DNA from: Rhodopirellula sp. SM50
GTDB taxonomy: Bacteria > Planctomycetota > Planctomycetia > Pirellulales > Pirellulaceae
Assembly: GCF_002289565.1 (NCBI RefSeq)
Contig: NZ_NTFY01000023.1
Coordinates: 1-64,000, forward strand
Direction: 5' to 3'
Length of the DNA stretch: 64,000 bases
Part shown: positions 1 through 64,000 of the stretch, in pieces
How positions within the stretch are numbered: position 1 is the first letter of the stretch
How the letters are laid out: each line of letters starts with the position of its first letter
Notes under the pieces: model-generated
The model's database searches: none
What the model saw: the letters and a program-made list of their open reading frames with translations, nothing else
Told to the model about the DNA's origin: nothing
Position numbers and translations under genes: made by a program

Positions 1-193
1 GTCGTTCACGGTAGGTTTGAAGCGCGACCGGACGGCTCGCGCCGTTCCGCTAACACCTTGACAGCCAAAGTTTTTGTTAGCGGTAGGGCGCGAGCCCTCC
101 GGTCGTTCACGGTAGGTTTGAAGCGCGACCGGACGGCTCGCGCCGTTCCGCTAACACCTTTCCTCGCGTTTCAAGGCGGAGCCTTGGAACGCG
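1..193. repeat. Two gcgcgag-type hairpin repeats plus a short palindrome downstream of the LRR gene
   Basis: The opening bases (1 to about 57) recur with a 101-bp offset at 102-160. Between them is the complementary arm, so bases 76-158 can fold as a long imperfect hairpin whose arms carry the core gggcgcgagccctccgg and its near-complement. A second palindrome at 167-191 has arms of 11 bases around gga, with one mismatch. It ends about 20 bases beyond the stop codon of the minus-strand LRR gene. The same hairpin family recurs at 16885-16965, 17040-17120 and 46624-46700, so it is a dispersed repeat and not a gene-specific terminator. No coding potential is seen. Confidence 0.8.
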
Positions 194-211
194 TTGGCGG
201 GATGTCGTCGA

Positions 212-1573
212 TCATTCGAAATCGATGATCGTCAACGACTCGTTTGCCTCTTCCAACTCATCGAGCGCGTTGTAGCTGATGTTGGTGTTGGCCACATTTA
301 ATTTCTTCAGATTCGGCAGCTTGCCCAACTGGATGAACCCTTCGTCGGTCATCTGTTGAACGCCGGCGACGTTCAGATCCTTCAGTTTCTGAAACTTCAA
401 AATCGTCTCGACGGCGGCATCGCTCAGGTCGGTCGCTTTGACATCCAGGGTTTCCAAGTTGACCAACCCATCGAGTGCGGCGAACGCTTCGTCGTTGAGT
501 TTGGTTTCCCAGAAACCCAGGTAGGTCAGACCGGTCGCCACGCCGAGTTGCTTGATGCCATCGGGGGTGATCAAGCGGCATTCCCCAAGGTCCAGATACG
601 TCAGCTTGGGATACTTGGCGATGATCGCCAAACCCTCGTCATCGACCGAGGTGTCACGGAGTTCCATCCGCGCCATTTCCTTGGCACCGGCGATTTGCTT
701 GATCCCTTCGCCAGTCACATCGCAGCCGCGGATGCGAAGACGTTTCAGTTTCTTCAGCCCCGCCAGCGATGCCATGCCTTCGTCGTTGATCTTGGTATAG
801 TCGAGTTGGATCTGCTCGAGCGTGGGGATCTTGGCAAAGACATTCAGGGTGGCGTTGGTCAACGACGTGCAATAGTTGGCGTTGAAGGATTTCAGGGGCA
901 ACCCGGCCAGCTCTTTGACTCCCGTGTCGGTCACCTTTGATTTTTCCAACTGCACGTCTTGCAGCGATTTCAGCTTGGCGAGCGCCTTCATGCCTTCGTC
1001 GCTGATGTTGCTGTTGCGCAAATCGATCGCGCGCAGCTTTTGCAACGGCGCAAGTTTTTGCAAGCCTTCGTCGGTCACGCCGACGCGACGCAGGAACAGC
1101 ACCTGCAATCCGGGCAGCTTGGCGACGACATCGAGTGTTTCGTCGGTGATCGCCGAATCGGTGAAATCCAGTCGCTCCAGACGCTTCATTTCGGCGAGCA
1201 CGCCCAGCCCCTCGTCGGTGATGCCAGGACCACTAAAACGGGCCTCCTTCACGTGGGGCAGCTCGGCCAAGCTGGCGAACGTGTCGCTGACGTCGGTGTC
1301 GCTGGCGACCGAAACGGAGACGACCGCACCGTTGCTATTCTTCTCCAGCAGGTAGCCGGCCGCTTCCAGTTTGGCCACCGCGGCCGGATCGTCTTTCTCC
1401 ACGACCGGCGTTTTCGGGGCCGGGGTGGCGGCTGGCTTCTCTTCCGCCGCTGCCGTTGTTGCCACGTCCGGGTCTTTGGGCGGCATGACGTCGGGGCCGC
1501 ATCCGATCAGGCCCAGGCTCGTCACCGCGAGCCCGAGCGTGCAAGACAGTCGGGAGGGAAGGCTGCGTTTCAT
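212..1573 (-). CDS. Leucine-rich-repeat lipoprotein
   Basis: The product is 453 residues and probably sits in the periplasm anchored to a membrane by lipid. The N-terminus has a lipoprotein signal with lipobox LIGC (Cys25). A Pro/Ala/Glu-rich linker of about 40 residues follows, and then tandem leucine-rich repeats of 23-24 residues fill roughly residues 95 to the end; repeats such as GVTDEGLQKLAPLQKLRAID are typical of planctomycete LRR proteins. The frame stays open upstream for another 103 codons, but that part is built from intergenic palindromes, so I place the start at the ATG that begins the signal peptide. LRR arrays usually bind proteins; no partner or enzyme domain is visible, so the function is unknown. 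Confidence 0.9.
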   Translation of the reverse strand: MKRSLPSRLSCTLGLAVTSLGLIGCGPDVMPPKDPDVATTAAAEEKPAATPAPKTPVVEKDDPAAVAKLEAAGYLLEKNSNGAVVSVSVASDTDVSDTFASLAELPHVKEARFSGPGITDEGLGVLAEMKRLERLDFTDSAITDETLDVVAKLPGLQVLFLRRVGVTDEGLQKLAPLQKLRAIDLRNSNISDEGMKALAKLKSLQDVQLEKSKVTDTGVKELAGLPLKSFNANYCTSLTNATLNVFAKIPTLEQIQLDYTKINDEGMASLAGLKKLKRLRIRGCDVTGEGIKQIAGAKEMARMELRDTSVDDEGLAIIAKYPKLTYLDLGECRLITPDGIKQLGVATGLTYLGFWETKLNDEAFAALDGLVNLETLDVKATDLSDAAVETILKFQKLKDLNVAGVQQMTDEGFIQLGKLPNLKKLNVANTNISYNALDELEEANESLTIIDFE

Positions 1574-2101
1574 GGTCTTCAAGGGGTTCGTAGGGCGGGG
1601 GGATGAACGTGGCGGATTCCTGTTCGACCCTCCAATGTGACAAATGGAGCGCAAATTGACAACGAAGACACACGATCTCGACGCCGGGTGGCCGAGGGGG
1701 TAGAAGGGGGTGGGATGCCCGTCCGTTCCCTTGTTCCCAGGCTCCGCCTGGGAACACACTGCCTGGGAGGCTCCCGCCTCCTGAGCGTCAACGGCGTGTG
1801 GCGGAGCCACACCGACCTGGCGTTCCAAGGCGGAGCCTGGGAACGAGTTGAATGGCGGAGCCACACCGACCTGGCGTTCCAAGGCGGAGCCTTGGAACGA
1901 GTTAGGGGGCGGGATGCCCGCCCGCGAAACGGACCGGCGATCGTTGTTTGTTAGCGGGCTTCAGGTTATCCTTGCGGGGCTGTTAAGTCTTTCATCATGC
2001 GCATTCGGGAGCGTTGTGTCGGCGAAGATCGTTCTTCGCCTCCGGCGCCGATCGCTTTGTCGCTTCGCAATCAAGTCATTTCCAACTGAAGGAATTTTTG
2101 C
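1574..2101. repeat. Divergent intergenic region with clustered gcggagcc palindromes
   Basis: This 528-bp gap lies between two divergent genes. It holds a perfect short palindrome at 1733-1755 (arms gttcccagg/cctgggaac) and two near-copies of an element with the cores gtggcggagccacacc and gttccaaggcggagcc at about 1797-1900. These belong to the gcggagcctgggaac family also seen at 8190-8235, 17191-17215 and 20222-20600. Promoters for both flanking genes should lie here, but I cannot assign a convincing -35/-10 pair. No gene is supported in it. Confidence 0.65.
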
Positions 2102-3511
2102 ATGACCAAACGGACCAATCGCCGTGGTTTCCTCGGTCGCACCGCTGCTGCCGGTGCGGTCGGTGTCGGGTACTGGACTGGCACCAGCCCCGTCCTCAAA
2201 GCTCAAGAATCAGCTCTTCAAGGGCTCAGTGCCGGCTGCATCGGCGTGGGCGGAAAAGGCGGTAGCGACACCAGCCACATCGCCGAGAACGGGGTCAACA
2301 TCGCGGCCTTGTGCGACATCGATGGCGACACCGTCAACAAGAAAGCCCGCGAATTTCCCAATGCGGAAAAATTCAGTGACTTCCGCGAAATGCTCGACAA
2401 GGTCGGCGACAAGATCGACATCGTGACCGTCAGCACGCCCGACCACACCCATGCCGCAGCCGCCGTCCGTGCGATGCGGATGAAGAAACACGTGTATTGC
2501 CAAAAACCGCTGACCTGGTCGATCGGCGAAGCCCGATTGATGCGGGAAACCGCCGAGCAGATGGGCGTCGTGACGCAAATGGGCAACCAAGGCACCAGCG
2601 AAGACGGGCTGCGAACCGCCGTCGAAGTGATCCAAAGCGGTGCGATCGGCGACGTTTCCGAAGTCCACGTCTGGTCCAACCGCCCCGTTTGGCCGCAAGG
2701 CCAGGGACGCCCCGAAGGCGAAGACCCGATCCCCGAAAACCTGAATTGGGATGCCTGGATCGGACCGGCACCGATGCGTCCATTCAAGAAGGGCGTGTAT
2801 CACTCGTTCAACTGGCGCGGCTGGGTCGATTTCGGAACCGGCGCCCTGGGCGACATGGCCTGTCACACCACCAACATGCCCGTCATGGCACTGAAGTTGT
2901 GGGACCCGGTCGCGGTCACCGCCATCAAGAACCCCGGGATCTTCGAAGGCGAAACCTTTCCGGCTAGCAGCGCGCTGATGTTCGAATTCCCCGAACGTGA
3001 AGGATTGCCGGCCTGCCAGTTCTATTGGTACGACGGCGGCGAATTGCCGCGTGAAGACCTAATCAGCAAGCTTCCCAAACGATTCCAAGAACAAATCGCC
3101 AAGCAGCGTGAAGGCGGTCGCAAGACCAGCGGCGCGTTGGTCGTCGGCAGCAAAGGCATGGTGTTCTCGGCCAACGACTACGGTGCCCAGTTCGACATCT
3201 TGCCCCAAGAAGATTTCAAGGACTACAAGAACCCCGAACCGTGGCTGCCGCGGATCCCCTTCAAGGCCGGAAACGACCAGCGTCAAAAGTGGGAGTTCGT
3301 CAGCACCATCAAGGGCGAATACGAACCCGGCACGATGTCCAACTTCGGTTACGCCGGACGTCTGACCGAAACGATCTTGGTCGGCAACTTGGCCCTGCGT
3401 GCCGGTGAAGGCAAACGCATCGAGTGGGATGCGAAAAACCTGAAAAGCACCAACGTGCCCGAAGTCAACGAGTTCGTCGCCCGCGACTATCGCAGCGGCT
3501 GGGAACTGTAA
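2102..3511 (+). CDS. Gfo/Idh/MocA family oxidoreductase, Tat-exported
   Basis: The product is 469 residues. The N-terminus is a twin-arginine signal (NRRGFLGR at residues 6-13, followed by a hydrophobic stretch), so the folded enzyme with bound nucleotide is expected to cross the inner membrane. A Rossmann motif GVGGKG follows, and the usual E-K-P motif of the family appears as QKP in HVYCQKPLT. The C-terminal half matches the family's substrate-binding part, with the segment WIGPAP common in planctomycete members. A GAAGGAA ribosome site sits about nine bases before the ATG. Known relatives oxidise or reduce sugars or inositols with NAD(P); the substrate here cannot be read from sequence. 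Two further paralogues lie at 32661-33842 and 61010-62320. Confidence 0.9.
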   Translation: MTKRTNRRGFLGRTAAAGAVGVGYWTGTSPVLKAQESALQGLSAGCIGVGGKGGSDTSHIAENGVNIAALCDIDGDTVNKKAREFPNAEKFSDFREMLDKVGDKIDIVTVSTPDHTHAAAAVRAMRMKKHVYCQKPLTWSIGEARLMRETAEQMGVVTQMGNQGTSEDGLRTAVEVIQSGAIGDVSEVHVWSNRPVWPQGQGRPEGEDPIPENLNWDAWIGPAPMRPFKKGVYHSFNWRGWVDFGTGALGDMACHTTNMPVMALKLWDPVAVTAIKNPGIFEGETFPASSALMFEFPEREGLPACQFYWYDGGELPREDLISKLPKRFQEQIAKQREGGRKTSGALVVGSKGMVFSANDYGAQFDILPQEDFKDYKNPEPWLPRIPFKAGNDQRQKWEFVSTIKGEYEPGTMSNFGYAGRLTETILVGNLALRAGEGKRIEWDAKNLKSTNVPEVNEFVARDYRSGWEL

Positions 3512-3588
3512 CGGATCGCCGCCGGCTTCGTTTTTTTGATCACCGTTGTGCAACCCTCCCGCAAACCGGGAGGGTTTGCCGTATCAAG

Positions 3589-3816
3589 CCACCCTCCCGT
3601 GTGCAGGAGGGTCGAGCGCAGCGAGGGGAGGGTTTCTGCTTTAAGCCACCCTCCCGTGTGCGGGAGCGTCGAGCGCAGCGAGGGGAGGGTTTCTGCTTTA
3701 AGCCACCCTCCCGTGTGCGGGAGCGTCGAGCGCAGCGAGGGCAGGGTTTCCGTCTTAAGACACCCTCCCTGGCAGGGAGGGTCGAGCGCAGCGAGGGGAG
3801 GGTTTCCGACATTGAT
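3589..3816. repeat. 57-bp tandem repeat, four copies
   Basis: Units start at 3589, 3646, 3703 and 3760 with an exact 57-bp period. Each unit carries the pair caccctccc and ggagggt around the core gtcgagcgcagcgagggg, so each can form a hairpin. Partial copies extend the block to about 3548-3902. Related sequence in the opposite orientation is at 32029-32071. The flanking genes converge, so this array sits downstream of both stop codons. Units are adjacent with no unique spacers, which excludes a CRISPR array. Confidence 0.9.
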
Positions 3817-3968
3817 TCGCCCTCGTTGTGAGCAACTTTGGCGTCGCAACAACCCTCCCCGCGTCGTCGCACACTCCTCCGCGACCCTCCCAGAGGGAGG
3901 GTGACTACAACTACGTTGATGAACGGATCGCTGAACTTGATGCCTATGGGGTCGAGCGGCGTCCGCGA

Positions 3969-4391
3969 TTAACGAAAACGTGAATCGCGTACCGCGCGGG
4001 CTGCCGAAGCCCCGTTGCGGGCCACGATCTCTTTGAGCGTCGGCACCGCGACACCCCGCTTGGCCGCTTCGACACGCAGCGCCCGCTCATACGCGGGCAG
4101 CGGGAAATACGGGCTCTTGCGGCGTGCGTAACGTTCCAACGCCAACACCAACCGTTTCTCGAGCTTGTTCTGGTCGACCAGCTTGACGATCTCCCGCACG
4201 TAGTGGCGTTGATCTTCGGTGGTCGCACGCAGACGGCTGATCAAGTAATCATCCAGCGCCGCTCCTTGAGTCGGCGCGACGATCGCAGTGTTGGTGATGC
4301 CGGTTTGTGCCGCAACGCGGGGAGCGAGTCCGGCGGTCGCGAGCAGCAGTGCCGGGGCGATCACGGTCATCCTGAGTGACAGTTTCATCAA
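3969..4391 (-). CDS. Small secreted protein of unknown function
   Basis: The product is 140 residues and I do not recognise a family. The first 28 or so residues form a clear Sec signal peptide: basic start, a hydrophobic run APALLLATAGL, then a likely cleavage site near VAAQ. The mature part is rich in Arg, Ala and Leu and is probably helical, with the basic stretch RYARRKSPYFPLPAYERALR. A second ATG one codon downstream could equally be the start. It is isolated, with repeat arrays downstream and a 400-bp gap upstream. The signal peptide is the main reason to believe it is a real gene. Confidence 0.6.
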   Translation of the reverse strand: MMKLSLRMTVIAPALLLATAGLAPRVAAQTGITNTAIVAPTQGAALDDYLISRLRATTEDQRHYVREIVKLVDQNKLEKRLVLALERYARRKSPYFPLPAYERALRVEAAKRGVAVPTLKEIVARNGASAARAVRDSRFR

Positions 4392-4802
4392 TCTTGCTGG
4401 GGTTCAAGGAATCGAGTGGCCGGTGGTGGCTACCAGATTTGCCCCCTGCGACACAAGACAGACTCGAAGTCGAGATGGCCTTGGAGCGGCTTTCGCAGGT
4501 GTCCAGGCACCGCATCTCAGATTGCTAGCAACACCTGGGTAATTTACGGGTTTTGTTCGTTTGCGATTTTGAAACCCTGGTACGGGTCGCAGGGATTGTG
4601 TGCACCGAGCCGATCGCAACGTCGATGGAAGACGTGTACCAGATAATCCCGCTGTGGGCGGCAAGGGTGAAGCATCCGTGGATGGTTCACCGGTGCGGCC
4701 TGCGAATCTGGTCAAACACATCAGAGGGCGTCGTCAGATCTCGAATCATGTTTCGTGACTTTGGCGCAGCCACACAAGCAAGATGCCCAAAAGGACTCGG
4801 CG
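4392..4802. other. Intergenic gap with no recognised feature
   Basis: These 411 bases separate two divergent genes for small exported proteins. I find no repeat of the dispersed families, no RNA gene and no convincing reading frame. Longer open frames that cross it continue out of frame through the lipoprotein gene downstream and have no start-site support. Promoters for both neighbours are expected here. Confidence 0.5.
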
Positions 4803-5195
4803 ATGAACCGTTGGCTATGGATTGGATCGTTGGCCGGTTTGCTCATGGTAAGCACCGGATGTTTACACAATCAAACACGCAAAGGTTGCTCGACCGGTGC
4901 TTGCGGCTCGGGCGCTTGCTCCAGCGGCACCGGCTTGCTCGGCAAGATGAATGTCGGCGGCTGCAATTCGTGCGGCACTGGCTGTCGAACCGGATGTGTG
5001 CCTGGCAAACTCGGCTGGCAGCAGGGCGGGCTCGACTACAGCTCGCATCTGGGATCGGGAATGTTGGGCAATCGCGCCAACGCGACGCAGACGTACACCC
5101 CCGGCCCGCCGACCGGTCAAACGGCCTATCCGTACTACACCGTGCGAGGTCCCCGCGACTTTTTGCTGAACGATCCGCCGACGATCGGTCGCTAG
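4803..5195 (+). CDS. Cys/Gly-rich small lipoprotein
   Basis: The product is 130 residues. The ATG at this position begins a textbook lipoprotein signal with lipobox VSTGC (Cys20). The segment after it is unusually rich in Cys and Gly in short C-x-S-x-G spacings (about ten cysteines in residues 30-70), suggesting disulfides or metal binding once exported. The C-terminus YYTVRGPRDFLLNDPPTIGR looks like a conserved tail found on small planctomycete lipoproteins; that is from memory of the group, not a search. A longer in-frame start 48 bases upstream would place hydrophilic residues before the signal and is less likely. Function unknown. Confidence 0.75.
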   Translation: MNRWLWIGSLAGLLMVSTGCLHNQTRKGCSTGACGSGACSSGTGLLGKMNVGGCNSCGTGCRTGCVPGKLGWQQGGLDYSSHLGSGMLGNRANATQTYTPGPPTGQTAYPYYTVRGPRDFLLNDPPTIGR

Positions 5196-5540
5196 GCGGC
5201 GGACGGGACGACAACGGCCCGGTACCGGAGCAAGCCCGCTCAATCGACGTCGATTGAGCGTCCGGGAAACCGGCGAGCTCGCCGCGAAACCCGGTCGAAA
5301 CGCCCGGCCGCACCGGTCGGGAGACGCCGCGCGGGGTCGCGGCAGTCGCCAAGTGTGTTCGCGACCGTACAATGAAGCGCAGGCAATGACGGTCCGGCAA
5401 TGACGGTCCGGCAGTGAATCGCCAACGATTTGCAAACCCCCGGTCGCAGGGACGCGGCGGCACCGCGAGCGACGACCGGGACCTGCCCGGTCGATTCCGC
5501 CCGAGACATCCGCTAACGTACCGCCTCGTGGTCCAGCGAG
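5196..5540. other. GC-rich intergenic gap
   Basis: This 345-base gap precedes the serine acetyltransferase gene. It contains a short direct repeat, gcaatgacggtccg, at 5385 and again at 5398. No RNA gene, riboswitch or supported reading frame is seen. Confidence 0.45.
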
Positions 5541-6611
5541 ATGGTCGCGAACCCGATTGTCGCGAACCATGCGTCGCCGCGGGTCCTCCTGACCAATTGG
5601 CGTGGCCCCTTCGATTCCAAGCACATTCGAGACTTTGTTGTGGCATCCGACGTCCGATTAAAAGAACAGCTGCCGCGCTTGACTGAACGTATTGTCGCGA
5701 CTTACACGCCCGATGATGCGATCAATCACCTCGGCCATTGTGCGCTTCCCAGTTATGAAGCGATCATTGCGATCCTGTTAGACATCAAGGACATTCTTTA
5801 CCCGGGCTATCGGCGCAAGGTCGGATTGCATGCCGGCAACATCGCCTACCACGTCGGCAGCACGATCGATTCGCTGCACGACCAGCTGACGACACAGATC
5901 GCTCGGGCATTGCGTCACGAAGATCGCGTCCGCAACAAGCACAACGACTGCGAGAGCGAAACGGATTTCGAAGCCAAGGGTCAGACCATGGCGATCGAAT
6001 TGCTGGAGCGGATCCCGTCCTTGCGGAAGACCTTGGCCACCGATGTTCAAGCCGCCTACGAAGGCGACCCGGCCTGCCAGACGACCGATGAAGTCGTTTT
6101 CTGCTATCCCGGCATTGAAGCGATTACGGTCTATCGGATCGCCCACGAACTGGTGCGATTGGACGTGCCCTTTATCCCGCGGATGATGACCGAGTGGGCG
6201 CACAAGCAAACGGGAATCGACATTCACCCCGGTGCCACGATCGGTGAGTACTTTTTCATCGACCACGGGACCGGTGTCGTCGTCGGCGAAACCTGTCAGA
6301 TCGGGAACCACGTCAAGCTCTATCAAGGGGTGACGTTGGGTGCCCTGAGTTTCAAGACCGATGACAGCGGCGAATTGATTCGCGGCCAAAAACGGCATCC
6401 GACGATCGAGGACGGTGTGGTGGTTTACGCCAACGCGACCATCCTGGGCGGTCGAACGGTGGTGGGGCACGATTCGGTGATCGGATCGAGCGTGTGGATC
6501 ACCCGCAGTGTCTCCCCCAACACCACCGTGGTGCTTGAGCAACCGTCGTTGCGGGTTCGCGGCGGTGTCTCCGCCGACTCGGTCGACGAGCACGCCAACT
6601 ATCAGATTTAG
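5541..6611 (+). CDS. cysE: Serine O-acetyltransferase
   Basis: The 356-residue product should transfer acetyl from acetyl-CoA to serine, giving O-acetylserine for cysteine synthesis in the cytoplasm. The N-terminal helical half (to about residue 200) matches the SATase N-domain. A left-handed beta-helix follows, recognisable from hexapeptide repeats starting near residue 225: [20 protein letters not shown], then VGETCQIG and GVTLGA. The His of DIHPGA and the His of FIDHGTG correspond to conserved active-site positions. It is about 80 residues longer than the E. coli enzyme because of a longer N-terminus. The first ATG is used because the next internal Met falls well inside the domain. No cysteine synthase gene is in the window. 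Confidence 0.9.
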
Positions 6612-6886
6612 CGTTGGCGGATTAGTGTTGGCGGGGCAATTCCGGAAAACGCCATCCCGTTGTTGACCGAGTGCCGAAAATCCGTGGGTTCGCGCTCTCC
6701 TCGGCGGGCTCAATCTGCCATCGGCGGGCTCAATCGACAGCCACAAACCGCAAAACCCTGGAGTTGGCGCGGCGCCGGGGTGACCCGATCGTCTAAAATC
6801 CTGCCAGTGATGCGTCAACTTTTATACTGAGGGTGCCGCACCACTCGTCGTTTTTTGCCGCCCTTTCGCCGATTCGTTTGAGATCG

Positions 6887-8038
6887 ATGACCAAATTGAC
6901 ACCCTTTGACGCCACAACACGCACCCGCATTGTTTTTGGACAAGGCGTCTTTTCACGGATCGGTGAGCTGGCGGCAGGGTTTCGGCCCAAATGTGTGCTG
7001 GTCGTCAGCGACTCCGGCTTGGTCGATGCCGGCCACTTTGGACACGCCGTCGATCACCTGCAGGCGGCGGGACTGCACGTGGAATCGTTCCATGACTTCG
7101 CCGAGAATCCGACCTGCGCGATGGTCGATGCCGGTGTCGCCAAGGCAGCCGAAGTGAAGCCGGACCTGTTGATCGGGCTGGGCGGCGGCAGCAGCATGGA
7201 TTGTTGCAAGGGGATCAATTTCGTGTATTCCGGTGGCGGCTCGATTCACGATTACCATGGGGTTGGGAAAGCGACTGCGGACATGTTGCCGATGATCGCC
7301 GTGCCGACGACCAGCGGCACCGGTAGCGAGGCCCAATCGTTTGCCCTGATCAGCGACACCGACACGCACGTCAAAATGGCTTGCGGTGATCCCAAGGCCG
7401 CGTGCAAGATCGCGTTGCTCGATCCGGAACTGACGCTGACGCTGCCCCGCAACGTGACGGCGTTGACGGGCATCGACGCGATCTCGCACGCGATCGAAAC
7501 CTATGTCACCAATCGGCGCAATCCGATGTCGATCACCTATTCGCGCCGTGCCTTTGGTTTATTGGCCGAAGGGTTTTCGCGAGTGCTGGAAGCCCCCGAC
7601 GACATCGACGCCCGCAGCAAAATGCAACTCGGTGCCTGTTTCGCCGGAATGGCAATCGAAACTTCGATGCTCGGTGCCGCCCATGCGACCGCCAACCCTC
7701 TGACCGCTCGGCATGACATCACCCACGGCCAGGCGGTCGGGTTGATGTTGCCCGCCGTCATCCGGCTCAACGGCCAGCAGCACCCCGACTGGTACGCCGA
7801 ACTGTTGCGTGACGTGGATCCGACAGTGACCGAATCGGAGGCGCCCGATCGGCTCGCATCGATGGTCACCCACTGGCTGAAACAGGCCGACTTGGCGACC
7901 AGCTTGAATGCGTTGAAAATCCCCGCCAGTGGGATCGAGAGTTTTGTCGAAGAAGCGCTCAAGCAATGGACCGGCACCTTCAATCCCGTGCCGCTGGACA
8001 AAACCAACGCCGAACTGCTGTATCGGTCGGTCGCGTGA
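6887..8038 (+). CDS. Iron-containing alcohol dehydrogenase
   Basis: The product is 383 residues, the normal length for group III metal-dependent alcohol dehydrogenases. The ADP-binding glycine motif GGGSSMDCCKG lies near residues 97-107 and PTTSGTGSEA near 139. The metal ligands of the family are visible as the Asp of LLDPEL, the His of DAISHAIETYV, and the His residues of the C-terminal stretch ending ITHGQAVGLMLP. An alternative start 54 bases upstream would add a hydrophobic tail not found in the family, so I use the ATG that begins MTKLTPFDA. Such enzymes oxidise primary alcohols or reduce aldehydes with NAD(P)H; the substrate is not evident. The downstream gap is full of repeats. Confidence 0.9.
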   Translation: MTKLTPFDATTRTRIVFGQGVFSRIGELAAGFRPKCVLVVSDSGLVDAGHFGHAVDHLQAAGLHVESFHDFAENPTCAMVDAGVAKAAEVKPDLLIGLGGGSSMDCCKGINFVYSGGGSIHDYHGVGKATADMLPMIAVPTTSGTGSEAQSFALISDTDTHVKMACGDPKAACKIALLDPELTLTLPRNVTALTGIDAISHAIETYVTNRRNPMSITYSRRAFGLLAEGFSRVLEAPDDIDARSKMQLGACFAGMAIETSMLGAAHATANPLTARHDITHGQAVGLMLPAVIRLNGQQHPDWYAELLRDVDPTVTESEAPDRLASMVTHWLKQADLATSLNALKIPASGIESFVEEALKQWTGTFNPVPLDKTNAELLYRSVA

Positions 8039-8041
8039 GGC

Positions 8042-8160
8042 GTGTGGGGTAAGCATCCTGCTTGCCACCCTCGTCGGCAAGGTGTGGGGTAAGCATCCTG
8101 CTTGCCACCCTCGTCGGCAAGGTGTGGGGTAAGCATCCTGCTTGCCACCCTCGACGGCTC
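8042..8160. repeat. 40-bp tandem repeat, three copies
   Basis: The unit gtggggtaagcatcctgctt plus about 20 more bases repeats with an exact 40-bp period, starting at 8042, 8082 and 8122, immediately after the dehydrogenase stop codon at 8038. Related single units with aagcttccagcttgcc occur at about 28220 and 35061. The copies are nearly identical, which suggests recent amplification. A degraded gcggagcc palindrome follows to about 8235. Confidence 0.9.
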
Positions 8161-8270
8161 CGCCGGCGACCCCCATTGCCCGCCAGGAGGCGGGAGCCTC
8201 CCTGGCAGCGTGTTTCCAGGCGGAGCCTGGAAACAAGGGAGCGCTCGTTTACCGGCTTGTTGATTCAATC

Positions 8271-8346
8271 AGCCGTTTGGCGCGAGCCTACGGGCCTCGG
8301 TGCGTTTACGTGGTGATCGATGCCCGTACGCTCGCGCGATACGGCT
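8271..8346. repeat. agccgtttggcgcgag hairpin repeat, copy 1
   Basis: Two 25-base arms (8271-8295 and 8322-8346) are complementary at about 21 positions around a 26-base loop. The left arm is agccgtttggcgcgagccta followed by cgggc. Two more copies of this element are at 20366-20432 and 28276-28351, in unrelated intergenic gaps, so it is a dispersed repeat. Confidence 0.8.
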
Positions 8347-8360
8347 AATCCCGCGTGGCC

Positions 8361-8438
8361 GCGGAAAAGGGGTCAGGTACCAAAAATGCGAAGCACCCTG
8401 CGGGCCATTTGGTTTTTGGTACCTGACCCCTTTTCCGC
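8361..8438. repeat. Perfect 26-bp inverted repeat with GGGGTCAGG core
   Basis: The arms at 8361-8386 and 8413-8438 are perfect complements of each other over 26 bases, with a 26-base spacer. The arm begins gcggaaaaggggtcaggtac. A second pair with the same ggggtcagg core but different inner bases is at 25531-25610. Paired palindromes with this core resemble REP/REPIN elements mobilised by REP-associated tyrosine transposases; no such transposase is in the window, so that link is inference. The element sits between convergent genes and could also act as a bidirectional transcription stop. Confidence 0.8.
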
Positions 8439-8477
8439 TCGACAAACGCAATCCCAAAATTAAATCTGGGTGAAGCA

Positions 8478-9221
8478 CTAGGCGGCGTGGGTGGCGAAGG
8501 CCGGCGTCTCCTCGACGCCCATTTCGCTATGAATCAAACCGTCTTGCATCCGCCAACAGACATCGGCCGAGGCGGCGATCTCGTCGTCGTGGGTGATCAT
8601 CAGGATCGTCAGGTTGTCGCGTTCTTTCAGATCGGCCAACAGACGCAGGATCTCTTGACCGGTCTCGGTGTCCAAGTTGCCCGTCGGCTCGTCGGCCAAC
8701 AACAACTTCGGGTCGGTCATCAGGGCTCGGGCGATCGCGACCCGTTGCATCTCTCCGCCGCTCATTTCACTCGGACGGTGCTTGGCCCGGTGCAGCAACC
8801 CGACGCGATCGAGCATCGCTTCGGCACGGCGATGATTTTCCGATCGCGATTTGAAGTAGCTCCAAACACTCTGCCCGATCATGGCCGGGGCGAGCACGTT
8901 TTCGATCGCCGAGAGTTCGGGCAACAGGTGGTAGAACTGAAAGATGATGCCGATTTCGTGATTGCGATAACGATCGCGGACGGCGCGCGGGGCGTTGTCG
9001 ATTCGATTGCCCCGAAAGAAAACTTCGCCTTCGTCGGGGCGGTCCAGCGTGGCCAACAAGTGCATCAGGGTACTCTTGCCGCTGCCACTGCGGCCGACCA
9101 ATGCCGTGACCAGCCCCTGTCGGACTTCCAGATCCACGCCACGCAAGACGGGGACGTCAATGCGGTCCTTGTGATAGCTCTTTTTCAATCCGCGCGCGGT
9201 CAGAACGATAGGGGTGGGCAT
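8478..9221 (-). CDS. ABC transporter ATP-binding protein, LolD/MacB type
   Basis: The 247-residue ATPase has Walker [10 protein letters not shown] near residue 45, the signature [14 protein letters not shown], and Walker B LLLADEP followed by TGNLD, the last being typical of the LolD/MacB/FtsE branch. It should power the FtsX-family permease encoded just upstream at 9319-10905, from which it is separated by about 100 bases containing a repeat. Such pairs release lipoproteins from the inner membrane or drive mechanotransmission. A TTG one codon upstream is possible, but the ATG is preferred. The co-oriented order permease then ATPase suggests one transcript. Confidence 0.92.
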
Positions 9222-9280
9222 CAAACGGTCTCAAGGCATGGGAAGGGAGTGGGGCAACGCAAATTCTCCAGACGACCAAA

Positions 9281-9324
9281 CAGGTGTCGGACACCTTTTT
9301 GATTCGCGGACACCTTTTTCATTC
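9281..9324. repeat. aggtgtccgacacctt repeat abutting the permease stop codon
   Basis: The sequence carries caggtgtcggacaccttttt and then a second cggacacctttttcattcg. The right end overlaps the stop codon of the minus-strand permease gene. The same palindromic family is found as a compact perfect hairpin at 15370-15396 inside the LptE-like gene. Its position directly after a stop codon fits a 3' mRNA-end role, but this is inference. Confidence 0.7.
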
Positions 9325-10905
9325 GAAACGCAGCGCTTGAACGGGGTGCATTCGCGCCGCCCGCATGGCCGGCAACACGCTGGCCATCACGGCGATGCCG
9401 ACGGCACCGCACATCACCCAGACCAGTGTGAAGGGATGCACGATCGTGGGGATTTCGGTGAAGTAATAGACGGTCGGATCGAACACTTCTTGGCCGGTAA
9501 ACATCTCCAGCAGTTCGGCGATGTCGTTGATGTAGTGCACGAACAAGAGCCCGCCGATCAGCCCGGCACCGCTGCCCACGAATCCGAGCAACAGCCCGTA
9601 GGTCATGAAGATGCTGCTGACACCGCGGCCGGACGCTCCCAACGCTTTGAGCGTTCCGATGTCACGCGTTTTTTCGACCACGATCATGAAGAACGTGGCC
9701 AAGATTCCAAAACCGGCGACCGCGATGATCAGGAACAGCAAGATGTTCAAGATCGTGGTTTCCAGTCGCACCGCAGACAACAGCGGGCCTTGCAGGTCGC
9801 GCCAGGTCTGGATGTTGTAGGCGTACAACTCGGGCGGAAAACGATCGCGCAGCGCGTCGCGAATGACGTTCAGGTCGGTGCCCTCGGCCAGTTTTAATTG
9901 AATCGTGGTGACGCTGCGGACGCCGGTTTCCGGATCGATCATGCCGCGAAATTCTTGCAGTTGATCCAAGCGGACGAATGCGAACGTGCTGTCGTATTCG
10001 CTCATCCCGGATTCATACAAATCGACGACGGTGAATTTCTGGTTGATGACTTTCGTTTCGCCCGCGGCGTTGGGAAAGATCATGCGAACGTCGTCGCCCG
10101 GTTGGGCGTAGTAGTGATCCTTGACCTGGCCGGCCTCGTCGCGGTGACGGACGCTGCAAGTTGAAATCCCCAAGATGATGCCGGGAAACTGTTCGGTCAT
10201 CGGATCCACGGCGGCCACCAACCGGTCATCCGAACCAGAGATCAACGGCTGGGAGAACGAGGGTCCAAAGGAGGGTCCCTTGGCTGCGTTTGCAGCGGCT
10301 TCGTCTTGTTCGGTCGGCTCCGTTTGACCACTCGCCTTGCGATGCAACTCGGCCATCATCTTTCGCTCTTGGGCGACCATTTGTTCGATGCGACGTTCTT
10401 CGCTGACACGGTCACGGCGATGCCGCCAACCGGCCGCAGCGAGTTCCTTGCGGTCGGGGGCATAGCCCGATTCGCGCAGTTCGAAACTGGCCGATTTCTG
10501 GTTTTCCGGATGCAGCAGGTATTTGCCGAAGTCGCTGACACTGTCATAGGTCGCCGGATCGAGTCCGATCAAATTGACGTGGCGGCCGATTTGCTGGCCG
10601 CGGAAATCGATTCCCAACATGGACGGGACACTGACGCTGACCGAGGACCCGACCAGTGCCGACCCACAGATCCGTTCGATCTCGCGCAAGTGCGCGTCGG
10701 GATCGGGCATGCCGCCGGTGGCATGGCATTCGATCATGACATCCGAGGCCAGACCGTGCAGCCGCTCGTGCATCTCGGTCGAGAATCCGCTCATCACGCT
10801 GTTGACGACGATCAACGTCGCCACGCCCAGGGTGACACTGATGATCGACGCCAGTGCGATGTAGCGTGTTTTAAGATAACGAAAGCAGAGTAACCAGCGA
10901 TACAT
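9319..10905 (-). CDS. ABC transporter permease, LolC/E-type FtsX family
   Basis: The product is 528 residues. One transmembrane helix near residues 16-40 (ALASIISVTLGVATLIVVNS) is followed by a large periplasmic domain of about 330 residues, then three C-terminal helices typical of the FtsX fold, with the segment IGTLKALGASGRGVSSIF between them, a characteristic coupling region of this family. The periplasmic part contains a charged helical insertion rich in Glu, Arg and Gln (around residues 165-215) not usual in E. coli LolC/E. With the ATPase at 8478-9221 it forms a complete four-helix half-transporter pair, most likely for lipoprotein release. The ATG is the only good start. Confidence 0.9.
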   Translation of the reverse strand: MYRWLLCFRYLKTRYIALASIISVTLGVATLIVVNSVMSGFSTEMHERLHGLASDVMIECHATGGMPDPDAHLREIERICGSALVGSSVSVSVPSMLGIDFRGQQIGRHVNLIGLDPATYDSVSDFGKYLLHPENQKSASFELRESGYAPDRKELAAAGWRHRRDRVSEERRIEQMVAQERKMMAELHRKASGQTEPTEQDEAAANAAKGPSFGPSFSQPLISGSDDRLVAAVDPMTEQFPGIILGISTCSVRHRDEAGQVKDHYYAQPGDDVRMIFPNAAGETKVINQKFTVVDLYESGMSEYDSTFAFVRLDQLQEFRGMIDPETGVRSVTTIQLKLAEGTDLNVIRDALRDRFPPELYAYNIQTWRDLQGPLLSAVRLETTILNILLFLIIAVAGFGILATFFMIVVEKTRDIGTLKALGASGRGVSSIFMTYGLLLGFVGSGAGLIGGLLFVHYINDIAELLEMFTGQEVFDPTVYYFTEIPTIVHPFTLVWVMCGAVGIAVMASVLPAMRAARMHPVQALRFE

Positions 10906-11002
10906 TTAGCCCATCCTTTGGCTCGTGTCGGTGCTGCGGCATCCGTTTGACCGTTTGCCGCCGGAGTCTAAGGGACCGACGGGATCGGCGTAAAGATGAA
11001 GT

Positions 11003-11638
11003 CTAGAACCCGAATCCGCCCGTGGTCAGCCAGAACGTGACGATCATGCAGACCCAGACCAGATCGAGAAAGTGCCAGTAGTGGGCGGCGAAATCGACCG
11101 GCCAGTGTCGTTCGTGGTCGTACCTCCCGATCCCCGAGCGGGTGGTGACGATGCCGAGCGCGATGATCCCTCCCAGCACGTGCAGGGCATGCAAGACGGC
11201 CAGCACCACGACCATCCCCGCCACGCCGCGACCGGGTCCTTCAAACGTCGCCGGTCCGAGCAGGATTTCGGTCATCGCGAGGCATTGGACGACGGTAAAG
11301 ACCACCGCCGCGGCGGTGCTGATCCCCAGCAACCAAGCCGTCGCGTGAAACCGATCGCGACGCACCGTCCGCGTCGCCGCGTGGACCAGAACACTGATCG
11401 CGATCAGGCAAACCGTGCTGACCAGGAAGGTCTTGGGAAGCGGCACCAGTTTCAGCGGATCGTCGCTTCGTGAGACCGCGTAAATGGCATAGAGCAGCAA
11501 CGTGGCGGCAAAAAAAACGAACAGCGAAAGCAAGAACAGCCACCCCCCCTGCTTGACCCGTCGGTCTACCGGTAGCAAGGGGCGAGGAGGACCTCCGCGG
11601 TCGTCGAAGGAGTCGGTCACGCTAATTTCTGCAGCCAT
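11003..11638 (-). CDS. Heme-copper oxidase subunit III, stand-alone
   Basis: The 211-residue membrane protein has five predicted helices, matching short-form cytochrome c/quinol oxidase subunit III. The C-terminal signature AAHYWHFLDLVWVCMIVTFW is characteristic, as is the internal HALHVLGGIIALG. The frame is open further upstream, but that part has no hydrophobic start, so I use the ATG beginning MAAEISVTD. No subunit I or II gene is next to it; neighbours are an exporter and the divergent acetyltransferase operon. It may complement an oxidase encoded elsewhere or act as an accessory subunit. Confidence 0.85.
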   Translation of the reverse strand: MAAEISVTDSFDDRGGPPRPLLPVDRRVKQGGWLFLLSLFVFFAATLLLYAIYAVSRSDDPLKLVPLPKTFLVSTVCLIAISVLVHAATRTVRRDRFHATAWLLGISTAAAVVFTVVQCLAMTEILLGPATFEGPGRGVAGMVVVLAVLHALHVLGGIIALGIVTTRSGIGRYDHERHWPVDFAAHYWHFLDLVWVCMIVTFWLTTGGFGF

Positions 11639-11810
11639 GTGTCGTGAACGCCGGTAACGTTTTTCGTGTGCAGGCGGTATGCTTGGCAATGATAGTCTGG
11701 CGGACACTGTTCCGCTGCCCGTTGCGCTGTAGCATCTCACTTCCCGCCCCCCTTTCCAACCGCATATTGCCTCCGGCAGACAACTCCCCCACGAGGCAGC
11801 GTTGCCCCCC

Positions 11811-12764
11811 ATGAGCGAAGTACGCGACTTTTGCAATGCCGATTTACCCGGGCTGGCCAGGGTCTGGAGTGAGCATTGGACGGCCGCCCAGTCGCCGCCG
11901 CCGATCAGCTCGACCATCATCGAACGCGCGATCTTGTCGCGCGCCTTTTTCTCGCCCCAAGATCTATTGGTCGCGACCATCGACGGCCGCGTCGAGGCCT
12001 GGTGTCATTTCAGCCGCCCGGGGGACCATGGTGATGAATGGTCGGGCATGCCGGCCAGTGACGTCGCGATCCTTTCGGCGATCTGTTTCACCCACGCCGG
12101 ACTGAAATGCTGTGACGACCTGCTGAACGCGGCCGAGAAACGGATCCGACAAGAACAGTGTCACTCCATTTTGGCAGGTCCGATGCGGGATCAGCAATGT
12201 GGCTACGTCGGCTTGGCGCCCATCGGTCATGGCATCGGGATCCCGGATGTCGATGTTCGCGCCGCCTCGTTATTGAGTCGGCACGGCTATTCACCCGAAA
12301 ATAGTTTTCAGCGGATGGTGGTCACCACGGCACCCTATCGTCCACCGGTCAGCCGCGAAATGATGCAGTTTCGGCGCACCACGCGAGCCGAACGGTCCGC
12401 GGTGGTTCCCCAGCAAGGTCGTTATGCCTCGGCGATGGCCCACATGGACATCGAGCACCATCAATTGATCAACCATCGTAACGGGGATCGTCTGGCCAAC
12501 GTCCGGTTGTGGTTGAGTGACCCCGAAGCCCAAGTGATGAGCTGCTCCGAGGCGATCTTGGATTTGTCCGTCACCGAAACACCCGGCGAATTGACTTCGG
12601 CCGAAACCTTTCTCGTCGCGGCGCTGATCCAGTCGATGGCGACCCGCTGTGTCTTCCGCGTCGAAACGGCGATCAACGGCGAACACTCGGTGCTGAAAGA
12701 ACAACTCACTTCACTTCATTTTGAAAACACACAGCGCGGCCAGCGGTGGACCAAGGAGCTCTAG
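11811..12764 (+). CDS. GNAT-like acetyltransferase, probable
   Basis: The 317-residue product shows weak GNAT features: an N-terminal segment reading like the GNAT beta1-alpha1 start, a region DVAILSAICFTHAGLKCCDD where the acetyl-CoA site would lie, and the later AGPMRDQQCGYVGLAPIGHG. The second half may be a degenerate second GNAT unit. The ATG at 11811 is preferred over a TTG nine bases upstream. It is the first gene of a tight same-strand run; only two bases separate it from the next gene. Family assignment is moderate and the substrate is unknown. Confidence 0.65.
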   Translation: MSEVRDFCNADLPGLARVWSEHWTAAQSPPPISSTIIERAILSRAFFSPQDLLVATIDGRVEAWCHFSRPGDHGDEWSGMPASDVAILSAICFTHAGLKCCDDLLNAAEKRIRQEQCHSILAGPMRDQQCGYVGLAPIGHGIGIPDVDVRAASLLSRHGYSPENSFQRMVVTTAPYRPPVSREMMQFRRTTRAERSAVVPQQGRYASAMAHMDIEHHQLINHRNGDRLANVRLWLSDPEAQVMSCSEAILDLSVTETPGELTSAETFLVAALIQSMATRCVFRVETAINGEHSVLKEQLTSLHFENTQRGQRWTKEL

Positions 12765-12766
12765 GC

Positions 12767-13102
12767 GTGTCACGCAAAGAAAAGATTCTGGCGATGCTTC
12801 AGGAAGACCCCACCGATACGTTTTTGCGTTACAGCTTGGCGATGGAGTTGCGGACCGAGGGGGATCATTCGAGCAGCCTGGAGAAACTCGACGAACTGGC
12901 GCGCGAGACGCCCCCCTACGTGCCGGCTTTTTTTATGGCCGCCCAACAACTCGTCGATCTGGGACGCGTCGATGAGGCGCGGACGCGTCTGCGCAATGGA
13001 ATCGACCAGGCGCGAGCCCAAGGCGATGGGCACGCCGCGGCCGAAATGAGCGAATTGCTGGCAACGCTCGGCGAACTGGGCGAAGAAGACGACGAGCTGT
13101 AA
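12767..13102 (+). CDS. Small TPR-like protein
   Basis: The 111-residue product is acidic and helical, with two TPR-like helix pairs (for example YSLAMELRTEGDHSSSLEKL and FFMAAQQLVDLGRVDEARTR). The start is a GTG preceded at eight bases by a perfect AAGGAG (12753-12758), which lies across the end of the acetyltransferase gene and decides this start over an in-frame GTG 21 bases upstream. It ends at 13102 and recO begins at the next base, so the genes are surely co-transcribed. TPR proteins scaffold other proteins; the partner is unknown. Confidence 0.8.
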   Translation: MSRKEKILAMLQEDPTDTFLRYSLAMELRTEGDHSSSLEKLDELARETPPYVPAFFMAAQQLVDLGRVDEARTRLRNGIDQARAQGDGHAAAEMSELLATLGELGEEDDEL

Positions 13103-13861
13103 ATGGCCGCCGAGCAAACCACGGCGGTGGTCCTGCGGACGATCGAATTCAGCGAAACCAGCCTGGTCGTCACCCTACTGACCCGTGATTTTGGACAGCT
13201 CTCCGCGCTGGCCAAAGGCGCTCGCCGTCCCAAGAGTTCCTTCGAAGGTTCGCTTGACCTGCTGGCCGTCTGTCGTGTAGTGCTGATTCGGAAATCCTCC
13301 GATGCGCTCGATTTGTTGACCGAGGCAAAGCTCCAGCGTCGTTTTCGCGGAGCGGAAAAGTCGTTGGATCGCGTTTATGCCGGATACTATATCGCCGAAA
13401 TGCTTCGACTGTTGACGGACAATCACGATCCCCACCCCGGGCTCTTCGACCTGACGCTCAGCGCGCTCGGGCAGATCGACGGGACGGGCAATTCCGCCCT
13501 GGCGGTACTCGGTTTTGACACCGCGGCACTGCGATTGCTCGGCCATGCGCCTTCGACGCGCCGCTGTGTCGACTGCGGTGGCCCCGTCAACGGTACCCCA
13601 CGGGTCGCGTTCGCACCGATCGCCGGCGGCGTCGTGTGTCGCGATTGCCGCTCGCGTCAACACAGCCTGTTGACGGTCAGCCGCGGAACGATTGAACACT
13701 TGGAGCGTTTGCTTGCACCCCACACGCGGCTGCCGATCGAAGTTCCCTCGGAGGTTTATCGGGAGATGCGTGGCTTGATCAGCCGATATATCCAAACAAT
13801 CCTCGGCTCGATTCCGAAAATGCAACCTTACCTGCCCGCCCGGATGGAACCGGTGGAATGA
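13103..13861 (+). CDS. recO: DNA repair protein RecO
   Basis: The 252-residue product is a RecO mediator, which loads RecA on gaps during RecF-pathway repair and anneals single strands. The N-terminal OB fold is recognisable (TTAVVLRTIEFSETSLVVTL then a GARRPKS basic loop). A zinc-finger has pairs CVDCGG near residue 155 and CRDC near 178. The gene starts immediately after the preceding stop codon and its last four bases (ATGA) overlap the start of the BamD-like gene, so all three are translationally linked. Confidence 0.93.
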   Translation: MAAEQTTAVVLRTIEFSETSLVVTLLTRDFGQLSALAKGARRPKSSFEGSLDLLAVCRVVLIRKSSDALDLLTEAKLQRRFRGAEKSLDRVYAGYYIAEMLRLLTDNHDPHPGLFDLTLSALGQIDGTGNSALAVLGFDTAALRLLGHAPSTRRCVDCGGPVNGTPRVAFAPIAGGVVCRDCRSRQHSLLTVSRGTIEHLERLLAPHTRLPIEVPSEVYREMRGLISRYIQTILGSIPKMQPYLPARMEPVE

Positions 13862-15252
13862 ATAAAAAGAATCAACAAATGGACCGATCCCGTCGCCTCG
13901 CCCGTTGGGTGTCGCGGCCGAGTTTAGCCGCAAGCCTGTTGGCAGGCACGTTGCTGGCAAGCACGACCGGATGCCAAACCGCCGGCGGCTCGGCGTCGCG
14001 CAGTTGGTTTCCCAAACTGCCGTTCCGCTCGGTGGCGACCAGCGAAACGGAGACGCCCGCACCGGTGCAGGCGGAGGAAACCCCTCGCGTGGCTTCCACC
14101 CCGGTCACCAACGCCGGCGGCAAACTGGGATTGCCCAGCACCCATCGGCTGGTCGGCTACGTCACCGGTAAAAAGCACGAAGACATCCCGCGTGCGAAAG
14201 AGTACTACCGCCGCGGTGACGAACTGTTCCGACAAGCCGCACGGGCTCCCAAGGCGACTCGCACCGGTATGTTCGCCGAAGCGGCCGAGTTGTTCGACAA
14301 CGCCGGCAAGGAAGCTCCGGGATCGGGATTGCACCAAGACGCTCTGTTCATGCAGGGCGAGTCGTTGTTCTTTGCCAACGATCTCAACGGCGCACGCGAC
14401 GCATTCGAAAAACTGCAAAAGGACTTTCCCCGCAACCGTCACGGGGATCGCGCCGCGGCCCGATTGTTTTCGATCAGCAAGTACTGGATCGATGTTTCCA
14501 AATCCGGCAGCGATGCCTGGTACTCACTCAACTTCTTCGACACCACGCGACCGCTGCGTGATGCCGACGGACACGCGATCAGGGTGCTGGACCAAATCCG
14601 TTACGATGATCCCACCGGCAAACTCGCCGATGACGCCACGATGGCGGCCGCGGCGGAGCACATTCGCAACGAGCAGTACGAAAAGGCCGATGAGTTTCTG
14701 ACGGACCTGCGCGAAACGTTCACCGACAGCGATCACCTGTTCTTGGCCCACCTGCTGGGAATTCGTTGCAAGCTGGAAATCTACGGCGGACCGGAGTACA
14801 GCGAACTGGTGCTGGACGAAGCCGACGAACTGGTCAAACAAACCCGGCGTCGCTTTCCCAACGAATTGCGTGAAGAGAAGTACAACCAATTGCTCGCACG
14901 CGCGGCGGCGGAAATCGCCTACCACAAAGCCGAGAAGCTGGCCTTCCGCGCCAAGTATCGCGAACGCAAGAAAGAGTTCGGCGCCGCGGCGCAGCTGTAT
15001 CGCAAGATCCTGCGTGATCATCCCACCACGCCCCAAGCCGAGCGGGCCCGCGAAGTGCTGGCCGAGATCGAGAAACTGCCCGCGACACCGACGCAGAACG
15101 TCGCCATTCGCGCCATCGCCAAGGCGTTCCCCTCGTCCAAACGATCGACACCGCTGGTCACCGTCGACTCTCTGCAAACCGGCGACGAAACTCCGGCCGA
15201 GTCGCCCACGGAAACCCCCTCCGAAACGACTGGCAAAAAGTTGCTTCGATAA
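13858..15252 (+). CDS. BamD-like TPR lipoprotein
   Basis: The 464-residue protein starts with a lipoprotein signal, lipobox ASTTGC near residue 39. The mature part carries tetratricopeptide repeats like those of outer-membrane assembly lipoprotein BamD/YfiO: DALFMQGESLFFANDLNGAR with YRKILRDHPTTPQAERAREV near the end. It is roughly twice BamD's length, with extra helical repeats and a Thr/Ser/Glu-rich C-terminal tail. The start overlaps recO by four bases. The gene precedes an LptE-like lipoprotein gene, and both would serve outer-membrane biogenesis. Whether it truly acts in BAM is inferred from similarity and context. Confidence 0.8.
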   Translation: MNKKNQQMDRSRRLARWVSRPSLAASLLAGTLLASTTGCQTAGGSASRSWFPKLPFRSVATSETETPAPVQAEETPRVASTPVTNAGGKLGLPSTHRLVGYVTGKKHEDIPRAKEYYRRGDELFRQAARAPKATRTGMFAEAAELFDNAGKEAPGSGLHQDALFMQGESLFFANDLNGARDAFEKLQKDFPRNRHGDRAAARLFSISKYWIDVSKSGSDAWYSLNFFDTTRPLRDADGHAIRVLDQIRYDDPTGKLADDATMAAAAEHIRNEQYEKADEFLTDLRETFTDSDHLFLAHLLGIRCKLEIYGGPEYSELVLDEADELVKQTRRRFPNELREEKYNQLLARAAAEIAYHKAEKLAFRAKYRERKKEFGAAAQLYRKILRDHPTTPQAERAREVLAEIEKLPATPTQNVAIRAIAKAFPSSKRSTPLVTVDSLQTGDETPAESPTETPSETTGKKLLR

Positions 15253-15289
15253 TGCACCGCCCGATGCCCCCCCAATCCGACACGAATGT

Positions 15290-15396
15290 TGGTGTGCAGG
15301 CTTTAGCCGCCCACCGTCGCTGCGAAGCAGCGACCGGGAACTGCCTAAAGGCTAGACACCAACGGTTGACGAAAAAGGTGTCCGACACCTTTTTCG
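15290..15396. repeat. Two palindromic repeats inside the 5' region of the LptE-like gene
   Basis: The first element (15290-15362) is an imperfect palindrome whose ends read ttggtgtgcaggctttag and its near-complement. The second (15370-15396) is a perfect 13-base inverted repeat, cgaaaaaggtgtc with its complement, around one central base. Both lie between the TAATG junction at 15250-15254 and the lipobox codons, and both preserve the reading frame. The second family member is at 9281-9324. Confidence 0.9.
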
Positions 15397-15896
15397 TAGC
15401 TTGGGTAACGTTGCTGTTGGGTGGATGTTCGGCGTACCAGTTCGGAGCCGCGGCGCTGTATCCGCGTGACATTCGCACGGTTCATATCCCGGTCGTGCGC
15501 AACGAATCGTTTCGCCACGACTTGGGTCCCCAATTGACCGACGCCTTGGTCAAAGAAGTCGAACGACGAACGCCTTACAAAGTGGTCAGCAATCCGAACG
15601 CCGATTCGGTGCTGCGCTGCAACATCACCGCTCAGTCAAAAGTCGTGCTGACCGAAACCAGCAGTGACGACCCGCGAGCGCTCGACAGCGCAATCACGGT
15701 CGGAGCCACCTGGACGGCACGCGATGGCCGTCGGTTGATGCAAAACAGCTTGGCCAGTATCGAGAGTGACAGCACAGGGTTCAGCCAAAGCGTTCGCTTT
15801 GTCCCCGAAGCCGGTCAGTCGATCGATACGGCCAACCAAGAAGCCATCGATCGACTCGCCCGTCGGATCGTCTCCCAAATGGAATCTCGCTGGTAG
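15366..15896 (+). CDS. lptE: LptE-like LPS-assembly lipoprotein
   Basis: From the TTG at 15366 the product is 176 residues, with signal peptide TKKVSDTFFVAWVTLLLGGC (lipobox LGGC), then AYQFGAAALYPRDIRTVHIP and a fold typical of LptE/RlpB: mixed beta-strands with the NESFRHDLGPQLTDALVKEV helix. LptE plugs the LptD barrel that places LPS at the outer surface. An ATG at 15252 in the same frame overlaps the preceding stop codon (TAATG) and was perhaps the original start; using it would put 38 mostly repeat-encoded residues before the signal. I favour the TTG because it yields a normal signal, though its ribosome site (AAAGG, 14 bases away) is poor. Confidence 0.75.
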   Translation: MTKKVSDTFFVAWVTLLLGGCSAYQFGAAALYPRDIRTVHIPVVRNESFRHDLGPQLTDALVKEVERRTPYKVVSNPNADSVLRCNITAQSKVVLTETSSDDPRALDSAITVGATWTARDGRRLMQNSLASIESDSTGFSQSVRFVPEAGQSIDTANQEAIDRLARRIVSQMESRW

Positions 15897-15964
15897 TGCT
15901 GCGACACACGTTCGCTTCACCTGACTGCAGCACCCCGCCCCTTTCTCGTCGGAAGTATCCAGCC

Positions 15965-16828
15965 GTGCCAGAGAGCCAAACCCGATCGGCCAAGGTTTGG
16001 GACATCGGTCAGCGTGTCTTGACGTTCGAACGTCGGCCGCTGGTGATGGGAATCCTGAACGTGACGCCGGACAGTTTTTCCGACGGCGGACGACACAATG
16101 ATCCCCGCGCGGCGATCGAGTTGGCGTTGCAAATGCAGACCGATGGGGCGGACATCATCGACATCGGCGGCGAGAGCACGCGTCCCTACAGCGATCCGGT
16201 TGCCGCAAACGAAGAACTCGATCGCGTGTTGCCGGTCATCGCAGGGCTGGCCGGACAACTCGCGATCCCGATCAGCATCGACACGAGTAAGGCCGCAGTC
16301 GCCAAGGCCGCGATCGATGCCGGTGCAGAGATCATCAATGATGTCACCGGGCTGGAAGGCGATGCGGCGATGGCGTCCCTGGCCGCCGATGCCCAAGTCG
16401 GTGTCTGCGTCATGCACATGAAAGGCACACCGCAGACGATGCAGAACGACCCAACCTACAGCGACGTGGTCGAAGAGATTTACCAGTACCTGCGACAGCG
16501 GATGGAGTTTTGCCTGGCTGCGGGATTGCGGCGGGAACGAATCTGCCTGGACCCGGGAATCGGGTTTGGGAAAACGCATGAGCACAACGTGCGTCTGCTA
16601 CAGCGGACCGCCCGGTTTTGCGAACTGGATGCACCGATCCTGATCGGTCATTCACGCAAAGGCTTCATCGGAAAACTGCTGGGCGACAAAACCGCAGATC
16701 GAACCGCCGCGACTCTCGGCGTGTCGCTCGCGGTGGCCGCAGCCGGCGCCGACATCATCCGTGTCCACGATGTCAAACCGACCGTCGATGCGCTCACTCT
16801 GTTTCGGGCCTGCGGCGCGATCGGTTGA
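15965..16828 (+). CDS. folP: Dihydropteroate synthase
   Basis: The enzyme condenses p-aminobenzoate with the pterin diphosphate in folate synthesis. All core motifs are present: VMGILNVTPDSFSDGG, DIGGESTRP, SIDTSKAAVAKAA, INDVTGLEGD, DPGIGFGKTHEHN and LIGHSRKGF, ending with RVHDV. The length (287 residues) is normal. The start is a GTG with GGAAG nine bases upstream; a GTG at 15896 overlapping the previous stop is possible but would add 23 residues outside the domain. It is the last gene of the recO run. Its final codons and 3' flank are duplicated in tandem (see the repeat at 16811). Confidence 0.93.
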   Translation: MPESQTRSAKVWDIGQRVLTFERRPLVMGILNVTPDSFSDGGRHNDPRAAIELALQMQTDGADIIDIGGESTRPYSDPVAANEELDRVLPVIAGLAGQLAIPISIDTSKAAVAKAAIDAGAEIINDVTGLEGDAAMASLAADAQVGVCVMHMKGTPQTMQNDPTYSDVVEEIYQYLRQRMEFCLAAGLRRERICLDPGIGFGKTHEHNVRLLQRTARFCELDAPILIGHSRKGFIGKLLGDKTADRTAATLGVSLAVAAAGADIIRVHDVKPTVDALTLFRACGAIG

Positions 16829-17124
16829 TCGGGCGCGACGTTTGATTTGCCATCTACTTTGACGCCAAGCGGGGCGTTTTTTTTGTTAGCGGTAGGGCGC
16901 GAGCCCTCCGGTCGTTCGCGGTGGTTTTCCAGCGTGACCGGACGGCTCGCGCCGTTCCGCTAACACCTGCGGCGCGATCGGTTGATCAGGCGCGACGTTT
17001 GATTTGCCCTCTCCTCTGACGCCAAGCGGGGCGTTTTTTGTTAGCGGTAGGGCGCGAGCGTCTCCGGTCGTTCGCGGTGGTTTTCCAGCGTGACCGGACG
17101 GCTCGCGCCGTTCCGCTAACACCT
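16811..17124. repeat. 157-bp tandem duplication of the folP 3' end, terminator and hairpin
   Basis: Sequence starting at 16811 (tgcggcgcgatcggttgatc, inside folP) recurs at 16968 with a 157-base offset and runs to about 17124. Each unit contains the last folP codons, the stop, a terminator-like stem with a T run, and an 80-base imperfect hairpin (gttagcgg ... ccgctaac). The second unit differs at a handful of bases near catctacttt/ctctcctctg. The hairpin belongs to the same family as those at the window start and at 46624. Confidence 0.9.
16862..16884 (+). terminator. Rho-independent terminator of the recO-folP run
   Basis: Five-base arms acgcc and ggcgt enclose a six-base loop and are followed by eight T residues, 34 bases after the folP stop codon. 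It is duplicated at 17019-17039 with a shorter T run. Confidence 0.65.
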
Positions 17125-17190
17125 TTAAAGCCGAAGTCTTCCCGCCTCCCGGCCGCGCACCGCGTGTGGCGAGAGCCACACCGCCAGGAG

Positions 17191-17215
17191 CGTTCCAAGG
17201 CGGAGCCTTGGAACG
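17191..17215. repeat. Short gcggagcc palindrome next to the gyrA stop
   Basis: Eleven-base arms cgttccaaggc and gccttggaacg enclose gga. The element lies 15 bases beyond the stop codon of the minus-strand gyrA gene. A near-identical one stands about 20 bases beyond the LRR gene stop (167-191). Confidence 0.85.
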
Positions 17216-17230
17216 CGTTAAAGCCAGGGA

Positions 17231-20074
17231 TCACTCCTCGGCATCTTCGGACGACTCGTCGTTGTCGGCTGGTTCGGGGCCGGCATCGAGAGCTTCGGCC
17301 GTCCCGTCGGACTCAGCCGATTCGGTGGAGACCGCCGCGGGCTGTGGAGTGGTCGGCCCCGACACCACTTCGCCTTCTTCGGCCTCTTCTTCTGGCGGGA
17401 TGCGGACTGCGGCGATCAGCGTGTCGTCGGCGTCGACGTTCATGATGCGAACACCTTGGGTGTTGCGTCCGATCACACTGATGTCACGGGCGGCGACGCG
17501 CTGCAGTTTGCCCTTGCCGGTCATCAGGAAGACTTCATCGTTATCATCGACGCGTGCGATGGCGATGACCTTGCCGTTTCGGCTGCTCGTTTTAATATCG
17601 CGAAGCCCTTTGCCGCCACGACGCTGGGTTCGATAGCGGGCCGACGAGGAACCGTTTTCGGATTCGGTTTCTTCGCCACCGTCATCGACGATCGCGTTGG
17701 GTCCAAATGGCGTCCGTTTCCCGTAGCCGTTTTCACAAACGGTCAGCAAGGTCGCTTCCGGTTCGGCGACGACCATGCCGACGACGGTGTCATCACCGAC
17801 CAACGAGATGCCTTTGACGCCGGAGGTGTTTCGTCCCATCGGACGGGCATCGGATTCTTTGAATCGGATCGCCATCCCGGACGCGGTGACCAGGATCACT
17901 TCGTCGCCGGGGCCGATCACGTTGGCCGAAACCAGCTCGTCGCCTTCGCGTAGTTTGATCGCGATGATGCCGCCGCGTTTGGGGCGACTGTATTGCTCCA
18001 GCGGCGTTTTCTTGACCAAGCCGCTGCGGGTCGCCATCACGACATAGTAACCTTCCTGGTTGAAGTCACGGACGGCCAAACAGGAAGCGATTTTTTCGCC
18101 CTCTTCGAGCGACAGCAGGTTGACGATCGCACGGCCCTTGGCATCACGCGGCAATTGCGGCAGGTCATAGACCTTTTGCCAGCGGACTTTCCCGGTCGTG
18201 GTCAAAAACAGCAGGTAGGCGTGGGTGCTGGCGACGAACAGATGTTCGATCGGGTCTTCGGTGTCTGTTTTGGCACCCTTGAGTCCCTTGCCGCCGCGCC
18301 GCTGGGTGTTGTAGACGCTCGACGGCGTGCGTTTGATGTAGCCTTCGTGACTGATCGAAACGACCATCGTCTCTTCGGTGATCAGATCTTCCAGGTCGAT
18401 GTTGCCGAGTTCTTCATTGCTGATCTGGGTACGGCGGGGCGAACCGAATCGCCGCTTCATCTCTTCCAGGTCTTCCTTGATGATGCCGTAGACCCGCGCC
18501 TGGCTGCCCAGGATATCCAGGTAGTCGGTGATCTCTTCGAGCAATTGCTTGTGCTCGTCGGTCAACTTTTCCTGTTCCAAGTTGACCAATTGCCCCAACC
18601 GCATCTTCAAGATTTCGTCGGTCTGGACACTGGTCAGGGTGTAGGTGTCCGACTCGCCGCGTTCGAGTTGGAATTGACGAAAGCCTTCGTCACCGAGCGC
18701 CCGTTGCATCATTGATGCAGGGCATTCGATGCCCATCAAACGCTGTTTGGCTTCCGGTTGCGTCCGGCTGGTGCGGATCGTTTGGATGATTTCGTCGATA
18801 TTGGCCAATGCCAACAGCAGGCCCTCGACGGTGTGTTTTCGTCGCCGCGCCTTGGCCAACAGGAATTGGGTGCGTCGCCGAATCACGGTGATGCGGTGGC
18901 GAATGAATTCCTGCAGCATCTCCTTGAGCGTCAATTCGCGCGGCTTGCCGTCGACAAGCGCCAAGAAGATCATCGAGATCGTGTCTTGCAGCGGCGAGAA
19001 TTGATACAGCTGGTTCAGAATGACATCGGGATCTTCGTTGCGTTTGAGTTCGATCACCAAACGCACGGGTTCCTTGAGGTCCGATTCGTCGCGGATTCCC
19101 GAGATGCCCTTGATGCGGTCGTTGTTGACCAATCCGGCGATCCGCTCGACCACCCGGTCACGGTACTGTTGATAGGGGATCTCCGACACGATGATGCGAT
19201 GCCGATTGCCCTTCATCTCCTCGATGCGACATTTGGCGCGGACGATGATCGTGCTGCGTCCGGTCTTGTAACCGCGACGGATCCCGGCGCGACCGCAGAT
19301 GATGCCGCCGGTGGGGAAGTCCGGGCCGGGAACGATTTCGCACAGTTCGTCGATCGTGGTTTCCGGTTCGTCGATCAGCTTGATGACCGCGTCGCAGATT
19401 TCGGTCGGGTTGTGTGGCGGAATGCTGGTCGCCATCCCGACCGCGATCCCGCCGGACCCGTTGATCAACAGGTTCGGATACTTGCTGGGCAAGACGGTCG
19501 GTTCGGTCCGCGCCTCGTCATAGGTCGGGATGAAATCGACCGTGTCCAGTTTCAGGTCATCCAACATCGCCGCGGCGACGGCCGACAAGCGGGCTTCGGT
19601 ATACCGCATCGCCGCCGGAGGCAGCCCGGCGATCGATCCGAAGTTCCCCTGTTTGTCGATCAGCAACGAACGCATGTTCCATTCTTGGGCCATACGAACG
19701 AGCGTCGGGTAGATCACCGATTCACCGTGGGGGTGATAGTTACCCGACGTGTCGCCAGAGATCTTGGCGCATTTGACCCGCTTGCTTCCCGGACCGAGGT
19801 TGAGGTCGTTCATGGCGACCAGAATCCGTCGTTGGCTGGGCTTTAACCCGTCGCGGACGTCCGGCAGGGCTCGGCTGACGATCACGCTCATCGCGTACGT
19901 CAGGTAGCTCTCTCGCAATTCGTCTTCGATCGGCAGATCGATCATCCGCAGGGCGCCTTCGCCCCCGACATCACCACCGGTGAGACCGCCATTCTCGCCG
20001 TCACCCTGAGGCTCCGTCGCCCCCCCCGAACCGTTCTCTTCGTCTTGGCCGTTTTCGTCGTTTTCGTCTGCCAC
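17231..20074 (-). CDS. gyrA: DNA gyrase subunit A
   Basis: The 947-residue GyrA subunit of the type II topoisomerase introduces negative supercoils with GyrB. The catalytic tyrosine is Tyr158 in [10 protein letters not shown]. The quinolone-contact region reads [17 protein letters not shown], so the position of E. coli Ser83 is Ser119, and that of Asp87 is Pro123. The C-terminal beta-pinwheel has two full GyrA boxes, QRRGGKG near residues 590 and 815. The N-terminus carries a 40-residue acidic, Gly-rich extension (E/D/N/G) absent from E. coli, and the C-terminus is again acidic. The GTG start is supported by an AGGA a few bases upstream. No gyrB is in the window. Confidence 0.97.
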
Positions 20075-20221
20075 GTGGTGTCCTAGCGGAGAGGTAGAAA
20101 ACCGCGGAAATCCCGGTAAATCACGGGTTCGCGCAAGCCAGAGAGTCTACCAGCTGGACGCCTGATTCACAACGGTGGCAAGGCCGGTCGGGGAGTCGGC
20201 AGCGGGCATTAGGCAGTGCGC

Positions 20222-20600
20222 ACTCGTTCCCAGGCTCCGCCTGGGAACGCGAGGTCGGTGTGGCTCTGCCACACGCGGTGTGCGGTCGCGAGGCGGAGCC
20301 TCCGAGACAGTGTGTTCCCAGGCGGAGCCCGGGAACAAGACGACATCAAAAACGCGATTGACATCAGCCGATTCGCGCAAGCGTTCGGGCCTCGTCAGCA
20401 ACGGAGGGCCCGTAGGCTGGCGCCAAACGGCTGATCCCAAGAAGCCCCAAGGGAATGGAAACCGCCAAAATTTCGCGAATGAATGGACGTTTCAACAGTG
20501 AGATTTTGCGCAGCCCAGGCGGAGCCTCCGAGACAGTGTGTTCCCAGGCGGAGCCCGGGAACAAGACGGCGGGCGGAGCCTGGGAACAAGACGTCCGGCG
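20222..20600. repeat. Cluster of palindromic repeats between gyrA and the DUF1080 gene
   Basis: The block contains a perfect palindrome at 20226-20248 (gttcccagg/cctgggaac), variants with gcggagcccgggaacaag at about 20317 and 20543, gaggcggagcctccgagaca units near 20290 and 20518, and the second copy of the agccg hairpin at 20366-20432. It lies upstream of gyrA and downstream of the DUF1080 gene, so gyrA promoter signals should be between about 20075 and 20220. No coding gene is supported. Confidence 0.8.
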
Positions 20601-20612
20601 TGGCGATCGCCC

Positions 20613-21917
20613 TTACAACTCGCGGATCGAGAGTCCGCGGAACTGAACCGCGTCACCGTGACCGGCGAATCCGAAGTGTCCCTTCTTGCGGTCCTTTCCG
20701 GGATGGGCGCTGTCGGCCATGTAGTCGGTGATCTGCGACAGGTCCGTTTTCAAGATCACGGTGCCATTGAGTTCGACCGTGATGGTACTGCCATCGACGG
20801 TGACCTCTTGAAAATTCCACTCGCCGACCGGACGCAAGAACCCTCGTGTCGCTGCCGCCATGCCGTAGGCCGAACCGTGGTATTGGCGTTTGTCCAACTT
20901 GGCGTACTTGGGATGCGTGTTGTCGAGCACTTGCAACTCACACATCGCCTGGTAGGCCGGGTTGCCTTGGATCGGTGCGCGAATCGCCAGCCCATTGTTG
21001 CCGCCGGGCGGCAATCGGAACTCCAACCGTGCGACGAAGTTGGCGTACTCTTTTTCGGTCAGCAAGTTTCCGCCCTTGCCTTGCTTGCAACCGATCGCCC
21101 CGTCGACGACTTCATAGTTGTCCGTCGCACCGACCCAGCCGGTCAGATCGCTGCCGTTGAAAATCGATTCGAACTGATCGGCGTTTTTTGCCGCAAGCGT
21201 GTTGTTGGCTTCTTGGTTGCTCAGTTCTCTGATTTTCAGGTTTCGCCAACGAATCTCACCGCCGTGCGTTTGCAATTCGATCGGACCGCTGACAAACAGC
21301 GGCGATTCGCGGTCCCAAAAATTCTCCATGATCGCATGGTCGACGACCATCTGATCGTTCAGCCAAACCGTGGTCCGCGCACCGACCTGCAGGACGCGAA
21401 CTGAATTCCACTCGCCGAACGGTTTGTCGGCATGAACCAACGGATCTTTGCCCGGGGCACCTGCGCTGTTGTTCCAAAGACCACCGCTTCCCTTGTCGGC
21501 ACCGAGTTTGAACTTGGCGGTTTCGGTCGAGTCCCAGATTTGAACTTGCGGGGTTCCCTTGAGATAGATTCCGCTGTCGGCCCGCGGGACGGTCTTGTAC
21601 TCCAGATACAATTCATAGTCACGGTAATCTTGGTTGGTGACCAGGTAGGCGCCGTGTCCGTCGTTGACCAGTTCACCGTTTTCGACGCGCCAGTGTTTTT
21701 CGGCATCAGCTTGCCACTCGGCCAGCTTTGCGTTGCGTTCTTCCTCGGACATTTCGGCCAACTTGATCGGGCTGAAATGGGGACGCCCGTGCCAGCCCTC
21801 CAGGTTCTCGCCGTTGAACAGTGGTTGGAAGGCATCGGGAGATTCGGCCTGCGTGACCGGAGGCATCGTGACGAAGGCTGCGATCGCGGCAGCAAAGACC
21901 AGGCGGGTGAGTTTCAT
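20613..21917 (-). CDS. Secreted protein with two DUF1080 (3-keto-disaccharide hydrolase) domains
   Basis: The 434-residue product begins with a Sec signal peptide (LTRLVFAAAIAAFVTMPPVTQAE). Two copies of the DUF1080 fold follow, each opening with the typical motif: LFNGENLEGWHG near residue 34 and IFNGSDLTGWVG near residue 255. The family has a concanavalin-like jelly-roll fold, and some members hydrolyse 3-keto-glycosides. Members in planctomycetes are often next to Gfo/Idh/MocA oxidoreductases that could make 3-keto sugars, and three such genes are in this window though not adjacent. The start is the ATG beginning MKLTRL; 20 upstream codons remain open but are not signal-like. Confidence 0.88.
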   Translation of the reverse strand: MKLTRLVFAAAIAAFVTMPPVTQAESPDAFQPLFNGENLEGWHGRPHFSPIKLAEMSEEERNAKLAEWQADAEKHWRVENGELVNDGHGAYLVTNQDYRDYELYLEYKTVPRADSGIYLKGTPQVQIWDSTETAKFKLGADKGSGGLWNNSAGAPGKDPLVHADKPFGEWNSVRVLQVGARTTVWLNDQMVVDHAIMENFWDRESPLFVSGPIELQTHGGEIRWRNLKIRELSNQEANNTLAAKNADQFESIFNGSDLTGWVGATDNYEVVDGAIGCKQGKGGNLLTEKEYANFVARLEFRLPPGGNNGLAIRAPIQGNPAYQAMCELQVLDNTHPKYAKLDKRQYHGSAYGMAAATRGFLRPVGEWNFQEVTVDGSTITVELNGTVILKTDLSQITDYMADSAHPGKDRKKGHFGFAGHGDAVQFRGLSIREL

Positions 21918-22007
21918 GGTGGGATTGATGTCTAGCGGGTAGAGAACTGGAAGGTCGATATAATAACCAAACTTCACGTCAACAGTCTGAGCTTCAACGA
22001 CACGGCG

Positions 22008-24440
22008 TTAAAAATCGCGTCGTGCGAAGTAAACGCACGAAAGCGTTAGCATAACGGCCAAAAACAGGCTGCAACTGGCGACCGGGCGAACGATTTTCAG
22101 CTGCACGACTTCCTGCTCCTCGTTGGCCACATCGCCGATCGCGAAGGACGTCTTGCCGCTCACCAACGCCGCGACCGTCTGGCTCAATTCCCCCGTCTGC
22201 GGTGTCAGCGTTCGCAACGGCGTGATGACGTATCGATCAACACTCCGCCAGCTGGTCAGGGAGGGGCGAACGGCCCGCTGGATCGTCGCGGAGGCTGTGG
22301 CGTCGGGGCCGATTGCGACAAAGTCGATCGAATCGATGTGGTGCGCGATCGCCAGCCGACCGGATTGCTGGTCGTACTTGATGGCCGTCACTTCGCTCTG
22401 AGGCAGGGTCCCCCACTCCACCCGATCTCCGCTGCGAGTCGCGATCCTGACGCTGCCGTCTGTCGTCAGCAAAGCGAATCGATCGGTCGCCCCCAATCCC
22501 TCGGCGGCCACGACCGTCCGATCTTTCGGCGCGGGGAATTCGGCCAACAACGCCAGCGTGTCGGCCTGGTACCAACGGACCGGCTCGTCGGCACGGGCAA
22601 GCAACACCGACTGGCCGGCCGCAGCCATCGTCGCCCGCGCCGCATCATTGTCGTCCAACATGAGATCCGCGGCCAACGTCGCAGTCTTCCTTTGCGCGTC
22701 GTCACCGCCACCGGGCAACTCCATTCGCATCAACCGTCCGCGGGCGTAAACGACCAGCGACCGGCCATCGGGAAGCACATCCAGCCGCACCGGATCGGTC
22801 AGCGTGACTCCCTTTGGCAAGATCACGCGAAAGGCTTCGGTCGCACCGCCCTGCATGCGAATCAAGTCGGTGATCCAAGCCGTCACCCCGATCTTGGAAA
22901 CTTCGATGCTCGGCGATCCGTCCTCAGCTTCGGGTTGATTATCCGATTCACTGCCCGATTCAGTGGTCCGATCATCGGACGTTTGGTCCGGTTCGTCATC
23001 GTCGATCCCCGATTCGTCCAACACTTGCTCAATGGTCGTCGCCATCAGCCCGGTGTTGTTGAATGCGATCATGCGGTTGCCGACAACCAGCAATCGACGC
23101 GTGCCGTTGGGCAGTCGCAATCCCGGGTTGGGCTTCCAGTCCTTGGACCGATCGAGCACCAACAAGTCCAGCGATCCGCTGCCGTACAAATTGAACCGCC
23201 CGCCCCGGATGCGTGCCGTCGCGATCTTTCCGGGGGCGATGCGAACCGGAGGCACGATCAAATCACGGCGTCGAAAATCGCCTTCGATCACATCGGCCCA
23301 TTGATTCGAATCGTTGTCGAACCGTTTCAGTTCGCCGCCACGCGTCGCGATCACGATGTCTTGACCATCAAAGGACATCTGCGAGATCCGATCGGGTGAG
23401 CGAACGAGTGCGTCAAAGTATCCGCCGATCAGTCCGATCACCAACACAAAGGCGCCGAACATGCAGGTCACACCGATCGACAGAATCGGGGAACGCCAGC
23501 GCAGCCCGGCGAGCAAGGAGACACTGAAGAACACCGCAAATAAAAACACCGCCACCGGGATGCACCACAACACCCGCGCGTTCCAAATGTCCAGCCGAAA
23601 GCCGGAGATCAACCACAGGCCAATCACCAATTGGCTGACGCAGAGAAAGACGAACGCACATCCGCCGATGAACTTTGACAACAGCAACATCGTTCGCGAG
23701 ATCGGCTTGCTCAACAACAGATGCAACGATCCCGGTTGCAGCATGTCGGGAATGATCGACGCGGTGACCAAGATGCCTAAAAAGATCAACGCAAAACCGA
23801 GCAACCAATCCATCATGATCGGGACGACAAACTGATTGATCAGCGAAACGAATTGTTCTTTACCGATCAGAAAGAAGGCCGGAAAATCGAAGCCCGCGTA
23901 AGACAGGGTGATGGACCGCGCCGACATCGCGGTGAAGACGCCCGGCAACGCCGCTTCGATCCGCAACCGTGCCCGTCGGCGACGTTCGGGTTCACTGATT
24001 TCATCGTCCGGGATCTCGTCCAACTCGCGAAGCTCGCGCAGCCTGACCGTCGTTCGCCACGCTTCGGCATCGTACCAGTCTTCGTTGTCCAGAGACTCGT
24101 TGAGTGAATCGGCCAGCGCCCCCTTGTCGATCCGAACGTCTTCGCCACGGGCGACCTGGCGAAGCTTGCGTTGAATGTCTTCGGGAAAGGTGCGGGCAAG
24201 GCGCCCCAGGGCTGTTTCCGATTCCTTGGGATCGACCAGCCCCCGCGCGAGCATCGCCTTCATCTGCGTCCCATTGTCCAAGTCGAACCAACGAAACGTC
24301 GTCGTGTAATCCTCGTGGTATCCGATCGGTGCCAGCGCGGCCAAGAAGATCCAAATCGCCACCATCGCGATCCAAAGGATCCGCGACGCAAGTGCCGAAT
24401 GAAACGAGTCCGCGATCACTGCCAAATAAGGTTTGATCAT
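22008..24440 (-). CDS. ABC-2 type permease with a large soluble insertion
   Basis: The product is 810 residues. One helix near residues 20-38 and a charged helical region come first, then a bundle of about six helices ends near residue 343. About 425 mostly soluble residues follow (345-770), and one last helix closes the protein (ASCSLFLAVMLTLSCVYF). The soluble part has repeated beta-rich units with phrases such as DGQDIVIATRGGELKRFD and LLTTDGSVRIATRSGDRVEW, which read like a WD40/beta-propeller, with an acidic linker in the middle. The gene overlaps the upstream ATPase gene by four bases (ATGA), so the two form one exporter. Substrate unknown. Confidence 0.85.
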   Translation of the reverse strand: MIKPYLAVIADSFHSALASRILWIAMVAIWIFLAALAPIGYHEDYTTTFRWFDLDNGTQMKAMLARGLVDPKESETALGRLARTFPEDIQRKLRQVARGEDVRIDKGALADSLNESLDNEDWYDAEAWRTTVRLRELRELDEIPDDEISEPERRRRARLRIEAALPGVFTAMSARSITLSYAGFDFPAFFLIGKEQFVSLINQFVVPIMMDWLLGFALIFLGILVTASIIPDMLQPGSLHLLLSKPISRTMLLLSKFIGGCAFVFLCVSQLVIGLWLISGFRLDIWNARVLWCIPVAVFLFAVFFSVSLLAGLRWRSPILSIGVTCMFGAFVLVIGLIGGYFDALVRSPDRISQMSFDGQDIVIATRGGELKRFDNDSNQWADVIEGDFRRRDLIVPPVRIAPGKIATARIRGGRFNLYGSGSLDLLVLDRSKDWKPNPGLRLPNGTRRLLVVGNRMIAFNNTGLMATTIEQVLDESGIDDDEPDQTSDDRTTESGSESDNQPEAEDGSPSIEVSKIGVTAWITDLIRMQGGATEAFRVILPKGVTLTDPVRLDVLPDGRSLVVYARGRLMRMELPGGGDDAQRKTATLAADLMLDDNDAARATMAAAGQSVLLARADEPVRWYQADTLALLAEFPAPKDRTVVAAEGLGATDRFALLTTDGSVRIATRSGDRVEWGTLPQSEVTAIKYDQQSGRLAIAHHIDSIDFVAIGPDATASATIQRAVRPSLTSWRSVDRYVITPLRTLTPQTGELSQTVAALVSGKTSFAIGDVANEEQEVVQLKIVRPVASCSLFLAVMLTLSCVYFARRDF

Positions 24441-25441
24441 GACAGCACCTCCTCCCCGGCGACCTCCTCCCCGGCGACCTCCTCGACTGAGTCCGTTCCG
24501 ACCAGACGCATGAACGTTTCTTCCAAGGACTCGCGACGCACTTCCAATCGAGCGATCGATTGATCGAATCGCCGCAGTTGGTCCACGATCGCATTGATCT
24601 GATCCTGGTCAACGACCGCAATCGACAATCGGAACGCGTCGCGAACTCGGGTCGATTCGATGTCGACCGTCAGGGAGTCGCCGAAGATCGCTTGCCAATC
24701 CGGTTCGGCGTCGCCGAGCACTTCGACGATCAGCTTTTGTTGGTCGCGGTGCGCCAGTTCATCGATCGGTCCGATCGCTTTGATTTCGCCCTTGGCCAGG
24801 ATCGCCACCCGCGTGCAAACCATTTCCACTTCCTGCAGGATGTGGCTGTTGAGGAAAATCGTCTTTCCGCCCTCACGCAACCGATCGATCACCTTGCGGA
24901 CTTCATTCCGCCCGACCGGATCAAGCCCGTCGGTCGGTTCATCCAGGACCAGCAGGTCGGGGTCGTGCAGCAGCGCTTGGGCGAGTCCGAGACGCTGGTA
25001 CATCCCCTTGCTGAACCGACGGACCGACTCGCGATCACGTCCTTCGAGCCCGACCAGTTTCAGCAACTCGTCGCTGCGCGAGTGGATTTCGGCCGAGGTC
25101 ATGCCACTCATCCGGCCGTAGTAGCGGAGCGCCGATCGCGCCGTGTGATGGCGATCGACACGCAGCGATTCCGGCAGATAACCGACGCGCGAGCGGGCGG
25201 CGGAGCTGCCGATCGGTTGCCCGAGCAACCTGGCATGGCCGCCGGAGGGTTTGACCACGCCCAACAGCATTTTGATCAGGGTCGTCTTGCCGGCGCCGTT
25301 GGGGCCGAGCAAGCCGAACACCTCGCCCGGAAAAGCTTGCAGCGAAACGCCGCGAACGGCATCGATGCGGCGGCGTCCGGTCAGCGACAGACTGCGATAC
25401 GTTTTTCGCAGCTGATGAACATCAACGATGGGGTCTGGCAC
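24437..25441 (-). CDS. ABC transporter ATP-binding protein, ABC-2 exporter type
   Basis: The 334-residue ATPase has Walker A GPNGAGKTT, a signature of the form RFSKGMYQRLGLAQAL (the S-K-G-M variant common in ABC-2 exporters) and Walker B LLVLDEPTDGLDP. The N-terminus is extended relative to minimal ATPases. The extra C-terminal region of about 90 residues ends in a five-residue tandem repeat (VAGEE) encoded by a 15-bp minisatellite. A GTG start is used. It is the first gene of a two-gene unit whose second member is the permease at 22008-24440. Confidence 0.9.
   Translation of the reverse strand: MPDPIVDVHQLRKTYRSLSLTGRRRIDAVRGVSLQAFPGEVFGLLGPNGAGKTTLIKMLLGVVKPSGGHARLLGQPIGSSAARSRVGYLPESLRVDRHHTARSALRYYGRMSGMTSAEIHSRSDELLKLVGLEGRDRESVRRFSKGMYQRLGLAQALLHDPDLLVLDEPTDGLDPVGRNEVRKVIDRLREGGKTIFLNSHILQEVEMVCTRVAILAKGEIKAIGPIDELAHRDQQKLIVEVLGDAEPDWQAIFGDSLTVDIESTRVRDAFRLSIAVVDQDQINAIVDQLRRFDQSIARLEVRRESLEETFMRLVGTDSVEEVAGEEVAGEEVLS
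24447..24486. repeat. 15-bp in-frame minisatellite at the end of the ATPase gene
   Basis: The unit acctcctccccggcg is present twice in full and once in part, encoding VAGEE repeats at the protein C-terminus on the minus strand. Because 15 is a multiple of three, copy-number change would not shift the frame. Confidence 0.85.
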
Positions 25442-25530
25442 GGCGGATCTTCAATGAGTGGCGGCGTGCCGACCAGTATAACGCCGAGCCCCGAAATCCG
25501 CCCCGGGTGCCTCGCCAACGACCTGAAACC

Positions 25531-25610
25531 GCGAAAACGGGGGTCAGGAGTCAATAGCCGGAACGGCCCTACGGGTGCTTCGCACGATTGACTCCTGACC
25601 CCCTTTTCGC
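25531..25610. repeat. Inverted repeat with GGGGTCAGG core, second pair
   Basis: Arms at 25531-25555 (gcgaaaacgggggtcaggag plus five bases) and 25587-25610 are complementary except for a one-base difference in length, with a 31-base spacer. It shares the ggggtcagg core and the trailing ttttcgc with the element at 8361-8438 but has different inner bases (agtcaat instead of taccaaaaa). It lies between two genes on the minus strand. Confidence 0.8.
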
Positions 25611-25633
25611 TCGCAGGACTTTAGGAACAGAGC

Positions 25634-26080
25634 CTAGCCGGAAACCGAGCCGAACATCAGATAGCCCAGCCAAACGACTGAAACGGCGATCACGGCGGCA
25701 GCCAACAAACGGTGCCCCGGGTGACGCCAGTCGGGACGCTGGACTTCGCGCTCATACAGGCTGCGAAACCGCTCACGCTGGTTCTCGGTCGTGAACACCC
25801 CGTCTTCGACCAACTCGTTCAAGCCGAATTGAGTCGAGTACTCCACGACTCCATAGACGCGGTGACGGCGATCCAGTTCGTCGACCCCGACGCCCTCGAA
25901 GTACCACAGCTGGTTACCGAATTCGGTCTCCGTCTCGGCGCGGTTGTCGATGCAACGCAACTGCAAGATCTCGCTGCGTTGGGGGCAAAAGCGAGCACGG
26001 ATCATGGCACGATTGCAATCGAGCCTGACCTGGCGGATGGTCGCTTCTGAAAACCGGATGACCTGGACGTGGCTATTCAT
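25634..26080 (-). CDS. Membrane-anchored protein of unknown function
   Basis: The 148-residue product has a soluble N-terminal part of about 120 residues and one C-terminal helix (LLAAAVIAVSVVWLGYLMFG) with a very short tail, a tail-anchored layout. I do not recognise a family. The soluble part contains YFEGVGVDELDRRHRVYGVV and four cysteines within the first 47 residues. It is isolated, with a REPIN-like inverted repeat downstream and a 313-base gap upstream. Confidence 0.7.
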   Translation of the reverse strand: MNSHVQVIRFSEATIRQVRLDCNRAMIRARFCPQRSEILQLRCIDNRAETETEFGNQLWYFEGVGVDELDRRHRVYGVVEYSTQFGLNELVEDGVFTTENQRERFRSLYEREVQRPDWRHPGHRLLAAAVIAVSVVWLGYLMFGSVSG

Positions 26081-26393
26081 AGATCCCTCTCTTCATTTCC
26101 CGCCTAGTGGAAACTAAATTCACTTAATCCGATTATTGCCGGGAACCTAAGTTCCGTCATGGTCAGAAAACCAAAAAAGCGGACCGAATCTTGTTTTTTT
26201 AAGATGGGTCGCTTCGACGTCGGTCAAACTGGCGGACCCTCGTCGTCTTTGTCGGTTCAAAACCGTCCCTGGATGAACACGTGCACAGACATTTTGCGGC
26301 TCCCCGAAAGGGGGTGCGGTTAGCACAAAAACGTCGGGCGTTAAACTGGCCCGCGACTCCGGTTTCTTCCCCGCCTCTCCTTTCCGACTAGAC
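26081..26393. other. Intergenic gap with one T-loop hairpin
   Basis: This gap separates divergent genes. It holds an imperfect stem at 26182-26210 (gaccgaatctt and aagatgggtc) around a loop of T residues. No dispersed repeat or gene is supported. The promoter of the two-component pair should be here. Confidence 0.45.
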
Positions 26394-27329
26394 ATGCTCG
26401 AACGTCGTTCCCTGCGGGCGCCCGTCACACTGGGCGTCGTCCTGATCGTCCTGGTCGTGATCCTCGGCGCGATCTGGGCGCTCTCCAGCTTCATCGGATC
26501 CGAACGCAGCGGGCTGTTCTGGACGCTGTTTATTCTGGGCAGCCTGTTGCTGTTGAGCATCCTGGCCGGCGTGATCGTCTACCTGACGCTGACTATCAAA
26601 GCCGTCCGATTGAATCAACGGCAATCCAATTTCATCGACTCGGTCACCCATGAATTAAAAAGCCCGATCGCGTCGTTGAAGCTATACCTGCAGACCATGT
26701 CCCGGCACAGCGTCGATGAGTCGCAGCAACGCGATTTCCATCGCATCATGCTCGATGACGTCGAGCGACTCGACGCCCTGATCAACCATCTGCTCGATGC
26801 GGCGCGGATTGATCGCGGCAACGAGCCGGAGGACGACGAAGTGTTCCGGCTTGACCAGTTGCTCGCCGAATGCGGCGAAGCGGCGTGCATGCGCTACCGC
26901 TTGCCGGCCGAAACGGTCCGAATCGATTGCCCGCCGGTGACGATCCGCAGCCAATCGGTGCAACTGGAAATCCTGTTTCGAAACTTGATCGACAATGCCA
27001 TCAAGTACGGCGGTTCGCCTCCCGAAGTCCTCGTGTCGATCCGCCCCGTCGAAGGCAAAGAGGACCAAGTGGTCGTCTCGATCACCGACAACGGCGCGGG
27101 GATTCCGTACGACAAACGCCGCAAGATCTTCGGGCGTTTTGTGCGACTGGGCAACGAACTCGAACGCAGCACGCCCGGCACCGGCCTGGGGCTCTACCTG
27201 GTGCGGACGGTCAGCAAAGCCGTCGGGGCGAGCGTGCGGATTCGCGGGCGGCGTGAAATCGATGGGGTCGCCGGAACCGTTTTTGAAGTCACAATGAAAC
27301 AAGCTGTCTCGGACGTGCCGACGGAATGA
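26394..27329 (+). CDS. Sensor histidine kinase
   Basis: The 311-residue kinase has two transmembrane helices close together (about residues 12-33 and 42-66), leaving only about nine residues outside, so it may sense the membrane itself or a partner protein. There is no HAMP or PAS domain. The phospho-accepting His86 is in SVTHELKSPI. The ATPase domain shows the N box NLIDNAIKYGG, G1 box DNGAGIP, F region IFGRFVR and G2 box GTGLGLYLV. The response regulator gene follows 81 bases downstream on the same strand, a kinase-first order. Orthodox histidine kinase with a reduced sensor. Confidence 0.93.
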   Translation: MLERRSLRAPVTLGVVLIVLVVILGAIWALSSFIGSERSGLFWTLFILGSLLLLSILAGVIVYLTLTIKAVRLNQRQSNFIDSVTHELKSPIASLKLYLQTMSRHSVDESQQRDFHRIMLDDVERLDALINHLLDAARIDRGNEPEDDEVFRLDQLLAECGEAACMRYRLPAETVRIDCPPVTIRSQSVQLEILFRNLIDNAIKYGGSPPEVLVSIRPVEGKEDQVVVSITDNGAGIPYDKRRKIFGRFVRLGNELERSTPGTGLGLYLVRTVSKAVGASVRIRGRREIDGVAGTVFEVTMKQAVSDVPTE

Positions 27330-27410
27330 CCCGCACGAACTGACCCGCACCAGGAGGGTCGCCCGACCAGACGCGTTTCCCGTTCACGTTTCCACTTAGC
27401 CATTGCCGCC

Positions 27411-28193
27411 ATGCGTCCGCATATCCTTGTCGTCGAAGATGAAAAGCACTTGGGGGTCGGGATCAAGTACAACCTTGAAGCCGACAACTATCGTGTCACG
27501 CTGGTCGAAGATGGGCCGACGGCGTTACGCTTGATCGATGCATCCAACGAACCGATTCATCTGATCGTGTTGGATTTGATGCTGCCCGGGATGAGCGGCT
27601 ACACGGTTTGCGAGACGATTCGAGACGCCGGCGTCACCACCCCGGTCCTGATGCTGTCGGCCCGTACGCTGGCCGAAGATCGCGCCCGGGGTTTTGACGT
27701 GGGGGCCAATCAGTACATGAACAAGCCTTTCGAGCTGGATGAATTACTCAGCCGGGTGAAGAACCTGCTCCAACACTCCCAGCCATCATCGGCAAACGCG
27801 TCGCCGCGTCGCGTCCGCGAGTCGATCGAACAGATCGAGTTCGGCGATGTCTCGGCACACTTCCTCAATCACGAAGTCACCGTGGGGGGCAAGTCGGTGC
27901 CGATGACGCCCAAACAGTTGAAGCTGCTGAGGTACTTCGTGGAAAACCCCGACCGCGTGATCAGCCGCAGCGAACTGCTGAGCGAAGTCTGGGAGATCAG
28001 CGGGAATCTGCAAACCCGCGCGGTCGACCAAACCGTCGCGCAGCTACGCAAGATCATCGAACCCGATAGCAGCCAGCCGGTGCACCTGCTGACGATCCGC
28101 GACGCGGGGTATCGATTCATCCTCGGGCCGGCGAGTGAAAAGCAGGAACACCAAGTCGAAGAAGAAGAAGAAGAAGAAGAGATAGACGAGTAA
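27411..28193 (+). CDS. OmpR-family response regulator
   Basis: The 260-residue regulator has a receiver domain with the phosphorylated Asp55 in VLDLMLPG, the acidic pocket VVEDE at the start, and conserved Lys in YMNKPFELDEL. A winged-helix DNA-binding domain follows, with TPKQLKLLRYFVENPDRVIS and ending TIRDAGYRFIL. The C-terminus is a run of eight glutamates plus IDE, encoded by a GAA/GAG repeat near 28159-28180. It should be phosphorylated by the kinase encoded just upstream. Targets are not evident. Confidence 0.93.
   Translation: MRPHILVVEDEKHLGVGIKYNLEADNYRVTLVEDGPTALRLIDASNEPIHLIVLDLMLPGMSGYTVCETIRDAGVTTPVLMLSARTLAEDRARGFDVGANQYMNKPFELDELLSRVKNLLQHSQPSSANASPRRVRESIEQIEFGDVSAHFLNHEVTVGGKSVPMTPKQLKLLRYFVENPDRVISRSELLSEVWEISGNLQTRAVDQTVAQLRKIIEPDSSQPVHLLTIRDAGYRFILGPASEKQEHQVEEEEEEEEIDE
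28159..28180. repeat. GAA trinucleotide repeat encoding a poly-Glu tail
   Basis: About seven consecutive GAA/GAG codons close the response regulator gene. Slipped-strand copy changes would keep the frame. Confidence 0.8.
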
Positions 28194-28275
28194 CCGCGGT
28201 CGGTGATGCGGGGCATCACGTGGGGTAAGCTTCCAGCTTGCCTCACTGCAAGCGTCACAGCCTGTCGATTGAATC

Positions 28276-28351
28276 AGCCGTTTGGCGCGAGCCTACGGGC
28301 GCCGGTGAGTCATCTAAATGAGGAATGCCCGTACGCTCGCGCGAAACGGCT
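28276..28351. repeat. agccgtttggcgcgag hairpin repeat, copy 3
   Basis: The left arm 28276-28300 is identical to the left arm at 8271-8295. The right arm is 28327-28351. The loop (about 26 bases) differs from the other copies, so arms are conserved and loops are not. Confidence 0.85.
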
Positions 28352-28452
28352 CATCCCACGTGCGATCGGATGAAATCAACAAGCCGTTACGCCACTGGGC
28401 ATCACGGACCGACAGACCCCTGCGACAAGCCGATGGAGCAGGGCCGGCGCAC

Positions 28453-28521
28453 AAAAAAAAGCCCCCGGTCCAGTACGAGATCCTAGGGGGGCGGAGGATA
28501 ACGCGCTATGGGACCGGGAGC
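28453..28521 (-). terminator. Strong minus-strand hairpin with U8, possible end of an unannotated small RNA
   Basis: Read on the minus strand, the arms at 28511-28521 (GCTCCCGGTCC) and 28461-28471 (GGACCGGGGGC) pair over 11 positions, one of them a G-U pair. They enclose 39 bases that contain a further five-base inner stem (ATCCT/AGGAT). The second arm is followed directly by eight T residues. No protein gene lies upstream on that strand for at least 550 bases, so either an RNA gene ends here or it is a stand-alone structured element. Confidence 0.5.
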
Positions 28522-29095
28522 CGGTGGTTTTTCGGGTGAGTGGATCGCCACTCGATTCGGTTCGACGCGGTCCCTTGCTTCCTTGCCGGGACCTGCCGAA
28601 CGCTTGCCAGTTTCTCGCCGCCTTCACCGCCACACAAGATTCGATCCGTCGAATCCGTGCCGTACGATTTGTCCGCAGCTACCGAAGAATCGATCAATGA
28701 ATTCCAAGGCGCCAGTGCAGGATCACGCCAGCGAGTCGCTTCGATCACCGGGCTTGGCTTGGCTCACGGCCAAGTGTCCCAGCGATGGGCGGAAGATACG
28801 GGCGCCCCTTCGCAGCGGTCAAGGCGGATCATGCGCGGATCAGAAATTGTTTTCTTGAATGTATTTGCTAGCAATTTGCAGACTGTCCGTCAGCAGCCAC
28901 CGACGGCATCGTCTGCCCGCGTCAAGCCTGTCGTGATCGTTCGAGCAAGCGTTTGGAATGTAACAATTCGTCTCAAACCGGCCTGCGGGATGGTGTATGG
29001 AATGCTCGATTTTCAACAAATTCCTGTAGGCAATTTCCTTGCAATGTGTGATATTTGACTATTCAGCCAATCACCACTGCCGACAGAATTCATTC

Positions 29096-29317
29096 ATGAC
29101 AACGATGCAAGCCCAAGAGATCGTCACAGCGGCTTCAGCGCTTCTCGCGAAGAGCTCGGTTCAGGAACTTCGTTCACTCCGCGTGGATGAAGATTCCAAT
29201 GAGCTGCGGCTTCGCGGCAAGGTTCGCAGCTTCTATCACAAGCAGTTGGCTCAAGAGGCGGTGTTGCCCGTTGCCGGGTCATTGCAAGTGGTCAACCACG
29301 TGGACGTTCACAACTAG
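29096..29317 (+). CDS. Small BON-domain protein
   Basis: The 73-residue product is almost entirely one BON domain: RSLRVDEDSNELRLRGKVRS then FYHKQLAQEAVLPVAGSLQV and VNHVDV, matching the beta-alpha-beta-beta pattern with the conserved turn before the last strand. BON domains bind lipids or membranes and usually occur in periplasmic proteins such as OsmY, but no signal peptide is visible here, so it may act in the cytoplasm. The ATG beginning MTTMQA is preferred; 19 codons upstream remain open. The next gene converges on it 25 bases away. Confidence 0.75.
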   Translation: MTTMQAQEIVTAASALLAKSSVQELRSLRVDEDSNELRLRGKVRSFYHKQLAQEAVLPVAGSLQVVNHVDVHN

Positions 29318-29342
29318 GCTCTGTCCGACTCCTTCGAGTCTT

Positions 29343-30128
29343 CTAATTGACGATCACGCGCTGTTCGAATCGTTCGATCTTCACCGCGCGGCCTTCGGCG
29401 TCGGATTCGACGATCGCACCACACAGGCGGACATCACCGGTCGCGACGTGAAAGTGACAGGGTTCTGCGGTGCGAGTCGTGTGGGTGACCCGTTCAATGT
29501 CTCTTCCGATGATACTTTCATAGGGACCGCACATCCCGACATCACATTGAAACGCGGTTCGGCCGGGAAGGATGCAGGTGTCCGCGGTGGGGACGTGGGT
29601 GTGCGTGCCAAGCACGGCGGTGACTTTACCGTCCAGGTATCTGCCGAGGCACTGTTTGTCGCTGGTGGCTTCGGCGTGCACGTCGACCAAGATTTGATCG
29701 GTATGCGGTTCGATCTCGGCGAGCACTTCGTCGAGTGCTCTGAAGGGACAGTCCACCGGCCGCATAAACACGCGTCCCATGATGGAGACGATCGCCAAGG
29801 GTCGGCGCCCGCTTCGTTTGATCAGTGTCCAGCGGCGGCCGGAGGCTTCGTCGGGGTAATTGGCCGGCTTGACGATGCGATCACTTTTTTCCAGCGTGGT
29901 GACGATCTCTTTGCGGCGGAAGATATGATCCCCCAGAGTGACCCCGTCGATGCCGCTGTCGATCAACCGCTCAAATTGTTTCGGCATCAATCCCGAGCCG
30001 TCCGAAGCGTTTTCGGCATTGGCGATCACGTAATCCAGGTCCAACTCTTCGCGGATCCGCTGGGTGTTTTGCAGCACCGCATTCATGCCGGGTTTTCCTA
30101 CGATGTCTCCAAGGAATAGGAATTTCAT
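29343..30128 (-). CDS. YmdB-family metallophosphoesterase
   Basis: The 261-residue product matches the TIGR00282/YmdB family of 2',3'-cyclic nucleotide phosphodiesterases. Metal-binding motifs are in order: LFLGDIVGKPG at the start, ANAENAS near residue 38, GDHIF near 67, DVHAEATSDK near 150 and GTHTHVPTAD near 175. In Bacillus the enzyme affects motility and biofilm choice. Here it stands alone with its promoter region toward the divergent proA gene. Confidence 0.9.
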   Translation of the reverse strand: MKFLFLGDIVGKPGMNAVLQNTQRIREELDLDYVIANAENASDGSGLMPKQFERLIDSGIDGVTLGDHIFRRKEIVTTLEKSDRIVKPANYPDEASGRRWTLIKRSGRRPLAIVSIMGRVFMRPVDCPFRALDEVLAEIEPHTDQILVDVHAEATSDKQCLGRYLDGKVTAVLGTHTHVPTADTCILPGRTAFQCDVGMCGPYESIIGRDIERVTHTTRTAEPCHFHVATGDVRLCGAIVESDAEGRAVKIERFEQRVIVN

Positions 30129-30386
30129 ACCGGCCGAATCGCTGCGGGTTGGAAAAATGCGGACGTCGATTGCACGGCAGGGGGCCGCCCCTCCCGCACG
30201 GTCAAACGGTATCGGTGTCGCCGCCAGTCGTCAACGAGCAAGACTCCAAGTGACGGCGGTGGCGGCCTGCGGCGAATCGACGTGCCGGCCAATGGAGGTT
30301 CCTTCTCGGCACAGTTTGGCTATGGTGATAGTGTTCCGAGCACCCTTGCGTGATCCATCCCTTTCTTTCCTCACATTTTCACATCC

Positions 30387-31664
30387 ATGAACACGGCCGC
30401 GCCAACTCTCGACCTCGCCGCGTACTGCCGCGACACTGCGCAACGCGCCAAACAAGCCTCCGCGGAACTGGCCACGCTGGATGCGGAGATCAAGAACCGC
30501 TGGTTGAACGAATCGGCCGACGCCTTGGTCGATTCGGCCGACCAGATCATTGCCGCCAACGAATTGGATCTGGCCGCCGCGCCGGGATACGGATTGACCG
30601 ATGCGGCCGTGGATCGATTGAGGCTGAATCCGGACCGCATCGGTGCGATCGCGACGGCACTCCGCGAAATCAGCATGTTGGCCGATCCGGTGGGCGAGGT
30701 TTTAGACGGCTTCACCCGCCCCGGAGGGCTGCAGATTCTGAAAAGACGCGTTCCGCTGGGCGTGGTGTTCTTTATCTATGAAAGCCGGCCCAACGTCACC
30801 GCCGACGCCGCGGCGATCTGCGTCAAGAGCGGGAACGCGGTGATCCTGCGCGGCGGCAAGGAAGCGATCCACAGCAGCCGCGCGATCGTCGACCTGCTGA
30901 CCGCCACGGCAGAAAACTGCGGCTTGCCCGCGGCGGCGGTCCAATTGGTTTCGACGACGGATCGGGCCGCGGTCGGCGAATTCCTGTCGCTTCATGACTC
31001 GATCGATGTGGCCATCCCACGCGGTGGCGAGGGGCTGATCCGCCGCGTCACCGCCGAAGCCACGATGCCGGTGATCAAGCACTTCGACGGAAACTGCCAC
31101 GTTTACGTCGACCAGTCGGCCGACATCGACATGGCCAGCAACATCGTCCACAACGCGAAATGCCAACGGATGGGAGTCTGCAACGCCTGTGAGTCGCTGT
31201 TGATCCACGAGTCGATTGCCGCCTCGGCGCTGCCGGTCATTGCCAAGCGTCTGCAAGCTGAATCGGTGGAAATTCGCGCCGATCAGGCGGCCGCAGCGTT
31301 GATCCCCGGCAGCGTGCCCGCCACCGAAGCCGACTGGGGGACGGAGTACCTGGGGCCGATCATCAGTGTTGCCGTCGTCAAATCCATCGACCAGGCGATC
31401 GGGCACATCAATCGGTACGGATCCCATCACACCGACGCCATCGTGACCCGCGATCTGGCGGCGGCCGAGGCGTTCACCGCAGGCGTGGACAGCTCCGCCG
31501 TGATGGTCAACGCGAGCACGCGTTTCAACGACGGCGGCGTGTTCGGATTGGGTGCGGAGATCGGAATCTCTACCGACAAATTCCACGCCCGTGGCCCCTG
31601 TGGATTGCGCGAGTTGACGACCTACAAGTACATCGTCAAGGGCGATGGCCAGATCCGCACGTGA
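30387..31664 (+). CDS. proA: Gamma-glutamyl phosphate reductase
   Basis: The 425-residue enzyme reduces glutamyl-5-phosphate to the semialdehyde with NADPH, the second step of proline synthesis. Typical segments are PLGVVFFIYESRPNVTADAA, VILRGGKEAIHSSRAI and the catalytic cysteine region KCQRMGVCNACESLLI. The C-terminal DGGVFGLGAEIGISTDKFHA and RGPCGLRELT are diagnostic. No proB (glutamate kinase) gene is adjacent, so the pathway genes are split. Confidence 0.96.
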   Translation: MNTAAPTLDLAAYCRDTAQRAKQASAELATLDAEIKNRWLNESADALVDSADQIIAANELDLAAAPGYGLTDAAVDRLRLNPDRIGAIATALREISMLADPVGEVLDGFTRPGGLQILKRRVPLGVVFFIYESRPNVTADAAAICVKSGNAVILRGGKEAIHSSRAIVDLLTATAENCGLPAAAVQLVSTTDRAAVGEFLSLHDSIDVAIPRGGEGLIRRVTAEATMPVIKHFDGNCHVYVDQSADIDMASNIVHNAKCQRMGVCNACESLLIHESIAASALPVIAKRLQAESVEIRADQAAAALIPGSVPATEADWGTEYLGPIISVAVVKSIDQAIGHINRYGSHHTDAIVTRDLAAAEAFTAGVDSSAVMVNASTRFNDGGVFGLGAEIGISTDKFHARGPCGLRELTTYKYIVKGDGQIRT

Positions 31665-32222
31665 GGCAAGCCCCCCTCTTTAGAGGCCGTGCAGTGTTTG
31701 AGTCGTTGAAAATCAAGCGGCTTCGTCACTCTCCCCCTGGGCATGGGTGTCTACACAAGTCGCAAGACTTGAAGCCACCCTCCCTCTGGACGTCGATTCT
31801 CTTACTGCAGGATTCGTAACCCATTAAGATTCTCTCCCTCTGGGAGAGACGGCGTTTGCGCAGCAAGCAAACGCCAGAGAGGGCCGGCGCTGCCAAAGCC
31901 TTGGCGACTTCTGCCACGATCAACACGGACACTTATACAATCGACGTCCCCTGGGAGGGTCGCGGAGGAGTTGACGCTCGGAACGGGGAGGGTCTACATG
32001 GCTTGGAATCGCTCAGCGACGACCGCTCGACCCTCCCCTCGCTGCGCTCGACCCTCCCTGCCAGGGAGGGTGACTTGGGGGGAACGGCACGCCCGACGGG
32101 CCATCGGAGAGACATCTTCGGCGAAATCTGCGCCATTCTGCCTCCGGAAACGGGTTGAAGTCGCGGGGAACTGTCGATATTCTCCTGGACCCCTAAAAAA
32201 TTCAACGATTCAGGTCAATCAG
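31665..32222. repeat. Repeat-rich gap upstream of rpmA
   Basis: The gap contains a 122-bp dispersed repeat at 31829-31950, which has an inverted partner at 46341-46462, and a block at about 32029-32071 with the ccctcccctcgctgcgctcgaccctccc core of the 57-bp array family. The rpmA leader (32160-32222) has no obvious ribosomal-protein operator. Reading frames here encode only repeat-derived peptides. Confidence 0.65.
31829..31950 (+). repeat. 122-bp dispersed repeat, copy 1
   Basis: Aligned without gaps to the reverse complement of 46341-46462. The first 56 bases, including the palindromic part gcgtttgcgcagcaagcaaa, are identical; about 15 mismatches are all in the second half. Its role is unknown. 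Confidence 0.85.
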
Positions 32223-32468
32223 ATGGCACATAAGAAAGGTCAGGGATCCAGCCGCAACGGCCGTGATTCCAACGCGCAACGTCGTGGCGTCAAAAAATTT
32301 GGCGGCGAAGCAGTCAACGCAGGCAACATCCTGATCCGTCAGTGCGGCACCCGCTGGCGTGCCGGTCGCGGAGTCGGCCAGGGCAATGATTACACCCTGT
32401 TCGCTCTGGTCGACGGAAAGGTCGAATTCGACCAGAAAGGCCGTCGCATCAACGTCGTCTCGGCGTAA
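32223..32468 (+). CDS. rpmA: 50S ribosomal protein L27
   Basis: The 81-residue product is L27, which sits by the peptidyl-transferase centre. The start [20 protein letters not shown] and the middle [18 protein letters not shown] are diagnostic. The N-terminus starts directly at AHKK with no Firmicute-type cleavable extension. In most bacteria rplU precedes it and obg often follows, but neither is here; a 558-base repeat-rich gap lies upstream and a tandem array immediately downstream. Confidence 0.96.
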
Positions 32469-32469
32469 C

Positions 32470-32655
32470 CAAAGTGGGATAGGCTTCCAGCCTGTCAACA
32501 CAAGTGGGATAGGCTTCCAGCCTGTCGACACCAAGTGGGATAGGCTTCCAGCCTGTCAACACCAAGTGAGATAGGCTTCCAGCCTGTCGACACCAAGTGG
32601 GATAGGCTTCCAGCCTGTCGATGCCAAGCCGATAGGCTTCATCACCTATCCCACG
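32470..32655. repeat. 30-31-bp tandem repeat downstream of rpmA
   Basis: The unit gggataggcttccagcctgt recurs at 32476, 32506, 32537, 32568 (gagat variant) and 32599, followed by a degenerate sixth copy near 32630. The units are separated by only about ten variable bases of the form caacaccaagt. The array begins eight bases after the L27 stop codon. Near-complement sequence (atcacctatcccac) closes it. Confidence 0.9.
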
Positions 32656-32660
32656 TCCAC

Positions 32661-33842
32661 CTATTCTGCTCCATCATCGCCTGCGACTTCGACCCATCGT
32701 TGCTCGCGATGGCTCTTCAGGATCGCTTCGCAGAGCAGGATTTCGCGGTGCCCATCGATGAATGTCGGGTACGGCGCCGGCCCGGACACCTCGCCGTTGG
32801 CGATCGAACCGTAGAAGCAACGAAACAATTGTTTGAAGGTGTCGGGAAATCCTTCGTTGTGACCGCCGGGATAACTTGAGATCGCCGCCGCCGAAGGTTC
32901 CATCTGTGCCGGGTCACGGACCAGGCAGGCATTGGGCTGATCTCGGCTACCGATCTCCAACCGATTAGGCGACTCGCTGTTCCAGGCCAAGGACTGTTTG
33001 GCCCCGGCCAGTTCGTAGCGGAGACAATTCTTTTTCCCGGCCGTCGTTTGTGAGACCCACAGGCACCCGTTTGCCCCACCGGCGAACCGCAACAGAATCG
33101 CGCCACAATCTTCGGTCGCGATCTTCACCGGTTCGCTTGCCGCCGCGATTTGCCCCTCGTCGCTGTTCGAGTTACCGGAATAGGTTTCCACCGAGCCGGT
33201 CGGCCGCTGCCGCGTCGGGTGGACCGTTCGGAGATCGGCGCAGACGGATGTGATGTGCCGGCCGGTGATGAACTGGATCAAGTCCAGCCAGTGCGTGCCG
33301 ATGTCGGCGACGGCTCTCAATTCCCCGCCGTCGGCAGCCAGGACGCGCCAGTTGAAATCGGTCTCCTTGAGCAGCCAGTCCTGGACGTAGGAACCGGTGA
33401 CGTGCAACAGGTTTCCCAGCATGTCCTTGCGGACCCGCGCGGCCGCTTCGTGACACAGCGGATAGAACCGGATGTTGTACGCCACCGCCGCGGCACGTCC
33501 GCTCTCTTTGGCGAGCCGCACCAGTTCGCCGGACTCGGTCGAGTTCATCGCCAGTGGCTTTTCACAGACGACATGCTTGCCCGCCCGCAACACCGCTTTG
33601 GCTTGATCAAAGTGCAACCGGTTGGGAGTCGCGAGGTGGATGCAATCGATCGACGGATCCGCCAACGCCTCTTCAAAGGTGTTCAACCCCGTCGGCAACC
33701 CCAGACGCTCGCCTGCCGCCCGCGATTTTTCCGGCGTCGCCCCCACGATGCCGGCAACCTGCACCCCGGCGCGCCGCAACGCTTCCACATGAACCGGCCC
33801 GATGAAGCCGGTCCCCACCACCACCGTTCGAAACGTAGCCAT
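32661..33842 (-). CDS. Gfo/Idh/MocA family oxidoreductase, cytoplasmic
   Basis: The 393-residue product starts directly with the Rossmann fold (TVVVGTGFIGPVHVEALRRA) and has the canonical E-K-P motif in HVVCEKPLAMN, then the conserved DIGTHWLDLIQFI segment. Unlike the two paralogues in this window it has no twin-arginine signal, so it acts in the cytoplasm. Such enzymes oxidise the ring or side-chain hydroxyl of sugars and inositols with NAD(P)+. Neighbouring genes give no substrate hint. Confidence 0.93.
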   Translation of the reverse strand: MATFRTVVVGTGFIGPVHVEALRRAGVQVAGIVGATPEKSRAAGERLGLPTGLNTFEEALADPSIDCIHLATPNRLHFDQAKAVLRAGKHVVCEKPLAMNSTESGELVRLAKESGRAAAVAYNIRFYPLCHEAAARVRKDMLGNLLHVTGSYVQDWLLKETDFNWRVLAADGGELRAVADIGTHWLDLIQFITGRHITSVCADLRTVHPTRQRPTGSVETYSGNSNSDEGQIAAASEPVKIATEDCGAILLRFAGGANGCLWVSQTTAGKKNCLRYELAGAKQSLAWNSESPNRLEIGSRDQPNACLVRDPAQMEPSAAAISSYPGGHNEGFPDTFKQLFRCFYGSIANGEVSGPAPYPTFIDGHREILLCEAILKSHREQRWVEVAGDDGAE

Positions 33843-34233
33843 CGGTCACTCACAATGCATTGGAAGATGAATCAAGGTCACACAGTGTGTCGCGCCTGCG
33901 GCGCCGGTTCCAGGTGAGGGGAAGGCAGAAAAACGGGGGGGCGGTACTCAGTACTCAGTACTCAGTACTCAGTACTCGCAATTCAGACCTACCGCTGCGT
34001 CGCCAGTTGAATTTTGCGCCGTTTGCGGCGACCCGCATGCGTGGATCACGCCTGCGTGTTTGACACTGCGTGATGTGCGCGTGTGCCAAATAACACCGGC
34101 GTATGACACGCCCTCGCGGTGGGTGAGGGCGAACGCTCATACAAGCCGATGCAACAGGTGATGAGCAAATTCCTTACGCGGTTGTGAATGTTTTCCGCCG
34201 CCACCACCGACGCCAACGCACGAAGGCGAATTG
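33843..34233. other. Intergenic gap with a 7-bp microsatellite
   Basis: Bases 33945-33979 are five near-perfect copies of tactcag. The rest of the 390-base gap between two divergent genes contains no dispersed palindrome that I recognise. Bases 34066-34140 are rich in short inverted motifs such as gacacgccctcgcggtgggt, of uncertain meaning. Confidence 0.55.
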
Positions 34234-35016
34234 ATGATGAACCAACACGAAACCCCGATGGGCCTGCCCCCTGCTCCCCGCCCGGCCGTCTACGCGGCCA
34301 GCAAAGACGCCGGCTGGCTTTCGAAGGTCGGACAGGCGGCTCAAGCAGAGAACTGTCGTTTCCAAACCTCCACTTCGATCACGTCACTGATCAATCAGGC
34401 CGCCGCCGATAGCGACGTCGCTTGCGTGCTCTTGGACTACGACCCGCGCATTCAACAATGGACCAGCATCGAGCAGTTGTTGTTCGAAAAGAACGTGGTC
34501 GCGCCGGTCGTCTTGGTGTTGGATGAATCGAGCGGCATGGCGGCGTCAGAAGCCGTCGCGCGGATCGCACACGTCGTTGCGATCAACTCGATGGAACTGC
34601 CCGAGATCATCGAAACGATCCAGCACGCGATCGGACTCAGCACGCTCGTCGAGCATCAGTTCGACGTCTTGCGCTGCCATCGGCTGTATCAAGGATTGCC
34701 GGATCGTCAGCGACGAATCGTCGACTATGTCGTCGAAGGCGCTCCGAACAAACAGATCGCGACGAAGCTGAAGGTGTCGGTCAAGACGATTGAGCGGGAG
34801 CGACAAAAAGCGTATCGCCAGCTGAATGTGCGCAGTACCGCGGAGATGACTCGCGTCGTGATCTTGGGCAGCCTTCATGACGTCGTCTTCCCCGCGGGCA
34901 AGCCGGCCAAGCCCGCCGGTGGACTTCGGCTCGACTCACGCAGCAACGGCGTTGGCCCCGTCGCCCCGATCGCAACCAAGCCGACGAACGTCTTCAATCC
35001 CCAGATGCCGCGCTGA
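34234..35016 (+). CDS. LuxR-type regulator with degenerate receiver
   Basis: The product is 260 residues. The C-terminal half holds a LuxR/FixJ helix-turn-helix: LPDRQRRIVDYVVEGAPNKQ, then IATKLKVSVKTIERERQKAY. The N-terminal 130 residues fold-match a receiver domain, but only one Asp is retained (VLLDYDPR), the acidic pair near the start is missing and the conserved Lys is absent (VVAINSMELPEI). Phosphorylation is therefore doubtful, and it may be an atypical regulator. An ATG at 34234 is chosen with GAAGG seven bases upstream. Confidence 0.85.
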   Translation: MMNQHETPMGLPPAPRPAVYAASKDAGWLSKVGQAAQAENCRFQTSTSITSLINQAAADSDVACVLLDYDPRIQQWTSIEQLLFEKNVVAPVVLVLDESSGMAASEAVARIAHVVAINSMELPEIIETIQHAIGLSTLVEHQFDVLRCHRLYQGLPDRQRRIVDYVVEGAPNKQIATKLKVSVKTIERERQKAYRQLNVRSTAEMTRVVILGSLHDVVFPAGKPAKPAGGLRLDSRSNGVGPVAPIATKPTNVFNPQMPR

Positions 35017-35213
35017 CGTGTGGGATCGCAAGCTGGAAGCTTGCGCCACCGGGCACAATGTGGGGTAAGCTTCCAGCTTGCCTCACGGGAAGCGTCAGCT
35101 TCCCGCCTGCTGCGAAACACACACGCAACCGCAAGCTGGAAGCTTACGCCACGGGGATCGACAGGCTGAAAGCCTGTTCCACCGGATCGCAAGCTGGAAG
35201 CTTACGCCACTTC
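35017..35213. repeat. aagctggaagctt repeats between convergent genes
   Basis: Copies of the core caagctggaagcttgcgcca and its complement gtggggtaagcttccagctt occur in both orientations at about 35028-35048, 35061-35080, 35132-35150 and 35188-35208. Together they could fold over the junction of the two convergent genes. The same family is at 8042-8160 and 28220. Confidence 0.75.
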
Positions 35214-36695
<1,482 letters not shown>

Positions 36696-36941
36696 GATAG
36701 AAGGCAGAATGATACGGGGCAGAATAATGAGAGGCTGGATAGTGGGGGGGCAAAACAATGGTGGCAAAACAATGGAGACGAAACGACAGGGTGGCAGCAG
36801 GTCATGTCCCGAGCGCTCCGTGTCTCCGTGTCTCCGTGTCTCCGTGTCTCCGTGTCTCCGTGTCTCCGTGTCTCCTTGTCTCGAATCATTCTGCCAAACC
36901 AACTCTTCATCGTTTTGCCCCCATCGTTTTGCCCCCATCAA
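36696..36941. repeat. Simple repeats upstream of the sulfatase
   Basis: An 8-bp unit tgtctccg repeats about eight times at 36821-36884. Around it are short imperfect repeats such as gcaaaacaatgg (36748-36775) and gttttgcccccatc (36913-36940). The latter resemble the 16-bp array at 44109. The sulfatase promoter must lie within or above this block. Confidence 0.85.
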
Positions 36942-37859
36942 CTAAAACCGCCCCTGCCGCTGCGTCAGATACTCCGTCAGCGCGGTGTCAAACGGCATGC
37001 TGGTATCCAGCGGGACGTAATCGATTTGCAGTTGATTGCAGCCATCGCGGTAGGCGTCACGGAATTCCGCCAAGGCCGCCAGGTAGTCTTCGCGGAAACC
37101 CGTCGCATCAACGGACACCGATTGGCCGGATTCCGAATCGGTGAACTGCACCGGTCCATCATAAGGGAACTCGACTTCGGCTGCGTCCAAGACGTGAAAG
37201 ACGATGACGTCGTGTCCGGCGTGCCGCAGCCGCGCGAGTGCCGAGACGACTTCGGCGATTTGTTCTTGCCAGGTTTTCTGGTCGTCGTCACTGGGCCACA
37301 AATCACTGAACAGCATCACCAGCGAGTGTTGTTTCAGCATCGCGGCGACTTGCGTCAACGATGCCGGGACATCGGTGGCACCGGCGGGCTTGAGGTTTGA
37401 GAGCCTGGCGATGACGTCGCCCATGTGTCCGCGGCGGGAACGTGCCGGCAGTGACGCGTGGACTTTCTCGTCAAAGGTGATCAGGCCGACAGGGTCTTGC
37501 TGCATGATCATCAAGTACGTCAGCGCCGCGGCCAAACACGTCACGTACTCGAATTTCGTCATCGACTGGTTTTCGGTAAACCCCATCGACTTGGACAGGT
37601 CGATGACCAGGTACCCGATCAGGTTGGTTTCCGATTCAAATCGCTTGACAAAATACTTGTCGGTCTTGGCGTAGACCAACCAGTCGATCAGCTTGGGATC
37701 GTCGCCGCGGTTGTAGCGCCGGTGCTCACTGAACTGGACCGAGAAGCCGTGAAAGGGGCTGCTGTGCAAGCCTTGCAAAAACCCCCGCACGACCATCCGG
37801 GCGCGCAAGTCCAGCCGTTTGATACTCTGCAACGCTTCGGGCGAGAGCAGGGAGCTCAT
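36942..37859 (-). CDS. DUF58 domain protein with vWA-like fold
   Basis: The 305-residue product matches DUF58: the conserved FSEHRRYNRGDDPKLIDWLV with the R-x-Y-x-x-G-D-D-x-x-x-I-D-W pattern, then a von Willebrand A-like half with LVIDLSKSMG (a MIDAS D-x-S-x-S-type site). DUF58 proteins pair with MoxR ATPases as chaperone-like systems for metal insertion or envelope protein assembly. Its start overlaps the moxR gene by four bases, so the two are one unit. No BatA/BatB-type protein is adjacent. Confidence 0.93.
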   Translation of the reverse strand: MSSLLSPEALQSIKRLDLRARMVVRGFLQGLHSSPFHGFSVQFSEHRRYNRGDDPKLIDWLVYAKTDKYFVKRFESETNLIGYLVIDLSKSMGFTENQSMTKFEYVTCLAAALTYLMIMQQDPVGLITFDEKVHASLPARSRRGHMGDVIARLSNLKPAGATDVPASLTQVAAMLKQHSLVMLFSDLWPSDDDQKTWQEQIAEVVSALARLRHAGHDVIVFHVLDAAEVEFPYDGPVQFTDSESGQSVSVDATGFREDYLAALAEFRDAYRDGCNQLQIDYVPLDTSMPFDTALTEYLTQRQGRF

Positions 37860-38917
37860 TTGGCCAGCTTTTCGGGTTGCGGCGGCTGGATGTCATCGAG
37901 CAATCGCGTCACGAGCGAATCGCTGTCCATGCCTTCGGCGGTCGCTTGGAAATTGGTCCCGATCCGATGCCGCAGCACCGGCAGGGCAATCCGCCGGACG
38001 TCATTGACGTCGACACTGAATCGGCCTTCCATCGCCGCCATCGCCTTGGCACCGGCGATCAGGTTTTGGCCGGCTCGAGGTCCCGCGCCGAAATCGACCA
38101 AGTCGCGAATGTATTCCGGCGACGTTTCATCCGACGGCCGGGTGGCCCGGACGATGCTGGCGACATACTTGATCACGAACGGGTTGACCGCCACGCTGGT
38201 GACGAGTTGTTGGACATTCAAGATCGCTCGTGCGGACAAGACCTTGTTGACCGTCGCGGTTTCACCGCGGGTCGTCGTCGTCAGGATTTGTTCTTCTTCG
38301 GCCGCCGAGGGGTAGTCCAGTTTGATGTTGAACATGAACCGGTCGAGTTGGGCTTCGGGCAGCGGATAGGTACCCTCTTGCTCGATCGGGTTTTGGGTGG
38401 CGATGGTGAAGAACGGTTTGGGCAGGGCAAACGTTTCGCGTCCCACGGTGACCTGGCGTTCCTGCATCGCTTCGAGCAATGCGGCCTGGGTCTTGGGCGG
38501 GGTACGGTTGATCTCGTCGGCCAGCAAGATGTTGGCAAAGATCGGGCCTTCGACAAACCGGAAACTGCGTTTGCCGTGTTCGTCCTCTTCCAGGACTTGC
38601 GTGCCGGTGATGTCCGAGGGCATCAGGTCAGGCGTGAACTGAATCCGTTTAAAGGACACATCCAGAATGCTGGCCAGTGTGCTGACGATCAGGGTCTTGG
38701 CCAATCCCGGCACGCCCTCCAGCAAGCAGTGACCGCGGGTGTAGATCGCGGCCAACAATTGCTCGATGGTTTCGGATTGCCCGACGATGACCTTGGAGAG
38801 TTCGCTGCGGATCGTCGCTTGATGGTCGGAAAACTCACGCAGGACGTCGCCGAGGTTGCGTCCGGGCTGGCCGCCAGGTTTGCCGGCCGGCGGATGGGGT
38901 GGAGTCGGGGCGCTCAC
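37856..38917 (-). CDS. MoxR-family AAA+ ATPase
   Basis: The 353-residue ATPase has Walker A GVPGLAKT, Walker B ILLADEINRTPPKTQAALLE and sensor-1 ATQNPIEQEGTYPLPEAQLD, typical of MoxR. A Pro/Gly-rich N-terminal tail of about 25 residues precedes the domain. The GTG start beginning MSAPTPPHP is preferred over a TTG seven codons upstream. It is the first gene of the MoxR-DUF58 unit and lies divergently from the DUF4159 protein gene. Confidence 0.93.
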   Translation of the reverse strand: MSAPTPPHPPAGKPGGQPGRNLGDVLREFSDHQATIRSELSKVIVGQSETIEQLLAAIYTRGHCLLEGVPGLAKTLIVSTLASILDVSFKRIQFTPDLMPSDITGTQVLEEDEHGKRSFRFVEGPIFANILLADEINRTPPKTQAALLEAMQERQVTVGRETFALPKPFFTIATQNPIEQEGTYPLPEAQLDRFMFNIKLDYPSAAEEEQILTTTTRGETATVNKVLSARAILNVQQLVTSVAVNPFVIKYVASIVRATRPSDETSPEYIRDLVDFGAGPRAGQNLIAGAKAMAAMEGRFSVDVNDVRRIALPVLRHRIGTNFQATAEGMDSDSLVTRLLDDIQPPQPEKLAK

Positions 38918-39221
38918 GATAGGGCAGCTACCTTGCAATGTGATTTGGAAGAATGTCTCGGCACGGACCGAAAGCTGAAAAGCGCCAACGAAGGGCAGTT
39001 TCTACCGGATCAGTCGAACGATATCAGTCCCGCGGCGTAAGCCCAAGTCCGTCAAAATGACGGACGAGCGCTGCGGCTGCGGTTGTGGCCCCGCGGCAAA
39101 CCGCTGATGTTCCAAATGATATCAGCCAGACCGCGACAGCGTACGGGCATGACCATCGCTCGCACGGACCAATCAGTGTAAGATGCAGACCTGGGTTACT
39201 GGTAAGGGGGGGGACCACCAA
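38918..39221. other. Divergent promoter region, one small perfect hairpin
   Basis: A perfect 8-bp stem with a 3-base loop lies at 39047-39065 (gtccgtca/tgacggac). Otherwise no repeat family or gene is present. It separates the divergent moxR and DUF4159 genes and should contain both promoters. Confidence 0.5.
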
Positions 39222-41534
39222 TTGTTACGCTGCATCACACTGTTTTTGTCGCTCGTGGTCGCATCGGGCGCCGTTGCGTCCAAAGTCCACGCCGAGGTGG
39301 ATGCTGCGGCGGTGAACCGCGCGATTGATCGCGGGGTTACCTATCTTCGCAGCGCTCAAAACGATCGTGGCGGCTGGGATGAGTTTCAGGGCCAGTCGTG
39401 CGGCCTTTCTTCGCTGTGCACCCTGGCATTGCTCAATGCCGGCGTCTCCCGCGATGATCCGGCGATCAAGAACGCGATGTCGTATCTGCGGGCCACGGTT
39501 GCCGAGAGCACCTACTCGGTCGCGCTGCAAACGCTGGTGTTTTGTCAGCACGGATCGGCCAGTGATCTACCGCGCATTCGCAACAATGTGACTTGGCTGA
39601 CCGAGGCTCAGACCGCCACGGGGGCGTGGAGCTACGGCGGCAAACGACAATTCGGCGGCGACCCGTCGAACGCACAGTTCGCACTGCTCGCCCTGGGGGC
39701 AGCCCAAGACCGTGGCGTGACGGTCAAGCCGGAGGTGTTTGAACAAGCGATCGACTATTGGGAATTGCAGCAGAATCCTAACGGCGGTTGGAGCTACTCC
39801 GGCGGTGCACCGACGGGAAGCATGACCTGCGCCGGGATCGCGTCGCTGATCATCGCCAACGGCCGTTTGGGCAACGCCAGTTCATCGGTCAAGGACGGCA
39901 GAATCGAATGTTGCGGAGGTGATTCCACGAAGCAAGATCCGATCGCCCGCGGCATCGATTGGCTGGGCAAACGCTTCAGCGCCGATGTCAATCCCGGCGG
40001 CAGCGCCGACACTTATTACTACTATCTGTATGCCATCGAACGGACGGGGCGACTTTCCGGACGCCGCTTCTTTGGCGGTCACGATTGGTATCGCGAAGGC
40101 GCCGAACGACTGATCCGCCAACAGGATGGTTTTCAAGGGTTCTGGGAAGGCGGACAATGGGAACGCCCCACCGTCGCCACGTCGTTCGCGTTGTTGTTTT
40201 TGTCCAAAGGCAAACGCCAGGTCGTCGTCGGGCAACTGGAACGCGACAAGACGGACCAACGGGAATGGCAACCCCACCCGGACGCGTTGCGGCAACTGGT
40301 GCGGCATGTCGAACGGGCTTGGGGACGCGACCTGACTTGGCAAACCGTCCAGCTGGAAAACGCCGGCTTGATCGATTTGTTGCAAACACCGGTGTTGGTC
40401 ATCAGCGGTAAAGAAACGCTGGCCTTGAGTGCGGAGAACAGCGAACTGCTGAAGGATTATGTCGACCAGGGTGGCACCATTGTGTTTGACGCCAGCGGCG
40501 ACAGCGGCTGTGGGAACGCGGCGAATTTTCAGAACAGCGTCGCCAACCTCTGTGCCCAGTGGTACCCCAACGCCCCGCTGGAACGCTTGCCGACATCACA
40601 TCCGGTGTGGAACGCCGAGCGCAATGTGGACATCACCGCGATGCCCAACGGGTTTTGGGTCTATGGCGTCCAAGCCTGCTGTCGTACCGCCGTCTTTTAT
40701 GTTCCGCAAAGCCTGACCTGTCGTTGGGAATTGGGCGACCGACTGTTTCAACGTGGTGAAACCGACGATCCGGTTCGACGCCAAATCGATCACTCCATCC
40801 GCATCGGACAAAACATCATCGCGTATGCGACCGGGCGTGAATTGAAAGACAAGCTGGACGCGCAGATCGTGCTGCAAGCCGACGCGATGGAATTGACCGA
40901 GCGGGGGACGACGCGAATCGCTCGGCTGGACGTCGGCGCCGGTGGCGAAGACGCGCGGCGTGCGCTGCCCAACGCCTCGACCATCATCCGCAATCAGACG
41001 CAGGTTGCGATCAGCGTGCCCGAAGACCCGGTCCGGTTTGACGAGCAAGACTTGGCCGAAGTGTCGGTGCTGTGGGTCCACGGTCGACGCGACTTTGTGC
41101 TGACCGCCGAGCAGCGTGAGGCGCTGCGCCAATTCATCGAGCACGGCGGCGTGATTTTGGGCACCGCGATCTGTGGTGACGAAGCGTTCGCCCAAGCGTT
41201 TCGTCGTGAGTTGGCCGCGGTGCTGGGCCAGAATTCGCTGCAATCGATGCCCTCGGACCATCCCATGCTGACCCCGCAGTACTTCGGTTACGATTTGCGC
41301 TCGGTCACCATCCGACGGATCGGTCGCGGAGCCGGCGGCCAACAAATCCGCCGGCAAACCTCACCACCCATCCTGGAATACGCCGAAGTCGATGAAGTGG
41401 TCGCGGTGGTGTTTTCGCCGTTGGACATCAGCTGTGCGCTCGAAAGTCAAAACTCCGTCCAATGCCCCGGTTACGGAACCGAAGACGCCGCCAAGATCGT
41501 CACCAACGTCGTCCAGATGGCGCTCAATCAGTAG
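39222..41534 (+). CDS. Secreted DUF4159/prenyltransferase-like protein
   Basis: The product is 770 residues from the TTG at 39222, which begins a signal peptide (LRCITLFLSLVVASGAVAS) and has an A/G-rich ribosome site (AAGGGGG) about nine bases upstream; an ATG at 39183 would add 13 residues. The N-terminal half is alpha-barrel repeats of the terpene-cyclase/prenyltransferase type with the QNDRGGWDEF, GAWSYGG and NPNGGWSYSG motifs. The second half has two DUF4159-like segments with TPVLVISGKETLALS and the later EVSVLWVHGRRDFVLTAEQ. Planctomycete genomes often pair such proteins with MoxR/DUF58 genes, as here across a divergent promoter. Function unknown. Confidence 0.85.
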   Translation: MLRCITLFLSLVVASGAVASKVHAEVDAAAVNRAIDRGVTYLRSAQNDRGGWDEFQGQSCGLSSLCTLALLNAGVSRDDPAIKNAMSYLRATVAESTYSVALQTLVFCQHGSASDLPRIRNNVTWLTEAQTATGAWSYGGKRQFGGDPSNAQFALLALGAAQDRGVTVKPEVFEQAIDYWELQQNPNGGWSYSGGAPTGSMTCAGIASLIIANGRLGNASSSVKDGRIECCGGDSTKQDPIARGIDWLGKRFSADVNPGGSADTYYYYLYAIERTGRLSGRRFFGGHDWYREGAERLIRQQDGFQGFWEGGQWERPTVATSFALLFLSKGKRQVVVGQLERDKTDQREWQPHPDALRQLVRHVERAWGRDLTWQTVQLENAGLIDLLQTPVLVISGKETLALSAENSELLKDYVDQGGTIVFDASGDSGCGNAANFQNSVANLCAQWYPNAPLERLPTSHPVWNAERNVDITAMPNGFWVYGVQACCRTAVFYVPQSLTCRWELGDRLFQRGETDDPVRRQIDHSIRIGQNIIAYATGRELKDKLDAQIVLQADAMELTERGTTRIARLDVGAGGEDARRALPNASTIIRNQTQVAISVPEDPVRFDEQDLAEVSVLWVHGRRDFVLTAEQREALRQFIEHGGVILGTAICGDEAFAQAFRRELAAVLGQNSLQSMPSDHPMLTPQYFGYDLRSVTIRRIGRGAGGQQIRRQTSPPILEYAEVDEVVAVVFSPLDISCALESQNSVQCPGYGTEDAAKIVTNVVQMALNQ

Positions 41535-41540
41535 GATTTG

Positions 41541-41640
41541 TAGGGCATGCTGTGCATGCCATTTTCGCGTAGGGCATGCTGTGCATGCCATTTTCGCGTA
41601 GGGCATGCTGTGCATGCCATCCGTCACGCACAGCGTGACC
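41541..41640. repeat. 29-bp tandem repeat, three copies
   Basis: The unit tagggcatgctgtgcatgcc plus nine bases starts at 41541, 41570 and 41599. Each contains the palindrome ggcatgctgtgcatgcc. The last copy runs into a cgtcacgcacagcgtgacc inverted repeat. It lies between convergent genes. Confidence 0.9.
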
Positions 41641-41651
41641 TACACGTTTCC

Positions 41652-42728
41652 TCAATCCGGGAACACCGCCATCACTTCTTCGGCCCACTCGGTCCAGCCT
41701 TCCGCGGCGGCTTCGAAATCGACTTTCATCCAACGCACCGGTTCTTTCGGCATCACGCGCGGCCGGTACTCGCTGTCGCGGCTGATCGGCAATTGGCTGC
41801 TGTCCCCCATCGCCAACCGGTCTTCGGTTTGCGCAGAAACCAGGTAGTCGGCAAGCGATTCCGCGGCGACGGGATGGGGAGCGTCTTTCAAGATCGCCAG
41901 TGTGTTGGGAATCCGCAGGGTACCCGGTTGATCGGGTTGCTGATCGGGGAACACGATCGCGACCTTTCGCAATTGATCTTTTTCGATGATCGCGTCGTCG
42001 GTGTCGGTCAGCCCCCAGGCGACTTCGCCGGACGAGACCGCCAAGGCGACTTGCTTGTTGCCCGACAACACCACCGCGCTGTCATGAATCTGTTTCAAGA
42101 ACTCCAGCGTTTCATCATGACCGTCGCGAACACGGAGCACCGCAAAATGCGTCGCCGTGGTGCCGAACAAGGGTCGAGCCATCGCGCAATTGTGTTTCCA
42201 TTTCGGATCGATCAGATCGGCCACACTGGTTGGGTAGTCGTCTTTGGAAGGAATCATGTCGGTGTTGATCAGCAACACGCGCGCCCGGGCGGCGAATCCG
42301 CACCACGTACCGTCGCTGGCGATCATGTCGCTCGGCCAGCCCGGGGCGACGGCCCACGTCCGCGGTTTCAACAGACCGAGTTTTTGCAGTCGAACGGTGT
42401 GCATGATCTCGTTGTTCCAGAACACGTCACAAACCGGCGCATTTTGTTCGGCGAGAATCTGATTGACCAAGCCGACGGTTTTCGTCGATTCGACATCAAA
42501 TTTGCCGACGATTCCGGTCTCGTGGTCCACACTTCGTTCATACGCCGCAAAAATCGGTGTCGCGAACTGCTCGTCCAGCGCCGAGTACACCACCACGTCC
42601 CGCTCCGCCTTCGGAACGCATGCCGCGGTGCAGAACAACAGCGACCAGATCGGCAGGGTGAACCGAGATTTAGCGAGGGTGAATCGTCGTTTCGTGACCT
42701 GGAGGTTAGAATGGTGCAATGGTTTCAT
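41652..42728 (-). CDS. Iron(III)-type extracellular solute-binding lipoprotein
   Basis: The 358-residue protein has a lipoprotein signal (LPIWSLLFCTAAC) and matches the FbpA/AfuA class of periplasmic binding proteins: DVVVYSALDEQFATPIFAAY at the mature N-terminus, VFWNNEIMHTVRLQKLGLL, and the end-of-domain SLADYLVSAQTEDRLA. Known relatives bind ferric iron or its chelates for an ABC importer, but the permease and ATPase genes are not nearby. Its start lies close to the divergent peptidase gene, whose reading frame may begin only 78 bases away. Confidence 0.9.
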   Translation of the reverse strand: MKPLHHSNLQVTKRRFTLAKSRFTLPIWSLLFCTAACVPKAERDVVVYSALDEQFATPIFAAYERSVDHETGIVGKFDVESTKTVGLVNQILAEQNAPVCDVFWNNEIMHTVRLQKLGLLKPRTWAVAPGWPSDMIASDGTWCGFAARARVLLINTDMIPSKDDYPTSVADLIDPKWKHNCAMARPLFGTTATHFAVLRVRDGHDETLEFLKQIHDSAVVLSGNKQVALAVSSGEVAWGLTDTDDAIIEKDQLRKVAIVFPDQQPDQPGTLRIPNTLAILKDAPHPVAAESLADYLVSAQTEDRLAMGDSSQLPISRDSEYRPRVMPKEPVRWMKVDFEAAAEGWTEWAEEVMAVFPD

Positions 42729-42805
42729 TTTTTGAAGATCGTTTGGTCAACGTCGAAGGGTACCCCGACCCGGCACATGTTGGTGCGTTGCGGCGCAGGC
42801 TTGCC

Positions 42806-44095
42806 ATGCAAGTGCGTGCCCGTTGCCGGAGCGGCATTCTAACACTGATCGCCCTGATCAGCATCGCGGCGCTGAGTGCTCCGGTCGCATCGGCGCAATC
42901 GCCGCCCCCAATGCAAGTGGTTGAGGGAAAGCACATTGTCCTGAAATCGGATTCGGGGTCACGGGAATCATTGGTGGAACTGGTGGAAACCTATGACGCC
43001 GCAGTGCCCCAGTGGGAACGGTTTTGGCAACTGCCGCCCGGGACGCTGGATCGATGGCGGGTCGACGCGTTTGTGATGGCCGATCCCCAGCGGTTTCGTG
43101 ACAGCGGAGACCTACCGCCGGATTTAAGTTTCCCGTTCGGCTATGCCATCGATTCGAACATCTGGGTGATCCGCCAAAAAAGCGAATACTACACACGGCA
43201 TTTGTTGTTGCACGAGGGCGTGCATGCATTGGCGATCGAACTTTTCGGCGGCACGGGGCCGTCGTGGTTCGCCGAAGGGCTGGCGGAAATGCTGAGCGTT
43301 CACCGCGGCGCGGGCGGTCAAGTCGAAGTCAACGTGGTGCCGGAATCAACGCAGGTGGTTCCCTACTGGGGACGTTTCAAACTTCTCTCGCAACGTCGCG
43401 ACGAGCAGCGGATTCCGACGCTCGATGCCGTGCTCCAGTACCCGCCCGACCTGAAAAGCGACGTCGAATCGTACGGTTGGAGCTGGGTGGCGGCGATGCT
43501 GCTGACCGAGTACCCCGAGTATCGACCGGCAGTCTTGGCCGAAGCCCAAAATGGCAGCCTGCGAACCGTCGCATTTTCGACTGCGTTCAAACGGCGATTG
43601 AGTCAACAGTGGCCGATCGTGCAAGCCCGCTGGCGGATGCTGACCCATACCATCGATTATGGATTTGATTGGTCGCGCGAGCAAATCGACTTGGCGATCC
43701 GCGACAAACTTTGGCGGGGCAACCCGATCGAAACGACGATCCGGGCTGACCGTGGCTGGCAGAGTGTCGGCGTTCGATTCGCCCCCGGCATGCGCGTCAA
43801 ACTTTCTCCGCGCGGACGATGCAGCCTCGACGACGATCCGAAACCGTGGATCAGCGAGCCTCCCGGTGTCACGATTCACTACGCCAACGATCGACCGCTC
43901 GGGCAACTGCTGGTGTGTGTCTTGCCCAACAAAACCGACGAGCAACGACAGCTCGAACCACTGCGGATCCGCAGCGTCGAAGCCGACACCGAACTCGTCA
44001 TCGACAAACACTGTTGGTTGCTGTTTCGAATCAACGATCACCTCGGCGATCTGGGTAACAATCGTGGCGGCTACTCGGTGTCGATCCAGAGGTAG
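42806..44095 (+). CDS. Secreted HExxH peptidase-like protein with LecA-like tail
   Basis: The product is 429 residues. A Sec signal (RSGILTLIALISIAALSAPV) is followed by a domain carrying HEGVH (residues 136-140) and WFAEGLAEML about 20 residues later, the gluzincin pattern with a likely third zinc ligand Glu157 or Glu161. The C-terminus ends WLLFRINDHLGDLGNNRGGY and SVSIQ, which reads like the PA-IL/LecA lectin fold. The protein would thus pair a peptidase-like module with a possible sugar-binding end. An ATG at 42719 would add 29 residues and is possible; a GGAGG at 42701 better suits an out-of-frame ATG. Substrate unknown. Confidence 0.8.
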   Translation: MQVRARCRSGILTLIALISIAALSAPVASAQSPPPMQVVEGKHIVLKSDSGSRESLVELVETYDAAVPQWERFWQLPPGTLDRWRVDAFVMADPQRFRDSGDLPPDLSFPFGYAIDSNIWVIRQKSEYYTRHLLLHEGVHALAIELFGGTGPSWFAEGLAEMLSVHRGAGGQVEVNVVPESTQVVPYWGRFKLLSQRRDEQRIPTLDAVLQYPPDLKSDVESYGWSWVAAMLLTEYPEYRPAVLAEAQNGSLRTVAFSTAFKRRLSQQWPIVQARWRMLTHTIDYGFDWSREQIDLAIRDKLWRGNPIETTIRADRGWQSVGVRFAPGMRVKLSPRGRCSLDDDPKPWISEPPGVTIHYANDRPLGQLLVCVLPNKTDEQRQLEPLRIRSVEADTELVIDKHCWLLFRINDHLGDLGNNRGGYSVSIQR

Positions 44096-44108
44096 CGATC
44101 AAAAGATT

Positions 44109-44172
44109 GATTGGTCAAAAAATGGATTGGTCAAAAAATGGATTGGTCAAAAAATGGATTGGTCGAAAGATG
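44109..44172. repeat. 16-bp tandem repeat, four copies
   Basis: The unit gattggtcaaaaaatg repeats with an exact 16-bp period at 44109, 44125, 44141 and 44157, the last copy mutated. The array is ten bases after a stop codon and is much more A/T-rich than the genome around it. Confidence 0.9.
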
Positions 44173-44371
44173 GTCCGGGTCCGGTGCCTTATTTTTTGAC
44201 CAACAAATATTTTGACCATTTCTCCTCCCCTCTACTGCCCCCAAAATCGACGTTGCCGTCTTCAACCACACGACAAAATTGAACCTGACCCGGCTCAGCG
44301 GTTTTGATACGGTCGGCTCGAACTCGCTGGGTTCCCCGTTCTAATTCTTGCCAGTGTGTGGTGGGTCTGTG

Positions 44372-46300
44372 ATGCGTCGACGAAAAGGATTTCGTGGTGG
44401 TGTTCATTTTGCCAGTTGCCGACGACTCGGGGTCGAATCCCTCGAAACGCGTCGACTGCTTGCCGGCGATTCACTGTCTCTGTCACAGCATCCGATTGAC
44501 GACAGCCCAGCGATCGAAAGCGTCTCCCAACAAATCCAAGACCTTGCTGTCAATTTCAGCGCCTCCGACGCCGCCGGGGACACGATGCGGACGGCGGCCG
44601 ACTTGGGCGTGATCGATGGAACACTGCAACGCTCCGGACGGCTCAGTTGGTTCGACCGGATCGATGTGGTTCGTTTCGAAATCGCCGCCGATGCCAAGGT
44701 GCGGATCACTTTGGATCAACTCAATCGCGACGCGAATCTTTATGTTCTCGATCGCAACGGTCACCTGATCGGTTCTTCGACACGTTCGTCCAATCGCAGT
44801 GAATCGCTTTCGGGGTCGCTGCCCGACGGCGAGTACTACCTCGCGATTTCCTCGGTCGATTATCGAAGCATTTCCTATCGACTGACCTTGGACGTTCAGA
44901 CAGCGCGATCGCAACCGACGGTGAATCCCCCGGCGGCACCGACACCGGAACCGGAGCAGCCACCGCCGCCCGAGCCGACCACCGTGACGCCGCTGGCGGA
45001 AGTGGCCTATTTCGGCGGCAGCCGGGAATGGAATCTGAATGCCGTCGCGGCACCGGAAGCGTGGGCGGCGGGCTACCGTGGACAAGGCGTGACGGTTGCC
45101 GTGATTGATACCGGAGTGGATCTGGATCACCCCGACTTGGCCGGCGCCTTGTACGTCAATCCTGGCGAGATCGCTGGCAACGGGATCGACGATGATCGCA
45201 ACGGATTCGTCGATGACGTTTCGGGTTACGACTTCGTCTCCGGTGACGCGATCGCGGACGACGGCAACGGACACGGAACCCACGTCGCCGGCACAATCGC
45301 GGCAAGCGACAACGGTTTCGGCGTCACCGGAGTGGCTCCCGATGCCAAGATCCTGCCCGTTCGAGTGCTCGACGATTCCGGCAGCGGAACCGATGCTGGC
45401 GTGGCCGCCGGCATCCGCTACGCGGCCGATTTAGGCGTGCAAATCATCAACCTCAGTCTCGGTGGGGGGATCAGTTCTCGGATCGCCAGTGCCATTGACT
45501 ACGCGACCTCCTCGGGCGCGCTGGTGGTGGCTGCTGCAGGAAACGAGTCGGCGGCCAGCCCAAGCTATCCGGCGCGGCACAGCGCCGAATCGACCAGCGT
45601 GCTTTCAGTCGGCGCCTTCGACTCGTCGGGCCGCATCGCGGGCTTTAGCAACAACGTCGGCGGCAGCGGCGCGGTCCAAGTCGACGCCCCGGGCGTGAGT
45701 GTTTACAGCACCTATGCCGGCGGCGGCTATCGTTCTCTCAGCGGCACCAGCATGGCCAGTCCGCATGTGGCCGCTGTCGCAGCGCTCACACTGTCGGCCA
45801 ACCCGCAGCTCACGTCTTCGCAATTGCGGGAATTGCTCTCCAGCGGAACCGTCGGACAAGCCACGTCGAGTGATTCGATCGGCAAGGTCAGCACGTTGAA
45901 TTCAGTCGCCTTTGCCGCCGCGGGGCTGACTTCGACCGGAGGCATAACCGGTTCGCAGATCGCGACCTCGGCCACGTCGTCGACCGACGTTCGGACGAAG
46001 TCGGGAGACGGTGTTCCCGTCCCCTCAGATCGTTTGCCCCAGCGACCAGCGGGAACGGTGGCGGCGGCGGGGCGATTGGAGGGAGACGTCGAACCCTTGC
46101 CCGTTGAAATGCCTGGAATCAAGCAAGTCGCAAACGCTGAATCCTTGTCGTCGCAGGCCGTCGACAATGCGTTGGCGGATGTCGACGTGGATTGGACAGA
46201 GGCGGTCCAACGTCAACACGATGCCGATCCGTTCATCGAGTTGCCGGGTGATCTCGATGCGGCGGGTAGCGGAATCTCGTTACGAGGCTCCGCCTCGTAA
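44372..46300 (+). CDS. Subtilisin-family (S8) protease with PPC and LE-R-LL N-terminus
   Basis: The 642-residue protease has the N-terminal motif VESLETRRLLAGD (residues 21-33), shared with the giant protein at 56197 and typical of planctomycete exported proteins. A PPC-type domain follows (residues 70-176), then a Pro-rich linker, then the S8 domain with Asp246 (AVIDTGVD), His301 (GNGHGTHVAG) and Ser460 (LSGTSMASPHVAA). The C-terminal 150 residues are low-complexity. The last codons (SLRGSAS and stop) are a perfect 23-base palindrome of a repeat family, so the natural C-terminus may have been cut by it. The ATG is used, not a TTG 24 bases upstream. Confidence 0.92.
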   Translation: MRRRKGFRGGVHFASCRRLGVESLETRRLLAGDSLSLSQHPIDDSPAIESVSQQIQDLAVNFSASDAAGDTMRTAADLGVIDGTLQRSGRLSWFDRIDVVRFEIAADAKVRITLDQLNRDANLYVLDRNGHLIGSSTRSSNRSESLSGSLPDGEYYLAISSVDYRSISYRLTLDVQTARSQPTVNPPAAPTPEPEQPPPPEPTTVTPLAEVAYFGGSREWNLNAVAAPEAWAAGYRGQGVTVAVIDTGVDLDHPDLAGALYVNPGEIAGNGIDDDRNGFVDDVSGYDFVSGDAIADDGNGHGTHVAGTIAASDNGFGVTGVAPDAKILPVRVLDDSGSGTDAGVAAGIRYAADLGVQIINLSLGGGISSRIASAIDYATSSGALVVAAAGNESAASPSYPARHSAESTSVLSVGAFDSSGRIAGFSNNVGGSGAVQVDAPGVSVYSTYAGGGYRSLSGTSMASPHVAAVAALTLSANPQLTSSQLRELLSSGTVGQATSSDSIGKVSTLNSVAFAAAGLTSTGGITGSQIATSATSSTDVRTKSGDGVPVPSDRLPQRPAGTVAAAGRLEGDVEPLPVEMPGIKQVANAESLSSQAVDNALADVDVDWTEAVQRQHDADPFIELPGDLDAAGSGISLRGSAS

Positions 46301-46335
46301 CGCACTTCTCACGAGGCTCCGCCTCGCGACTCGGA
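46278..46335. repeat. gaggctccgcctcg palindromes overlapping the subtilase stop
   Basis: A perfect palindrome at 46278-46300 (gttacgagg/cctcgtaac) supplies the stop codon of the protease gene. A second, degenerate copy follows at about 46309-46328. The arms are of the same general type as the gcggagcc family. Confidence 0.85.
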
Positions 46336-46340
46336 GGCGG

Positions 46341-46462
46341 GGGACGTCAATCGTATCAGTGACGGATTTGATCGTAGCGGAAGGCGCCAAGACTTTTGCA
46401 GCGTGAGCCCTCTCTGGCGTTTGCTTGCTGCGCAAACGCCGTCTCTCCCAGAGGGAGAGAAT
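46341..46462 (-). repeat. 122-bp dispersed repeat, copy 2 (inverted)
   Basis: The partner of 31829-31950. The palindromic core gcgtttgcttgctgcgcaaa is at 46418-46437. The two copies are about 14.4 kb apart and in opposite orientation, so recombination between them would invert the rpmA-to-subtilase segment. Confidence 0.85.
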
Positions 46463-46585
46463 CTGATTGGTTGCCCAAAACTGCCGTTGCACAATCGATA
46501 TCCCGAGCCTGGGAACGAGTGTGGGGTTCGATTGAGCTACTCCCCATCTGCCTTGATTGGCTAGAATGCTCGCAACCCTTCCACC

Positions 46586-46716
46586 CAACGCTGTGAAGCA
46601 TTTTTCCTATGTGTTTCTTGAGGTTTTAGCGGCAGGGCGCGAGCCCTCCGGTTCTTCATCTCTGCCAAAACACCGGAGGGCTCGCGCCCTGCCGCTAAAA
46701 AATGCTTCACAGCGTT
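46586..46716. repeat. 131-bp nested inverted repeat
   Basis: Outer arms 46586-46604 and 46698-46716 (aacgctgtgaagcattttt and complement) are perfect over 19 bases. Inner arms 46624-46652 and 46672-46700 are perfect over 29 bases around a 19-base loop and carry the gcgcgag core of the hairpin family. The inner right arm and outer right arm overlap by three bases. It could extrude as a cruciform. Confidence 0.9.
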
Positions 46717-46832
46717 GCCAGTCAGGGTGACCAGTCAGGGCCGGCCGGGCGTGATGGGCGGGTCGCGGATCGCCAATGCATGGGAAATCCGTATACTTTT
46801 GACCGCACATGCCTTCTCAAACGGACTGATTC

Positions 46833-49658
46833 ATGAATGCCACTGCCACCGATTACGATTCGCTGCTCTCTCGGTTCGGCCTGAGCGAATTCCGGCCCGG
46901 TCAGCGTGAGGTGATCGAAGCCGTCGCCAGCGGCGAAGACGTGATGTGTGTGATGCCGACCGGCGGTGGGAAAAGCCTCTGCTACCAGCTGCCCAGCCTG
47001 GCTCGCCCCGGCACGACGATCGTCGTTTCGCCGTTGATCGCGTTGATGAAGGACCAGGTCGACACGCTGCGGCAACTGGGAATCGCCGCCCGGCTGATCA
47101 ATTCCACGCTCAGTGTCCGCGAACAAGAGGACGTGATGGAGTCGATGGCCCGCGGCGAACTGGACATGGTTTATGTCGCACCAGAACGGCTTCGCAACGG
47201 TCGATTTCTGGAAACCTTGCAACACTGCCAAGTCACCTTGCTGGCCGTCGATGAAGCCCACTGTGTGAGCGAATGGGGGCACGATTTCCGCCCCGACTAC
47301 TCCCGATTGGGCAAGGTCCGCTCGCAGTACCTGGGTGGTCTCCAAACGATCGCGCTGACCGCTACCGCGACACCGATGGTGCGTGACGACGTTTGTTCCC
47401 TGTTGGATCTGCAATCCCCCAAAGTTTTTGTGACGGGGTTTGCAAGAACCAATCTCCATTTCGGGGTGTCTCAGAGCAAAACGGACTTGGAAAAAGAAAG
47501 CCAGCTGGTCGATTTCGTTAAACGGCAAGACGGCGCCGGAATCGTCTACGCGGCGACGCGCAAATCGTGCGAGGCGATCGGCGAATGGTTGCCCGAACAG
47601 ACACGCCGTCGGATCGGCATCTATCACGGCGGCATGGAGTCGGAGAAACGCCGCATCGTGCAGGAAAAGTTTATGTCCGGCGAGTTGGCGGCCATCGTTG
47701 CCACCAACGCCTTTGGCATGGGGATCGACAAGTCCGACATCCGGTTCGTCGCCCACTACAACATGCCGGGAACGTTGGAAGCCTATTACCAGGAAGCCGG
47801 CCGCGCCGGACGCGACGGATTGGAGAGCGAATGCCGACTGTTTTTCTCCTATCATGATCGCTACATCCAAGAGTTTTTCATCGAGAATCGTTACCCCTCC
47901 AAAGCGATCGTCAACAAGGTCTATCAGTACTTGCTCTCGCGGCCGGAGGATCCGATCGAGCTGACTCTCGATCAAGTCCGTGATGCGATCGACGGGGACA
48001 GTTCCGAAGCGATCGGGACCGCCGAAACACTGCTCGCCAAAGCCGGCGTGCTACGGCGGCTCGACAGCAGCCAAAACCAGTTGCTCGTTCGCATCGACAG
48101 CGATGCCCCGACGTTGCTGGATTTTCTGCCGAAAGAAGCAAAACTGCGTCGCCGCGTGATGACCGCGATCGAGAAAGTGGTCGGTCGACGCCGGAACGAT
48201 GACGTCTACGTGCGGCCCAGCCGACTGATGGAACTGGCTGAGGTCGATCGCGACCAATTGATGCGGACTTTGCGTGAGCTGAGTCGATTGAACGCGTTTG
48301 ACTACTGTCCCCCGTTCCGCGGACGCGCCGTCCATTTCGTCCAGCGCGACGTCCCCTTCGAAAACCTGGAGATCGATTTCGAAGAACTCGCCCGGCGAAA
48401 AGCCAATGAATATGAAAAACTAGAGGCCGTCATCGGATTCGCCCGAACCGGCGGCTGCCGCCAACGCGTGATCTTGGATTATTTCGGCGATCCGGAAAGC
48501 AAGAATTGTGGAAAGTGTGATCGTTGCGATATCGACGATGGCAACAATGCGAGCAGCTCGGTCACCGACGGCCTGACCGAATCCGACGCCAACGCGTTGC
48601 TGTGTGGGTTGCGCGTCATCCTCAGCGGCGTGACCCGAATGCACGGTCGATTCGGAAAGAACCTGGTCGCTCAGATGCTGTGCGGATCACAAAACAAACG
48701 CATCACCCAATGGAAGCTGCAACGATTGAGCACCTATGGGATGTTGTCGTTGATGAAACAGGCGCAATTGAGCAAGATCATTGATGCGATGATCGAGCAC
48801 GGGATGATCGAGCAACGCGAAGTCGATCAGCGTCGCCCGACGATCGAAATCAGCGACTTCGGCAAGTCGGTGATGCACCTGAAGACGCCGTTGCCGGCAT
48901 CGTTCACATTGTCCAAAGCGCTCGCCCGGGGGCTGGCCGCGGCGGCACGGCACATCGAATCAACCGACGTCGCCAAATCGGATCCGCAATCGCCCTCTGC
49001 ACAGGACGATCCCTCCCTGGACGAAGCCCCAATTGAATCGCAGGCCGGCATCCACATCACCCTCGATGACCTGACCAGCCCCGAAAAGAAGCTGACCGAT
49101 GAGATCGGCGAGGCGCTCAAACGCTGGCGACGGCGGGCGTCCGCGGCGCTGGGAATCCCCGCCTATCGGGTCCTGACGAATTCGACGATCGACCGGTTGG
49201 CGGAGATTCGGCCGCAAAGCAGCAGCGAACTGGAAGTCGTCTCGGGAATCGGGCCGGCAACGATGGAGCAGCACGGCTACGACATTCTGGAGATCATCCG
49301 CGGCTGTCTGACCGAGACGGACGACCAGGAATCCGCTGCCCTGGGGAGTGACGTTGCCGGACCGCCGGGGGGGGCGTCGGAAGCGGGCCTCGCCGAACTG
49401 CCTGTGGAGGAGCCTGTGGAGGAGCCGCCGGTGCGGGGAGGCGAGTCTGGTGTGGAGGATTCTGCCCCTGATCGGCAGGCTGCCGTGGACGAGTCGATCG
49501 GTGAGCGCGACGCCTACTGGACTTGGCGTCTGTTCAGTGACGGATTCACGATGGAGGAGGTTTGCCAGATTCGTAAGATGAATCGTCGCCAGATTGCCTG
49601 TCATCTCCAAGCTGCCGCGGCGCGGGGCCGGAGCGTATCGCCAAGTTGGCAGTCCTGA
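46833..49658 (+). CDS. recQ: ATP-dependent DNA helicase RecQ
   Basis: The 941-residue helicase is longer than E. coli RecQ (about 610). Walker A TGGGKS is at residues 43-48, and the DEAH box at 140-143 is followed by CVSEWGHDFRPDY. The zinc site is formed by CRQRVILDYFGD and NCGKCDRC near 550-570. An RQC winged helix follows with GCRQRV, and the HRDC domain is near residues 755-830. After an acidic linker the last 60 residues hold an extra helix-turn-helix-like segment (DGFTMEEVCQIRKMNRRQIA), as in some Bacillus-type RecQ proteins. The start ATG follows the repeat block. RecQ resolves recombination intermediates. Confidence 0.95.
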   Translation: MNATATDYDSLLSRFGLSEFRPGQREVIEAVASGEDVMCVMPTGGGKSLCYQLPSLARPGTTIVVSPLIALMKDQVDTLRQLGIAARLINSTLSVREQEDVMESMARGELDMVYVAPERLRNGRFLETLQHCQVTLLAVDEAHCVSEWGHDFRPDYSRLGKVRSQYLGGLQTIALTATATPMVRDDVCSLLDLQSPKVFVTGFARTNLHFGVSQSKTDLEKESQLVDFVKRQDGAGIVYAATRKSCEAIGEWLPEQTRRRIGIYHGGMESEKRRIVQEKFMSGELAAIVATNAFGMGIDKSDIRFVAHYNMPGTLEAYYQEAGRAGRDGLESECRLFFSYHDRYIQEFFIENRYPSKAIVNKVYQYLLSRPEDPIELTLDQVRDAIDGDSSEAIGTAETLLAKAGVLRRLDSSQNQLLVRIDSDAPTLLDFLPKEAKLRRRVMTAIEKVVGRRRNDDVYVRPSRLMELAEVDRDQLMRTLRELSRLNAFDYCPPFRGRAVHFVQRDVPFENLEIDFEELARRKANEYEKLEAVIGFARTGGCRQRVILDYFGDPESKNCGKCDRCDIDDGNNASSSVTDGLTESDANALLCGLRVILSGVTRMHGRFGKNLVAQMLCGSQNKRITQWKLQRLSTYGMLSLMKQAQLSKIIDAMIEHGMIEQREVDQRRPTIEISDFGKSVMHLKTPLPASFTLSKALARGLAAAARHIESTDVAKSDPQSPSAQDDPSLDEAPIESQAGIHITLDDLTSPEKKLTDEIGEALKRWRRRASAALGIPAYRVLTNSTIDRLAEIRPQSSSELEVVSGIGPATMEQHGYDILEIIRGCLTETDDQESAALGSDVAGPPGGASEAGLAELPVEEPVEEPPVRGGESGVEDSAPDRQAAVDESIGERDAYWTWRLFSDGFTMEEVCQIRKMNRRQIACHLQAAAARGRSVSPSWQS

Positions 49659-49971
49659 GCACCCGCATTCCATTTTCGCGCAAATTGGTACAATCAGACC
49701 CCATCCGGCTAGGCCCTTGCGGATTGTAGCCCGCCGGGTTGACTCCCCGAGCCGAGTTTTGGGGAATGCTTTGACACCGATTTATCATACCGACGCATAG
49801 TTCCAGTGTCGGTTTCGGCGTGTGGCACCGGTTTTGCTCACCATTGCCGCTGTCGGGCAAGCTGTCACGGGGCGTTTGCCAATCGGACTTGGCAATCACA
49901 ATCACCATCGCCCCTTCCTCTCAAATATCACCGCCTCGCCAAGGCGAGCAACTTTCGATCGAAATACCACT
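49659..49971. other. Leader and promoter region of ftsH
   Basis: No dispersed repeat lies in these 313 bases, unlike most gaps nearby. The reading frame of ftsH is open back to about 49822 through a GTG, but the protein before MENRREE has no family resemblance, so I treat it as leader. A heat-shock promoter would be expected; none is clear by eye. Confidence 0.45.
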
Positions 49972-51990
49972 ATGGAAAATCGTCGCGAAGAGACAGACGT
50001 GAACGCACCTCCCCCGCGTCGCAATAACGGATTGCTGATCGCGGTGGTGCTGGCGATCGGATTCGCCATCCTTTTCTGGCGAACCGAAGACCCGGGATCC
50101 AAGATCACCAAAAGCTTTTTCAATGAGCAGTTGGGCAAGAACAACATTGAGCGGGTCAGCATCGGCGAGCAGACCGTTGTCGGGACGTTCAAAAACGAGC
50201 CTGAGGCACCTCCGGTCCTCAAAGATGGCATTGAGACGGTTGAAAAGGACGAGAACGGAAAGCCGGTCAAGCTGAAGAAAAAGTTCTATTTCAACATCTC
50301 GCTCGACCCCCAATCGTCGTCTCGGATCGAAAGTGCGCTGATCGAGGCGGATGTTCCGTACGATTTCCAGCCACCCGACAACACGCGTGAGCTGGTCAAT
50401 CTGCTGATCTTTATCGGGCTGCCGCTGGCGGTGTTCCTGTTCGTTTTCATGATGATTCGTCGCACGCGCAACGACATCATGGGCGGCGGATTTTTGTCCG
50501 GGTTTGGAAAGAGCCCGGCGAAACGTTTCGAAGCCAACGAGAAAACCGTCACGTTTGACGACGTCGCCGGCTTGCAGGGTGTCAAGGCGGACCTGCAAGA
50601 GATCGTCGATTATCTGAAAACACCCGACAAGTTTCAAAAGCTCGGGGGACGGGTTCCCAAAGGCGTCTTGCTGAACGGACCGCCCGGAACCGGAAAGACC
50701 TTGCTGGCCCGCGCGGTGGCCGGAGAAGCGGAGGTGCCGTTTTATTCCGTCAACGGCAGCGAATTCATCCAGATGTTTGTCGGCGTCGGGGCCAGTCGGG
50801 TTCGCGACTTGTTCCAGACCGCCAAACAGAACAGCCCCGCGATCATCTTCATCGACGAAATCGATGCGGTCGGACGCCAGCGCGGTGCCGGCTTGGGCGG
50901 GGGACACGATGAACGCGAACAGACATTGAACCAGATCCTCGGTGAGATGGACGGGTTCACGCCCAGCCAAGCCGTGATCGTCGTGGCGGCCACCAACCGA
51001 CCCGATGTCTTGGACCCGGCACTGTTGCGTCCCGGTCGCTTCGACCGTCACGTCGCGGTCAATCGGCCCACCATGAAAGGCCGCGAAGAGATCTTTAAGG
51101 TCCATGTTCGCGACGTCCCGCTGGCCGATGATGTCAAACTGGATCGCTTGGCCGCGGGAACCATCGGATTGACGGGGGCTGATATTCAAAACATGGTCAA
51201 TGAAGCGGCGTTATGGGCCGCCCGCCATGACAAGAAAGAAGTCGACATGAACGATTTCGATTACGCCCGCGACAAGATCCTGATGGGGGCCAAACGCGAA
51301 GAAGTGCTCCGCGGGATCGAGAAAGAGAAAACCGCTTATCACGAAGCCGGACACACGCTGACCGCTTGGCACCTGGACGGTGCACACACCGTGCACAAGG
51401 TCACCATCGTCCCACGCGGCCGCGCCTTGGGCGTGACGCAGTATGTCCCCAACGAAGATCGCTTGAACGTCAGCAAGAAAGAGCTGGAACACCAGCTGAT
51501 CGTTCTGTTGGGTGGCCGCGCGGCGGAAAAAATTGTCTATGACGAACCGACCGTCGGGGCGGAAAACGACCTGGAACGCGCCACCAGCATCGCTCGCCGA
51601 ATGGTCACGCATTGGGGAATGAGCCCGAAGCTCGGTCCGGTCTGCTACAAGACCAGCGACGAAGATCCGTTCTTGGGGCGTGAAATGCATCAGTCGCGAC
51701 AATTCAGCGAACACACGCAAGAGTTGATCGACGAAGAAGTCTCGCGGATCCTGATGGAAGCCGACCAACGCGCCGAGCAGTTGCTGCGTGAGCACCGCGA
51801 AGATCTGGAAAAGATCACCCGCGCCCTGATGGAAGAAGAGGAACTCGATGAGCAACAGATCACGGATCTGATCGGTGAATCGATTCAGCAGAAGATGAAA
51901 TCCGAGGAAGAACCGATCCCCGGGACCGTGTCCTCACCGGAAGTCAACGATCCGGGGGTTTCCAATCCCGTGGTGAATCGTGACGAATGA
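49972..51990 (+). CDS. ftsH: ATP-dependent zinc metalloprotease FtsH
   Basis: The 672-residue membrane protease has two transmembrane helices (about residues 20-36 and 143-163) flanking a periplasmic domain, then the AAA+ module with Walker A GPPGTGKT (236-243), pore loop region [13 protein letters not shown] and Walker B IIFIDEID (291-298). The zinc site HEAGH is at residues 457-461. It degrades membrane and regulatory proteins, including LpxC in enteric bacteria. The C-terminus is an acidic low-complexity tail. The stop overlaps the next start (ATGA) by four bases, so a ferredoxin-like protein is translated with it. Confidence 0.97.
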
Positions 51991-52343
51991 ATTTAAACTC
52001 CGCCCGTAAGAAAGCAACGAAACTTCGGCTGAACCAGGTCGAGTACACGCTGGTCGTTTGCATGGATCGCAAGACCGCCAAGTGCTGCGGCGGCAAGGCG
52101 ATGGAGGAAACGTGGCGGCACATCAAGCACTGCTGCAAGCTGCGTCGCAAGGCCGGCCATTCGGTCGTCTTGCGGATCAAGGCGGGCTGCATCGGCGTCT
52201 GCAAGGGCGGTCCGATTGTCGGCGTGCTGCCCGATGGAATCTGGTACGGTGACTGCACGCCGGAGATCATCGACAGGATCTTTGACGAACACCTCGGCCA
52301 AGGATCCGTCGTCCAGTCCCACGTGATTGCCGCCCCATCCTAA
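51987..52343 (+). CDS. Thioredoxin-like [2Fe-2S] ferredoxin
   Basis: The 118-residue product matches the thioredoxin-like ferredoxin family: CMDRKTAKCCGG supplies two cysteines, CIGVCKGGPIVGVLPDGIWY the other two, and the end CTPEIIDRIFDEHL is typical. These proteins hold a [2Fe-2S] cluster and serve as electron carriers or accessory parts of respiratory and hydrogenase complexes. Its start overlaps ftsH, an unusual pairing I have not seen described. Three extra cysteines are present, one in the K-C-C-G-G and two in the HCCK stretch. The partner reductase is not in the window. Confidence 0.85.
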   Translation: MNLNSARKKATKLRLNQVEYTLVVCMDRKTAKCCGGKAMEETWRHIKHCCKLRRKAGHSVVLRIKAGCIGVCKGGPIVGVLPDGIWYGDCTPEIIDRIFDEHLGQGSVVQSHVIAAPS

Positions 52344-52376
52344 AGCGGCGATCGGGGTGGGCTGGACTTGCAATCC

Positions 52377-53132
52377 TCACTCGGTCTTTTCCTCTTTCGC
52401 AACGATGCAAAACACGCATCCCGCAATCGCGAAACTGGGGACCGTCCACTTCAGAATCGATCCGTAAACCGGATGCCAGAATTCGGCTCCCGAGCTGACC
52501 CCGTCGTCGCGGTCGGGCCGCCGCAGTCGCCTGGACCGCGAATCGTCGTGTTGGTGGTCCGCCGGCTGCATGCGAAAACCGTCACGCCAGCTTGCGGGGG
52601 CCAACGGCGACAAAATGCCCGCGGTACTGACGATGATCAAATACAGGGACAAGAACACTCCCAGGATCAGCCCTAGCAGCAGCCCGATCCCGCCTGCACG
52701 CAACGTTCGAATTGATTTCGCTTTGAACCCGATCGGGTCGGAGGGTGCCGCCGGCGATGCGGACCCGAGGGACGATTCTGGGGCGGTTTCGTCCGCGTCG
52801 TCGCGATCGTCATCCTGTTCTGAAGTCTCCTCGTCGTCCGCTGCCCGAATCGACTTCTTCAACGACGAGACGCTCTGAAACAATCCGACCAGGAATCCGA
52901 CGAACCAACCCGTCGCGGGCAGGATGTCCACAACTTGCTTGGTCGGCAGGGAGGTGAAGGAGCCGATCATCCAAGCGACGACGCCGAGTTGCGAAAACAC
53001 GATCACACCCACGACGCATCCCAGCGAGATTGCAAAGATCGCCCGGCCCGACTGCCAGATCACCTCGATCAGCGGGCCGATCCAGTCTCGGTTTGACGCG
53101 GTTCCGGCATTTGGGATTGGAATGGGTTTCAT
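52377..53132 (-). CDS. Multi-pass membrane protein of unknown function
   Basis: The 251-residue product has about four transmembrane helices: near residues 34-56, 70-88, 143-166 and 228-245, with an acidic loop between the second and third (EETSEQDDDRDDADET). No family is recognised. The start at MKPIPIPN is preferred over an upstream start ten codons earlier. It converges with the ferredoxin gene 33 bases away and is divergent from the sulfatase at 53371. Confidence 0.65.
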   Translation of the reverse strand: MKPIPIPNAGTASNRDWIGPLIEVIWQSGRAIFAISLGCVVGVIVFSQLGVVAWMIGSFTSLPTKQVVDILPATGWFVGFLVGLFQSVSSLKKSIRAADDEETSEQDDDRDDADETAPESSLGSASPAAPSDPIGFKAKSIRTLRAGGIGLLLGLILGVFLSLYLIIVSTAGILSPLAPASWRDGFRMQPADHQHDDSRSRRLRRPDRDDGVSSGAEFWHPVYGSILKWTVPSFAIAGCVFCIVAKEEKTE

Positions 53133-53370
53133 GGCACGTCCTTCAACGTCAACACTCTGCACACTCTGTAGGCATCAAGGCTCTCAAGATACGGGGCGCG
53201 CCCCGTCCGCAGCGACGCTGCCGTGAACCGATGGCACAGCGTTCGTTCCACGGTTTGTGTCAAGATCTCCGTCTGCGTCGTCGTTGACGTGACTCGGACC
53301 CCCTCGGCAGTTAAGTTGGTAGGCGTACCGTCTGCGTCTCGTGAATCCTTGAATCGATCAAAGACCTGCC

Positions 53371-54810
53371 ATGAAATCAATCGTTTCCGCCCTGAGCATT
53401 CTGGTCTTGATGGGCCTTTCCAACGCCGGTGTGGCCGATGAAGCATCGGCCCGCCGAGTCGGCGAAAAGCCGAACGTGATCTTGATCATGGCCGATGACG
53501 TCAGTTGGGAAGCATTCAGCTGCTACGGAGCCGAAGACTATTCTACACCGCACATCGACGCCCTGGCCGCCGATGGAGTCCGTTTTACTCATTGTTACTC
53601 CACACCGATTTGTACGCCCAGTCGCGTCAAGCTGATGACGGGCAAGTACAACTTTCGCAACTACACCCACTTCGGCTATCTGGACCCGAACGAAAAGACG
53701 TTGGGGCACTTGATGAAGTCCGCCGGCTACAAGACAGCGATCGCCGGGAAATGGCAACTCAACGGTTTGTACAACCAACTTCCCGGCCATGACGATCCGA
53801 CCCGGCCCCAACAAGCGGGCTTTGACGAGTCGTATCTGTGGCAGGTTACAACGGGAAAGCAAATCAATCAGGGCGGCGGCGAACGCTTCTGGAGTCCTCC
53901 GCTGGAACGCAACGGCCGGATGCAAAGCGTTGACGAGAATTTGGGAAAGTATGGACCGGACCTGCTGTGTGATTTCATCTGCGACTTCATGCGCAGGAAC
54001 CAGCGAGATCCATTTTTCGTCTACTACCCGATGATGTTGGTGCATGATCCGTTCGTCAAAACACCCGATACCATCGGCGATGACCCGCGAACCCAAGCGG
54101 CCAACAAACCGCCCAAAGACAAAGCGGCACGAAAGGAGAATTTTGTCGCCATGGTTCAATACATGGACAAGATTGTCGGTCGAATCGTCGATCAGGTGCG
54201 TGCACTCAACCAGCTTGAAAACACGATCATCATCTTCACCGCCGACAACGGAACCAACACGTCGATCAGTTCACGATGGAACGGTCAAATCATCAAGGGT
54301 GGCAAGGGCGGGATGACCGACATGGGGACCCACGTTCCGATGGTCGCATCGTGGCAGGGAACGACGCCGCCGGGGTTGGTGCTCGATGATCTGATTGAGT
54401 TCACCGATCTCTATCCGACTCTGGCCGCCGCAGCCGAAATCGACCTCGGCCGCGAAGATCCGATCGATGGACGCAGTTTCTTGCCGCAGCTTCAAGGCGA
54501 CAAAGGCAATCCGCGGCAGTGGGTGCTGTGTCACTACCAACCGTATTGGAACAAAACGCCGGGACAGTTCGTTCGCACCCAGGATTTCAAACTGTACCGT
54601 GACGGGCGTTTCTACAACGTCCCGGTCGATTTAAAAGAATCCAATGATCTTGGTCACAGCGACTTGGCTCCACGCATCGATCAAGTGCGGCAACAATTGT
54701 TCGGTGTGATTGAGCAATGTCCACCGGCGCCGGCCGGCCGCGGCAGCCGAGACACCCAATCACGCCCCATCTATCCCGAATGGAAGAACTTGGTCGACCC
54801 GAATGATTGA
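53371..54810 (+). CDS. Arylsulfatase-like sulfatase
   Basis: The 479-residue product has a Sec signal (MKSIVSALSILVLMGLSNAG) and the sulfatase core: metal-binding VILIMADDVS, active-site Cys81 in ICTPSRVKLMTG (C-x-P-S-R, a formylglycine site) and TADNGTNTSISSRWNG further on. Compared with the sulfatase at 35214 this belongs to a different subgroup, with GKWQLNGLYNQLPGHDD after the core. It should cleave sulfate esters from carbohydrates outside the cytoplasm. No anaerobic or FGE-type maturation gene is nearby. Confidence 0.93.
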   Translation: MKSIVSALSILVLMGLSNAGVADEASARRVGEKPNVILIMADDVSWEAFSCYGAEDYSTPHIDALAADGVRFTHCYSTPICTPSRVKLMTGKYNFRNYTHFGYLDPNEKTLGHLMKSAGYKTAIAGKWQLNGLYNQLPGHDDPTRPQQAGFDESYLWQVTTGKQINQGGGERFWSPPLERNGRMQSVDENLGKYGPDLLCDFICDFMRRNQRDPFFVYYPMMLVHDPFVKTPDTIGDDPRTQAANKPPKDKAARKENFVAMVQYMDKIVGRIVDQVRALNQLENTIIIFTADNGTNTSISSRWNGQIIKGGKGGMTDMGTHVPMVASWQGTTPPGLVLDDLIEFTDLYPTLAAAAEIDLGREDPIDGRSFLPQLQGDKGNPRQWVLCHYQPYWNKTPGQFVRTQDFKLYRDGRFYNVPVDLKESNDLGHSDLAPRIDQVRQQLFGVIEQCPPAPAGRGSRDTQSRPIYPEWKNLVDPND

Positions 54811-54833
54811 TCCATCGGCTCATGGGGCGGACA

Positions 54834-55502
54834 TCATCGTGCAGGCCATCCCACATCAGTCCACCAGGATGACGGAAGACTTCGAAATGCCGGTCCCCGA
54901 CGCAGGACCCCAACGACCCGTTGATCCGCCGCAGCCTGGCTCTCGCCCCGACGTTGGAACTCCGCTGTCTCGCGGCAGATGTTGGGTGCCTGCCCGATGA
55001 TTCGTGCATAGACCTCCACGGCGTGCTCGGAAACATTGTTGGTGCCCTCGGGAAACGCCGTGACGCCATCAAAGTCTGCCGCACGGGTGCCAGCAGGATA
55101 CAGTCGATAATTTCGCGCGTAGTCGACGCTATGGGCGACCTCGTGAAGCACCGTCCACTTGAATCCGGTCGCCTCCCACTTTCTCTTCGGAATGCCGATG
55201 ATCCCTGAACCCGGTTCAAGGACGAACCGCTCCAGATCGGCGTCACTGACTCCGGTTTCATGTTCCTGGCCAAGCCAGCGACGAACGCGGTTCGGCCGAT
55301 AGCATCCTCCGGTCGTTCCGTGCCTGGGCAGGTAAGGCACGACAAAAATCGGATAGACCAGACGGAGATGCGAGAACGGCATGCGTTGAAAGAAAGGACG
55401 CAGACTTCGAGCCTTGTCCGTGTCGCACTCTTGGAGCTTGTTGCCTTCACGAATGTAGAAGTAGAACGCCGCGTGTGGAAAACAAACCCTGATGCGTGCC
55501 AT
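54834..55502 (-). CDS. Protein with HExxH motif, possible metallopeptidase
   Basis: The 222-residue product contains HEVAHSVDYA (residues about 118-127), an HExxH zinc-peptidase motif, preceded by a helix and followed some 40 residues later by VSEHAVEVYARIIG with a possible third ligand. I do not recognise a family. No signal peptide is visible. The first 30 residues are rich in aromatics and basic residues (FPHAAFYFYIREGNKLQE). It converges with the sulfatase gene 23 bases away and is followed upstream by a long gap. The reading frame uses typical high-GC codons. Confidence 0.6.
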   Translation of the reverse strand: MARIRVCFPHAAFYFYIREGNKLQECDTDKARSLRPFFQRMPFSHLRLVYPIFVVPYLPRHGTTGGCYRPNRVRRWLGQEHETGVSDADLERFVLEPGSGIIGIPKRKWEATGFKWTVLHEVAHSVDYARNYRLYPAGTRAADFDGVTAFPEGTNNVSEHAVEVYARIIGQAPNICRETAEFQRRGESQAAADQRVVGVLRRGPAFRSLPSSWWTDVGWPAR

Positions 55503-56196
55503 CGTCTTCTTAGCCTCCTAGCAACTGCATCGCCACACAAAGCTGCCGAACATCAATCGGCATCTTCGTACGCGCTTGCTTTGGGAACTCTCATCAAATC
55601 GCTCCGATCGTCGGTGAGTCAAAAATGCAAATCACATACCATCGACCATTCCACACGGCTCAGCCGATCGACACCTTTTTTAGCGCGCGGAACTGCCAAC
55701 TCCGTGCCGGGGAAGCACACCGGACACGTCATTGAAGTCTTCGCCATCCGGGCTGATCTGGCGTTCCAGCGCCGCTGCGCCGAGAAGTCGCCGGGTGGCA
55801 CGTGAACCGCCAGGGAGGATGAGGTTTGTTTTGTCGTGGCGGGCTTGGGTGTGCGATCACGCGTTTGCTTGTGTGTTTGCTGCGCACGATGTGGTCTGCG
55901 CGAAGGAATCGAACGCAGCGGGCCGCGTCACGGCCTGTCGATCGAAGCGCGTGAGCAAGGGGCCACGTAGCTTTCCTCGCACACGCGTCGCACCTGGCAT
56001 CATCGGGTTGATTTCGCAACATCGATCAAATCGACAGGCCGGACAGCGCGCGACAGGCACAGGTTTCAGGGCCCGCGTGTCGATGCCCCCCGGATGCCAT
56101 TTTGATTGACGCCATGTCATCAACTGGTAACTTGCACGCCTCGCATCCAGCTTTTCACTGCTCTTGTCCAGTATCTACCAGGCAACCCACAAATTG
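55503..56196. other. 694-base gap before the giant surface protein
   Basis: No gene is supported. Open frames here have no ribosome site and no recognisable protein. A half-site like the aggtgtcc family (gatcgacaccttttttagcg) is at about 55667-55686. The base composition is a little lower in GC than in neighbouring genes. Confidence 0.5.
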
Positions 56197-59100
56197 ATGC
56201 GACTGCCCCCCCACACCCACCATCGTATCGCCCGTCGTCTCCCTTGCCGACGGCGGCGTTTGTTCGAGCAGCTTGAACGGCGAAATCTGTTGGCCGCAGG
56301 ATTTGTCGAGCTAGGTGCGTCGGACAATATCGCTCTGGACCAACCGAGGGTAGCGGTCGAGTTTGCCGCCGATGTCGACCCCGGACCGGGCGTCAGGTGG
56401 GAGAGCTTGGGACCGGATCTGTTCAACACGTTTTTGTTGGACACCGGAGCGAGCAGCATCCTGACGATGGCCACCGCCATCGCCGACATGGAAGACTCGC
56501 CGGTCGGCTATGACGTCCAAGGACAGTTGCTCGAAGGTGGCGTGGCGGGCGAACACTTGTTGGACGTCTCTGTTCCCTACCGCTTCGATTTTGCCGGCAG
56601 CAACGGTGAACGACACACCTTGCTCGACACCCGCGTCATGTCCGACGCGACGAAAGACTTCAGCCAACTGGGGCCGTGGGGTCTGGCGGGAATGCCGGCG
56701 ATGGAAGGCCGCGTGACGTCGCTGGATTTTACGGGGTGGTCCGGCGGCGGGGTGGACCTGGATAGCATCTACATGGAAACGGAATTTCGCACCGACGTTC
56801 CGGCCAGCAACGGTCACCGCTACACGATCGAATTGGACAACCGGTTGTCGTTCGATCCGTTGGATCAGATGGTGTTTGGCGAGCCGCCGATCTGGGGTGA
56901 TGTGCCCTTTATGACAGGCATCCCGGAACACAACGGCATCGCCCAGGCCGGCAACTTTCTGTTCGACACCGGTGCTCAAATCAGCCTCCTGTCCGAGCGT
57001 TTGGCAATCGACATCGGTCTGGACAGCAACGGCGACGGTCTCCTGGACCAGAACGATTCGAATTTCGTGACCCAGCAGGTCGTCGGCGGGGTCGGTGGCC
57101 AGATCAGTGTGCCCGTGTTCGGATTCGACGAGTTTCATCTGCCGACCGCATCGGGCGTGGATCTGGTCTGGACCGACTTGCAGTGGTTGGTGTTGGACAT
57201 CGACATCCCCGGCCAGGCATCCAGTTTGGACGGCGTGTTCGGATCGGACCTGCTGACCAGTGGCTGGTTTCACGCGTTCTTCAGCCCCGGTCAGCCCGAC
57301 GGTTACATCAACCAGGTCCACATGGACTTTCGGACCATCGAAAACGACGGCACGGGGCTCGTTCACTTTGATTTGAACCCCGATTTCGACCAGCTGATTC
57401 TGCCCGGCCCCGGTTTCATCATCCGCCAATCCTTCAGCACGACGGACGTCGGAGAAGGCGGTGAAAATGATTCTTACAACATCGTGTTGAGCGGTGCGCC
57501 CACGACCGATGTGGTGGTCACGTTGGAAAACGCCGACGGTCAAGTGACGGCCGAAAACGCGGTTGACGGTAGCAACACGCTCGTCTTCACTCCCGACAAC
57601 TGGGACCGCGTGCAAACGGTTCTCGTCAAAGCCGTCGACGATCTGGCCGCCGAAGGCAACGATAGCACCCTGGTCACGCACACGGTCACCAGCGACGATC
57701 CCGGCTACCACAACCGTGCGGTGCCCGACGTGATCGTTCGAATCATCGATGACGATCTGAACTTGCTGGAAATCACCAGTGACCAGGCGGGCACCAACCC
57801 GATTACTTCCATCGACGCGGTCGAAGACGGTGACGAAGTGTTCTACTGGGTTGCGCTCAGCGAGCAGCCCGAGGGCGCGACGTATGTGGCGTTTGCCGAT
57901 GGGAACCAACAGTCCACCGCGATCAGATTGCCGGATCGAGATCTCCTCTTTGGGCAGATTCTTGAGTTCAACACCGGCAACTGGGATCGACCACAACAGA
58001 TCGCGCTCTCCGCGGTCAATGACGCGATCAAAGAAGGTCCCCACGAGACCAGGATGGTGCACACCGTGATCGACGGACGAGATCCTTTTGATCTGATCAC
58101 CGTCGGAGCAACGCCGCTGGTCGTCAACATCACCGATGATGACCAAGGTGTGGTGTCCATCACCCAGATCGACGGCACGAACCTGAGCGAATCGGGTACG
58201 ACCGACACCTACCAGATCACGCTCAATCTGGCACCCCGTAATGGTGATCGCGTTGAGGTGACGGTCCAAGCCGACGGCCAGACGCAAGTCAGCAGCGACA
58301 ACGGACTGACCTATGGCTCCACGCGGGTGTTGACGTTCACCGACTCGGCCCCCCAAACGATCACGGTTCGTGCGATCGACGATGCCGTGGCCGAAGACAC
58401 TCATTTCGGACGGATCACGCACGCGGTGACCGGGCTGGTGGAGGATTCTCGCTACCCCGCCGACTTGCCGATCGATGCCGTCATGGCCACAATTCTAGAC
58501 AACGAATCGGCGGGCTTGAGTTTTTCGTCGCTCCCACCGTCGGCCCCACCACCAGCATTGCTGCCTGAACAATCGCTTGCCGACCCGGAGGCGAGTCCCG
58601 CACAAAGTTCGCCCGTCACGACATCGATCGACGTCAACGAGGCCGGCGGTGAAACCACGTACTGGGTCAGCCTGAGCAGCCAACCGCAATTTGATGTCAC
58701 CGTTTTCCTGAACAACGCCAACGCCCAGCTCACCGCCGTCGATGCTGCTCAGCCTGCCAACGCGTTCTTGACCTTTGATGATCAAAACTGGAACACGCCG
58801 CAAGCGGTTCGGGTGATCGCAATCGATGACGAAGCGGTCGAAGGCCTCCATCGCTCCCGCATCTCACACGATTCCTTCAGCGCCGACAGTGCCTATCGCG
58901 GCAGTGTTTTGTTGCCGGTCGAAATCACCGATGACGATCGGGCCGAATTCGGCGATGCCCCCGCGCCCTACCCGTCCCTGATCCGCGACGACGGGGCGTA
59001 CCATGTCGCGGTCGGCCCCCAATTAGGGCCCCACCGAGACGACGAACTCGATGCGACGCCCTCGGTCGCCGCCAGCGGAGACGACCAGCACAACGTCAGC

Positions 59101-60708
59101 GATGAAGACGGTGTGATGTTTGGGACACTCAAGCTGGGACAATCCGCCGCCGGCGTGAACATCGACTTGTATGGCGGCGGAGATGCCAAGATCGACGCCT
59201 GGATCGACTTCAATGCCGACGGAATTTGGGAAGCCGGCGAACAGATCCTCAACGGCGCAAACGTGCTACCGGGGCTGCAAACCCTGAACTACGCTGTTCC
59301 AGCGACGATGACGCTCGGCCAAACCTACGCCCGTGTCCGTGCCAGTTCCCTCGGCGGACTTCAACCGACCGGCCGGGCGGAGGATGGCGAAGTCGAAGAT
59401 TACTTGGTCACGATCCGCGAAGACGTCACGTTTGCCATCCCGCCGGTAACTGACAATCTGTCCCTCCGACTTGCCGGATCAAATGTCGAATTGTTTAGCA
59501 ACACCGCCAACGAGACGCTATTGAGCAAGTCGGTTGCCACGACGCAGTCATTGCTAATCGATGGCACCCCGGGCGACGACACGATCATCGTCGACTACGG
59601 GGCGAACGGCTTCTTTGCATTTCCCGACGGTGTCGTCATTCGCTCCGCCGGCGGATCCGATTCCATCTTTGTTCAGGGCACGGGATCTTCCACGGCATCC
59701 TTGCGATCGCCCGACGGAACGCTGGCGGGTGCCATCGTGCAGACCCGGGAAGCGTCAACCGTCAATCAGGTCGAACTGGTTGGTGTCGGGCCGGTCAGTC
59801 TGCGGGCGATGCAATCCATTCAGATCGATGGTCCACTGAACGTCGGTGACCAAACGTTGTCGCTGGATTCAACCGATTCGATCACGCTGGGAACCGTGAC
59901 CGCATTTGCCGGCGGTCGCATTGAATCCTCCGGCCCGATCACGATCGGGGGCACGCTAAGATTTCAACCTGCGGCGGGCGTCACACCTTCCGCCGGTGAC
60001 TCCTACGTGTTGATGACCGCCTCTGCCCTCAACGGTTCCTTCGATCACCTGGACCTGCCCACACCGGCATTGGGGACCGACTGGGATCTGAAGGTCGGTG
60101 CCACGGAAGTGCGCTTGACGTTGGTGGACCTGGCTCAGATCAGCGGCGTGTCGCTGGCCCAGCCCGGCAATGCAACACAGCGATCACAAATTAGCCAGGT
60201 CGATGTCGCGTTTGAGGGTGCCGTCGACGTCGATGCCGACGCTTTTGAATTGCGAAGACGCGACGGAGACGGTGGGTTGGTCGCTACAACATTCACGCTT
60301 GCCAGCGACGCCCAAGGCAACTCGGTGGCGACACTGACCTTCAGCGGTCCGTTGACGCGCGGTAATTCGTCTGCCTTGGTCGATGGGAACTACCAATTGG
60401 CCATCGATCCGACCAAGGTGCGGCGGGCGGGAACGTCTGTCACCCTCGACGGTGACGATGACGGACGACGAGGCGGCGGCTATGCATACGGAACGGCCAT
60501 GTCCGATCAGTTCTTTTCTCTCTACGGCGACACCGACGGAGATCGAGATGTCGACGGTCAGGACTACGGACGATTCGGAGCGAGTTTCTTGAAGTCGCAT
60601 GGGATGCCGGGATTCGACCCTGCCCTGGACAGCGACGGCGACGGAGATGTCGACGGACAAGACTACGCCCGTTTCGGTCAACGGTTCCTGACAACCTTGC
60701 CGTTCTAA
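56197..60708 (+). CDS. Giant surface protein: pepsin-like lobes, Calx-beta-like repeats, GEVED, dockerin-like end
   Basis: The product is 1503 residues. The N-terminus is basic, then FEQLERRNLLAAG (residues 23-35), an LE-R-LL type exported-protein signature. Residues about 45-380 contain two D-T-G-A motifs (LLDTGASS, Asp82; LFDTGAQI, Asp257), each followed by a hydrophobic-Gly motif (GLAGMP 162-167; GVFGSDLL 346-353), as in two-lobed aspartic proteases. Calx-beta-like repeats fill about 410-920, with the ITDDD turn recurring. A GEVED domain ends GEVEDYLVTI near 1075. The last 65 residues hold two D-x-D-x-D-x-D-V-D-G-Q-D-Y repeats of dockerin type. Two TTG starts upstream are possible. Role probably in adhesion or surface proteolysis. 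Confidence 0.85.
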   Translation: MRLPPHTHHRIARRLPCRRRRLFEQLERRNLLAAGFVELGASDNIALDQPRVAVEFAADVDPGPGVRWESLGPDLFNTFLLDTGASSILTMATAIADMEDSPVGYDVQGQLLEGGVAGEHLLDVSVPYRFDFAGSNGERHTLLDTRVMSDATKDFSQLGPWGLAGMPAMEGRVTSLDFTGWSGGGVDLDSIYMETEFRTDVPASNGHRYTIELDNRLSFDPLDQMVFGEPPIWGDVPFMTGIPEHNGIAQAGNFLFDTGAQISLLSERLAIDIGLDSNGDGLLDQNDSNFVTQQVVGGVGGQISVPVFGFDEFHLPTASGVDLVWTDLQWLVLDIDIPGQASSLDGVFGSDLLTSGWFHAFFSPGQPDGYINQVHMDFRTIENDGTGLVHFDLNPDFDQLILPGPGFIIRQSFSTTDVGEGGENDSYNIVLSGAPTTDVVVTLENADGQVTAENAVDGSNTLVFTPDNWDRVQTVLVKAVDDLAAEGNDSTLVTHTVTSDDPGYHNRAVPDVIVRIIDDDLNLLEITSDQAGTNPITSIDAVEDGDEVFYWVALSEQPEGATYVAFADGNQQSTAIRLPDRDLLFGQILEFNTGNWDRPQQIALSAVNDAIKEGPHETRMVHTVIDGRDPFDLITVGATPLVVNITDDDQGVVSITQIDGTNLSESGTTDTYQITLNLAPRNGDRVEVTVQADGQTQVSSDNGLTYGSTRVLTFTDSAPQTITVRAIDDAVAEDTHFGRITHAVTGLVEDSRYPADLPIDAVMATILDNESAGLSFSSLPPSAPPPALLPEQSLADPEASPAQSSPVTTSIDVNEAGGETTYWVSLSSQPQFDVTVFLNNANAQLTAVDAAQPANAFLTFDDQNWNTPQAVRVIAIDDEAVEGLHRSRISHDSFSADSAYRGSVLLPVEITDDDRAEFGDAPAPYPSLIRDDGAYHVAVGPQLGPHRDDELDATPSVAASGDDQHNVSDEDGVMFGTLKLGQSAAGVNIDLYGGGDAKIDAWIDFNADGIWEAGEQILNGANVLPGLQTLNYAVPATMTLGQTYARVRASSLGGLQPTGRAEDGEVEDYLVTIREDVTFAIPPVTDNLSLRLAGSNVELFSNTANETLLSKSVATTQSLLIDGTPGDDTIIVDYGANGFFAFPDGVVIRSAGGSDSIFVQGTGSSTASLRSPDGTLAGAIVQTREASTVNQVELVGVGPVSLRAMQSIQIDGPLNVGDQTLSLDSTDSITLGTVTAFAGGRIESSGPITIGGTLRFQPAAGVTPSAGDSYVLMTASALNGSFDHLDLPTPALGTDWDLKVGATEVRLTLVDLAQISGVSLAQPGNATQRSQISQVDVAFEGAVDVDADAFELRRRDGDGGLVATTFTLASDAQGNSVATLTFSGPLTRGNSSALVDGNYQLAIDPTKVRRAGTSVTLDGDDDGRRGGGYAYGTAMSDQFFSLYGDTDGDRDVDGQDYGRFGASFLKSHGMPGFDPALDSDGDGDVDGQDYARFGQRFLTTLPF

Positions 60709-61009
60709 GCAACGAGTAACGCTTGCAGGTATTGAGAGATTCACGCGCCACCGGCTGACATCATTTGCGGGGACCGAACGCTCCCACTCCCAGCAAACTC
60801 GACATCGTGCGCGATAGGGCGCGCCATGCGTGCGTCTTTCGCACTGCTGATAAATCGGTTTGGCAAAGCGAACCGTTTGCCACCACAATTCCGGTCCATC
60901 TGTGGAATGGCCGTCGCGACAAGGCTATGCTGACGGCATGGGAAATGCAATCTCCCAGCGATCAGCGGTCCCGGCGGTTCAACGATCCACACGATCAGGA
61001 AGGTAGGTC
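60709..61009. other. Intergenic gap, no recognised feature
   Basis: These 301 bases between two same-strand genes show no dispersed repeat, RNA gene or supported reading frame. The ribosome site of the next gene (AGGAAGG) is at 60997-61003. Confidence 0.5.
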
Positions 61010-62320
61010 ATGTCGAATGAGCAAGTGAAGTCTCCCACCCAAACGCCTCGTCGAGGCTTTTTGAAGACCGCCGCGGCGACGGCCGGTGCTGCAATCGCGG
61101 CACCGACCATCATCCCCAGTTCGGCGCTGGGGTTGGATGGTGCGGTCGCACCGAGTGAACGAGTGGTTGTGGGCGGAATCGGGATCGGCCGTCGGGGAGG
61201 CTACGATCTGAGCTGTTTCCTGCCGCAGAAAGACGTGCAGTTTGTCGCGGTCTGTGACGTCAAACAGAAGCGTCGTGGCGAGGTCAAAAAGATCGTCGAC
61301 GACCACTACGGGAATCAGAAGTGCGCGACCTATCGTGACTTTCGTGATCTGCTCGACCGCAGTGACATCGATGCCGTGTTGATCGCCACCGGACCGAACT
61401 GGCATTCGACCGCGGCGATGACGGCTGCCAAAGCGGGCAAGGACATGTATTGCGAAAAGCCCGTGACCAAGAACATCGCACAGAGTTTGATCCTGGCCGA
61501 AACGATGCGCCGCACCGGACGCGTGTTCCAAGCCGGAACGCAACGACGCAATCTGCCGCACTTCGCGTTCGCCTGTGAATTGGCGCGTACCGGAAAGCTC
61601 GGCAAACTGACCAAAGTCTACGCCCACCCGATGGGCATGAAGGCTCTGATGAGTGGCTGGTTGGGACCGGAGCCGGAACCCGATCCGGAAGTCGTCGACT
61701 GGGACATGTACCTGGGGCCGGCCGCCTGGCGTCCTTTTAATAAGAAGTTGTTGGACGGTTTTAATTTCGAAAAAGGCGGCGGCTTTGTCGGCGCCTTCTC
61801 CGGCGGCGGCGTGTTGGAATGGGGTTCACACTGTGTCGACCTCTGTCAGTGGGCCGTCGATGATTGCCCACCGCCTGTTCAATACGACCCGCCGAAAGAC
61901 GGCGAGTTGGTGGCCCGCTACGAGAATGGCACCGAGTTGATCTTTCGCGAAAAAGGCTGGATCCCGCTGGGGTCCTGCCCGGTACGCTTCGAAGGCGAAA
62001 CGGGTTGGGTCGAGGCCGGTGACAGTGGAAAGATGGTGTTGAGTTCTCCAGAGTTGCTCGCCGGTCGAGAGGTTGCCGAAATCGGCGGCTACCCGGCGAC
62101 TTTCCACGTCCGCGATTTCCTCGATTGTGTCAAGACGCGGCGGCAACCCAAGGGAAATGCCGATGCAGCCTGCAATGCGCACATCGCGTGTCACGCAGCA
62201 AACATCGCGCTGTATTTGGATCGCCAAGTCAACTACGACAACTCCACGCATGAATTCATCAACGACGAGCAAGCCAATCGAATGCGCTCCGAGGCGCTGC
62301 GCGAACCGTGGCGCCTGTAA
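61010..62320 (+). CDS. Gfo/Idh/MocA family oxidoreductase, Tat-exported, second copy
   Basis: The 436-residue product has a twin-arginine signal (PRRGFLKTAAATAGAAIAA) with the R-R-G-F-L-K core at residues 14-19. The Rossmann motif GGIGIGRRG follows near residue 55, and the E-K-P motif is intact in DMYCEKPVTKN, unlike the QKP of the paralogue at 2102. The DMYLGPAAWRPF and GGVLEWGSHCVDLCQ segments are typical of planctomycete members. It should act on sugars in the periplasm with bound NAD(P). A strong AGGAAGG ribosome site precedes the ATG. The HEAT-repeat gene follows 74 bases downstream on the same strand. Confidence 0.93.
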   Translation: MSNEQVKSPTQTPRRGFLKTAAATAGAAIAAPTIIPSSALGLDGAVAPSERVVVGGIGIGRRGGYDLSCFLPQKDVQFVAVCDVKQKRRGEVKKIVDDHYGNQKCATYRDFRDLLDRSDIDAVLIATGPNWHSTAAMTAAKAGKDMYCEKPVTKNIAQSLILAETMRRTGRVFQAGTQRRNLPHFAFACELARTGKLGKLTKVYAHPMGMKALMSGWLGPEPEPDPEVVDWDMYLGPAAWRPFNKKLLDGFNFEKGGGFVGAFSGGGVLEWGSHCVDLCQWAVDDCPPPVQYDPPKDGELVARYENGTELIFREKGWIPLGSCPVRFEGETGWVEAGDSGKMVLSSPELLAGREVAEIGGYPATFHVRDFLDCVKTRRQPKGNADAACNAHIACHAANIALYLDRQVNYDNSTHEFINDEQANRMRSEALREPWRL

Positions 62321-62394
62321 TGCCCTGGTGAACCAGGCTCTCAGCCTGTGATTCTTTTGTTCACACTCGTCCCCATCGCTCCAAGCACCCTCCC

Positions 62395-64000
62395 ATGCAT
62401 ACGACTCGACCTTGCCTTCGCACCTTTACGTTGTTCATTGCGTCCATCGCGACGCTTGCCATCCTGTCCGTCGCGGCCGTTCCGATCTCAGCGGCCGAAA
62501 CGGAAGCCGAACTGCTCGCCGTCCTGCGCTCCGATGCGCCGGGCGGTGAAAAGGCGATCGTCTGCAAGAAGCTGGCGATCCATGGATCAAATTCCGCGGT
62601 TCCTGAATTGGCAAAGCTGCTCTCGGATCCAAAATTGTCTTCCTGGGCCCGTATCGCGTTGGAGGTGATCCCGGGCGATGATGCTGACGAAGCCTTGCGA
62701 TTGGCAACTCAAACGCTCGACGGCAGACTCCTTGTCGGCACGATCAATTCGATCGGAGTCCGTCAGGACGCCGGTGCGGTCGAGATCTTGGCCGCACGTC
62801 TGCAGGACAATGATCCCGACGTGGCTTCGGCCGCGGCCGTTGCGTTGGGGCGGATCGGCAATGATGCCGCCACCCAATTGCTTCAACAGGCCCTGCAGAT
62901 CGCATCCGGTGATGTCCGTAACGCCGTTGCCGAAGGTTACTTGCTGTGTGCCGAACGACTTCACGGTGACGACAAGTCGGGGGCGGCGACGGAGATCTAT
63001 GACGAGATCCGCGAGGCCGAACTGCCGATGCAACGTATCGTCGAAGCCACCCGCGGTGCCATCTTGTCCCGCAATGAAGACGGGATCGCGTTGTTGATGG
63101 AGACCTTTCGATCCGATGACAAAAAACTATTTCAGCTCGCGCTGGGCACGGCGCGGGAGTTTCCCGGCGGCGAAGTCGACCAAGCCCTGGCGGAGGAGTT
63201 GACACGAGCGACACCGCAGCGGGCCGCGTTGATCGTCCAGGCAATGGCAGATCGAACCGATACGGTCGTTCTGGATGCTGTGTTGCAGGCCGCACAGACT
63301 GGCGACAAACAAGTCCGAGGGTCGGCGATCGATGCGCTCAAACGCGTGGGGGACATTTCTGTTCTTTCGCCGTTATTGACGATTGCATTGGACCAGGATG
63401 CAGAGCTTGCCCAAGCGGCCAAGGACACGCTGGCCGAATTACCCGGTGAGGGCGTCGATGCGAAAATTGTTGCAATGCTGCCCGACGCAAGGGGCGACAG
63501 CTATCCGCTGCTGATCGATCTGGTCGGCAGCCGACGCATCGATGCGGTTCCTGATCTGGTCCGCGCGCTCGATCATTCCGATCCGGCCGTCCGCGGCGCG
63601 GCCCTGATCGCACTCGGGGAAACCGTCAGCCTGGAGAAACTTTCATTGTTGATCGAGCAGGTGGTTGCTCCGAAACGTGCGGAAGATGCTGCGATTGCCC
63701 GCCAAGCTCTGAAATCGGCAAGCGTCCGCATGCCCGATCGTGAGGCCTGTGCGGCGGAACTCGCTTCGGCAATCGGTCGCGCACCGGCAACCACCAAAAC
63801 AGTCTTGCTGGAAATCCTCAGCGATGTCGGCGGCACGACCGCATTGCAGACCCTCGCCACGTCGGCTAAGAGTTCTGATCCAGAACTGCAAGACACCGCC
63901 AGCCGTCTGTTGGGCAAGTGGAACAACTTGGACGCCGCACCGGTCTTGTTGGACTTGTCCACGACCGCGCCGGCGGAGAAGTATCAGGTTCGTGCGCTGC
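62395..64000 (+). CDS. Secreted HEAT-repeat protein, partial at the window edge
   Basis: The reading frame is open from the ATG at 62395 to the last base, at least 535 codons, so the C-terminus is outside the window. The first 34 residues are a Sec signal (FTLFIASIATLAILSVAAVP ending ISAAE). Tandem HEAT-like helical repeats follow throughout, with repeats such as NDPDVASAAAVALGRIGNDA and HSDPAVRGAALIALGETVSL. HEAT arrays bind other proteins. Planctomycete relatives often carry a cytochrome c or membrane-bound dehydrogenase domain beyond the repeats, which cannot be seen here. It probably shares a transcript with the oxidoreductase gene just upstream. Confidence 0.88.
   Translation, partial: MHTTRPCLRTFTLFIASIATLAILSVAAVPISAAETEAELLAVLRSDAPGGEKAIVCKKLAIHGSNSAVPELAKLLSDPKLSSWARIALEVIPGDDADEALRLATQTLDGRLLVGTINSIGVRQDAGAVEILAARLQDNDPDVASAAAVALGRIGNDAATQLLQQALQIASGDVRNAVAEGYLLCAERLHGDDKSGAATEIYDEIREAELPMQRIVEATRGAILSRNEDGIALLMETFRSDDKKLFQLALGTAREFPGGEVDQALAEELTRATPQRAALIVQAMADRTDTVVLDAVLQAAQTGDKQVRGSAIDALKRVGDISVLSPLLTIALDQDAELAQAAKDTLAELPGEGVDAKIVAMLPDARGDSYPLLIDLVGSRRIDAVPDLVRALDHSDPAVRGAALIALGETVSLEKLSLLIEQVVAPKRAEDAAIARQALKSASVRMPDREACAAELASAIGRAPATTKTVLLEILSDVGGTTALQTLATSAKSSDPELQDTASRLLGKWNNLDAAPVLLDLSTTAPAEKYQVRAL

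Follow-up and report, generated by a model that had tools for sequence, protein, structure and literature searches.

The window analysed here comprises 64,000 nt of the genome of Rhodopirellula sp. SM50 (G000; 9.8 Mb in 146 contigs), which we infer, together with the 14-genome set used for comparison, to belong to the genus Stieleria (Planctomycetota). Members of this genus include TBK1r (G004, CP036432.1), Stieleria sedimenti (G009), Rhodopirellula sp. JC639 (G006) and Stieleria tagensis (G012). In the window, an lptE-like gene is closely packed between two neighbours and carries two palindromes near its beginning:

13858–15252, forward strand: TPR gene ahead of lptE; its stop codon overlaps the lptE start, and by eye its N-terminus resembles that of a lipoprotein
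15252–15896, forward strand: lptE-like lipoprotein gene (open reading frame; PF04390, 4.9e-13; orthologues in relatives)
15252–15254, forward strand: ATG start, probably retained, overlapping the upstream stop as TAATG and followed by an in-frame, stop-free path (accessibility 0.58)
15289–15362, strand not applicable: palindrome I, of some 74 nt, with the in-frame reading VGVQALAAHRRCEAATGNCLKARHQ (RNA fold over about this span, -37.4 kcal/mol)
15366–15368, forward strand: alternative in-frame TTG, 20 codons before the Cys codon and between two hairpins (accessibility 0.13)
15369–15397, strand not applicable: palindrome II, a perfect inverted repeat of 29 nt that encodes TKKVSDTFFV (fold -16.1 kcal/mol)
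15390–15428, forward strand: h-region and lipobox FFVAWVTLLLGGC, from sequence, orthologue alignment and hydropathy, with putative cleavage
15896–16828, forward strand: downstream gene with a pterin-binding domain (PF00809, dihydropteroate-synthase-like), from the ORF list and Pfam

The TAA of the TPR gene (15250–15252) and the ATG of lptE have one base in common, and the coupled TAATG start given in the original prediction is exact at 15250–15254. The two palindromes described there as in frame and free of stops were found as well, with coordinates that were right within a base or two, and the reading frame 15252–15896 is open across both. The product matches the Pfam family LptE over residues 75–213 with 50.2 bits (gathering cut-off 23), and orthologues are present in all 14 genus genomes and in 192 of 199 sampled genomes of the family. 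Its lipobox reads LLLGGC with the Cys codon at 15426–15428, and the G-C pair is invariant among all 14 aligned orthologues; on the basis of motif and hydropathy, signal peptidase II would be expected to cut before this Cys. LptE is the partner of LptD and essential for LPS export in enterobacteria, and by analogy with the family the gene is probably essential in this host, too. While the domain, the lipobox Cys and the family-wide conservation are those of LptE, the leader, which is partly repeat-derived and may reach 280 codons, is unlike that of known LptE proteins.

Both palindromes are members of multicopy families. The arms of palindrome II, 14 nt each (15369–15382 and 15384–15397), are perfectly inverted; with up to 3 mismatches, its pattern matches twice in the window (0.00 expected) and at 21 places in the whole genome (reversed-pattern control 0), one of which, on contig 62, is a related GGGGTC palindrome. 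With up to 2 mismatches there are 19 places in the window's genome, 13 in TBK1r, 34 in G009, 35 in G007, 0 in G005, 2 in G006 and 1 in G010. The second copy in the window lies at 9279–9299 and is followed by a half copy (GACACCTTTTTCATTC); in G007, G009 and G004, too, palindrome II has copies about 6–7 kb away from lptE. The arm of palindrome I was found at 187 places in the window's genome and at 468 in TBK1r (up to 2 mismatches; reversed control 0), a count in which an intact copy may score twice, once per arm, and the family often forms tandem arrays with about 80 nt per unit. The only Rfam match, of palindrome I to the family c4-a1b1, scored 23.8 bits vs. a gathering score of 46.7 and was taken as chance. 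Further families comprise palindrome IV (293 places in G006, 236 in G005, 0 in G000 and G007), palindrome V (286 places in G007, 5 in G000, 9 in G009, 0 in G004) and repeat III, a single unit of which is weakly palindromic.

Apart from these families, a unit of about 80 nt (TTAGCGGTAGGGCGCGAGC...CGCCGTTCCGCTAACACC) is present twice at 16886–17122 of the window, past the end of the pterin-binding gene. Peptides resembling it seem to be encoded at two other loci as well (L157, L082), and the unit probably represents another repeat family. Moreover, palindrome I arrays of TBK1r (L171, L172, L174) contain four interruptions, at which the spacing is 1821 or 1822 nt. The three inserts that were read encode the same 485-aa transposase-like protein, identical over the 400 residues compared, which looks IS1380-like.

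With respect to known mobile palindromes, a Y1 transposase gene of G007 (L147) is flanked by palindrome II on either side, and one in the window's genome (L151) is flanked in this way by repeat III (up to 4 mismatches), which is the arrangement expected of REPs mobilised by RAYTs. No Y1 gene flanked by palindrome I turned up in a scan of 18 Y1 loci, of which 12 included about 1.5 kb of flanking DNA. The repeats resemble the REP/RAYT system as short, multicopy and dispersed palindromes, but they differ from it in the greater length and frequent tandem arrangement of palindrome I, for which those loci gave no Y1 partner, and in the weak palindromicity of the repeat III unit. Regarding the REP tag, by eye the lptE copy ends in CGTAG and the other copies listed have no shared GTAG/CGTC. 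A published REP survey reports many tyrosine transposase genes with flanking repeats for R. baltica, and states that intragenic GTAG/CGTC REPs are found more often at the N-terminus than at the gene end (PMC3733652).

Repeats lie between the lptE start and the lipobox in seven of the 14 genus genomes. The window has palindromes I and II at this position, TBK1r a seven-copy array of palindrome I and a decayed II, G009 a truncated I and II, and G007, in this order, a remnant of I, palindrome V and II. Pieces of palindrome I are found in G005, palindrome IV and a remnant of I in JC639, and two copies of repeat III, giving MKSTKKGKGVFFKKGKGVFFWLPLLTAMFSGC, in G010, which is a MAG of 85% completeness. 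Five families occupy this one stretch across the seven genomes, i.e., I and II in the window, V in G007, IV in G006 and III in G010, so several lineages have each placed their own abundant repeat into it. The other seven genomes, checked against the known repeat families only, have signals without these repeats that look ordinary by eye (e.g., MKALRHAPLIQLAWLPLVLVAITCVGGC), and this split bears out the original proposal that repeat insertion rebuilt the signal region of lptE. In a tree of the lptE region, the seven repeat-bearing genomes come together with modest support (80/96); of the 35 named loci and 16 further loci of the family that were read, those outside this group have signals that look ordinary by eye. 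As the repeat-bearing genomes are related, the insertion events are fewer than six and partly inherited. In five genomes of other genera (G078, G162, G022, G091, G060), unusually long open frames of 321 to 503 codons extend upstream of and through lptE, and these could be further repeat-bearing leaders.

Despite this turnover, the reading frame is held. The distance from the upstream stop to the Cys codon is 173 nt in the window, 854 in TBK1r, 158 in G009, 191 in G007, 224 in JC639 and 227 in G005; all are 2 mod 3, for which chance would give (1/3)^5 = 0.4% if the five differences were independent, a figure weakened by relatedness. In all six genomes the Cys frame is free of stops, and the two other frames contain 5 and 1 stops in the window, 16 and 7 in TBK1r, 2 and 0 in G009, 3 and 1 in G007, 2 and 0 in JC639, and 3 and 2 in G005, with one further frame stop-free at L003, L005 and L007. 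Each of the six has an ATG 2 or 17 nt past the upstream stop that is in frame with the Cys codon along a stop-free path, 58 codons before Cys in the window, 280 in TBK1r, 53 in G009, 64 in G007, 70 in JC639 and 71 in G005. Across 15252–15398, the hexamer score is 0.20 in frame compared to -0.73 and -0.31 in the other frames. Against translation of the leader, the 150 nt before the repeats have non-coding scores in TBK1r (-0.27; -0.10 in another calculation) and G007 (-0.20) and a score close to zero in G005 (0.03), although these nucleotides belong in part to the upstream gene, which is read in another frame.

The lptE array of TBK1r consists of seven units of exactly 108 nt each and is open in one frame (14, 7 and 0 stops). 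In the 19 other sampled palindrome I array loci of this strain, units measure 78–84 or 129–130 nt, and at 17 of them stops occur in every frame; the exceptions are L176, stop-free in all three frames, and L180, stop-free in one, and the spacings at L164 and L180 are all divisible by 3.

The frame and its openness in all six genomes, the buried TTG and the lack of a near start codon in JC639 lead us to conclude that the start beside the upstream stop is most likely retained and the repeats translated as an enlarged n-region. In JC639 (L005), the 60 codons ahead of the Cys codon contain no ATG, GTG or TTG (CTG is found at 37 and 8), and the only standard starts are an ATG at codon 70 and a GTG at codon 61 counted back from Cys; the repeats must hence be translated there, unless a rarer start codon is used. 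The original prediction had assumed that repeat insertion displaced the start; on this reading, the repeats would serve as 5′ untranslated spacer, the TTG at 15366 (or its equivalent in TBK1r and G007) would start translation and palindrome II alone would be coding. In its favour, this TTG would give a 21-residue signal of normal length, MTKKVSDTFFVAWVTLLLGGC, with a calculated core hydropathy of 2.56 and a charge of +1 before the core. Moreover, a start codon exactly 20 codons before Cys exists in three of the four clade-A genomes, as TTG, TTG and ATG (in the window, TBK1r and G007; missing in G009), and would yield a textbook signal lacking the long n-region; for many N-terminal REPs a later start, downstream of the repeat, is suspected in several species (PMC3733652). 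However, the upstream ATG is in frame in 6 of 6 genomes, the G009 locus (L003) has GTG or TTG codons at 39, 36, 16 and nearer instead of at -20, and the JC639 leader has none to offer within 60 codons. In addition, the mean unpaired probability is 0.58 at ATG 15252 and 0.66 at ATG 15264 compared to 0.13 at TTG 15366 (60 random window positions: 0.37 ± 0.09), which makes the TTG, set between two predicted hairpins, the least accessible of the three candidate starts; the same direction is seen in TBK1r (ATG 0.67 vs. TTG 0.29) and G007 (0.49 vs. 0.20). The displacement of the start is accordingly not supported and we regard it as rather unlikely, although a leader of 280 codons, as the retained start would imply for TBK1r, would be extraordinary.

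A second, internal start in addition to the upstream one is possible, with the coupled ATG yielding a long, perhaps poorly exported form, the internal codon yielding the normal precursor and the hairpins tuning the ratio of the two. Two starts are indeed present in the window, TBK1r and G007, and strong predicted hairpins flank the TTG, but the scheme is inapplicable to JC639, and at L003 and L006 internal codons lie at other distances (at L006, GTG or TTG at 43, 13 and nearer); we consider it rather unlikely. Finally, the repeats could be kept for a role of the RNA or DNA at the gene junction, e.g., in mRNA stability, termination or protein binding, and be coding only incidentally. The predicted hairpins are strong, and PMC3733652 places REPs of the surveyed genomes mostly in intergenic regions, mainly between co-directed and convergent genes. 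In TBK1r, however, the hairpin of palindrome II is broken (-4.1 vs. -16.1 kcal/mol in the window), while the peptide it encodes, LKTVSDTLLV, keeps its character and is still hydrophobic, and families swap at the lptE site while the frame is held; we think this explanation very doubtful.

In clade A, palindrome II encodes KKVSDTFF/FL(V), i.e., two lysines before the core and the first hydrophobic residues, and the original view that repeats supplied charged and hydrophobic residues of the signal was confirmed in this respect, palindrome II giving KK and FFV in the window. Core hydropathy ranges from 1.98 to 3.16 in the seven repeat-bearing leaders vs. 2.21 to 3.18 in the seven others. Among the array units of TBK1r, variable sites are distributed over codon positions 1, 2 and 3 as 4, 6 and 3, from which we conclude that the frame is held and the sequence nearly free; purifying selection on the sequence itself is not part of this claim. 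The mature LptE of the other three clade-A genomes is 96–98% identical to that of the window, and it would be unaffected by the repeats because signal peptidase II is expected to remove everything before the Cys.

Apart from lptE, repeats were sampled in G004, G005 and G007, together with repeat III sites in G010 and G000 (L164 to L303; 198 unique clusters). Copies had been picked from search results, with the TBK1r lptE among them, and the following figures describe this targeted sample and not genome-wide rates. In 37 of the 198 clusters, the frame of the repeat runs on into a following segment with coding-like hexamers, at the N-terminus in 33 cases and internally in 4. In nine of the 33 N-terminal clusters, no ATG, GTG or TTG separates the repeat from the strongest hydrophobic stretch that follows, and six of these nine are clear signal peptides by eye (L240, L209, L254, L270, L242 and L282, the last being lptE of G005); L270 carries an FGE-sulfatase domain and L242 is a DUF1559 protein (PF07596). 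As to the remaining three, the repeat lies after the signal at L236, and L237 (1548) and L273 show no clear exported gene. Many other candidates (e.g., L277, L264, L280, L272, L238, L268, L295 and L199) were rejected as signal cases, as an ATG follows the repeat, which is probably part of an untranslated leader. Many palindrome II copies are open in some frame among 54 contexts from G007 and the window's genome, and by eye no second signal role of palindrome II was found in these contexts.

Two further genes, C and D, were traced through the 14 genus genomes. Gene C has no Pfam match, and its product begins with MNA or MNG in four genomes, in each of which a repeat forms the n-region. This repeat is a palindrome I arm in the window's genome (MNASRWCLALSRSFDRRTLCVVVTLLLATTANA, then C) and in G009; G004 has two copies of palindrome I there, and G007 has palindrome V. 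For G010, G005, G006 and G003, the closest copies carry short signals that lack these repeats, the one in G010 with one internal stop. In gene D, which is SMP-30-like (PF08450), the signal is largely palindrome IV in G005 and G006; it reads MKLNPIWTAPLCRSNVATFARRWFPAVLLALASVTVATA, then Q, in G005, with VATFARRW and ALASV encoded by the arms, and G000, G004 and G009 have MNLHSxLYxLVVGFAALAIGxPxVSA instead.

Repeats were also seen in frame in other settings. At L236 of G005, a solute-binding-protein-like lipoprotein gene (PF00497), palindrome IV (1458–1520) lies about 20 residues past the lipobox in the mature linker. Palindrome II is in frame at 3002–3023 of L078 (G007) inside an ORF of about 2000 codons, and two repeat III copies are in frame at 1535–1591 of L203 (G010) in an ORF of about 1000 codons. 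In TBK1r, palindrome I is in frame upstream of a leader that is prepilin-like by eye (DAFTLIEMIVALVLASL; L263, 1536–1557), an ambiguous case with an ATG after the repeat.

Palindromic repeats within reading frames are known, for example from Rickettsia, where RPEs measure about 150 bp and nearly half of the 44 in R. conorii lie within ORFs (PMC10969869). RPEs are palindromic mobile repeats found in frame in unrelated genes and read as peptides, and such in-frame insertion into ORFs of known function is found here in lptE and other genes. Unlike RPEs, the repeats of this study measure 25–80 nt, lie in a leader that is expected to be cleaved and seem to supply functional parts of it, and several families replace one another at one site; the comparison is one of description and not of homology. 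According to PMC3733652, RPE-1-bearing N-termini are reported to be expressed, and in-frame palindromic repeats are protein decorations with an effect that is hard to assess. In the open-access literature searched, we found no report of palindromic repeats forming signal peptides or of several repeat families replacing one another in one leader.

Taken together, we favour as the probable course of events that repeats entered lptE in frame, behind its native start codon and ahead of the hydrophobic core of the signal, and that translation runs from ATG 15252 through both palindromes. Mobile palindromes, REP or REP-like, would first have entered the lptE signal in an ancestor of a Stieleria clade, with repeated insertions thereafter. 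Coupled to the end of the preceding gene, translation would then read the palindromes as an enlarged n-region; the last palindrome would provide the lysines beside the core (KKVSDT) and the first core residues (FFV), and a cut by signal peptidase II before Cys 15426 would leave the mature protein unchanged. The reading frame is constrained and the repeat-encoded sequence nearly free, and the same has occurred in other exported proteins.

More tentatively, and with rather more doubt than confidence, cleavable leaders could represent a genome-wide safe harbour for mobile palindromes in Stieleria, with the palindromes serving as prefabricated modules for signal peptides. Where the left arm is A-rich and the right arm T-rich, repeats read KK...FF, and palindrome IV reads VATFARRW...ALASVAT, so that each carries a basic n-region beside a hydrophobic stretch. 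If this is true, transposition could give exported proteins a new targeting portion in their signal and leave the mature protein as it is. For annotation, a caution follows, namely that long repeat-rich N-termini in these genomes may be real, and TBK1r, with its 280 codons before the lipobox Cys, offers a testable extreme. In one probably essential and several other exported proteins of Stieleria, repeats occupy the targeting signal, and in one gene they largely constitute it; that the encoded segment would be discarded suggests why such insertions survive, and points to repeat insertion as a source of new signal peptides.
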